Program-made: the position numbers and the translations under genes
Shown: piece after piece, positions 1 through 33,118 of the stretch
Layout: each line of letters opens with the position of its first letter
Position numbering within the stretch: position 1 is the first letter of the stretch
The notes under the pieces: model-generated
Told to the model about the DNA's origin: nothing
Databases searched by the model: none
What the model saw: only the letters and a program-made list of their open reading frames with translations
Source: an uncultured Dokdonia sp.
GTDB taxonomy: Bacteria > Bacteroidota > Bacteroidia > Flavobacteriales > Flavobacteriaceae
Direction: 5' to 3'
DNA length: 33,118 nucleotides
Assembly (NCBI RefSeq): GCF_937910895.1
Contig: NZ_CALEMI010000130.1
Span: forward strand, 1-33,118

Positions 1-669
1 ATTTGCTTTTCTATTGTATTGCATAAAAACCAAGTTCCAGATCTCAACGACTTGTGGATGATCCATGTTTACTAAACTTTTTCCATCTACAGCTGCCTTT
101 TCTTCATCAGTTCTAATATCTACATGAATTTCTGAACACGGTCCACAAGGACCTTGTTCACCCATTTCCCAGAAATTATCTTTTTTGTCACCCATTAAGA
201 TACGATCTTCAGGAACAATTTCCTTCCAAAAATCCAATGCTTCTTGATCAATTGGCAAATTATCTCTATCAGTGCTACCCTCAAAAATTGTAACGTAAAG
301 CATATTTTCAGAGATTCCATATACCTCAGTTAATAATTCCCAAGCCCATGTTATAGCCTCTTTTTTGAAATAATCTCCAAAGCTCCAATTTCCTAACATT
401 TCAAACATGGTATGGTGATAGGTGTCGTATCCAACCTCCTCTAAATCATTGTGTTTTCCAGAAACTCTAAGACATTTTTGCGTGTCAGATATTCTAGTAT
501 TCTTTGGTTTTTTATTTCCTAAAAAATATTCTTTGAATGGAGCCATTCCTGAATTAGTAAACATCAAGGTAGGATCATCTTTCAAAACCATAGGAGATGA
601 AGGAACAATTTGATGAGATTTTTCTTTAAAAAAATTTAAAAAATGAGAACGAATTTCTTTAGATTTCAT
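1..669 (-). CDS. alaS: Alanine--tRNA ligase, N-terminal part (runs off window start)
   Basis: Charges tRNA-Ala with alanine in the cytoplasm. Only the first 223 codons are present; the gene continues beyond base 1. The translation begins [20 protein letters not shown] and contains the class II synthetase N-terminal signatures: [16 protein letters not shown] (motif 1 region), [35 protein letters not shown] and, at the truncated end, NLVFMQYNR. All are strongly typical of bacterial AlaRS. The ATG at 669 gives the standard AlaRS N-terminus. The gene is divergent from the M23 peptidase, and a TAACTTTG -7 element lies about 58 bases upstream. Nothing unusual is visible in the part present. Confidence 0.97.
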
Positions 670-726
670 AAATCAAAAGTTGATTTTCTATTACCGTTAA
701 TGTTAAAATTTATACTAGAAATGAGT

Positions 727-734
727 CAAAGTTA
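727..734 (-). promoter_or_regulatory. Putative -7 element of the alaS promoter
   Basis: Read on the minus strand this is TAACTTTG, a match to the Bacteroidota -7 consensus TAnnTTTG, about 58 bases before the alaS start. No clear TTG -33 element sits at the usual distance, so the call rests on the -7 alone. It directly abuts the proposed forward -33 element at 735. Confidence 0.45.
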
Positions 735-761
735 TTGTTAGTGAAACATTTTGTAAATTTG
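735..761 (+). promoter_or_regulatory. Putative promoter of the M23 peptidase-merR unit
   Basis: TTG at 735-737, a 16-base spacer and TAAATTTG at 754-761 match the flavobacterial TTG / TAnnTTTG promoter. Transcription would begin near 768, downstream of the most upstream in-frame start at 735. This supports the ATG at 831 as the real peptidase start. Confidence 0.5.
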
Positions 762-830
762 CTTTTGTTAATTTATAAATTACTTTCTCTTATTGTAGTT
801 TATAGTAACAAAAGTAGCATATTTAGATTT

Positions 831-1802
831 ATGGCAAAAGTAAAATATTATTACGACTCTGATACCCTAAGCTATCGTAGAATAGAAAAATCAAAAGGAA
901 ATATTTCTAAGATAATTATTCTAAGTTTCTTTGGGCTTGTTCTAATAATGCTCTCAGGTTTTGTTGTATTAAGTCAGTTTTTAAAAACTCCAAATCAATT
1001 AGCACAAGAGAGAGAGTTAGAAAATCTTAAATTTAACTACGAACTGTTAAATAAACGATTAGACGAAAGCTCTTCTATTTTATCTCAATTACAACAAAGA
1101 GATAACAATATTTACAGAGCTTACTTTGAGGCTAATCCTATTCCAGAAGAACAACGAAAAGCTGGCTTTGGTGGTGTAAATAGATATAGTTATTTAAATG
1201 GTTATGACAATTCTAAACTCATAAAAGAAGCCACAAAAAAAATAGATATTTTATCGAAACAAATGGTTGTTCAATCGAAGTCATTGGATGAAATTGTTGT
1301 GTTGGCAAAAAATAAAAAAGAAATGCTAGCTTCAATACCAGCAATTCAGCCAGTCGCAAATAAAAACTTGAAACGAATGGCTTCTGGTTATGGGTACAGA
1401 ATACACCCCATTTACAAAACTAGAAAGTTTCATTGGGGAATGGACTTTTCTGCTCCAAGAGGCACACCGGTATATGCTACAGGAAATGGGAAAGTAGAAA
1501 AAGTTAAAAGGTCTAGAAGAGGTTATGGAAACCAAGTTAAAATAAATCATGGATTTGGGTATAAAACATTTTATGCACATCTAGAAAAATATACTGTTCG
1601 TAAAAATCAAAAAGTAAAACGTGGAGATTTAATTGGTTATGTAGGAACCTCAGGGATTTCAACAGCTCCGCATCTTCACTATGAAGTGATAAAAGGAAAT
1701 AAAAAATTAAATCCTGTCTATTTTTATTTTAGTGATTTAACTGCAGAAGAATATGATAGAATGTTAGAATTGGCTTCACAAGAAAATCAATCATTAGACT
1801 AA
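831..1802 (+). CDS. M23-family (LytM-like) metallopeptidase, membrane anchored
   Basis: Predicted zinc endopeptidase acting on peptidoglycan or its regulators in the periplasm; 323 residues from the chosen start. The N-terminus MAKVKYYYDSDTLSYRRIEK is the form commonly seen in Flavobacteriaceae. A transmembrane helix spans about residues 25-50, followed by a likely coiled-coil region (about 55-115). The C-terminal LytM domain holds the metal and active-site motifs: HWGMD (His201, Asp205), YAHL (His250) and HLH (281-283). An upstream in-frame ATG at 735 exists but coincides with the putative promoter, so I reject it. The stop codon overlaps the merR start by one base, indicating an operon. Catalytically intact; whether it cuts peptidoglycan directly is unknown. 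Confidence 0.9.
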   Translation: MAKVKYYYDSDTLSYRRIEKSKGNISKIIILSFFGLVLIMLSGFVVLSQFLKTPNQLAQERELENLKFNYELLNKRLDESSSILSQLQQRDNNIYRAYFEANPIPEEQRKAGFGGVNRYSYLNGYDNSKLIKEATKKIDILSKQMVVQSKSLDEIVVLAKNKKEMLASIPAIQPVANKNLKRMASGYGYRIHPIYKTRKFHWGMDFSAPRGTPVYATGNGKVEKVKRSRRGYGNQVKINHGFGYKTFYAHLEKYTVRKNQKVKRGDLIGYVGTSGISTAPHLHYEVIKGNKKLNPVYFYFSDLTAEEYDRMLELASQENQSLD

Positions 1803-2131
1803 TGCATATAGATCTGCCCGAAAAAAGATATTATAAAATAGGTGAGGTGGCCAAAGCATTTAATGTAAATACTTCTTTAATACGTTTTTGGGAAAAAGAA
1901 TTTGAAATTATTAAGCCCAAAAAAAATGCAAAAGGAAATCGTTTATTTACTTCCAACGATGTCTCCAACTTTAAACTTATCTATAATCTTGTCAAAGAAA
2001 GGGGTTTTACTTTAGAAGGAGCTAAACAAAAATTAAAGAAAAATCCGCTTGGTACGATAAACAATCATGAAATCGTAAGTAGATTAGAATCTGTAAAAGC
2101 AGAACTAATTAAGATAAAAAACCACCTATAA
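1802..2131 (+). CDS. MerR-family transcriptional regulator, short
   Basis: Small regulator of 109 residues with a MerR-type winged helix-turn-helix at the N-terminus: YYKIGEVAKAFNVNTSLIRF (10-29), then WEKEFEIIKPKKNAKGNRLF and SNDV. The rest is a short helical region that may be the dimerisation helix. No effector-binding domain and no metal-binding cysteines are visible, so the signal is unknown. It starts on the stop codon of the M23 peptidase (one-base overlap). Its own stop codon lies inside a perfect 32-base palindrome, a possible binding site or terminator. In many flavobacteria, as I recall, this gene is followed by lemA; here six metabolic genes lie between. Confidence 0.88.
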   Translation: MHIDLPEKRYYKIGEVAKAFNVNTSLIRFWEKEFEIIKPKKNAKGNRLFTSNDVSNFKLIYNLVKERGFTLEGAKQKLKKNPLGTINNHEIVSRLESVKAELIKIKNHL

Positions 2132-2158
2132 AATACTATGCATGCATAGTATTTTATA
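2127..2158. repeat. Perfect 32-nt palindrome overlapping the merR stop codon
   Basis: The two 16-base halves are exact reverse complements, meeting at the central CATG; the core reads ACTATGCATGCATAGT. It covers the last bases of merR (stop 2129-2131). The right arm falls where the -33 element of the next operon should be, given TATCTTCG at 2170. It could be an operator for a dimeric regulator or a terminator hairpin of merR. The AT-rich 3' arm has no long T-run, and tight hairpin folding would need a small CATG loop. Both readings remain open. Confidence 0.8.
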
Positions 2159-2169
2159 ATTATTTGTCC

Positions 2170-2177
2170 TATCTTCG
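2170..2177 (+). promoter_or_regulatory. Putative -7 element of the acyl-CoA operon
   Basis: TATCTTCG is one mismatch from TAnnTTTG and lies 47 bases before the operon's first ATG. No good TTG -33 is seen; the expected position lies in or just after the right arm of the 2127-2158 palindrome. That arrangement would suit control by a protein bound there. Confidence 0.4.
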
Positions 2178-2223
2178 TAGCATTAGTTAAATAAAACATC
2201 AATTTTTAAAAACGTAAGATAAT

Positions 2224-4035
2224 ATGGCTGAAAAGTATATAGATGTAGATACATTAAAATATATTCTTTATGATATTCATAATTTAGAAGAGCTTCTTGC
2301 TAGAGATCGCTTTCAAGATCATGATAAAGAATCACTAGATATGTTTATAGATTCAGTTAAAGAGTTTGCTGATAGAGAATTATTTCCTTACGTAAAAGAA
2401 ATGGATGAAAATCCTGCTTATCATAAAGATGGGAAAGTGTTTGTGCATGATCAAGTAAAAACAATGATGTATAAGGGAGGAGAAATGGGCTTAATTTCAG
2501 CGCCATTTAATTATGAAGATGGAGGAATGCAAATTCCTTTCCTTTCACATACTGCTGCTACTTACATCTTAGATGCTGCAAATAATCATTTACCTGGTTA
2601 TGCAGGGTTAACTCAAGGAGCTGCAGAGCTTATTATTCATTTTGCAAATAAGGAACTAAACCAAACCTATGTGCCAAACATGCTTTCTGGACAATGGGGC
2701 GGTACAATGTGTTTAACAGAACCACAAGCTGGAAGTTCTTTGTCAGATATTGTTACAAAGGCAACACCTACCCAAGACGGATATTATAAAATTTCTGGGC
2801 AGAAAATTTTTATTTCAGGAGGAGATAACAATTTCACTGAAAATGTGGTTCATTTAGTACTCGCTAGAATTGAAGGAGCACCAAAAGGAACAAAAGGGAT
2901 TTCTTTATTTGTTGTCCCTAAGAATCGTCCTTCAAGTGATGGAGCATTAGAATTTAACGATGTGACTACTGTCGCAGACTTTCAGAAGATGGGACAACGA
3001 GGCTACTGCACTACTCATTTAGGTTTTGGAGATGCAGACGACTGTAAAGGATGGATTGTAGGTGAACCCAATGAAGGTTTAAAGTACATGTTTTTAATGA
3101 TGAATTCTGCAAGAATTGCAGTAGGAAGAGGAGCTTCTGCTATTGCTTGTGCGGCTTATCATGCTTCTTTACAATACGCAAATGAACGTCCTCAAGGTAG
3201 AAAGTTATCAAGTGACGGTAAGAAAAACCCAGCGGAGAAACAGGCCTTGATCATAGAACACCCAGACGTTAGAAGAATGCTATTGATGCAAAAATCTGTT
3301 GTGGAAGGGTCTATGAGTTTGGTTTTTTTAGCAGCTAAATACTACGATATCATAGAAACTGCTACTTCACCAGAGGAAAAAGAGAAATACAATCTTCTAT
3401 TGGAAATGATTATCCCAATTGTAAAAACATATCCTTCAGAAGCTGGATCTGCTTCTGTAAATAATGGATTACAGGTACTAGGAGGTTATGGTTTCTGTGC
3501 AGATTTTATTTTACAACAATATTACAGAGATATTAGAATATCTGCCTTGTATGAAGGAACAACAGGAATTCAATCTCAAGACTTATTGGGTAGAAAGGTA
3601 ACCATGAGTAACGGTAAAGCATTGCAATTACTTTCTGCTGAAATTATGACAACAATTAAAGCAGCCTCAGCAATAGATGAATTACAATCTTATGCCAATA
3701 CGCTAGGAGCAAAATTAAAACTTACAGAAAAAGTATTGGGTCATTTGATGCCTCATGCAATGAAAGGTGATTACGAACGATATCTTGCTGATGCTTCCAT
3801 TTTTATGGAATTTTTTAGTCTTATAATAATGAGTTGGACATGGTTAGATCTAGGAGTACATGCAACAAAAGCTGCTAAATCTAATGGAACCTATTCAAAA
3901 GACTTCTATGAAAGTAAAATTCATACGATGAAATACTTCTTTACATATGAGTTGCCAAAAACTACAGGATTATCTGAAATTTTATTGAATTCTGAATCCA
4001 TTACCATTAAGAAAGAAACAGAACCTGTAATGTAA
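2224..4035 (+). CDS. Acyl-CoA dehydrogenase, long DmdC-like type with extra C-terminal domain
   Basis: FAD-dependent alpha,beta-dehydrogenation of an acyl-CoA in the cytoplasm. At 603 residues it has the size of the class that includes 3-methylmercaptopropionyl-CoA dehydrogenase DmdC, with about 150 residues beyond the usual ACAD fold. Visible motifs: GGTMCLTEPQAGSSLSD (159-175, flavin and substrate region), GQKIFISGGDNN (192-203), LGGYGF (419-424) and the catalytic loop LYEGTTGIQ, whose Glu444 is the likely base. The N-terminal helix and the C-terminal extension fit this class. DmdC activity itself is not implied, because long-chain and other acyl-CoAs are also substrates in the class. It is the first gene of the operon; its stop overlaps the next start by one base. 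Confidence 0.92.
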   Translation: MAEKYIDVDTLKYILYDIHNLEELLARDRFQDHDKESLDMFIDSVKEFADRELFPYVKEMDENPAYHKDGKVFVHDQVKTMMYKGGEMGLISAPFNYEDGGMQIPFLSHTAATYILDAANNHLPGYAGLTQGAAELIIHFANKELNQTYVPNMLSGQWGGTMCLTEPQAGSSLSDIVTKATPTQDGYYKISGQKIFISGGDNNFTENVVHLVLARIEGAPKGTKGISLFVVPKNRPSSDGALEFNDVTTVADFQKMGQRGYCTTHLGFGDADDCKGWIVGEPNEGLKYMFLMMNSARIAVGRGASAIACAAYHASLQYANERPQGRKLSSDGKKNPAEKQALIIEHPDVRRMLLMQKSVVEGSMSLVFLAAKYYDIIETATSPEEKEKYNLLLEMIIPIVKTYPSEAGSASVNNGLQVLGGYGFCADFILQQYYRDIRISALYEGTTGIQSQDLLGRKVTMSNGKALQLLSAEIMTTIKAASAIDELQSYANTLGAKLKLTEKVLGHLMPHAMKGDYERYLADASIFMEFFSLIIMSWTWLDLGVHATKAAKSNGTYSKDFYESKIHTMKYFFTYELPKTTGLSEILLNSESITIKKETEPVM

Positions 4036-4808
4036 TGAATACACATCAACAATTTAATTTAGAAGGAAAGGTAGCCATCATAACAGGCTCTAGTAAAGGA
4101 ATAGGGAAAGCTATAGCAAAAGGATTGGCTGAAAAAGGGGCACAAGTAGTGATTAGCAGTAGAAGCCAAGACGCTTGTGATGAGGTGGTGAAAGAATTTA
4201 CTGAACTAGGATTAAAGGCCACTGGAATTGCTTGCCATATTGGTAAAGCAGCTCAAAGGAAGGCTTTGGTAGATCAAACAATTAATGATCTAGGTCGCAT
4301 AGATATTTTAGTAAACAATGCTGCTATTAATCCTGTTTTTGGACCTATAGAAGATGTAGACTCTGCAATTTTTGATAAGATTATGGATGTAAATGTAAAA
4401 GCTCCATGGGCATTGTCAAATTTAGTCTTACCCTTCATGCAAGAACACAAAAACGGGAGTATTATAAATATAGCCTCTGTAGAGGCTTTAACCCCTGGGT
4501 TGGGATTAGGATTGTACAGTACAAGTAAAGCTGCTATATTAATGCTAACAAAAAATCAAGCGAAAGAATGGGGGCAATACGGGATAAGGGCTAATGCCAT
4601 TTGTCCAGGATTAATTCAAACAAAATTTAGTGCTGCTTTATGGACTAATGAAAAGCTGTTGCATAAAGTACAAAAAACAATTCCAAGCGGTCGTATGGGG
4701 CAGCCAGAGGAAATGGTTGGTATTGCTGCTTTATTGGCCTCAAATGCAGGTGCATATATGACAGGAGGCGTATACACCGCAGATGGTGGATATATGATCG
4801 CTGGTTAA
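4035..4808 (+). CDS. Short-chain dehydrogenase/reductase (SDR)
   Basis: Classical 257-residue SDR, a cytoplasmic NAD(P)-dependent oxidoreductase. Motifs: TGSSKGIG at 17-24 (cofactor binding), NNAA at 94-97, and the catalytic Ser148, Tyr161 and Lys165 within YSTSK. The residues after beta-strand 2 are SSRS, with Arg43 and no acidic residue, which suggests NADP(H). The C-terminal [10 protein letters not shown] is typical. It starts on the stop codon of the first acyl-CoA dehydrogenase and is followed 14 bases later by the ACAD10/11-like gene, so it is co-transcribed. By analogy with LvaD it could interconvert a 4-keto and a 4-hydroxy acyl-CoA, or act on a 3-hydroxyacyl-CoA; the sequence does not decide. 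Confidence 0.93.
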
Positions 4809-4822
4809 AATTAAATAAACAT

Positions 4823-6040
4823 ATGAACTTCGAATATTCTCAAAAATCAGTAGATCTTCAAAAAAAACTTAGTGATTTCATTGAAAAATACATTGTACCC
4901 GTAGAAGATGAATTTTACGCTTTCCAAAAAGATCCAGAAAATATCTGGACACGTTGGCCTAAAATAGAAGAATTAAAACAAAAAGCTAAGGCTGTAGGGT
5001 TATGGAATCTTTTTTTACCTAAAGATTATGGAAATTTAAGCCCGGGTCTAACAAACTTGGAATATGCTCCTTTAGCAGGAATTATGGGAAAACGTATTTG
5101 GATTTCAGAAATTTTTAATTGTTCTGCGCCTGATACTGGAAACATGGAAGTATTAGCCAAATACGGAAGTGATTCTCAAAAGAAAGAATGGTTAACTCCT
5201 TTGATGAATGGTGAAATTCGTTCGGCATTTTTAATGACTGAGCCAGAAGTAGCCTCTTCAGATGCTACAAATATTGAAACTTCTATCGTTTTAGATGGAG
5301 ATCATTATGTGATTAATGGAAGGAAGTGGTGGTCTAGTGGAGGTATGGACCCCCATTGTAAAGTAGCCATAGTGATGGGAAAAACAGATCCAACTGCACA
5401 TCGCCATCAACAACAGAGTATGGTATTGGTTCCTTTAGATACTCCTGGTCTAAACATTATTAGACCGTTATCTGTTTTGGGATTTTATGATTCACCAGAG
5501 GGTCATGCAGAAATTGAATTAAACAATGTTCGTGTTCCTAAAGAAAATTTAATTTTAGGTGAAGGGAGAGGATTTGAAATTGCTCAAGGACGTCTTGGGC
5601 CTGGAAGAATTCACCATTGTATGAGACTTGTAGGTATGGCTCAGTATGCACTAGAACTGATGTCTAAAAGAACCTTGGAGCGTGAAGCTTTTGGTAAGAA
5701 GTTTTATGATTTTAGTAGTATTCGTCAAGAAATTGCCATTTCAAAATGTGAAATTGAACAGGCCCGCTTACTTACCCTTTCAGCCGCTGATAAAATGGAT
5801 AAATTAGGCAATAAAGAAGCAAAAGACATCATCGCAATGATAAAAATTGTTGCTCCAGATATGGCTTTAAAAGTAATTGACAGAGCTATTCAAATTTTAG
5901 GAGGAAAAGGTGTTGGTCCCGACACACATTTGGCACATTATTTTGCAATTGCAAGGATGTTGCGTTTGGCAGATGGCCCAGATGAAGTACATATGTATCA
6001 GTTAGGGAAAAGTGTCATTCGATCTTACGGAAAATTATAA
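4823..6040 (+). CDS. Acyl-CoA dehydrogenase of ACAD10/ACAD11 (LvaC-like) type
   Basis: 405 residues with the full ACAD fold: [16 protein letters not shown] (135-150), GRKWWSSGG (167-175), [11 protein letters not shown] and ILGGKGVG. Near the C-terminus the loop that reads YEGTxQIQ in ordinary ACADs reads DGPDEVH (384-390), so the catalytic Glu position is Asp384. This loop is the form I associate with the ACAD10/11 branch. In that branch the enzyme works on 4-phospho-acyl-CoA made by a partner kinase, giving an enoyl-CoA in 4-hydroxyacid breakdown (LvaC in Pseudomonas putida). The kinase gene starts two bases after this stop, matching the fused kinase-ACAD layout of mammalian ACAD11. Substrate range is inferred. 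Confidence 0.9.
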
Positions 6041-6042
6041 CT

Positions 6043-7101
6043 ATGTCTAATCAAGAAGTTCGAAAAGGGGAGGAGTTACCAGAAAAAAATCTCAAAGAGT
6101 TTTTACACCAACATCATTTGATTAATTCGCTTCAAAGTGAATTATTTGTCAAGCAGTTTACACATGGCTATTCTAATTTAACCTATTTAATATCTTTAGA
6201 GGATAAGGAATATGTGCTACGTAAGCCTCCAGTTGGAGCTATTAAACGTGGCCATGACATGAGTAGAGAGTTTAAAGTACAAACTTCAGTAAAAAAAGAG
6301 TTTTCTAAAGTCCCAAAGATGTTTGCGTATTCAAATGATGAGGCTATCCTTGGAAGTGAATTCTACATCATGGAAAAAGTAGATGGAATTATTCTAAACT
6401 TTAAAGAAGCTAAACATAGAGCCATCCCAGTAAATGATTATAAAACCATTGCTAATACGTGGTTAGATACCTTTACAGAGCTACATACACTAGATTATAA
6501 TTCGGTTGGGTTGTCTGATTTAGGAAAGCCAGAAGGTTATGTAAATAGACAAGTAACCAATTGGGGAAAACAATACCTAAAAGCAGCAACACAAGATGTT
6601 CCTGCTGCTCTTGAAGTTATGCAATGGATGCAAGAACATCAACCAAAAACCTATCAACATTGTTTAATACATAATGACTACAAATATGACAATGTAGTAT
6701 TTAAAGATACTTCTTGGAAAGATATTACTGCTGTTTTAGATTGGGAAATGGCTACACTAGGTGACCCATTAATGGACTTAGGAACATCACTTGGGTATTG
6801 GACGTTGGCATCAGATCATGATTTTGTAAAGCAAGGAATTCCTTCTCCAACAATTTTTGAAGGGAACCCAATTAGAAGTGAAATAGTAGCTTCTTATTCA
6901 AATAAATCTGGAAGAGATATTCATAATATCGTATTTTATTATGCCTTTGGCTTGTTTAAAATAGCGGTGATAGCTCAGCAAATATATTACAGATATAGTA
7001 AGGGGTTAACCTCAGATCCTCGTTTTGCTCATCTAGATAAAGCTGCAGAATTATGCTGTAATTTAGCGTTAAAATCTATAAAAACGAATTCCATAGATTA
7101 G
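6043..7101 (+). CDS. APH-fold phosphotransferase, ACAD10/11 kinase-domain or LvaA-like
   Basis: 352-residue kinase of the aminoglycoside phosphotransferase fold. Motifs: GYSNLTYLI (42-50, nucleotide loop), YVLRKPP (57-63), the catalytic loop HNDYKYDN (210-217, base Asp212) and the metal-binding DWEMATLGDP (233-242). The pattern NDYKxDN plus DWE-TLGDP is characteristic of the kinase domain joined to ACAD10/11 and of LvaA, which phosphorylates the 4-hydroxyl of 4-hydroxyacyl-CoA, rather than of drug-resistance kinases. It lies between the ACAD10/11-like gene (2-base gap) and a small DUF1330-like gene (2-base gap). An antibiotic-modifying role is unlikely in this setting. The exact hydroxyacyl-CoA is unknown. 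Confidence 0.88.
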   Translation: MSNQEVRKGEELPEKNLKEFLHQHHLINSLQSELFVKQFTHGYSNLTYLISLEDKEYVLRKPPVGAIKRGHDMSREFKVQTSVKKEFSKVPKMFAYSNDEAILGSEFYIMEKVDGIILNFKEAKHRAIPVNDYKTIANTWLDTFTELHTLDYNSVGLSDLGKPEGYVNRQVTNWGKQYLKAATQDVPAALEVMQWMQEHQPKTYQHCLIHNDYKYDNVVFKDTSWKDITAVLDWEMATLGDPLMDLGTSLGYWTLASDHDFVKQGIPSPTIFEGNPIRSEIVASYSNKSGRDIHNIVFYYAFGLFKIAVIAQQIYYRYSKGLTSDPRFAHLDKAAELCCNLALKSIKTNSID

Positions 7102-7103
7102 TA

Positions 7104-7478
7104 ATGATTGAGCAAATAAATCAACAAAATAGTTTAAAAAAATTACAAGATTTTCCTGATGGACAACCTGTTTTTATGCTCAATTATTTGAATTATAAAG
7201 AAATAGTTACAGAAACAGGAAAAACGGGTAAAGAAACATATGCAGATTATTTAAGGGCAGCAGTTCCTTTTTTTAAAACTTTAGACGCGGAGATTATTTT
7301 TAAAGGATCACCGATTGCCACTATTATAGGGCCTTCAGAAGAGTCTCTTTGGGATGAGGTACTTATTGTGCGATATGCCAACAAAAATGAGTTTATGAAA
7401 TTAATGGCAATGAAAGATTATCCCAGAGATCTTAGGTCTTTAGCATTGTCTGATTCTCGATTAATTTTTTGCAAATAA
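7104..7478 (+). CDS. DUF1330-like small protein
   Basis: 124-residue cytoplasmic protein without signal peptide. The body resembles the DUF1330 (ferredoxin-like, dimeric alpha/beta barrel) family: FMLNYLNYK at the start of the domain, YADYLRAAVPFF, AEIIFKGSPIATIIGP, then VLIVRYANKNEFMKLM, DYPRDLR and a final DSRLIFCK. Biochemical function of this family is not established. The start is two bases after the kinase stop, so the two are probably translated together. In Pseudomonas putida the kinase LvaA needs a small partner, LvaB, encoded next to it; this gene holds the same position, but I cannot show homology from the sequence alone. Confidence 0.72.
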   Translation: MIEQINQQNSLKKLQDFPDGQPVFMLNYLNYKEIVTETGKTGKETYADYLRAAVPFFKTLDAEIIFKGSPIATIIGPSEESLWDEVLIVRYANKNEFMKLMAMKDYPRDLRSLALSDSRLIFCK

Positions 7479-7549
7479 TTTTTTAAATAAAATAAATACT
7501 CCTCTAGAGTGTTAAATTAATAGTCATCTAAACAAACAAATCAAGTTAT

Positions 7550-8302
7550 ATGGAAGTAAAAAATAAAATAGTAATAGTAACAGGAGCTGGTTCAGGAATT
7601 GGAAAAGCAGCGGCAATTCATTTTGCTAGTCATGGGGCAAAAGTAGTTGTTTCTGATATTAATTTTAATAGTGCAAAAAAAGTAGCAGATCAAATTGTAA
7701 CAAATGGAGGCGAATCGCTACCTATTAAAACAGATGTTACTAAGTTTAAAGAGGTAGAAGATTTAGTAAACCAAACCTTAAGTAGCTTTGAAAAATTAGA
7801 TGTTATAGTAAACAATGCAGGAATTGGTCCTAATTTACTTCCAACACATAAAGCTAGATTAGAAGATTGGGATAGGGTAATTTCTGTGAATCAAACTGGA
7901 GTTTTTTATTGTATGAAAGTAGCTTTGCAACAATTTTTAAAACAAGGACATGGTAATATTGTTAATATTGCCTCTTTGGCTGGTTTGAAAGCTTCTCCAA
8001 ATAATATCAGCTATAGTGCTAGTAAATTTGCTGTGGTAGGTATGACTAAATCTGCGGCTATGGAATATGCGACAAAAAACATTAGAATTAATGCTGTTTG
8101 TCCAGGATATACAGAGTCTGCTTTATTAGATCAGTTAATTAACGCAAAACCTGAAATGGATGCCATTCTAAAGAGTGTTATTCCTATGAAGCGTTACGGA
8201 AAAGCTAGTGAAATTGCAGATGCAATAGTTTGGTTAGCTTCCGATCAAACAAAATTTATAACGGGTCAAACCATTACGTTAGACGGAGGAACATCCTTAT
8301 AG
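7550..8302 (+). CDS. Short-chain dehydrogenase/reductase (SDR), NAD-type
   Basis: 250-residue classical SDR. TGAGSGIG at 11-18, NNAG at 88-91 and the catalytic Ser142, Tyr155 and Lys159 (YSASK) are all present. Asp36 after beta-strand 2 (VVVSDINF) suggests NAD(H) preference, in contrast to the first SDR of the operon. The C-terminus GQTITLDGGTSL is standard. It lies 71 bases after the DUF1330-like gene, a wider gap than elsewhere in the operon. I see no convincing promoter or terminator in that gap, so I include it as the last operon gene. A 3-hydroxyacyl-CoA or secondary-alcohol dehydrogenase role is plausible; no more specific call is justified. Confidence 0.92.
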   Translation: MEVKNKIVIVTGAGSGIGKAAAIHFASHGAKVVVSDINFNSAKKVADQIVTNGGESLPIKTDVTKFKEVEDLVNQTLSSFEKLDVIVNNAGIGPNLLPTHKARLEDWDRVISVNQTGVFYCMKVALQQFLKQGHGNIVNIASLAGLKASPNNISYSASKFAVVGMTKSAAMEYATKNIRINAVCPGYTESALLDQLINAKPEMDAILKSVIPMKRYGKASEIADAIVWLASDQTKFITGQTITLDGGTSL

Positions 8303-8339
8303 AATGAAAAATATTTAATTAACTAAAAAAACAGAATAA

Positions 8340-8945
8340 ATGAAAAAGTGGCTTCCATTAATAATTATAGTTGTAATCCTATATGTAGGATACAGTTGGG
8401 CTAAAGGAATTAACAATACTGCAGTTGTAAATCAAGAAGATGCAAAAGCTGCATGGTCTAATGTAGAAAGTGCTTATCAACGAAGAAATGATTTGATAGG
8501 GAACCTAGTAAAAACAGTACAAGGTGCTGCAGATTTTGAAAAATCAACGTTAACTGAAGTTGTGAATGCTAGAGCTAAAGCTACCTCTACAACCATTAAT
8601 GCAGGGAATTTGACGGGCGCTAGTTTAGCTCAGTTTCAACAAGCTCAGTCTGGCTTATCAAGTGCATTATCAAAACTACTAGTAGTAGTTGAGAAATATC
8701 CTGATTTAAAATCAAATCAAAACTTTTTAGAATTACAAAATCAATTAGAGGGTACAGAAAATCGGATTAAAATGGAAAGAGATCGGTTTAACGGAAAAGT
8801 AAATCAATATAATAAACATATTAAAGTTTTTCCAAACAGTCTTTTAGCAGGTGTATTTGGTTTTGAAGGAATGGACTTGTATTCTTCTTCACCTGGCTCA
8901 GAAAATGCAGTAGAAGTAAACTTCGATTTTAATAATAAAGAGTAA
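8340..8945 (+). CDS. lemA: LemA-family membrane protein
   Basis: 201 residues with an N-terminal membrane anchor (MKKWLPLIIIVVILYVGYSW) and a mostly helical domain. Family landmarks are AAWSNVESAYQRRNDLIGNL, VVNARAKAT, a heptad-rich helix, and ENRIKMERDRFN with NKHIKVFPNSLLAG near the C-terminus. LemA proteins form membrane-attached helical bundles; their biochemical role is unclear. The stop overlaps the first TPM gene by one base, and LemA-TPM-TPM is a recurrent gene cluster. The 37-base gap after the SDR contains no clear promoter, so the trio may be read through from upstream or use a promoter inside the SDR gene. Confidence 0.93.
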   Translation: MKKWLPLIIIVVILYVGYSWAKGINNTAVVNQEDAKAAWSNVESAYQRRNDLIGNLVKTVQGAADFEKSTLTEVVNARAKATSTTINAGNLTGASLAQFQQAQSGLSSALSKLLVVVEKYPDLKSNQNFLELQNQLEGTENRIKMERDRFNGKVNQYNKHIKVFPNSLLAGVFGFEGMDLYSSSPGSENAVEVNFDFNNKE

Positions 8946-9385
8946 TGTCTCAACTACATTCTTTTTTATCATCTCAAGACGAGGAAGCAGTCGTAAATGC
9001 AATCAAAGAAGCAGAAACTAATACTTCAGGAGAAATTCGAGTTCATATAGAGGCACACACAGATGAGGATCATTACGAACATGCACTCAAGGTTTTTGCA
9101 GAGTTAAAAATGCATAAAACTGAACTAAGAAATGGGGTTCTTTTTTACGTGGCTGTTAATGACCATAAGTTTGTGATTCTTGGTGATCAAGGAATCAATG
9201 ATAAAGTAACAGATGATTTTTGGGATAATACTAAAGAAATGATGCAAGATTATTTTAGGAAAGGAAATTTCAAACAAGGATTGGTAGATGGAATTTTAAA
9301 AACTGGACATGAATTAAAAACTCATTTCCCATATGAGGCCGATGACATCGATGAATTATCTAACGAAATCTCTAAAAGCTCATGA
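8945..9385 (+). CDS. TPM-domain protein, soluble
   Basis: 146 residues, one TPM (TLP18.3/Psb32/MOLO-1) phosphatase-like domain without signal peptide or membrane helix. Recognisable parts: EEAVVNAIKEAETNTSGEIR (start of domain), NGVLFYVAVNDHKFVILGDQ, INDKVTDDFWDN, and FRKGNFKQGLVDGI. It starts on the lemA stop codon and overlaps the second TPM gene by four bases (ATGA), so the three are translationally coupled. The two TPM proteins differ in location: this one is probably cytoplasmic or membrane-associated through LemA, the next is exported. Enzymatic activity is unproven. Confidence 0.9.
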   Translation: MSQLHSFLSSQDEEAVVNAIKEAETNTSGEIRVHIEAHTDEDHYEHALKVFAELKMHKTELRNGVLFYVAVNDHKFVILGDQGINDKVTDDFWDNTKEMMQDYFRKGNFKQGLVDGILKTGHELKTHFPYEADDIDELSNEISKSS

Positions 9386-10161
9386 AAAACATCTTATTAG
9401 TTGTATTTTTTGGACTTTTCTTTATAGGTAGTAGTCTAGCACAATATAAAATCCCCGCCACTCCAAATAAACAAACTAGTGTTTATGATTATTCTAAACT
9501 ACTTTCTTCTTCTGAAGCAAGAAGATTAGAACAAAAATTACTCAGATATTCAGATTCTACTTCTACCCAAATTGTTTTAATTATTATTAATTCGTTAAAG
9601 GGAGAGGATATTAATTATCTAGCAGCCAATTGGGGAGAAAAGTGGAAAATTGGTCAAAAAGGGAAAGACAATGGTGTTATTTTAATGATGTCTAAAGATG
9701 ATCGAAAAGTTGCCATTCAAACGGGAAGAGGTATCGAAGCAAGCCTAACAGACTTAATGTCCAAACGAATTATACAATCTAGAATTATTCCTGAATTTAA
9801 ACGAGGGAATTACTATAAAGGTTTGGATAAAGGGACCGATGGAATTTTTGAGGTTTTATCAGGTGAGTTTAAAGAAACTAGAAAACCAAAAAGAAAGAAT
9901 AAAGGGTCAGGTTTTTCTGGTGTTATTCCTTTTATAGTCATGGTATTTTTATTTTTTATTTTTAGGAATAGAGGAGGAAGAAACGGAGGAAGAAAATCTA
10001 GTTCAGGAGCTTTGTTAGATATACTCATTTTAAGCAGTATGGGTAGAAGTGGCGGATTTGGAGGCGGAGGTTCTTCAAGAGGTAGCTTTGGTAGTGGTGG
10101 CTTTGGTGGTGGCTTTGGAGGCGGAAGCTTTGGAGGTGGAGGTGCCTCTGGAAGCTGGTAA
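9382..10161 (+). CDS. TPM-domain protein (YgcG-like), exported, with glycine-rich tail
   Basis: 259 residues. A signal peptide (1-20, ending SSLAQ) precedes a TPM domain with VYDYSKLLSSSEARRLEQKL, IVLIIINSLKG, NWGEKWKIGQKGKDNGVILM and AIQTGRGIEASLTD. A transmembrane segment follows (about 180-195, IPFIVMVFLFFIF), then a Gly/Ser/Phe-rich tail of GGFGGG-type repeats. This architecture is typical of YgcG-like TPM proteins next to LemA. The domain is expected in the periplasm with the tail in the cytoplasm. It overlaps the previous gene by four bases and converges on selO, 35 bases away, with no clear terminator between them. Confidence 0.92.
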   Translation: MKNILLVVFFGLFFIGSSLAQYKIPATPNKQTSVYDYSKLLSSSEARRLEQKLLRYSDSTSTQIVLIIINSLKGEDINYLAANWGEKWKIGQKGKDNGVILMMSKDDRKVAIQTGRGIEASLTDLMSKRIIQSRIIPEFKRGNYYKGLDKGTDGIFEVLSGEFKETRKPKRKNKGSGFSGVIPFIVMVFLFFIFRNRGGRNGGRKSSSGALLDILILSSMGRSGGFGGGGSSRGSFGSGGFGGGFGGGSFGGGGASGSW

Positions 10162-10196
10162 GTTAACCGAAAAATAATTTTTGATCTTATGTAAAG

Positions 10197-11747
10197 TTAA
10201 GAGCTACACGATAGCATCGAGCAACCTACCTTATGTCTTGCCCATTCTGGTCTTTTAGCAAACCAGTGTTCAAATTCGGGTTGTTCTTCGTAAGGTTTTT
10301 TTAGGACTTGATACAATTCTTCAATTAGAGAAAAGTCATCCTTTTCGGCCATATCAATGGCCATTTGAGCCATATAATTTCGAAGTATATATTTAGGATT
10401 TTTAGTTTTCATGAGTTGTTCACGTTCCTCACATGATATGGTTTCCTTTTCCAATCGTTTTGCATATTCAGAAAACCACTGTTGCCAATTGTTTAAAAGA
10501 TCGTCATGTATTTCATCTATATTATAAAAAGCATTTTCTACCAATTTAATTCCTTGTTCAGGAAATTCTTTTTTAAAATCACTCAACTTTCTGAAGAAAA
10601 TTGTCATATCTGTTTCGGATGCCTCTAGATTTTTTTCTAAAGACTCAATTAATAATAAATCATTTTTTTTAGCTAAGTTTAATCCTAACTTTGAGCGCAT
10701 CATATGTATTGACTCTGTCTTAAAATCTAGTTGATATCTTTCTAGAATTTCTTCCAAAGGGGGCGCTTCATCAATTAAAGGATACAGTGCATTGGCTAAT
10801 TGATATAGGTTCCATAATCCAATAGTCGGCTGGTTTCCATAGCGATATCTTTTGTGCTTCTTGTCAGTGGTATTTGGTGTCCATCCAAGATCAAAACCTT
10901 CAAGCCATCCATAAGGTCCATAATCAATAGTAAGACCTAGTATAGACATATTATCTGTATTCATCACTCCATGAACAAAACCTACTCGTTGCCAATGAAT
11001 GATCATTTCTAAGGTCTTGTTAGTTACTTCTTGAAAGAATTTTAGGTACACTTCTTTGCATGGATTACCTAAATGAGAAAAATGATGAAGGATGGTGTAG
11101 TCTGTTAATATTTTTAAATTTTTAAGATCATTTCTAGCAGCAAATAGTTCAAAATTACCAAAGCGTAAAAAAGACTTGGCAACTCTAGAAACAATAGCAC
11201 CCTTTTCATAAGCTGAGTTTCCGTTGTACATTACATCTCTTAACACTTGGTCTCCAGTTAAACTTAGAGACAATGCTCTTGTAGTGGGAACTCCAAGATG
11301 ATGCATGGCTTCACTACATAAATATTCTCTAATCGAAGATCGCAGCACTGCCAATCCGTCTGCTGTTCTAGAATAGGGTGTTGGACCAGCTCCTTTGAGT
11401 TGTAATGCCCAATTTTTAATTTCTCCTAAGTTTATAGCTCTTCCATCACCTAATTGACCAGCCCAATTCCCAAATTGATGGCCAGCGTAGCACATCGCAA
11501 ACGGTTTTGAATTTTCTATGATGCTGTTGCCAGTCATTACATCTAAAAATTGGTTTGATTGAATGTCTTGATTAGAAAACCCAAGTTCTTTAGACATTTC
11601 ACTAGACACATGAAGTAATCTAGGATTGGACGTTTTAATTGGTTTCACAAAAGAAAAGGCAGCCTCTGTTACTTGGCGTCTAGAATTTTCTTGAATAGGA
11701 TCTCCAGGTAATTGATCAGTAAATTTATTTGTAATATTTAGTTTCAG
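10197..11747 (-). CDS. selO: Protein adenylyltransferase SelO (YdiU), apparently with a non-ATG start
   Basis: SelO is a pseudokinase-fold enzyme that transfers AMP to proteins. Motifs: YAGHQFGNWAGQLGDGRAIN, LKGAGPTPYSRTADG, VLRSSIREYLCSEAM, the HGVMNTDNMS catalytic segment and DYGPYGW. The protein ends in CSS, where the first Cys matches the place of selenocysteine in eukaryotic SelO. A GTG at 11648 is the first standard start, but it would drop the conserved N-terminus. In-frame sequence upstream encodes NITNKFTDQLPGDPIQENSR and RRQVTEAAFSFV, highly typical of SelO. The frame back to the msrA stop has no ATG, GTG or TTG; CTG at 11747 or ATT at 11750 are the best candidates. Coordinates use the CTG, giving 516 residues. 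Confidence 0.88.
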   Translation of the reverse strand: MKLNITNKFTDQLPGDPIQENSRRQVTEAAFSFVKPIKTSNPRLLHVSSEMSKELGFSNQDIQSNQFLDVMTGNSIIENSKPFAMCYAGHQFGNWAGQLGDGRAINLGEIKNWALQLKGAGPTPYSRTADGLAVLRSSIREYLCSEAMHHLGVPTTRALSLSLTGDQVLRDVMYNGNSAYEKGAIVSRVAKSFLRFGNFELFAARNDLKNLKILTDYTILHHFSHLGNPCKEVYLKFFQEVTNKTLEMIIHWQRVGFVHGVMNTDNMSILGLTIDYGPYGWLEGFDLGWTPNTTDKKHKRYRYGNQPTIGLWNLYQLANALYPLIDEAPPLEEILERYQLDFKTESIHMMRSKLGLNLAKKNDLLLIESLEKNLEASETDMTIFFRKLSDFKKEFPEQGIKLVENAFYNIDEIHDDLLNNWQQWFSEYAKRLEKETISCEEREQLMKTKNPKYILRNYMAQMAIDMAEKDDFSLIEELYQVLKKPYEEQPEFEHWFAKRPEWARHKVGCSMLSCSS

Positions 11748-11759
11748 AATGTAATTTAT

Positions 11760-12296
11760 TTAATCTATTAACTTATCTGCATGCATTGTTCTTAGTTTTT
11801 GCAATTTTGGATTGATTACAAAAGAACAATAGCCAGAATTTTGATTGTTTTTATAATAGGCTTGGTGTTCTTTTTCTGCCTCATAGAAGATTGATAAAGG
11901 ACTAATTTCAGTCACTATTTTTTCATTATAAACAGGAGTTAACGCATTAATGACAGTTTGTGCAATTTCTTCTTGTTGTTCATTATGATAATAAATAACA
12001 GAACGGTATTGTGTCCCAACATCTGCTCCTTGCCGATTTAGTTGAGTTGGATCGTGCGTAGTCATGAAGATAATTAAAATAGACTCATAAGAAATGATGT
12101 TTTCATCATAGGTAACTTGAATTACTTCTGCATGCCCAGTTAATCCGGAGCAAATTTCTCTGTATGTTGGTTTACCAGGAGCATTCCCACCACTATATCC
12201 AGAAATAACTTTTTTAATCCCTTTTACTTCTAAAAAGACGGCTTCTGTACACCAAAAACATCCACCACCAAAAGTTGCTTGTTGTAAATTATTCAT
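11760..12296 (-). CDS. msrA: Peptide-methionine (S)-S-oxide reductase MsrA
   Basis: Reduces the S epimer of methionine sulfoxide in proteins, using thioredoxin. The 178-residue protein carries the signature FGGGCFWCTEAVF with catalytic Cys13, and YSGG and HAEV substrate-site motifs (GHAEVIQVTYD). DPTQLNRQGADVGTQYRS is typical of the family, and GYCSF near the C-terminus supplies a probable resolving cysteine. No signal peptide, so cytoplasmic. It overlaps the end of msrB by eight bases, and its stop codon is just upstream of the selO coding frame. The three form a minus-strand redox-repair operon. Confidence 0.96.
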   Translation of the reverse strand: MNNLQQATFGGGCFWCTEAVFLEVKGIKKVISGYSGGNAPGKPTYREICSGLTGHAEVIQVTYDENIISYESILIIFMTTHDPTQLNRQGADVGTQYRSVIYYHNEQQEEIAQTVINALTPVYNEKIVTEISPLSIFYEAEKEHQAYYKNNQNSGYCSFVINPKLQKLRTMHADKLID

Positions 12297-12741
12297 CTGT
12301 TTTCTTCAATTTTATAGAGGCAGAATTTACGCAATATCGTAATCCACTTGGCTCAGGGCCATCAGGGAATACATGCCCGAGGTGACTATCACACGTATTG
12401 CACAGAACTTCTATTCTTATCATTCCATAAGAATCATCTTTTATATACTGGATGGCATTTTCTTCAATAGGCTGCGTAAAGCTTGGCCAACCAGAACTTG
12501 AATCAAACTTAATAGTAGAATCAAATAAGTTGGTATTACAACAAATACATTGGTAGATTCCTCCTTCAAAAATAGAACAAAGAGATCCAGTATGAGGCCT
12601 TTCGGTTCCGTGTAATCTGCTAATTTGAAATTGCTCTGGTGTTAATATTGTACGCCACTCTTCTTCAGTTTTTTCAACTCTTTTATGTGGTGTAGGGTTT
12701 CCATTCACCGAAAAGTGAATGACATCTCTCCATGTGATCAT
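12289..12741 (-). CDS. msrB: Peptide-methionine (R)-S-oxide reductase MsrB
   Basis: Reduces the R epimer of methionine sulfoxide. In 150 residues it has the zinc site (Cys65 and Cys68 in CICC; Cys114 and Cys117 in CNTC), SGWPSF at 83-88, HLGHVFPDGP and the catalytic RYCVNSAS with Cys137. Cys55 in TGSLCS may be the resolving cysteine. No export signal is seen. The gene leads the msrB-msrA-selO operon, and a promoter-like TTG-N19-TATTTTTA lies just before it. Pairing separate MsrA and MsrB lets both epimers be repaired; nothing is missing or truncated. Confidence 0.96.
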   Translation of the reverse strand: MITWRDVIHFSVNGNPTPHKRVEKTEEEWRTILTPEQFQISRLHGTERPHTGSLCSIFEGGIYQCICCNTNLFDSTIKFDSSSGWPSFTQPIEENAIQYIKDDSYGMIRIEVLCNTCDSHLGHVFPDGPEPSGLRYCVNSASIKLKKTDE

Positions 12742-12757
12742 GCTTATCTATTTTATA

Positions 12758-12787
12758 TAAAAATAATGAATTTGTCTTTAGTTTCAA
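12758..12787 (-). promoter_or_regulatory. Putative promoter of msrB-msrA-selO
   Basis: On the minus strand: TTG (12787-12785), a 19-base spacer and TATTTTTA (12765-12758). This is one mismatch from TTG-N19-TAnnTTTG and about 17 bases before the msrB ATG. Confidence 0.5.
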
Positions 12788-12854
12788 ATAACTTAACAGA
12801 CGTTTTAATTTAGAAAACCTTTCAAACTAAAGAACGTTTTTTAAACCGTTAAAA

Positions 12855-14159
12855 TTACTTTTGTCTAAAATAAATAGTAATGGGTACTCCAGAAAAATTA
12901 TAGTGTTCTCTCAGTTGATTTTCAACATACCGCTTGTAAGGGTCTTTTACATATTGAGGTAAGTTTGAGAAAAAAGCAAATTGAGGAGTTGGTGTAGGCA
13001 ATTGCATACAATACTTAATTTTTACAAATTTACCTTTGGTAGCAGGAGGAGAGTTCTGTTGAACAATTTCCAACATCGTTTCGTTCAATTTACTAGTAGA
13101 AATTCTTCTTTTTCTATTTTCAAAAACCTCAACGGCTGTTTCTATTGCTTTTAGAAGACGTTGTTTTGTGAGCACTGATGTAAAAATAATTGGAACATCT
13201 GTAAAAGGAGCAATTTGTCTTCGAACTTGAGCTTCAAAATCACGCATGGTATTGGTTTCTTTTTCAACCAAATCCCACTTGTTTATTAGAATAATAACTC
13301 CTTTTCTATTTTTATCTGCCAACCAAAAAATATTCTGATCTTGACTTTCAAAACCACGTGTGGCATCTACCATTAAAATAACTACGTCTGAGTATTCAAT
13401 AGTTCTAACAGCACGCATTACAGAATAAAATTCTAAATCTTCTTTTACTTTTGATTTACGACGGATTCCTGCGGTATCTACAAGGTTAAACTCGAATCCA
13501 AAACGATTGTATTTTGTATCTATGGAGTCTCTTGTCGTTCCTGCAATATCTGTAACGATATAACGATCTTCTCCTATAAGTGCATTTATAAAACTTGACT
13601 TTCCTGCATTAGGACGACCAACAACAGCAAAGCGAGGAAGCTCATCTTCTTCTATTTCTTCTTTTTCTGGAAGTGCTTCTACAACTGCATCTAGTAAATC
13701 TCCTGTACCACTTCCATTAGTAGCTGCAATGGTAAAGAAATCTCCTAACCCAAGGTTATAAAACTCTACCGCATCTGCAGCACGTTTATTATTATCTACT
13801 TTATTAACAGCAAGAAAAACAGGCTTTTTCACTTTACGAAGTAAATTTGCTACTTCTTCATCCATTCCTGTGATTCCATTTTCTACATCGACCATAAATA
13901 TGATCGCATCTGCCTCATCAATAGCAAGTTCTACTTGCCTATCAATTTCAGCTTCAAAAACATCATCACTACCTACCACATATCCTCCTGTATCAATTAC
14001 CGTAAACTCACGACCATTCCAGTCTGTTTTTCCGTAATGCCGATCTCTTGTTACACCACTTACAGCATCTACAATCGCCTCACGGCGTTGAATCAAACGG
14101 TTAAAAAGAGTAGATTTCCCTACATTAGGACGTCCTACAATGGCTACAATAGTACTCAT
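12855..14159 (-). CDS. der: Ribosome biogenesis GTPase Der (EngA)
   Basis: Essential GTPase needed for maturation of the 50S ribosomal subunit. Its 434 residues hold two consecutive GTPase domains: the first with GRPNVGKS (9-16), DTGGY and NKVD, the second with [18 protein letters not shown] and [11 protein letters not shown]-like C-terminal domain follows (about 350-434, ending [14 protein letters not shown]). Length and layout match bacterial Der exactly. The gene stands alone on the minus strand with a TATCTTTG -7 element 17 bases before its ATG, giving a very short leader. Confidence 0.98.
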
Positions 14160-14176
14160 GATTTTTGTTTAAGCTG

Positions 14177-14184
14177 CAAAGATA
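14177..14184 (-). promoter_or_regulatory. Putative -7 element of the der promoter
   Basis: Minus-strand TATCTTTG, a perfect TAnnTTTG, 17 bases before the der ATG. The -33 region (GTGTATTTAG) is a poor match to TTG. Confidence 0.55.
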
Positions 14185-14297
14185 GTTTTTCTATATACTA
14201 AATACACAGTTATACACCGTAACTTCAACGATAGATAGCTATTTATCAAATTTTATAATCACTATTCCATATTTCCTTTGTTTTTCTGGTTTTGTAA

Positions 14298-14311
14298 GCT
14301 TTCGCGAAAGC
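14298..14311. repeat. Palindrome GCTTTCGCGAAAGC, copy 1
   Basis: Perfect 14-base palindrome 16 bases upstream of the LysE-family start codon, in intergenic DNA. Identical 14-mers occur at 20555-20568 and 26230-26243; the flanks differ, so this is not part of a longer mobile repeat. Confidence 0.9.
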
Positions 14312-14327
14312 GCACTACTAATGAGTC

Positions 14328-14945
14328 ATGATTTTTGCAATATTTATTTTTGGTCTTCTTTCTACTATTATCGGAGCTTTGCCTCCTGGTGCATCTAACC
14401 TTGCTGTGATAAAAACAACCGTAAAAGAAAACATATATCAATCTATGAAAATAAGTTATGGAGCGGGTGTAGGAGAGGTCTTACTCGCTTTTATTGCATT
14501 TTCTTCTGGAATGGTGGTTCAGGATTTTTTTGCCATGCACATCTGGTTACAATTTTTGATTGCTGGGATTTTAGGGATCGCTGGAATCTATTTTATAAAA
14601 ACAAAACAGATTGAAAAAAGAGATAAAAGAAAATACAGTTCTAAATATGTAACAGGATTTGCGTTAAGTGTTATCAATCCTCCAGTATTGATATATTGGG
14701 TACTTATCTTTTCTGTATTGCGTAGTTCTTTTGGTGTAGGACTAGAAAATTATTCTCTCGGATTCTTCTTATTTTTTCTAGGGGTATTTTTAGGGAAAGT
14801 AGTGACACTATACGGCTACGGAAAATTAGGCACACGGATTCAAAGGAAAAAACCCGACACAAATGCTACTTCTCTTAATAAGATGATTGGTATCGTTTTG
14901 ATTAGTCTTTCTTTACTACAAACGGTAAAATTGTTGCTATTTTAA
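14328..14945 (+). CDS. LysE-family transporter (exporter)
   Basis: 205-residue integral membrane protein with about five or six hydrophobic segments. The N-terminal pattern GALPPGASNLAVIKTTVKEN, the small-residue rich GAGVGEVLLAFIAF and the central NPPVLIYWVLIF are LysE-fold features; family members export amino acids and related metabolites. Substrate cannot be told. The ATG at 14328 is chosen because the ATG at 14321 is out of frame. The gene is convergent with the DUF2797 gene, 14 bases away. One GCTTTCGCGAAAGC palindrome lies in its leader. Confidence 0.85.
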   Translation: MIFAIFIFGLLSTIIGALPPGASNLAVIKTTVKENIYQSMKISYGAGVGEVLLAFIAFSSGMVVQDFFAMHIWLQFLIAGILGIAGIYFIKTKQIEKRDKRKYSSKYVTGFALSVINPPVLIYWVLIFSVLRSSFGVGLENYSLGFFLFFLGVFLGKVVTLYGYGKLGTRIQRKKPDTNATSLNKMIGIVLISLSLLQTVKLLLF

Positions 14946-14959
14946 GATTTACCAAAGGA

Positions 14960-15754
14960 TTATAAAATTTCGATACGTACGACATAGCCTTCCCAACTAC
15001 GCACATTAAATACGGTATCGTCTTCAAAAATGAGATATTGCCCTTTTACGCCTTTCAAAACACCTTCGTAAGCAGGCGTTTTATCTAGATTTAATGTCTT
15101 TAGCTTTTCTGGATATTTTGATACTGGAAAATGAATGTGGGTTTCTTCATTATCTGCAATAAAATAAGATTTTGCTTCTTCAGGAATATAGGCTTTTAAT
15201 GCTTCTCGGTATTCTACTAGATTTACATCTTCAATTTCATTTTTCAGCATTTTGCGCCAGTTGGTCTTATCTGAGACATGTTCTTTTAAGGCTATCTCTG
15301 TAATGCCTGCAAGATATCGATTAGGAACTTCTACAATTTCGAGTGCTTCGTGAGCACCCTGATCAATCCATCGCGTAGGAACTTGTGTTTTTCTGGTGAC
15401 ACCTACTTTTACATTACTAGAATTTGCGAGATATACAATATGTGGTTGTAGTTGTATTTTCTTCTCGTAATCCAGATCTCTATCTTCTATATCAAGATGT
15501 GCTGTAGATAATTCTGGCTTCATAATCCAGTCTGCGGCTTGTGGTACTTTATAAAAATCATCATAGCAGTATCCTTGTCTATATATCTTTTTATTTTCTC
15601 CGCAGGCAAGACATTGGTATCCTATAAATTCTATATGCATTTTCTTGTCGATAAGCTGATTCATCTGTAAGAAATCATTTTCCATCATCAAATAATAATT
15701 TATGGGATTTGTGATCTCAGTTTGCATTTTTTTAAGGACTCCTTGATACTGCAT
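14960..15754 (-). CDS. DUF2797-family protein, zinc-ribbon-like with possible GIY-YIG-like core
   Basis: 264 residues, soluble, function unknown. The start resembles other DUF2797 proteins (MQYQGVLKKM, then EFIGYQC). A ribbon follows with Cys48 and Cys51 (CLAC) and Cys63; the position where a fourth Cys would be expected is Asp66 (CYDD). WIMKPELSTAHLDIEDRD is the strongest family marker. After it comes HIVYLANSSNVKVGVTRKTQ and RWIDQGA, which resembles the GIY-YIG nuclease core but has no demonstrated catalytic set. It is divergent from the GH3-family gene and convergent with the LysE gene. The family name is fairly secure; the nuclease-fold comment is inference. Confidence 0.82.
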   Translation of the reverse strand: MQYQGVLKKMQTEITNPINYYLMMENDFLQMNQLIDKKMHIEFIGYQCLACGENKKIYRQGYCYDDFYKVPQAADWIMKPELSTAHLDIEDRDLDYEKKIQLQPHIVYLANSSNVKVGVTRKTQVPTRWIDQGAHEALEIVEVPNRYLAGITEIALKEHVSDKTNWRKMLKNEIEDVNLVEYREALKAYIPEEAKSYFIADNEETHIHFPVSKYPEKLKTLNLDKTPAYEGVLKGVKGQYLIFEDDTVFNVRSWEGYVVRIEIL

Positions 15755-15793
15755 ACTATTTTATAGCCTTTTAATTTTATAGAGTTTGTGAAA

Positions 15794-15812
15794 AAAAGCT
15801 AAATTAGCTTTT
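15794..15812. repeat. Inverted repeat in the DUF2797/GH3 divergent region
   Basis: Exact 9-base arms, AAAAGCTAA and TTAGCTTTT, around a single central base, between two divergent genes. It could be a shared operator. It is AT-rich, so chance occurrence is possible. Confidence 0.45.
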
Positions 15813-15851
15813 AAGATCTCCATGATAGATCGATGTAAATATACCAACTTT

Positions 15852-17366
15852 ATGCCTATCCCTTTAGTACATTCTATTGCCTCTTGGTTTTTAAAAAAAC
15901 GCATCCATCAAATGGAGCTTTTTTTAAAATATCCTCATGAGGTACAGAACGAATTACTACATCAACTTATAGATAAAGCAAAGGGTACAGAAATCGGTAG
16001 GGAATATGGATTTCACGAGTTAAAAAACTATGAGCAGTTTGCGGCACGTCTTCCTATATCTTCTTATGAAGATGTACAACCTCATATAGAACGTAGCCGA
16101 AAAGGAGAAAATAATATTTTATGGCCTACACCTATTAAATGGTTTGCTCAAAGTAGCGGTACCACCAATGCAAGAAGCAAGTATATTCCTGTAAGTACAG
16201 AATCTCTTGAAAATTGTCACTATGCAGCGAGTAAAGACTTGTTATGTATGTACCTTAACAATAACCAAAACTCTCAATTATTTTCAGGTAAGGGATTACG
16301 CTTAGGAGGCAGCAAAGAATTGTACGAAAAAAATGGCACTGTTTATGGCGATTTATCTGCTATTTTGATAGACAATATGCCATTTTGGGCAGAAATGAGT
16401 AGTACCCCTAATAGTGATGTTTCACTCATGAGTGATTGGGAAGTAAAAATGCAGGCTATTGTAGATGAAACCATACAAACCAATGTCACAAGCCTAGCCG
16501 GAGTGCCGTCTTGGATGCTAGTTTTGCTAAATAAAGTACTTGAAACTACTGGTAAAAAAGATCTACTTGAGGTGTGGCCTAATTTAGAAGTTTATTTTCA
16601 TGGAGGCGTGAGCTTTGAACCTTATTTAGATCAATACAAACACATACTCCCAAAGGATTCTTTTAAATACTACGAAATTTATAATGCATCAGAAGGCTTC
16701 TTTGCTATTCAAGATCAAAATGACAGTAAAGACCTTTTATTAATGCTAGACTATGGTATTTTTTATGAGTTTATACCTATGGATGCTTATGGTACTCCTG
16801 AACAAAAGATTATTCCGCTATCCGAAGTAGAGATGCATAAAAACTATGCGGTTGTTATTACGACAAATGCTGGTTTATGGCGTTATAAGATAGGAGACAC
16901 CGTACGCTTCACTTCTATGAGTCCTTATCGCATACGGGTAAGCGGTCGCACAAAGCATCATATTAATGTTTTTGGAGAGGAACTTATTATTGAAAATACA
17001 GATATAGCACTTGGAGTTGCTGCCAAAGAAACTCAAAGCGAAATCAAAGATTACACAGTAGCTCCTATCTTTATGAAAGGAAGAGAAAAAGGAGCTCATG
17101 AATGGATTATAGAATTTAAAAATCCACCTCAAAACCTTAAAGTTTTTAATACTAAACTCGACAATGCACTTCGCGCTGTAAATAGTGATTATGATGCCAA
17201 GCGTTTTAACAATACTACATTAAATGCTCCTCTAGTTCATAGTGCAAGACAAGACTTGTTTTATGATTGGCTTAAAGAAAATAATAAATTAGGAGGTCAA
17301 CATAAAATACCAAGACTCTCCAATAAAAGAGATTTTGTAGATGAGTTATTAAAACTCAATATCTAG
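15852..17366 (+). CDS. GH3-family (auxin-responsive GH3-like) acyl-adenylate enzyme
   Basis: 504 residues from the chosen start. Resembles the GH3 branch of adenylate-forming enzymes: the ATP-loop motif FAQSSGTTNARSKYIPVS, GVPSWMLVLL, HGGVSFEPY, YNASEGFFAIQ, and the hinge region GLWRYKIGDTVRF followed by GRTKHHINVFGEELI. Plant GH3 enzymes join amino acids to acyl acids such as jasmonate and auxin; the role of bacterial members is mostly unknown. I prefer the ATG at 15852 (MPIPLVHSIASWFLKK) over 15822, because it gives the usual flavobacterial N-terminus and leaves room for a promoter. A single gene, divergent from DUF2797. The substrate cannot be read from the sequence. Confidence 0.88.
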   Translation: MPIPLVHSIASWFLKKRIHQMELFLKYPHEVQNELLHQLIDKAKGTEIGREYGFHELKNYEQFAARLPISSYEDVQPHIERSRKGENNILWPTPIKWFAQSSGTTNARSKYIPVSTESLENCHYAASKDLLCMYLNNNQNSQLFSGKGLRLGGSKELYEKNGTVYGDLSAILIDNMPFWAEMSSTPNSDVSLMSDWEVKMQAIVDETIQTNVTSLAGVPSWMLVLLNKVLETTGKKDLLEVWPNLEVYFHGGVSFEPYLDQYKHILPKDSFKYYEIYNASEGFFAIQDQNDSKDLLLMLDYGIFYEFIPMDAYGTPEQKIIPLSEVEMHKNYAVVITTNAGLWRYKIGDTVRFTSMSPYRIRVSGRTKHHINVFGEELIIENTDIALGVAAKETQSEIKDYTVAPIFMKGREKGAHEWIIEFKNPPQNLKVFNTKLDNALRAVNSDYDAKRFNNTTLNAPLVHSARQDLFYDWLKENNKLGGQHKIPRLSNKRDFVDELLKLNI

Positions 17367-17606
17367 TTTTGTTTTTACAGAAAAACCATCCAAACTATTT
17401 TAAGAAATCATTTGTGTTTACACACATATTGTTCGTTTTTTGCCAAAAATCCTCAACTTTATTACGGGTTATCATGAATAATCACTGTATTTTAACGGTT
17501 ATAACAATCATCTCATCTAAAAATCATCTAAAAATTTTTTAATCAATGATGCCCCCTTTACTTTAGTACCATATTAAAGACCCCAAGTCAACTAATTTGG
17601 ATTAAG

Positions 17607-19217
17607 ATGAAATTACTAATCACTACATTTTTCACACTTCTATTTGTAACGCAGCTACAATCACAAGAGTTATTAGACACTCATCAAGATGTTGCTTCTT
17701 TAGAGTTGGAAGTAGCTCCTGTAGTTTCAAATTCTAAAATAGGAAACAACGGTTTTAAGTTTGAAACGTTTACAACAGGTATCAATTCTAAGTATTCAGA
17801 TTACGGGGTAGGTTTTTTTAAAGATAAGTTTATTTCTTTTTCAGCTAGAAAAATTGGAGCTTTAGCTAAGTTAGACCCAAATACCAAAGAGCCTTATACA
17901 AAGTTATATTGCTCTGATATTACATACGAGTGGGATTTAAGGCGTCCATTGTTGTTTTCACATATCCTCAACAAAGGAGAAAACTTGGGAACTATTTCTT
18001 TTTCAAAAGAAGGTGATAGAATTTACTTTTCTAAAAGCTTAGAAGAAGATACACAAACATTCCAACTCTATACGGCTATGATGAATCCTAATGTAGAAGG
18101 AGAATGGGTAGATATTAAAGCACTACCATTTAATGACACTTCATATTCTATAGAAAATCCTCATCTAAGTAAAGATGGTAAAACACTCTATTTTTCTTCT
18201 AATATGCCAGAAGCCATTGGGGGATATGATATATTCAAAGTAACTGTTAAAAATGATAAATCTTATGGGCCTGTAGAGCGTGTAGAAGGATCTGTAAATA
18301 CAGTTCTAGATGAAAAGTTCCCACAGACTTCTTTAGATGGCAAGTATCTTTATTTTTCTTCTAATGGACATAATAGTATTGGAGGCTTTGATATTTTTAG
18401 ATCTCGTAATACGTCCATAAGTTATGTAGCCACTCGAAATCTTGGAAATACAATTAATACATCTAAAGATGAGATTGCCTATATTCCAGCAACAAAAACA
18501 ATAGGTTATTTTACTTCAGACAGAGAAGGTGGGAAAGGAAGTTATGATATCTATAAAATAGAAGAGTATATTATTGATCAAAGTGTAACAGGTATTGTGC
18601 GTGACACAGAAACTCAAATTCCATTAGCAAAAGCTACTGTTGTGTTACTAGATGCAGATGGTGAGCAAGTAGCGACTGCTAGCTCTAACCAAAATGGAGA
18701 ATATAGTTTTCCTGTAGATGCCTTTTTAGATTATACGATCTTGGCGTATAAAGAAGGATTTGATCGTAACTCAATATCTTTTGACACCAATACAAACCTA
18801 GTCGCTACATTTGAAACAAATATTACATTAGATGCTAAGCCTGCTGAAATTGTAGAAACAAAGGAAAAAGCTTTTATAAAGATAGAAAATATCCTATTTG
18901 ATTTTAATAGCGATAAAATCAAAGACGTTTCGACGATTACACTAAATACTGTTATTGCAACTTTAGAGCAAAATCCAACTATTAAAATTGATATAAAAGC
19001 GCATACAGATATACGAGGAAGCGACACATACAACTTAAAACTATCCAAAAAGAGAGCCGCTTCTGCAATGAATTATATTATAAGCAAAGGAATTTCAAAA
19101 GATCGTCTTACTTCAGAAGGATATGGAGAATCAACGCCTTTAATAGATTGCACAACATGTAGTGATGATCAACACGAAAAAAATCGTCGTGTAGAATTTG
19201 ATATTATAAAGGAATAA
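17607..19217 (+). CDS. OmpA-family envelope protein with PD40 propeller and CarboxypepD-reg-like domain
   Basis: 536 residues. Signal peptide 1-19 (ending LQSQ), then PD40/WD40-like beta-propeller repeats such as LSKDGKTLYFSSNMPEAIGG and SLDGKYLYFSSNGHNSIGGF (about 90-320). A carboxypeptidase regulatory-like Ig domain follows (about 330-390, SVTGIVRDTETQIPLAKA), then a C-terminal OmpA peptidoglycan-binding domain (about 425-536). The latter includes ILFDFNSDKIKD, HTDIRGSDTYNLKLSKKRA and LTSEGYGESTPL. It should link outer membrane and cell wall. Similar proteins usually sit beside a PorP/SprF gene and relate to type IX secretion or gliding; no PorP neighbour and no TPR region (as in PorE) is present here. 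Confidence 0.88.
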   Translation: MKLLITTFFTLLFVTQLQSQELLDTHQDVASLELEVAPVVSNSKIGNNGFKFETFTTGINSKYSDYGVGFFKDKFISFSARKIGALAKLDPNTKEPYTKLYCSDITYEWDLRRPLLFSHILNKGENLGTISFSKEGDRIYFSKSLEEDTQTFQLYTAMMNPNVEGEWVDIKALPFNDTSYSIENPHLSKDGKTLYFSSNMPEAIGGYDIFKVTVKNDKSYGPVERVEGSVNTVLDEKFPQTSLDGKYLYFSSNGHNSIGGFDIFRSRNTSISYVATRNLGNTINTSKDEIAYIPATKTIGYFTSDREGGKGSYDIYKIEEYIIDQSVTGIVRDTETQIPLAKATVVLLDADGEQVATASSNQNGEYSFPVDAFLDYTILAYKEGFDRNSISFDTNTNLVATFETNITLDAKPAEIVETKEKAFIKIENILFDFNSDKIKDVSTITLNTVIATLEQNPTIKIDIKAHTDIRGSDTYNLKLSKKRAASAMNYIISKGISKDRLTSEGYGESTPLIDCTTCSDDQHEKNRRVEFDIIKE

Positions 19218-19235
19218 AAAATTAACTTCAAACTA

Positions 19236-19273
19236 AAAAAGACCGTTACTTGAATGATAGTAACGGTCTTTTT
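19236..19273. terminator. Bidirectional intrinsic terminator between the OmpA-like gene and clpX
   Basis: Fifteen-base perfect stem (AAAAAGACCGTTACT at 19236-19250, its complement at 19259-19273) with an eight-base loop. The A-run on one side and T-run on the other serve both convergent genes. Confidence 0.92.
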
Positions 19274-19292
19274 AATATATAAACGATATACT

Positions 19293-20525
19293 TTAAGAAA
19301 CAGCTTTTAGCTTCTTGAGGGTTGATTTATTAAGTTTTCCTTCGGCATATTCTTTTGTAACAATGAGTTCTTTTTCTGAAGAGCTAGGCATTTCAAACAT
19401 TGCATCTGTTAAGATAGCTTCACATAGTGATCTCAAACCACGAGCCCCAAGTTTATATTCAATCGCTTTACCAACTAAATAATCTAATGCACCATCTGTA
19501 ATAGTAAAGTCTATATTATCCATAGTAAACAGTTTTTTATACTGTTTTACTATAGCATTTTTAGGCTCTGTAAGAATTGCTCTCAAGGTTCCTTTGTCTA
19601 AAGGATCCATGTGGGTTAATACTGGCAAACGCCCTATGATTTCTGGAATAAGTCCGAAATCTTTCAAATCTTTAGGAATAATATACTTAAGCATATTATC
19701 TAAATCTATTGCATTTTCATTTTTACTAGCACTAAAGCCCATAGCCTGCATATTAAGACGTTTTGTAATATGTCTCTCAATACCATCAAAAGCACCTCCT
19801 GCAATAAATAAAATATGCTCTGTATTTACTTCTATAAATTTTTGATCAGGATGCTTACGCCCTCCTTTAGGCGGTACATTAACGATCGTACCCTCCAAAA
19901 GTTTTAATAAAGCTTGCTGTACACCTTCACCACTTACATCTCTTGTTATAGATGGATTATCACTTTTACGTGCTATTTTATCAATTTCATCTATAAATAC
20001 AATACCTCTTTGTGCTTTTTCAAGATTATAATCTGCTGCTTGTAATAAACGAGTTAATATACTCTCTACATCTTCTCCTACATATCCAGCCTCTGTGAGC
20101 ACCGTAGCATCTACAATAGCAAGAGGAACATTCAGCATTTTTGCTATAGTTTTAGCAATAAGTGTTTTACCTGTTCCTGTTTGTCCAACCATGACAATAT
20201 TACTTTTCTGAATTTCGATATCATCATCATCCTTGGGTTGTAATAAACGCTTATAGTGATTATATACTGCAACAGCCATCACTTTTTTGGTGTGATCCTG
20301 CCCTATTACATATTCATCTAGAAACGTTTTAATCTCTTGTGGTTTTTTAAGCATCAGGTCGCTATCCAGCTCGTTGACATCAACATCTTTTGATTCTTCA
20401 ACCACAATACCGTGTGCTTGTTCAATACAACGATCACATATATGCGCATCTAATCCAGCTACGAGTAAATTTGTTTCTGGTTTTTTTCTACCACAAAATG
20501 AGCATTCTAAATCTTCTTTCGCCAT
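19293..20525 (-). CDS. clpX: ATP-dependent Clp protease ATP-binding subunit ClpX
   Basis: AAA+ unfoldase that recognises and feeds proteins into ClpP. 410 residues: N-terminal zinc finger (Cys8, Cys11, Cys30, Cys33), Walker A GQTGTGKT (114-121), pore loop GYVG (147-150), Walker B VFIDEID (176-182), and a C-terminal small domain with [12 protein letters not shown]. The ClpP-docking loop, IGF in Escherichia coli, reads MGF here (262-264). The gene lies 56 bases after clpP on the same strand, the gap holding a 20-base palindrome. It ends at a bidirectional terminator. Confidence 0.98.
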
Positions 20526-20551
20526 GTAAACTATCTATAATTAATGAAATA

Positions 20552-20571
20552 TACGCTTTCGCGAAAGCGTA
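20552..20571. repeat. Palindrome around GCTTTCGCGAAAGC, copy 2 (20-nt perfect)
   Basis: Twenty-base perfect palindrome (core 14-mer at 20555-20568) in the 56-base gap between clpP and clpX, transcribed as part of their probable shared message. It could form a short hairpin in the RNA, but the identical core elsewhere argues for a genome-wide motif. Confidence 0.9.
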
Positions 20572-20581
20572 CACATCAGAA

Positions 20582-21256
20582 TTAATCTCTTTTTAAAATC
20601 TCATCGATCATACCGTATTCAAGTGCCTTATCTGCCTTCATCCAGTAATCACGATCACTGTCTGCATACACTTTGTCATACTCTTGTCCTGAATGCTTTG
20701 CAATTATTTTGTAAAGCTCTTCTTTCAAGATTAAGATTTCTCTAGCAGTGATTTCAATATCGGTTGCTTGTCCTTGAGCTCCTCCCATTGGTTGATGAAT
20801 CATCACTCTAGAATGTGGTAATCCACTACGCTTCCCTTTTGTTCCTGCACATAATAATACGGCTCCCATAGAAGCTGCCATTCCTGTACAGATCGTTGCA
20901 ACATCAGGCTTTATAAACTGCATTGTGTCATAAATACCTAACCCTGCATATACGCTTCCTCCAGGAGAGTTGATGTATATCTGAATATCTTTAACCGCAT
21001 CTGTACTTTCTAGAAATAATAACTGTGCTTGTACAATGTTAGCTACTTGATCATTAATTCCTGTTCCTAAAAAGATAATACGATCCATCATTAAACGTGA
21101 AAACACGTCAAATATGGCAATATTCATCTGACGTTCTTCTATGATGTTAGGCGTAAGCCCTGTGGGTGTTACACTACTTATGATCTTCTCATAATAAGTA
21201 GAACTGATTCCTTGATCTTTGATTGCAAAATTCTTAAACTCTTTTCCGTAGTCCAT
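20582..21256 (-). CDS. clpP: ATP-dependent Clp protease proteolytic subunit ClpP
   Basis: Serine peptidase that assembles into the barrel docked by ClpX. 224 residues with catalytic Ser129 (GMAASMGAVL), His154 (MIHQPMGGAQG) and probable Asp203 (SDRDYWM); YINSPGGSVYAGLGIYDTM is the substrate-binding strand region. The start MDYGKEFKNFAIKDQGISST matches the usual longer flavobacterial N-terminus. It follows tig in the same direction, but an intrinsic terminator separates them, so clpP probably has its own promoter; I cannot see a strong one. clpX follows 56 bases downstream. Confidence 0.97.
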   Translation of the reverse strand: MDYGKEFKNFAIKDQGISSTYYEKIISSVTPTGLTPNIIEERQMNIAIFDVFSRLMMDRIIFLGTGINDQVANIVQAQLLFLESTDAVKDIQIYINSPGGSVYAGLGIYDTMQFIKPDVATICTGMAASMGAVLLCAGTKGKRSGLPHSRVMIHQPMGGAQGQATDIEITAREILILKEELYKIIAKHSGQEYDKVYADSDRDYWMKADKALEYGMIDEILKRD

Positions 21257-21285
21257 ATATTTTATGAATATGATTTTTATATTAC

Positions 21286-21316
21286 AAAAAAACGTTTTAC
21301 TCCTAAAAGTAAAACG
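21286..21316 (-). terminator. Intrinsic terminator after tig
   Basis: On the minus strand: stem CGTTTTACT (21316-21308), six-base loop, stem AGTAAAACG (21301-21293), then a run of seven T. It lies between the tig stop and the clpP start and should at least partly separate their transcription. Confidence 0.82.
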
Positions 21317-21347
21317 CCTTAAAGATACTTATTTATAGACAAGTATT

Positions 21348-22670
21348 CTAATTGTATACTTCCTTTACAAATTCGTCAAACGTTACTTTCTTAGTTTTAA
21401 GGTTTACATTTTCCTTAAAGAAGGTAAGCATTTTTTGATTCATAAGTTGTTCAGAAAGTCTTTTTACCTCTTCTTGGTTCCCAAGAATACGTGCTGCAAT
21501 GTCTTCTAACTCTTTATCTTCAGGATTCATTTGACCATATTGCATCATCTGCATTTTGATCATATCCTTTGTATAATCTTTTAGTTCTTCAAAAGTAACT
21601 TGTAGATTATTCTCTTGGATAAGTTTTCCTTCTATAAGTTGGTAACGTAATCCTTTTTCAGAACGATTATACTCTGCTACAGCTTCTTCCAAAGTCATTG
21701 GATTCTCTCCAGTAGATTGGATCCACTTTTGAAGAAATTCTGCCGGTAAGTCAAATTTTGTTTCTGCTATAAAGTGCTCAGTAACATCATTCATTAACTG
21801 CTGATCGCTTTGCTGTTGAAATTGTTTTGCAGCATCTTCTTTCATTTTCTCTTTAAGCTCAGTCACTGTTTTTACAGTATCTTTTCCATACAACTTATCA
21901 AATAGCTCTTGATCAAACTCTGCAAGTTCTCTTGAATTTATTTCTGAAATTGTAAAGGTGACTTCTGCATTTAACTCTTTTGCTTCCTCTTCTGTCTTCT
22001 TAAACGCATTTTGATAACTATGCGCCTGGCTAAAAAGTCCTTTTGTTTTTACAGTGATCACATCTCCTACTTTTGCTCCAATAAAAGCGTCTGTATTTTT
22101 CTTCCCTTTAAGTTGTGCTATTTCAAAGGTAGCGGTGTTATCAAGTTCTAATTCTTCATTTGCAAAGACACCTGTGACTTCGCTATTTTTTGCTACTTCA
22201 TTTTGAGAAGTCAGTTTACCATACTGTTTTTGTATTGTTGTTAACTGATTCTCTATCATTTTATCGTCAGCGTAAATCTCATAGCTTCCAATCGCCTTTT
22301 TGGGCTTTAGATTGATCTCAAATTTAGGAGCCATCCCTAATTCAAACTCGAAGCTGTAATCATCTAAACTCCAATCAAAGTCTTCTTGATTTTTTGGAAG
22401 AGGATTTCCTAATACATCTAACTTTTCTTCAGAAAGAAATTTACTTAAAGCATCTTGCAATATTTTATTTACTTCATCTACACGAACTGCCATTCCGTAT
22501 TGTTTCTGAACAAGTCCCATAGGTACATGTCCTTTTCTAAATCCTGGAATATTTGCTTTTTTTCGGTAATCTTTTAAAATAGATTCCACTTTATCTTGAT
22601 AATCATCTTTTGCTATATCTACCTTTATGATAGCATTAAGCTCGTCGATTTGCTCCTTTGTAATGTTCAT
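21348..22670 (-). CDS. tig: Trigger factor (ribosome-associated chaperone, peptidyl-prolyl isomerase family)
   Basis: Binds ribosomes and helps nascent chains fold. 440 residues, the normal size. The N-terminal ribosome-docking motif GFRKGHVP is at 43-50. A central region occupies the place of the FKBP-like domain but is weakly conserved (GKKNTDAFIGAKVGDVITVK), as usual in Bacteroidota, so isomerase activity is uncertain. A long helical C-terminal substrate domain follows, with LPAEFLQKWI at about 304. Upstream lies a good TTG-N17-TATTTTTG promoter, downstream a terminator. The order tig-clpP-clpX is widespread in bacteria. Confidence 0.96.
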   Translation of the reverse strand: MNITKEQIDELNAIIKVDIAKDDYQDKVESILKDYRKKANIPGFRKGHVPMGLVQKQYGMAVRVDEVNKILQDALSKFLSEEKLDVLGNPLPKNQEDFDWSLDDYSFEFELGMAPKFEINLKPKKAIGSYEIYADDKMIENQLTTIQKQYGKLTSQNEVAKNSEVTGVFANEELELDNTATFEIAQLKGKKNTDAFIGAKVGDVITVKTKGLFSQAHSYQNAFKKTEEEAKELNAEVTFTISEINSRELAEFDQELFDKLYGKDTVKTVTELKEKMKEDAAKQFQQQSDQQLMNDVTEHFIAETKFDLPAEFLQKWIQSTGENPMTLEEAVAEYNRSEKGLRYQLIEGKLIQENNLQVTFEELKDYTKDMIKMQMMQYGQMNPEDKELEDIAARILGNQEEVKRLSEQLMNQKMLTFFKENVNLKTKKVTFDEFVKEVYN

Positions 22671-22691
22671 TATTCTCTTAATTTAAGGGGG

Positions 22692-22719
22692 CAAAAATAC
22701 GTTTTTTTTTGCACCTCAA
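22692..22719 (-). promoter_or_regulatory. Promoter of tig
   Basis: Minus strand TTG (22719-22717), 17-base spacer, TATTTTTG (22699-22692). A full match to the flavobacterial consensus, about 22 bases before the tig ATG. Confidence 0.7.
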
Positions 22720-22726
22720 CAATGTT

Positions 22727-23092
22727 TTAATTTCTTGTATTCAGTTGTTTCACATCTTCTTTAAGGAATTGAAATAAAATACTTTGGAATATACTCAGCA
22801 AAATACTAAAGAGTATGGCTATCCAAAAACCACTAACTTCAAAGCCTTTAATAAAATAATCTACTAATAAAATAAGTACTGCGTTTATAACTAATAAAAA
22901 CAGTCCAAAAGTTAGTAGCGTAATAGGTAATGTCAGAATTACGAGTATAGGTCTTACTACAAATCTTAAAAAAGCTAATAAAATAGCAACCCAAAGAGAT
23001 GTGACAAAACCATCTACAGAGACTCCTGGCAATACATTTGCCAGAATGAGTACTGCGATAGTCGTTAATATAATTTTAAGAATAGATTTCAT
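22727..23092 (-). CDS. Small membrane protein of the phage-holin-4 (PF04020) superfamily
   Basis: 121 residues, three or four hydrophobic helices. Matches the widely spread non-phage membrane family in which NVLPGVSVDGF, LWVAILLAFLRFVVRPILVI, LPITLLTFGLFLLVINAVLI and GFEVSGFWIAILFSILLS occur in this order. Despite the family name there is no phage context. The function is unknown. I choose ATG 23092 (MKSILKIILT) over 23137, whose extra 15 residues overlap the terminator hairpin of the upstream gene. It ends just before the tig promoter; the 57 bases between it and tig contain that promoter. Confidence 0.85.
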   Translation of the reverse strand: MKSILKIILTTIAVLILANVLPGVSVDGFVTSLWVAILLAFLRFVVRPILVILTLPITLLTFGLFLLVINAVLILLVDYFIKGFEVSGFWIAILFSILLSIFQSILFQFLKEDVKQLNTRN

Positions 23093-23121
23093 AATGATTT
23101 TAATAAGGCAAATAGAATACC

Positions 23122-23155
23122 AAAAAAAAAGATGCACTAAATAAGTGCATCTTTT
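23122..23155 (-). terminator. Intrinsic terminator after the SGNH-like lipoprotein gene
   Basis: Minus strand: 12-base perfect stem AAAAGATGCACT (23155-23144), five-base loop, complementary arm (23138-23127) and a run of nine T. It separates the lipoprotein gene from the small membrane protein gene. Confidence 0.88.
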
Positions 23156-23182
23156 ACTTTTTTATAGGCAATAAACTGTCAT

Positions 23183-24730
23183 TTAGTCATTACTTATTGT
23201 TATGGAAGAAAAATTCCCAATATCTACACCTGGTATATTAGAACCATATTTAGAATTGATAGCATCTAGAATTAGATTTGCCGTAAATGCATACCCTCTA
23301 GGTGTTGGATGAACACCATCTAAAGAAAATCCTCCTCCTGTAACAAATGTAGATGTTAAAACACCTCCATTATAGGATACTCCTCCGTTTGCTACTTGTT
23401 GTAAACCTGTACGTGCATCTGCAAAAGCAAGTCCATTTGCACTTGCTACTGCTTGGATCGTTGCATTGTATGACGCTTGTGCCACAGCTACTCTAGCTTG
23501 CTCTGCTACAGTTAATACAAACTGATCTGCTAAAGGCACAGATACTCCATTGATTAATGTAGGGTCATTATTTACTGTGGTACCTAATACACCAGCGGCG
23601 GTTAATGGTAATATATCTGCACTAGTAGCTTGACGTAACTGTCCTAATAAATTAGCTGTCGCAGCATCAAGATTTACTGGTGGCCCTTGAAGAATAGCGC
23701 TTACATCTGTAAGATCATCATCTGTCATAATTGGAAAATTCACTCCCTCTACAAAATTAATGGTACGAGAAGCTGCTTCTTCAGCTGTAATGATACCAAA
23801 ACTAACGAGTGTTGGCAATACTACCGTATTATACAATCCAAAATTATCATTTAAAAACGTAGCCGTAGGTGCATCTAAAGGAATAGACTGTGTTGGCACT
23901 GTTGTAAAAAACGGAATAGAAGTTACATCTGGGATATTAACAAGTACACCATCTGCTCCGCCAGCTACTAATGTTTCTACCATCTGAGAATAAGCACCTG
24001 CAAATACATTAGGATCTGTAATATCATTACTTGCATAAGTAGAAGGATCAAAATTACCAGTTTGGTCTACACCAGATCCTCCAGAAGTAGCATATCCTAA
24101 GATATCATTATTTCCTATCCAAAGAGAAAAGAAAGAAGGATTCTGAGCAACTGCATCTCCAATTACGGTTGCATCTGAAGAAGAAGCAAATCTTACAAAG
24201 TAAGGGTTTGCACTTATTGGCGTTGTTGTTAAGCCTGCTATATTACCGTATCCTGGGAATAATAAGTCAAAACTTCTTGCTCCTGGAACTCCAACATTGT
24301 TAAAAGGTCCAGAAAGAATATTTGAAACCTCTGTTGTAGGAGATTGGTTGATGATTGCTGGTCCTGGATTTCCATTCTCGTCTGTAGCAAGTACAAAACG
24401 AGGATTGAATCCTGGTAATTGTAATCCTCCTAATAACAATCCTCCTATATTATCATTCATAAGAGGTTGTGTAAATGAACCTCCACCTGCAAGCGCAAAT
24501 TGTTGCGCCATAATATTAGGATACGAATTTTCTTGTCCTGTTCTATATAATGTCCCATCTGCAAATCCAGCAGTAAGAGAATTTCCTACAGATACATAGT
24601 TAGAGAAATCTGCTTCTCCACTTGTATAAAAGTTATTTTCGTCAATAGGGGTGTCAAATTCTGGCTCACAAGCCACAAACCCAAACCCTAATGAAAGAAC
24701 TGCTATATATTTTATATAATTTTTCATCAT
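23183..24730 (-). CDS. SGNH/GDSL-like hydrolase, lipoprotein
   Basis: 515 residues. A lipoprotein signal ends in GFVAC (lipidated Cys21), so it is membrane anchored, probably on the outer membrane. Block I of the SGNH fold appears as VSVGNSLTAG (Ser51 in place of the GDSL serine, with Asn for Asp). Block III is WIGNNDILGY and block V is DGVHPTPRGY (Asp471, His474). The catalytic set therefore looks complete. A hydrophobic, Gly/Ala/Pro-rich middle section is typical of the flavobacterial versions. It is the second gene of a pair with the FadL-type porin (10-base gap) and ends at a strong terminator. A lipase or esterase role tied to FadL substrates is likely but not shown. Confidence 0.85.
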   Translation of the reverse strand: MMKNYIKYIAVLSLGFGFVACEPEFDTPIDENNFYTSGEADFSNYVSVGNSLTAGFADGTLYRTGQENSYPNIMAQQFALAGGGSFTQPLMNDNIGGLLLGGLQLPGFNPRFVLATDENGNPGPAIINQSPTTEVSNILSGPFNNVGVPGARSFDLLFPGYGNIAGLTTTPISANPYFVRFASSSDATVIGDAVAQNPSFFSLWIGNNDILGYATSGGSGVDQTGNFDPSTYASNDITDPNVFAGAYSQMVETLVAGGADGVLVNIPDVTSIPFFTTVPTQSIPLDAPTATFLNDNFGLYNTVVLPTLVSFGIITAEEAASRTINFVEGVNFPIMTDDDLTDVSAILQGPPVNLDAATANLLGQLRQATSADILPLTAAGVLGTTVNNDPTLINGVSVPLADQFVLTVAEQARVAVAQASYNATIQAVASANGLAFADARTGLQQVANGGVSYNGGVLTSTFVTGGGFSLDGVHPTPRGYAFTANLILDAINSKYGSNIPGVDIGNFSSITISND

Positions 24731-24740
24731 TGTTTTTTAT

Positions 24741-26024
24741 TTAAAGTTTATAACTTAAACCAATTCCTGGCGCAAAAGCACTTGACTTATACGTTCCTCC
24801 AAAAGGTGCTGGTGTTCCGTCTGTCTCTGTAAATGCATCGTAAGAAGCATCAATCTCTTTGAATCGTAAGTATAAGAAAGAAGCATCTATAGCAAATTTA
24901 TCATTGATATTGTATGTAAATCCTCCAGTAAATCCATTAGAATCATTACGTGGTGTTTCAGGAGCAAAGAACCCAGCTTGTACAGGTGATTCATCAAAAT
25001 AATATCCCACTCTAAGATCAAATTTCTTTGAAGGTGAATATTGTGCTCCAAAACGATACGTACTTGCATTTTTATAATTACGAGGGTTTATAGACTCTAA
25101 AGCCACAGAACCATCTGTATTCAAAAATTCAAGATCAAGAGAGTTATACGCACTCCACTCTGCATAGTTATAATCAAAAGCAAGTAACCATTTTTCATTA
25201 GGTCGGTAAGAAAGACCTACTGTCCACTCTGCTGGTAAAGGTAATGATGCTGTAAAATCAAAAGTTCCATTGGCAATAGGTGCAAGAGGTGAGTTAGGCA
25301 CATTAGAAAATACGGCCTCTCCGTCTCCAGCTTCTACTTCTACATCTATTAATGAACGGTAGTTAAATCCTAACTTCCATTTGTCTTGATTATCTAAGTT
25401 TAATAAGGCCCCCACAGTCCATCCAAATTCTAAGATACCACTTGCATCTATAGTAACGTTAGATCTGTTTCCTTCTAAATCTGTTAGGTTTCTACTTAGA
25501 TTACGATTAAAGTTTACAGACCCTATAGCAAGGATAGGTCCCCCTCCAATACTGAATCTATCTTCTACTACTTCCCAAGAAAATGAAGGCTGTACGTAGA
25601 TCGCTTGTAACTCTATATTATTAACAAGATGTGATCCTGCCCAATCTGTAGGATACTCTACTGTACTTCCATAAGGTGTATATACAGCAAGACCTAATGC
25701 AAATTTTTCATTTAACTTATAACTTGCGTATAGATACAATGGAGTACCTACTGGACTATCGGTTTGTGTTGCCTGTCCAAATTGTTCGTTTTGAAATGCC
25801 ACATCAGAAAAAACACCAAATCCTCCTACAGAGATATTGAGCTTATTTTCCAAATGAACTAATCCTGCAGGGTTAAAAAATGCTAATTCTGCATTATTTA
25901 CTACCGCAACTCCTGTATGACCCATAGCTAATGCTCTGTTTCCCTGAAGACTTACACGGTATCCACCAGCATAAGTAACAGCACAAACGAGCATAAGTAC
26001 AAATACACTTACTACTTTTCTCAT
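24741..26024 (-). CDS. FadL/OmpP1/TodX-type outer membrane transport protein
   Basis: 427 residues: signal peptide 1-19 (ending TYAG), then a predicted beta-barrel. The family start GGYRVSLQGNRALAMGHTGV with NNAELAFFNPAGLVHL is the characteristic FadL N-terminal hatch (NPAG motif). Repeats of amphipathic strands and a terminal aromatic-rich strand (PGIGLSYKL) complete it. FadL proteins import long-chain fatty acids and other hydrophobic compounds. The gene has the best promoter in the window (26074-26103) and is followed at 10 bases by the SGNH lipoprotein gene, so the pair probably works together. Substrate unknown. Confidence 0.93.
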   Translation of the reverse strand: MRKVVSVFVLMLVCAVTYAGGYRVSLQGNRALAMGHTGVAVVNNAELAFFNPAGLVHLENKLNISVGGFGVFSDVAFQNEQFGQATQTDSPVGTPLYLYASYKLNEKFALGLAVYTPYGSTVEYPTDWAGSHLVNNIELQAIYVQPSFSWEVVEDRFSIGGGPILAIGSVNFNRNLSRNLTDLEGNRSNVTIDASGILEFGWTVGALLNLDNQDKWKLGFNYRSLIDVEVEAGDGEAVFSNVPNSPLAPIANGTFDFTASLPLPAEWTVGLSYRPNEKWLLAFDYNYAEWSAYNSLDLEFLNTDGSVALESINPRNYKNASTYRFGAQYSPSKKFDLRVGYYFDESPVQAGFFAPETPRNDSNGFTGGFTYNINDKFAIDASFLYLRFKEIDASYDAFTETDGTPAPFGGTYKSSAFAPGIGLSYKL

Positions 26025-26073
26025 AAAATTAATTTAGGTTAAGATTTTTATTGTTTTCTCAAAAGAAACCACG

Positions 26074-26103
26074 CAAAAATAGGATATTTTTAAGTTTTTA
26101 CAA
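26074..26103 (-). promoter_or_regulatory. Promoter of the FadL-SGNH lipoprotein operon
   Basis: Minus strand TTG (26103-26101), 19-base spacer, TATTTTTG (26081-26074): a full match to the flavobacterial consensus, about 50 bases before the fadL-type start. Confidence 0.72.
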
Positions 26104-26141
26104 TTTATTAACGTACTTTATTATGCGTACATAGTAAAATT

Positions 26142-26909
26142 TTACAAAAATGCCATAACTTCTTTATAAAACTGAGCGGGGTTTTCAGCATGTAGCCAAT
26201 GTCCTACTTTTGGGATTGTTGTTAATTTTGCTTTCGCGAAAGCGGAAAAAATCGCATCCTTATCTTCATCAAGAATATAATTGGAAGCTCCCCCTCTTAA
26301 AAACAACGCGGGCTTGTCAAAAGAATAATGAGATGGTAATGCCTCTCCGACACGTTCAATCTCATTGATTAACACTGGCAGATTTACTCTAAGCCCTAAA
26401 GTACTCTTGTCTACCCAATAGAGATTTTTTAATAAAAACTGGCGCACGCCTACCTCCTTAATATATCGTGACAAGAAAGCATCAGCTTCTTTTCTTCCTT
26501 GTAATGCCTCCTTATTATTGGATAATGCAGAAAGCCCTTCAAGTATGATTTGATGGTGTTGCGGATAAAATTTTGGTGCTATATCTACCACAATCAGTTT
26601 TGAAACCAATTCTGGATACATGACAGCAAAAAGCATTGCTGTCTTCCCTCCCATAGAATGCCCTATTAAATGAATAGAAGACAGTCTTTTTTCTTCGCAA
26701 TAGTTCTTGAGGTCACGCGCCATGAGTTCATAGCTGAAATCATCACTATGAAAGCTACGCCCATGATTGCGTTGATCTAAAAGATGCACCTCATATTCCT
26801 GTGTTGCAAATTGCTTTGCAAGTGTTTTCCAATTGTCACCCATACCCAGAAAACCATGCAGAATAATAAGTGGCTTTCCTTCTCCTATGATATTAGCGTG
26901 TAGTATCAT
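26142..26909 (-). CDS. Alpha/beta hydrolase (YbfF-like esterase)
   Basis: 255-residue cytoplasmic hydrolase. LHGFLGMGDNWKTLAKQF, LDQRNHGRSFH and the nucleophile elbow GHSMGGKT (Ser85) match the YbfF/ABHD11 group of esterases; VGHWLHAENP near the C-terminus supplies the catalytic His. The substrate is unknown. The start overlaps the pdxJ stop by four bases, so the two are translationally coupled, an association I have seen in other flavobacteria but without known meaning. The coding sequence contains one GCTTTCGCGAAAGC palindrome (26230-26243), read as Ala-Phe-Ala-Lys-Ala. Confidence 0.9.
   Translation of the reverse strand: MILHANIIGEGKPLIILHGFLGMGDNWKTLAKQFATQEYEVHLLDQRNHGRSFHSDDFSYELMARDLKNYCEEKRLSSIHLIGHSMGGKTAMLFAVMYPELVSKLIVVDIAPKFYPQHHQIILEGLSALSNNKEALQGRKEADAFLSRYIKEVGVRQFLLKNLYWVDKSTLGLRVNLPVLINEIERVGEALPSHYSFDKPALFLRGGASNYILDEDKDAIFSAFAKAKLTTIPKVGHWLHAENPAQFYKEVMAFL
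26230..26243. repeat. Palindrome GCTTTCGCGAAAGC, copy 3 (inside a coding sequence)
   Basis: Third identical 14-mer of the window, inside the alpha/beta hydrolase gene, where it encodes AFAKA on the minus strand. It shows that the motif is not restricted to intergenic DNA. Confidence 0.9.
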
Positions 26910-27622
26910 GAACCTAATTTTTTAAGGTATTGTGCAATCACACTTTCAAAACCTTGATATAATGCTTCTGACACTAATGCATGACCTATTGACACTTCTA
27001 ATAATTCTGGAATACTGTTTTTAAAGTATGCAATATTTTCTAACGAAAGATCATGTCCTGCATTTATACCAAGTTCTAACTCATTTGCCACAAAAGCGCT
27101 CTCTATATAAGGGCGTATAGCATCTTCTTTATTTGAAGGATACAGTGTTGCATAACTTTCTGTATATAACTCAATACGGTCTGTTCCTGTAGCTTTTGCG
27201 CCCTCTATCATCTTCTGTACAGGATCTACAAATATAGACGTGCGGATACCTTCACTTTTGAATACTGCAATCACATCCTGCAAAAATGATTTGTGCTGTA
27301 TCGTATCCCATCCTGCATTGCTAGTAATTGCATCTACGGCATCTGGAACTAGTGTTACTTGTGTTGGCTTCACTTCTAACACAAGATCAATAAATTTTTG
27401 AACGGGGTTTCCTTCTATATTAAACTCGGTAGTCACGATCTCTTTGAGATCACGGGCATCTTGATATCGTATATGTCTCTCATCAGGCCTTGGATGTATT
27501 GTGATCCCCTGTGTTCCATATTTTTCAAGATCAGCAGACACTTTTAGGAGATTTGGTACATTACCTCCACGTGCATTACGAAGCGTTGCTATTTTATTTA
27601 CGTTTACACTTAATTTTGTCAT
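26906..27622 (-). CDS. pdxJ: Pyridoxine 5'-phosphate synthase PdxJ
   Basis: Condenses 1-deoxyxylulose 5-phosphate with 3-amino-2-oxopropyl phosphate to form pyridoxine 5'-phosphate, the last ring-closing step of DXP-dependent vitamin B6 synthesis. 238 residues from MTKLSVNVNKIATLRNARGG; HPRPDERHIRYQDARDL, FNIEGNP, VTLVPD, ELYTESYA, ELGINAGHDLSLENI and SIGHALVSEALYQG are family hallmarks. The ATG at 27622 replaces an upstream in-frame start at 27691, which would cross the promoter. A TATTTTTG element lies 28 bases upstream. It is the first gene of a pair with the alpha/beta hydrolase. Confidence 0.97.
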   Translation of the reverse strand: MTKLSVNVNKIATLRNARGGNVPNLLKVSADLEKYGTQGITIHPRPDERHIRYQDARDLKEIVTTEFNIEGNPVQKFIDLVLEVKPTQVTLVPDAVDAITSNAGWDTIQHKSFLQDVIAVFKSEGIRTSIFVDPVQKMIEGAKATGTDRIELYTESYATLYPSNKEDAIRPYIESAFVANELELGINAGHDLSLENIAYFKNSIPELLEVSIGHALVSEALYQGFESVIAQYLKKLGS

Positions 27623-27649
27623 TATGAATAATGGTATAAAATTTGAATA

Positions 27650-27657
27650 CAAAAATA
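27650..27657 (-). promoter_or_regulatory. Putative -7 element of the pdxJ promoter
   Basis: Minus strand TATTTTTG, a perfect TAnnTTTG, 28 bases before the pdxJ ATG. No clear TTG -33 at the usual spacing. Confidence 0.5.
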
Positions 27658-27702
27658 CGAAGACGCTAACGCTAGCCCAGTTATTTTTCATTATTTTGCA
27701 CT

Positions 27703-28359
27703 ATGAGTATTACAGATTTTATAATTAACGATATTAAACCTGTCTCTGAAAAAGAGTCCATAGGTGAAGTACAAACTATTTTTAGTCAGACAACGCTCTC
27801 TCACGTTCCTATTCACAGGGATGGTACATACGTAGGCTGTCTCGCTGAAAATGACACACATTGCTATGATGCTACCTGTATTATTTCTGAATATGTGCAT
27901 GCGTATCAACATTTTTTCGTCCGATACGAAACTAATTGGCTAGATGTACTTGAAACATTTGCTCAAAATAGTGCTAACATTATGCCTGTACTTGATGAAA
28001 AGAACACCTATATAGGATATTACGAGTTGGCAGATGTTATGAATTTCTTTAATAACACACCATTTATAAGTGAACCAGGAAGTGTGGTCATCATAGAAAA
28101 AGGGATACAGGATTACTCTTTTAGTGAAATAAGTCAGATTGTGGAGTCCAATGAAGGTAAAATTTGGGGTGGCTTTATTTCTAAAATCGAAAATGATGTT
28201 GCTCAAATCTCCATAAAAATTGGACGTTCTAATTTTAATGATATTCTCGCAGCATTTAGAAGATATAATTACACTATTGTTTCTAGTCACCAAGAAGATA
28301 CTTTTATTAAAGATTTAAGAAAACGCTCTCAATATTTAGAAAAGTATCTTAATATATAA
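27703..28359 (+). CDS. CBS-domain protein
   Basis: 218-residue cytoplasmic protein. Two CBS repeats cover about residues 1-125 (FIINDIKPVSEKESIGEVQ; LSHVPIHRDGTYVGCL; NIMPVLDEKNTYIGYYELAD). The C-terminal part, with GGFISKIENDVAQISIKI and DILAAFRRYNYTIVSSH, resembles an ACT-like fold. CBS pairs usually bind adenosyl ligands. The gene lies four bases before nadK and is typically its neighbour in Flavobacteriaceae, so a link to NAD(P) or adenylate sensing is conceivable but not shown. It is divergent from pdxJ. Confidence 0.85.
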   Translation: MSITDFIINDIKPVSEKESIGEVQTIFSQTTLSHVPIHRDGTYVGCLAENDTHCYDATCIISEYVHAYQHFFVRYETNWLDVLETFAQNSANIMPVLDEKNTYIGYYELADVMNFFNNTPFISEPGSVVIIEKGIQDYSFSEISQIVESNEGKIWGGFISKIENDVAQISIKIGRSNFNDILAAFRRYNYTIVSSHQEDTFIKDLRKRSQYLEKYLNI

Positions 28360-28363
28360 ATCC

Positions 28364-29248
28364 ATGAAAATAGGTATTTATGGTCAATTTTATCATAAAG
28401 AAGCAGCGCTTTATGTGCAACAACTGCTGGATATTTTAGATAAAAAAAAGATCGAAGTTATTATTGAAAAAAATTTTCTTAGACTTATTCATGAACATGA
28501 TGCTATTGATAAAAATTACCGGCATTTTAGCACATTTGAAGAATTAGACACTAGTTATGACTTATTTTTCAGTATAGGAGGAGATGGCACCATACTCAAG
28601 ACAGCAACATATATAAGAGATCTTTCTATTCCTATTGTTGGCATTAATACAGGAAGATTAGGTTTTCTGGCTACGATCAAGAAAAAAGAAATTTCAACTT
28701 CTATAGACAAAATTCTTGCAGGTGACTACACATTATCTAAACGAAGTCTGTTACAGGTTACAATAGACGATGAGGTAGACGTTTTTGGAGATATCAATTT
28801 TGCGCTTAATGAAATTGTAGTAAGTCGTAAAAACACGACATCTATGATTTCTATAGCTACGCATTTAAACGGAGAATCTCTTACAAATTATTGGGCTGAC
28901 GGACTCATCGTATCCACCCCTACTGGCTCTACAGGATACTCATTAAGTTGTGGAGGTCCCGTTATTATACCTCACACATCTAGCCTAATCTTAACACCTA
29001 TAGCTCCCCATAATTTGAATGCCAGACCTCTTGTTATACCAGATGATACTGTCATTACTTTAAAAGTTTCTGGAAGAGAAAAGCAACATCTAATATCATT
29101 AGACTCAAGAATAGCCACTTTAAATAATGAAACAACCATTACTTTAAGGAAAGCACCATTCACTATCCGTTTAATCAATTTAGAGGGAGAAAGCTTTTTA
29201 AAAACCCTGCGAGAAAAACTACTATGGGGAGAAGATAAACGCAACTAG
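28364..29248 (+). CDS. nadK: NAD kinase
   Basis: Phosphorylates NAD to NADP, the cell's source of NADP(H). 294 residues, normal length. GGDGT at 72-76 (catalytic Asp74), NTGRLGFLA at 96-104, FALNEIVVSR, and TPTGSTGYSLSCGGPVI form the NAD-binding and catalytic core. No signal peptide. It starts four bases after the CBS gene. About 155 bases separate it from the DUF6089 gene; that gap contains a hairpin (ATTCTTTT / AAAAGAAT, 29306-29324) and then a TATATTTG promoter element. Confidence 0.97.
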   Translation: MKIGIYGQFYHKEAALYVQQLLDILDKKKIEVIIEKNFLRLIHEHDAIDKNYRHFSTFEELDTSYDLFFSIGGDGTILKTATYIRDLSIPIVGINTGRLGFLATIKKKEISTSIDKILAGDYTLSKRSLLQVTIDDEVDVFGDINFALNEIVVSRKNTTSMISIATHLNGESLTNYWADGLIVSTPTGSTGYSLSCGGPVIIPHTSSLILTPIAPHNLNARPLVIPDDTVITLKVSGREKQHLISLDSRIATLNNETTITLRKAPFTIRLINLEGESFLKTLREKLLWGEDKRN

Positions 29249-29378
29249 GCAATAATTTTCAATAATCATTGTTAACTCTGTGTGTAGTATGGACATATTT
29301 TAACCATTCTTTTACTAAAAGAATCACATCTCAAAAATCATTATTTTGATAGAATGGTCTCTACCCGCACATTATTGT

Positions 29379-29386
29379 TATATTTG
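29379..29386 (+). promoter_or_regulatory. Putative -7 element upstream of DUF6089-uppS-bamA
   Basis: TATATTTG, a perfect TAnnTTTG, 17 bases before the DUF6089 ATG. The -33 is weak (TGG at 29355-29357, 21-base spacer). Confidence 0.55.
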
Positions 29387-29403
29387 CAAACTTTTACAGC
29401 TAT

Positions 29404-30087
29404 ATGAGGTATTTGACGATTGTAATAATCGCCATTTTTTTAGGCTTTAACGCTCAAGCACAAACTTACGAAGTAGGTTTGTATGCAGGAGGGTCAAATT
29501 TTATAGGAGATGTTGGATCAACAAGTTACATTGCTCCAAACTCCCCTGTTATAGGTGGTATTTTTAAATGGAATCGTAGCAAGCGACACTCTTTTAGATT
29601 TACTGCACTTTTTACACAATTAGAAAGTGCAGACTCACAAAGTGATGAATCAAGAAGGCAACTTCGCGGATATTCATTTAAAAATAGTGTAAAAGAAGTT
29701 TCATTAGGTCTAGAATACACATTCTGGGATTTTGATATGTTTAATAGTAGAAATCCTTCTACACCCTATTTATATACAGGATTTACATATTTTAATCACG
29801 ATGAGTTAGCCCTTAATGGTAACAATGTTCAGAAAACTGGTACTGCTTGGGATTTTGCAATTCCAATGGTATTAGGATATAAAGCTGTTATTGGATCAAA
29901 ATTTGTACTTGCCTTTGAAATAGGAGCAAGATACACGTTAACAGATAATCTGGACGGTAGTGCCCCTGAAGATGATACTAATGGGACATTGCGCTTTGGA
30001 AATATAAACAATAATGACTGGTACATGTTTACAGGATTTACCTTGACGTATACCTTTGGACGCAAACCATGTTTTTGCGCATTCTAA
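29404..30087 (+). CDS. DUF6089-family outer membrane beta-barrel protein
   Basis: 227 residues: signal peptide 1-19 (ending AQAQ) and a small predicted beta-barrel. GLYAGGSNFIGDVGS, NRSKRHSFRFTALFTQLES and SLGLEYTFWDFDMF are typical of this flavobacterial family, and the protein ends with an aromatic-rich strand. The terminal CFCAF is unusual-looking but common in the family as I remember it. Function unknown; its constant position before uppS and bamA suggests a link to outer membrane assembly. Eight bases separate its stop from the chosen uppS start. Confidence 0.88.
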   Translation: MRYLTIVIIAIFLGFNAQAQTYEVGLYAGGSNFIGDVGSTSYIAPNSPVIGGIFKWNRSKRHSFRFTALFTQLESADSQSDESRRQLRGYSFKNSVKEVSLGLEYTFWDFDMFNSRNPSTPYLYTGFTYFNHDELALNGNNVQKTGTAWDFAIPMVLGYKAVIGSKFVLAFEIGARYTLTDNLDGSAPEDDTNGTLRFGNINNNDWYMFTGFTLTYTFGRKPCFCAF

Positions 30088-30094
30088 TAATGAG

Positions 30095-30835
30095 ATGGAT
30101 TTTTTAGATCAAATTAACCACGACAAATTACCACGTCACATTGCTGTGATCATGGATGGTAATGGTCGTTGGGCCAAAAAACAAGGATTACTGCGAGCTG
30201 CCGGTCACAAAAGAGGTACGCAAGCGGTTAGAGAGACCGTTGAAGCTTGTGCCGAAATCGGAATTGAACATCTGACGTTATATGCCTTTTCTACAGAAAA
30301 TTGGAATCGACCAAAAAAAGAAGTAGATGTCTTAATGAATCTACTTGTATCTTCTCTTAAAAAAGAAATCAAAACACTCCAAAAAAACGATGTTTCATTA
30401 AAAGCTATAGGCAATATCGAAACATTACCTCAAAAAGCTCAAAAAGAGTTAAAAGAGGTCATGGAGCAAACAAAAGATAACAAAAGATTAAGAGTTACAT
30501 TGGCGCTAAGCTATGGCGCTCGTGAAGAAATCCTTAAAACCGTAAAGGAAATAAGCATTAAAGTTAAAAATAACATAATTTCGCCCGATGAGATTGATGA
30601 GTCTTATATTAATAAGCATCTTTACACCCACGATATGCCGGATGTTGATTTACTTATAAGAACAAGCGGAGAGCAACGTGTTAGTAATTTTTTATTATGG
30701 CAAATAGCATATGCAGAGTTTTACTTTACAGATGTACTATGGCCTGATTTCAAGAAAAAGAATTTACATGAAGCTATTTACAATTACCAGAAAAGAGAAC
30801 GAAGATTTGGAAAGACAAGTGAACAAATTCAATAA
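30095..30835 (+). CDS. uppS: Undecaprenyl diphosphate synthase (isoprenyl transferase)
   Basis: Makes the C55 lipid carrier precursor for peptidoglycan and polysaccharide synthesis by adding isopentenyl units to farnesyl diphosphate. 246 residues: IAVIMDGNGRWAKKQG (catalytic Asp21), GHKRG, LTLYAFSTENWNRP, and LLIRTSGEQRVSNFLLWQ with YAEFYFTD and WPDF. The ATG at 30095 is chosen; the longer in-frame TTG start at 30056 would overlap DUF6089. It is followed immediately by bamA, whose likely start overlaps its last codons. Confidence 0.96.
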   Translation: MDFLDQINHDKLPRHIAVIMDGNGRWAKKQGLLRAAGHKRGTQAVRETVEACAEIGIEHLTLYAFSTENWNRPKKEVDVLMNLLVSSLKKEIKTLQKNDVSLKAIGNIETLPQKAQKELKEVMEQTKDNKRLRVTLALSYGAREEILKTVKEISIKVKNNIISPDEIDESYINKHLYTHDMPDVDLLIRTSGEQRVSNFLLWQIAYAEFYFTDVLWPDFKKKNLHEAIYNYQKRERRFGKTSEQIQ

Positions 30836-32900
30836 CTTAATAAATCAAAGCTTGATATTAAAAAAAATTACTTTTGTACTGCTATTATTTACAACTGTAG
30901 TCTCGCAAGCTCAGAGAGATTTACCTCTAGATCCAGAAGTTAAGTATGAGATCGGTAATATCACTGTAACAGGAACCTCTACCTATAACGAAAATACTGT
31001 AATCACATTTACAGGCCTACGTTCTGGAGAACGTATCTATCTTCCTGGAGAAAAAATAAGTAATGTCATAAAAAAATTATGGGCATTAGAATTATTCTCA
31101 GATATTAACCTATATGTTACAGATGTAAGAGGTGATGTCGTTGATCTTCAACTTGATATTAAGGAAGTTCCTGAACTAAATGAAATAAAATTCAAAGGAA
31201 TTAAAGAAAAGAAAGGCAACACTTTTATTAAAGATAATAGCTTAAACAAAGGAGCTAAAGTCACTGAAAACCTTATCACAACTACAAAAAACTACATTGA
31301 AAATACCTACAAGAAAAAAGGATATTACAATGCTAAGACCTTTATAAATGTAATTCCTAAAGAGGATTCTACATCAAAAAATAAGGTGAACCTCGTAGTA
31401 AACATAGACAAAGGCTCTAGAGTAAAAGTAGATGAAATCATATTTGAAGGGAGTGAAAAAATAAAAGCTAAAAAACTTAGACGTGCTATGAAAAACACGA
31501 AGAGAAAAAATCCTCTTCGTTTTTACAAACGCTCCAAATTTATCCGATCTGATTATCAAGATGATAAAAAAGCTATCATAGATAAATATAAAGAGAATGG
31601 ATATAGAGATGCTCGTATTGTATCAGACACCATTATTAAAAATGATGATGATGGTATTACCTTAAAACTTTCTATTGAAGAAGGAAAAAAATACTATATA
31701 GGTGATATTGATTTTATTGGTAACACAGTATACTCTGACGCACAACTTTTAAGACAATTGGTTTTAAAGAAAGGTGATGTCTATAATGGAGTTTTATTAA
31801 AAGAACGTATCCAAAAAGAAGGAGATCCTGATGCAGATGACCTTGCAAACCTTTACCAAAATAGCGGTTATTTATTTTCAAACATTAATGCTGTTGAAAC
31901 TGGCGTCGAAAATGATACTATTAATTTTGAAATTCGAATCTCCGAAGGAAAACTAGCATACTTTAACAGAGTTGAGGTAAAAGGAAATGATAAAACAAAG
32001 GATAAGGTAATTTATAGAGAACTTTTGACAAGACCAGGACAACAGTATAGTAAACAAGCTGTAGTCTCTACGATTCGTCAGCTTGGACAACTCGGATTTT
32101 TCGATCCGCAACAGCTTACTCCTGAATTTAAAAACTTTGATCAAATAGGAGGTACTGTAGATTTAGAATACAATGTTGTAGAGCAGGGAGCTAGTCAGAT
32201 AGAACTACAAGGTGGTTTTGGAGGTGGTGGTTTTGTAGGAACGTTAGGATTATCTTTTAATAATTTCTCTATACAAAACATCTTTAACAAAGAAGCCTAT
32301 AAGCCTTTACCTATGGGAGATGGTCAGCGTTTTTCATTAAGAGCTCAAGCCAGTCAATTTTTCCAGACTTATAGCATCTCACTTACAGACCCTTGGTTTG
32401 GAGGAAAAAAACCAGTACAATTGTCGGTCTCATTATCACATACGATACAATTTCAATTTAACAACAATGCAACTAGTGCAAGGGATCGTGTCAATAGAGA
32501 TAGCAAAAATATTATTACGGGAGGATCTATTGGTCTGGCAAAACGTTTAAACTGGCCTGATCGACTTTTTACATTATCTCATGCTATCAGTTATCAAAAT
32601 TTCAATTTAAAGAATTTTAATACTGGGCTATTTACTTTTGGAAATGGATCTTCTAAAAACTTAGGATATACTATTGGCCTTAGTAGAAATAACACGGCTA
32701 ATAACCCAATATTCCCAGTATCAGGTTCAGAGTGGAGCATTACTGCCAAACTTACGCCACCCTATTCGCTATTTAATAATGTAGATTATAAAGCGTTAGC
32801 AGAAGACAGACTTGTAGCATTAGAAAATCAAGATTCAGATGCGCTTGGAGAAATAGATCAAGAGCGATTTAACTTCTTAGAATTTTACAAAGTAAAATTT
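30819..32900 (+). CDS. bamA: Outer membrane assembly factor BamA, 3' part missing (chimeric join)
   Basis: Core of the machine that inserts beta-barrel proteins into the outer membrane. A signal peptide (KKITFVLLLFTTVVSQAQ) is followed by POTRA domains (YEIGNITVTGTSTYNENTVI onward; KFKGIKEKKG; DIDFIGNTVYSDAQLLRQLV; FNRVEVKGNDKTKDK) and the start of the barrel (QGGFGGGGFVGTLGLSFNNF, TDPWFGGKKPVQLSVSLSHT, RNNTANNPIFPVSGSEWSI). The start is uncertain: GTG 30819 (17-base overlap with uppS), TTG 30852 (clean signal peptide) or ATG 30768 (68-base overlap). After FNFLEFYKVKF at about 32900 the barrel should continue for some 150 or more residues, but an unrelated permease sequence follows in the same frame. 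The gene is truncated here. Confidence 0.9.
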
Positions 32901-33118
32901 AATGGAAGTGATGATGCTAAAAAACTAGAAAAAAGAATTAAAGATATATTTAAAGATGATCAAAAAGTTACAATTAGATATCCTGAAAATTCAGCAAGTG
33001 GATTAAAGAGAATTATTAATAATTTTTCACAGTTTTTATCATTAGTTTCTATTAGTGCGATGCTAATTGCTGGAATTGGAATAGCAAACACTCTTCTTTC
33101 ATTCATCAATCAAAATAA
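32895..33118 (+). pseudogene. Fragment of an FtsX/MacB-like ABC transporter permease fused in frame to bamA
   Basis: From about 32895 the frame reads NGSDDAKKLEKRIKDIF, KVTIRYPENSASGLKRI, then a membrane helix FLSLVSISAMLIAGIGIANT followed by LLSFINQN at the window edge. This pattern, an extracytoplasmic domain ending in a -RxxxNxxQFL- helix with an AGIGIAN turn, is that of FtsX-domain permeases such as YbbP. It is not BamA. It has no start codon of its own, and the reading frame runs off the window without a stop. The join region TACAAAGTAAAATTTAATGG is a low-complexity AT stretch, a likely place for a misjoin. The sequence looks like an AT-rich proteobacterial permease, but that is an impression only. 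Confidence 0.72.

Follow-up and report, generated by a model that had tools for sequence, protein, structure and literature searches.

A candidate split ACAD10/11-type kinase and dehydrogenase operon for 4-hydroxyacyl-CoA breakdown in Bacteroidota

Introduction

Mammalian ACAD11 and ACAD10 join a 4-hydroxyacyl-CoA kinase and a phosphate-eliminating acyl-CoA dehydrogenase (ACAD), a function that was explained only in 2024-2025 (PMC11342911, PMC12440821). In mouse ACAD11, residues R626, H634 and R637 hold the 4-phosphate, and their substitution disrupts the enzyme (PMC12440821, section 7). PMC11342911 describes the ACAD10 domains as replaceable in vitro by B. pseudomallei orthologues, and Pro463 (human numbering), which opens the pocket, as highly conserved in ACAD10/11. 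The lva operon of Pseudomonas putida KT2440 groups a kinase (LvaA), a small protein (LvaB), an ACAD (LvaC) and a short-chain dehydrogenase/reductase (SDR, LvaD); according to PMC6692424, LvaA has the 12-kDa LvaB as its partner, and an lvaB deletion is unable to grow on levulinate. The same paper describes a cluster of kinase, ACAD, SDR and histidine phosphatase genes in P. citronellolis. Among the matches listed from open-licence PMC text, no paper on such a module in Bacteroidota was found.

Here we analyze an operon of an uncultured Dokdonia sp., a flavobacterium with kinship to the marine genus Polaribacter, carried on a stretch of 33,118 nucleotides (contig NZ_CALEMI010000130.1, hereafter the window). 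Its sequence makes it highly likely that the operon encodes a bacterial ACAD10/11-type module in which the two domains are separate genes, with a kinase and an eliminase acting on 4-hydroxyacyl-CoA.

Operon organization and conservation

Six co-directional genes on the forward strand (2224-8302) form an operon-like array. A long ordinary acyl-CoA dehydrogenase (P0001, 603 aa, 2224..4035) is followed by SDR1 (P0002, 4035..4808), the ACAD11-type ACAD (P0003, 4823..6040), an APH-fold kinase (P0004, 6043..7101), the small protein P5 (P0005, 124 aa, 7104..7478) and SDR2 (P0006, 7550..8302). Gaps of 14, 2 and 2 bases separate SDR1 from the ACAD, the ACAD from the kinase and the kinase from P5. The spacing of 1-14 bases given by an earlier sequence-only reading therefore holds inside 4035-7478 but not beyond it, where the 3' end of the long ACAD overlaps SDR1 by one base and SDR2 begins 71 bases after P5. 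Likewise, the long DmdC-like ACAD and the SDRs which that reading placed in the operon are present, but the long ACAD and SDR2 lie outside the interval 4035-7478 to which it had confined the module. A consensus scan returned promoter-like and terminator-like sites at about the expected frequency (27 against 25.3 and 3 against 2.9, respectively) and thus says nothing about an internal promoter or terminator, while Rfam (at the gathering threshold) and tRNA scans found nothing within the window.

Relatives were sampled by a single P0003 scan of genome contigs, which kept 80 loci, all from Bacteroidota by title and informative on Bacteroidota only; these are not all independent, the contigs of L063 and L110, and likewise of L074 and L112, being equally long and so probably identical. 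All five main genes are present in 59 of the 66 loci with enough flanking sequence; the kinase lies within 1.5 kb of the ACAD in 61 of these, and the ACAD has no nearby kinase in 5. On plasmids, 14 of 17 ACAD loci carry the kinase, and three lack a nearby one by annotation. Five of the six genes have dN/dS values of 0.02-0.15 against relatives with estimable dS (L033 is saturated for four of the six), and P5 gave a value of 1.26 against L030 at a dS of only 0.013, which is treated as uninformative. Judged by the recurrence of the gene order in dozens of Bacteroidota loci and by the low dN/dS, the operon arrangement is not due to chance.

The ACAD11-type dehydrogenase

P0003 scores 447 bits against human ACAD11 and 423 bits against an unnamed relative (4hr3), with the next ACAD at 139 bits. 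When it is aligned by phmmer with 8v3u, in which the chain numbering runs one below that of the paper, R257, H265 and R268 match the phosphate-holding R626, H634 and R637 (HCMR motif) of the mouse enzyme, and R262 matches R631, all within positions 5591..5626 (roles from PMC12440821, section 7). The catalytic Asp is also kept in place of the usual Glu, with D384 of the DGPDEVH loop (5972..5992) corresponding to D753. Equivalents of R626, R631, H634, R637 and D753 occur in all 91 Bacteroidota rows and all 17 plasmid homologues read. Neither the long ACAD nor any of the three aligned paralogues of the same genome has the three phosphate ligands or D753 (three kept of four, with L002 left out because none of its frames passed the filter); at the D753 column, the long ACAD and two of these paralogues have Glu, and the third has Gly by the same alignment.

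In the ACAD tree, a 100/100 branch comprising 39 of the 43 rows unites human ACAD11 with P0003, apart from ordinary ACADs. This tree covers 20 hand-picked loci of 91 and an outgroup of only four ordinary ACADs on very long branches; the program cautioned that long branches, here those of the ordinary ACADs and of a Paraburkholderia row, may join falsely. Clustering with ordinary straight-chain ACADs, the outcome that the sequence-only reading had named as its refutation, was not observed, and residues, scores and tree all reject P0003 as an enzyme of that kind and bear out the proposed ACAD10/11 type. One residue departs from the described family: the Pro463 position maps to Ser95 in P0003. 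In this column 88 of 91 Bacteroidota rows have Ser, and only 2 of 17 plasmid rows have Pro. With Ser95 in this place, the substrate pocket of P0003 may differ from that of ACAD10/11. Because 15 of the 17 plasmid homologues likewise lack Pro, it may be a hallmark of the animal enzymes and not of the whole family.

The kinase

P0004 scores 281 bits against 9o56 and 169 bits against the kinase domain of mouse ACAD11. The mouse residues D220 and N225 correspond to D212 and N217 in the HNDYKYDN catalytic loop (6670..6693), and the CoA-binding R176 to R169; these three are conserved in 83/83 aligned Bacteroidota kinases (frames >300 aa) and 14/14 plasmid kinases. An R75-E76 pair, invariant in the alignment, fits the description of R86 beside the alpha-C glutamate, but with the numbering offset of the remaining residues the mouse Arg at this place would be residue 84, so that R75 is only a candidate for this role. 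Further downstream, DWEMATLGDP (6739..6768) contains D233, which we take to be the metal-binding Asp of the kinase family. All three motifs quoted in the sequence-only reading, DGPDEVH included, were thus located. Resistance kinases match P0004 poorly: it reaches at most 20 bits against hygromycin-B kinase and APH(2'')-Id, 40 bits against 9fsg (an 'aminoglycoside phosphotransferase-like protein') and 25 bits against the APH(3') model, whose cut-off is 205. An aminoglycoside kinase identity is rejected on these scores, and the claimed ACAD10/11 type agrees with both scores and residues.

A kinase tree, covering P0004 and 13 of the 83 kinase loci and leaving aside the two further APH-family frames of this genome, gives nearest neighbors that differ from those of the ACAD tree. 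This discordance shows that kinase and ACAD partners have been exchanged, which could also have brought shifts in substrate.

At the level of sequence, the family membership of kinase and ACAD, the residues of their active sites and the conservation of the operon are thus established. Compared with mammalian ACAD11, the operon has both catalytic parts, the equivalents of R626, R631, H634, R637 and D753 in the ACAD and of D220, N225 and R176 in the kinase, and the same ACAD tree position. It differs in encoding the parts as two separate genes, in the Ser at the Pro463 position, and in its operon setting, where a long ACAD, P5 and two SDRs accompany the pair.

The accompanying enzymes

The long ACAD is FadE/DmdC-like, with Pfam ACAD N/M/1 and Acyl-CoA_dh_C domains, the usual catalytic Glu and best PDB matches to 8pns (331 bits) and 6ijc (307 bits). 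SDR1, found in 76 of the 80 relatives' loci, matches DHRS4 best (3o4r, 207 bits; 2zat, 204 bits) and is a candidate 4-oxoacyl-CoA reductase in the role of LvaD. SDR2 is FabG/MFE-2-like, with its best match to a (3R)-hydroxyacyl-CoA dehydrogenase (2et6, 211 bits) followed by 5x8h (202 bits), and is a candidate 3-hydroxyacyl-CoA dehydrogenase.

Pfam identifies no AMP-binding ligase among the six operon genes, as the sequence-only reading had noted. Its further suggestion, that a missing acyl-CoA ligase speaks for a different substrate, does not follow from the absence itself, because the genome has two AMP ligases elsewhere, in their own frames and matching nearly the whole model, and because an lvaE deletion of P. 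putida still grows on levulinate (PMC6692424). A GH3-family adenylating protein is encoded in the window (15822-17366). The rest of beta-oxidation is encoded in the genome, with ECH, thiolase and ACAD genes together on contig C71.

The small protein P5

P5 matches RPA0582 (3dca), a DUF1330-type protein, both by phmmer (E 1.9e-8) and by Foldseek of its structure model (pLDDT 92.7; E 4.8e-10, TM 0.80, 28% identity). Unlike DUF1330-type proteins, it is matched by no Pfam family at E values up to 10, and the DUF1330 gathering score is not reached. These sequence and fold matches support a distant relationship of P5 to DUF1330-type proteins, with a predicted dimeric alpha-beta-barrel architecture. 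Strong P5 matches of a family search adjoin an ACAD11-type ACAD in 6/6 genomes. The P5 model draws on 34 of 54 copies. The protein was detected in 44 of the 66 well-flanked loci and not in the other 22. Being undetected in many relatives, P5 is best regarded as accessory; it may help the kinase to work, or it may process a side product.

P5 adjoins the kinase, a position that LvaB or a histidine phosphatase takes in other bacteria. Plasmid clusters of Azoarcus, Pseudoalteromonas, Ideonella and Azospirillum, read here, share the kinase/ACAD pair with an SDR, as does the P. citronellolis cluster, but the proteobacterial clusters have a histidine phosphatase where the present operon has P5. The two occur together at one Saprospiraceae locus (L100). 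The kinase-small ORF-ACAD arrangement expected of an LvaB candidate was not recognized in the plasmid loci read, which have histidine phosphatases beside the kinase instead.

Proposed pathway and alternative substrates

Each half of mammalian ACAD11 has its match here in a protein of its own, one the kinase and the other the dehydrogenase, so the operon very probably serves to burn 4-hydroxylated fatty acids in the way described for mammals and Pseudomonas. The CoA ester would be supplied by a ligase encoded elsewhere or by chain shortening of longer hydroxy acids, and SDR1 would reduce 4-oxoacyl-CoA to 4-hydroxyacyl-CoA. P0004, the candidate 4-hydroxyacyl-CoA kinase (LvaA role), would then transfer phosphate from ATP to the 4-hydroxyl group of this ester. 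In P0003, R257, H265 and R268 would hold the phosphate and D384 would serve as the base; the flavin would be reduced and then reoxidized within the cycle, and the phosphate expelled to leave a 2-enoyl-CoA without net oxidation. Beta-oxidation could then be completed by hydration, SDR2, the long ordinary ACAD and thiolases from other loci. That the operon includes an ACAD for beta-oxidation suggests substrates with more than five carbons in the chain, and the enone reductases added in relatives point weakly to oxidized lipids as the substrate. Lactones, lipid-peroxidation products and algal oxylipins, the examples offered by the sequence-only reading, are possible substrates.

It is possible, if rather doubtful, that the module instead serves the detoxification and salvage of lipid-peroxidation products or algal oxylipins, with 4-hydroxy- and 4-oxo-2-enals and enoates being reduced and then converted to 4-hydroxyacyl-CoA for the kinase and ACAD. 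The longer operons of Aquimarina and relatives fit this role in adding a PTGR/CurA-type enone reductase, a PIG3-type quinone reductase, MaoC and a FabG-like SDR (some relatives' operons also contain ECH), as do the resemblance of SDR1 to DHRS4 and the presence of Polaribacter, Aquimarina and Tenacibaculum, which we take to be marine genera, among the relatives. The enone reductase scores 388 bits against the CurA model, below the cut-off of 440, and matches 4b7c best in the PDB, with prostaglandin and 2-alkenal reductases lower in the list. However, a search of this genome, run without a positive control, found no CurA-like gene, and there is no aldehyde dehydrogenase among the six genes. CurA-type reductases, moreover, accept a wide range of substrates. 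A somewhat more speculative idea is that marine Bacteroidota possess a dedicated split-ACAD11 route for oxidized fatty acids, with algal oxylipins or lipid peroxides as the source of the 4-hydroxy and 4-oxo acids. The DUF1330-like protein would then replace LvaB or the histidine phosphatase as a helper, or as a handler of phosphate esters, of a new kind.

A levulinate operon proper, with SDR1, the kinase and the ACAD acting as LvaD, LvaA and LvaC on the C5 substrate, is unlikely. The same four functions adjoin one another in both operons, likened here by their described functions, and P5 next to the kinase could stand for LvaB, for which it is only a positional candidate. Unlike the lva operon, this one includes SDR2 and the long ACAD and has no recognized lvaE, lvaF, lvaG or lvaR alongside: a levulinyl-CoA ligase, an LvaG-kind permease and an LvaR-type sigma-54 regulator are all absent from the six genes and from the flanking genes scanned (part of the window's ORFs). 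The beta-oxidation ACAD, together with the MaoC, ECH and enone reductases of relatives, fits longer chains, and a third of the well-flanked loci have no detectable P5, yet P. putida cannot grow on levulinate without lvaB. Finally, an ordinary beta-oxidation ACAD merely adjoining a resistance kinase is wildly improbable, for although Pfam assigns only the generic APH and ACAD families and 9o56, the top structure match of P0004, is named an aminoglycoside phosphotransferase, the kinase scores and the residues, scores and tree of P0003 contradict it.

Significance

The split, operon-encoded homologues of flavobacteria, such as those of Polaribacter and Aquimarina, offer separate proteins for studying an unusual redox-neutral flavin chemistry. 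For the ACAD10/11-type pathway, the operon context also supplies candidate enzymes for the steps before and after this chemistry, together with a small accessory protein. Should the proposed substrates prove correct, the finding would link mammalian 4-hydroxy acid breakdown to the marine turnover of oxidized algal lipids.

Operon layout

Six co-directional genes on the forward strand (2224-8302) encode, in order, a long ACAD of 603 aa (P0001, 2224-4035), an SDR (P0002, 4035-4808), an ACAD11-type ACAD of 405 aa (P0003, 4823-6040), an APH-fold kinase (P0004, 6043-7101), a DUF1330-like small protein of 124 aa (P0005, or P5, 7104-7478) and a second SDR (P0006, 7550-8302). The successive intergenic spacings are -1, 14, 2, 2 and 71 bases. 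The span assigned to this module by the sequence-only reading captures the middle four genes and leaves the outer two outside. The window is the complete contig C130 (33,118 bases) of a 4.8 Mb genome in 169 contigs. Among the best 80 of 223 related stretches, the nearest relatives of P0003 are found in Flavobacteriaceae MAGs (96-97% identity), followed by other MAGs and Polaribacter.

The ACAD11-type dehydrogenase and its kinase

In phmmer searches of the PDB, P0003 scores highest with human ACAD11 (447 bits) and mouse ACAD11 (443 and 441), then with 4hr3, an entry named putative ACAD (423); the following ACAD reaches just 139. In mouse ACAD11 the 4-phosphate ligands are R626, H634 and R637, checked by substitution, R631 has a general role, H597 is helpful and D753 is the base (PMC12440821). 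A printed alignment, in which the PDB chain is numbered one below that paper, matches R626/H634/R637/R631/H597/D753 to R257/H265/R268/R262/H228/D384 of P0003. All six positions, including H597, are kept in 91/91 Bacteroidota rows; the plasmid homologues keep R626, R631, H634, R637 and D753 in 17/17 cases and H597 in 15/17. The three phosphate ligands and the aspartate are absent from P0001 and three same-genome paralogues (MAFFT alignment, 43 rows). In a maximum-likelihood tree, 39 of the 43 rows, human ACAD11 among them, fall on a 100/100 branch apart from four ordinary ACADs, which are very long-branched and which, with the Paraburkholderia row, the program warned may be joined falsely. The proposal that P0003 is an ACAD10/11-type enzyme is thus upheld by both the tree and the kept residues. 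One position counts against this match: human Pro463 corresponds to Ser95 of P0003, by a manual count on the 2wbi chain in which the human protein is presumed to be 780 residues long, and the column holds Ser in 88/91 Bacteroidota rows and Pro in 2/17 plasmid rows. PMC11342911 describes this proline as highly conserved in ACAD10/11.

P0004 has its top PDB score with 9o56 (281 bits), an entry named simply aminoglycoside phosphotransferase; mouse ACAD11 follows at 169 and 166 bits, 3dxp at 157 and 9fsg at 40, and hygromycin-B kinase and APH(2'')-Id score at most 20. Residues D212, N217 and R169 align with D220, N225 and R176 of mouse ACAD11. Together with R75, E76, H210 and D233, they are identical in 83/83 Bacteroidota kinases (frames >300 aa), in 14/14 plasmid kinases and in mouse ACAD11. 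R86 of the mouse ACAD11 paper agrees with P0004 R75 in description but not in numbering.

The other operon proteins

The closest PDB entries to P0001, which has the usual catalytic Glu, are 8pns (331 bits), 6ijc (307), a DmdC, and FadE5 (240). DHRS4 is the best PDB match of P0002 (207 bits), and that of P0006 is the (3R)-hydroxyacyl-CoA dehydrogenase 2et6 (211 bits), with SDR reductases including 5x8h and 2uvd also matched. P5 has zero Pfam matches up to E 10 and matches RPA0582 (3dca, E 1.9e-8). Its AlphaFold2 model, built from 34 operon copies, has a mean pLDDT of 92.7, and the predicted fold again retrieves 3dca in Foldseek (E 4.8e-10, TM 0.80), with other ferredoxin-like proteins next. A tblastn search of plasmids with P5 matched 18 records, 12 of them with a DUF1330 annotation; by the tool's count, none of the 18 covers at least 80% of the query in one place.

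Conservation and genomic context

Sixty-six loci, out of the best 80 of 223, give the ACAD flanks of 3.5 kb or more in each direction. In 61 of these 66 the kinase lies within 1.5 kb of the ACAD (the exceptions without a kinase being L095, L101, L102, L103 and L107), 59 hold the long ACAD, first SDR, ACAD11-type ACAD, kinase and second SDR, and P5 is detectable in 44. The window's neighbors, alaS (recognized by eye)/M23 peptidase/merR upstream or lemA/TPM genes downstream, recur in 32 of 91 loci (the 80 plus 11 further), on both sides in 15. These shared flanking genes show that the operon occupies a single chromosomal site in the Polaribacter-type group. In the wider group its distribution is patchy: counting the window's genome, the ACAD is present in 12/149 Flavobacteriaceae genomes (E at most 1e-100) and 12/392 Bacteroidota genomes (E at most 1e-90), four of the latter at 43-45% identity. 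Strong P5 matches occur in 6 of the 12 ACAD-bearing Flavobacteriaceae genomes, always separated from the ACAD by 1.1-1.2 kb, and in eight further genomes all matches are weak (E 1e-7 to 1e-10).

The operons of Aquimarina, Spongiivirga and relatives are longer, continuing downstream of the core with genes for an enone reductase, PIG3-type quinone reductase, FabG-like SDR and MaoC hydratase. Frequent additions are an enoyl-CoA hydratase, a transglutaminase-like protein encoded between the kinase and P5, and an upstream Crp-type regulator (named by eye). At E 1e-8, and with a few weak matches included, the numbers of loci having each gene, out of the best 80 of 223, are CurA-like 35, MaoC 35, FabG-like SDR 34, quinone reductase 34, Crp-type 33, transglutaminase-like 24, hydratase 19 and AMP ligase 5. 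Four of those five ligases are just 29-30% identical to the query from L104, and 4 of the 11 additional loci carry the ligase at 62-67% identity. The enone reductase scores 388 bits against the NCBIfam CurA model (cut-off 440) and 239 against the leukotriene B4 dehydrogenase/15-oxo-prostaglandin reductase model (cut-off 580). The transglutaminase-like protein (PF01841 in L061, 10364-10999) lies downstream of the kinase in L061 and 23 other loci with Aquimarina-type operons. Four Saprospiraceae and Lewinella loci (L104, L099, L101, L102) encode a carboxyl-transferase that carries a biotin domain (typed in L104) near the ACAD11-type gene, which may reflect a coupled acyl-CoA carboxylase step.

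A histidine phosphatase adjoins the kinase in L118-L120, and L100 holds both this phosphatase and P5. The kinase lies within the stretch in 14/17 plasmid ACAD loci. An annotated histidine phosphatase adjoins this kinase in four plasmid loci (L123, L130, L136, L139), with further copies in L134 (matching that of L100) and L131 (recognized by eye).

In the ACAD tree P0003 falls closest, among plasmid rows, to those of Sulfitobacter and Sphingomonas JE1 (100/100); the kinases of these plasmids are just 30-32% identical to P0004. In the kinase tree P0004 falls closest to Gemmatirosa, Azospirillum, Pseudoalteromonas and Ideonella (100/99). From these two midpoint-rooted trees, kinase and ACAD seem to have exchanged partners.

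Other features of the window and genome

A SelO protein adenylyltransferase adjoins MsrA- and MsrB-type methionine sulfoxide reductases (10197-12741, reverse strand), a small cluster, a few kb from the operon, with the look of an oxidative-stress group. The gene at 15822-17366 encodes an adenylate-forming protein of the GH3 family (PF03321, E 8.9e-63), which is best known for plant hormone conjugation. LemA genes are found close to the ACAD11-type gene both in the window (8340-8945) and in the Sulfitobacter plasmid L006 (7342-9799), with different partners and strand, and the proximity is probably coincidental. Near the contig end, a BamA-like frame has POTRA and partial Omp85 matches in Pfam and an end (about 32800-33118) that resembles an ABC-transporter permease by eye. 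Pfam gives no permease match there, and a search of the genome for bases 32700-33118 found them nowhere else; the frame possibly contains a wrong join at the end of the contig, which stops at 33118. Contig C52 (about 75.6-150.8 kb) holds 21/25 of the genome's AMP-binding matches in very long open frames reaching 4214 aa, which look like a giant nonribosomal peptide synthetase cluster.

Proposed mechanism and substrate

The mechanism suggested for P0003 and P0004 is carried over from ACAD10/11 (PMC12440821, PMC11342911). The kinase would phosphorylate the 4-hydroxyl of a CoA ester, and the ACAD would eliminate the phosphate to give a 2-enoyl-CoA, with a redox-active flavin and no external acceptor. 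The product would then enter ordinary beta-oxidation; contig C71 of the same genome carries ECH, thiolase and ACAD genes together. In Pseudomonas, PMC9628823 and PMC9399607 describe the kinase step as the joint work of LvaA and LvaB. The operon would need no ligase of its own, since two AMP ligases lie in frames of their own elsewhere in the genome and, according to PMC6692424, P. putida retains growth on levulinate after lvaE deletion.

As candidate substrates, chains over C5 and oxidized lipids are preferred over levulinate because of the beta-oxidation ACAD in the operon and the enone reductases of relatives. Counting against the oxidized-lipid preference, a search run without a positive control found no CurA-like gene in the window's genome.

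Both the gene pair and its chemistry have precedents in Pseudomonas and mammals, and PMC6692424 reports homologues of lvaABCD from Alpha-, Beta- and Gammaproteobacteria. Among the matches listed from open-licence papers, none treats the kinase/ACAD module in Bacteroidota. P5 and the enone-reductase variant are the parts worth following.
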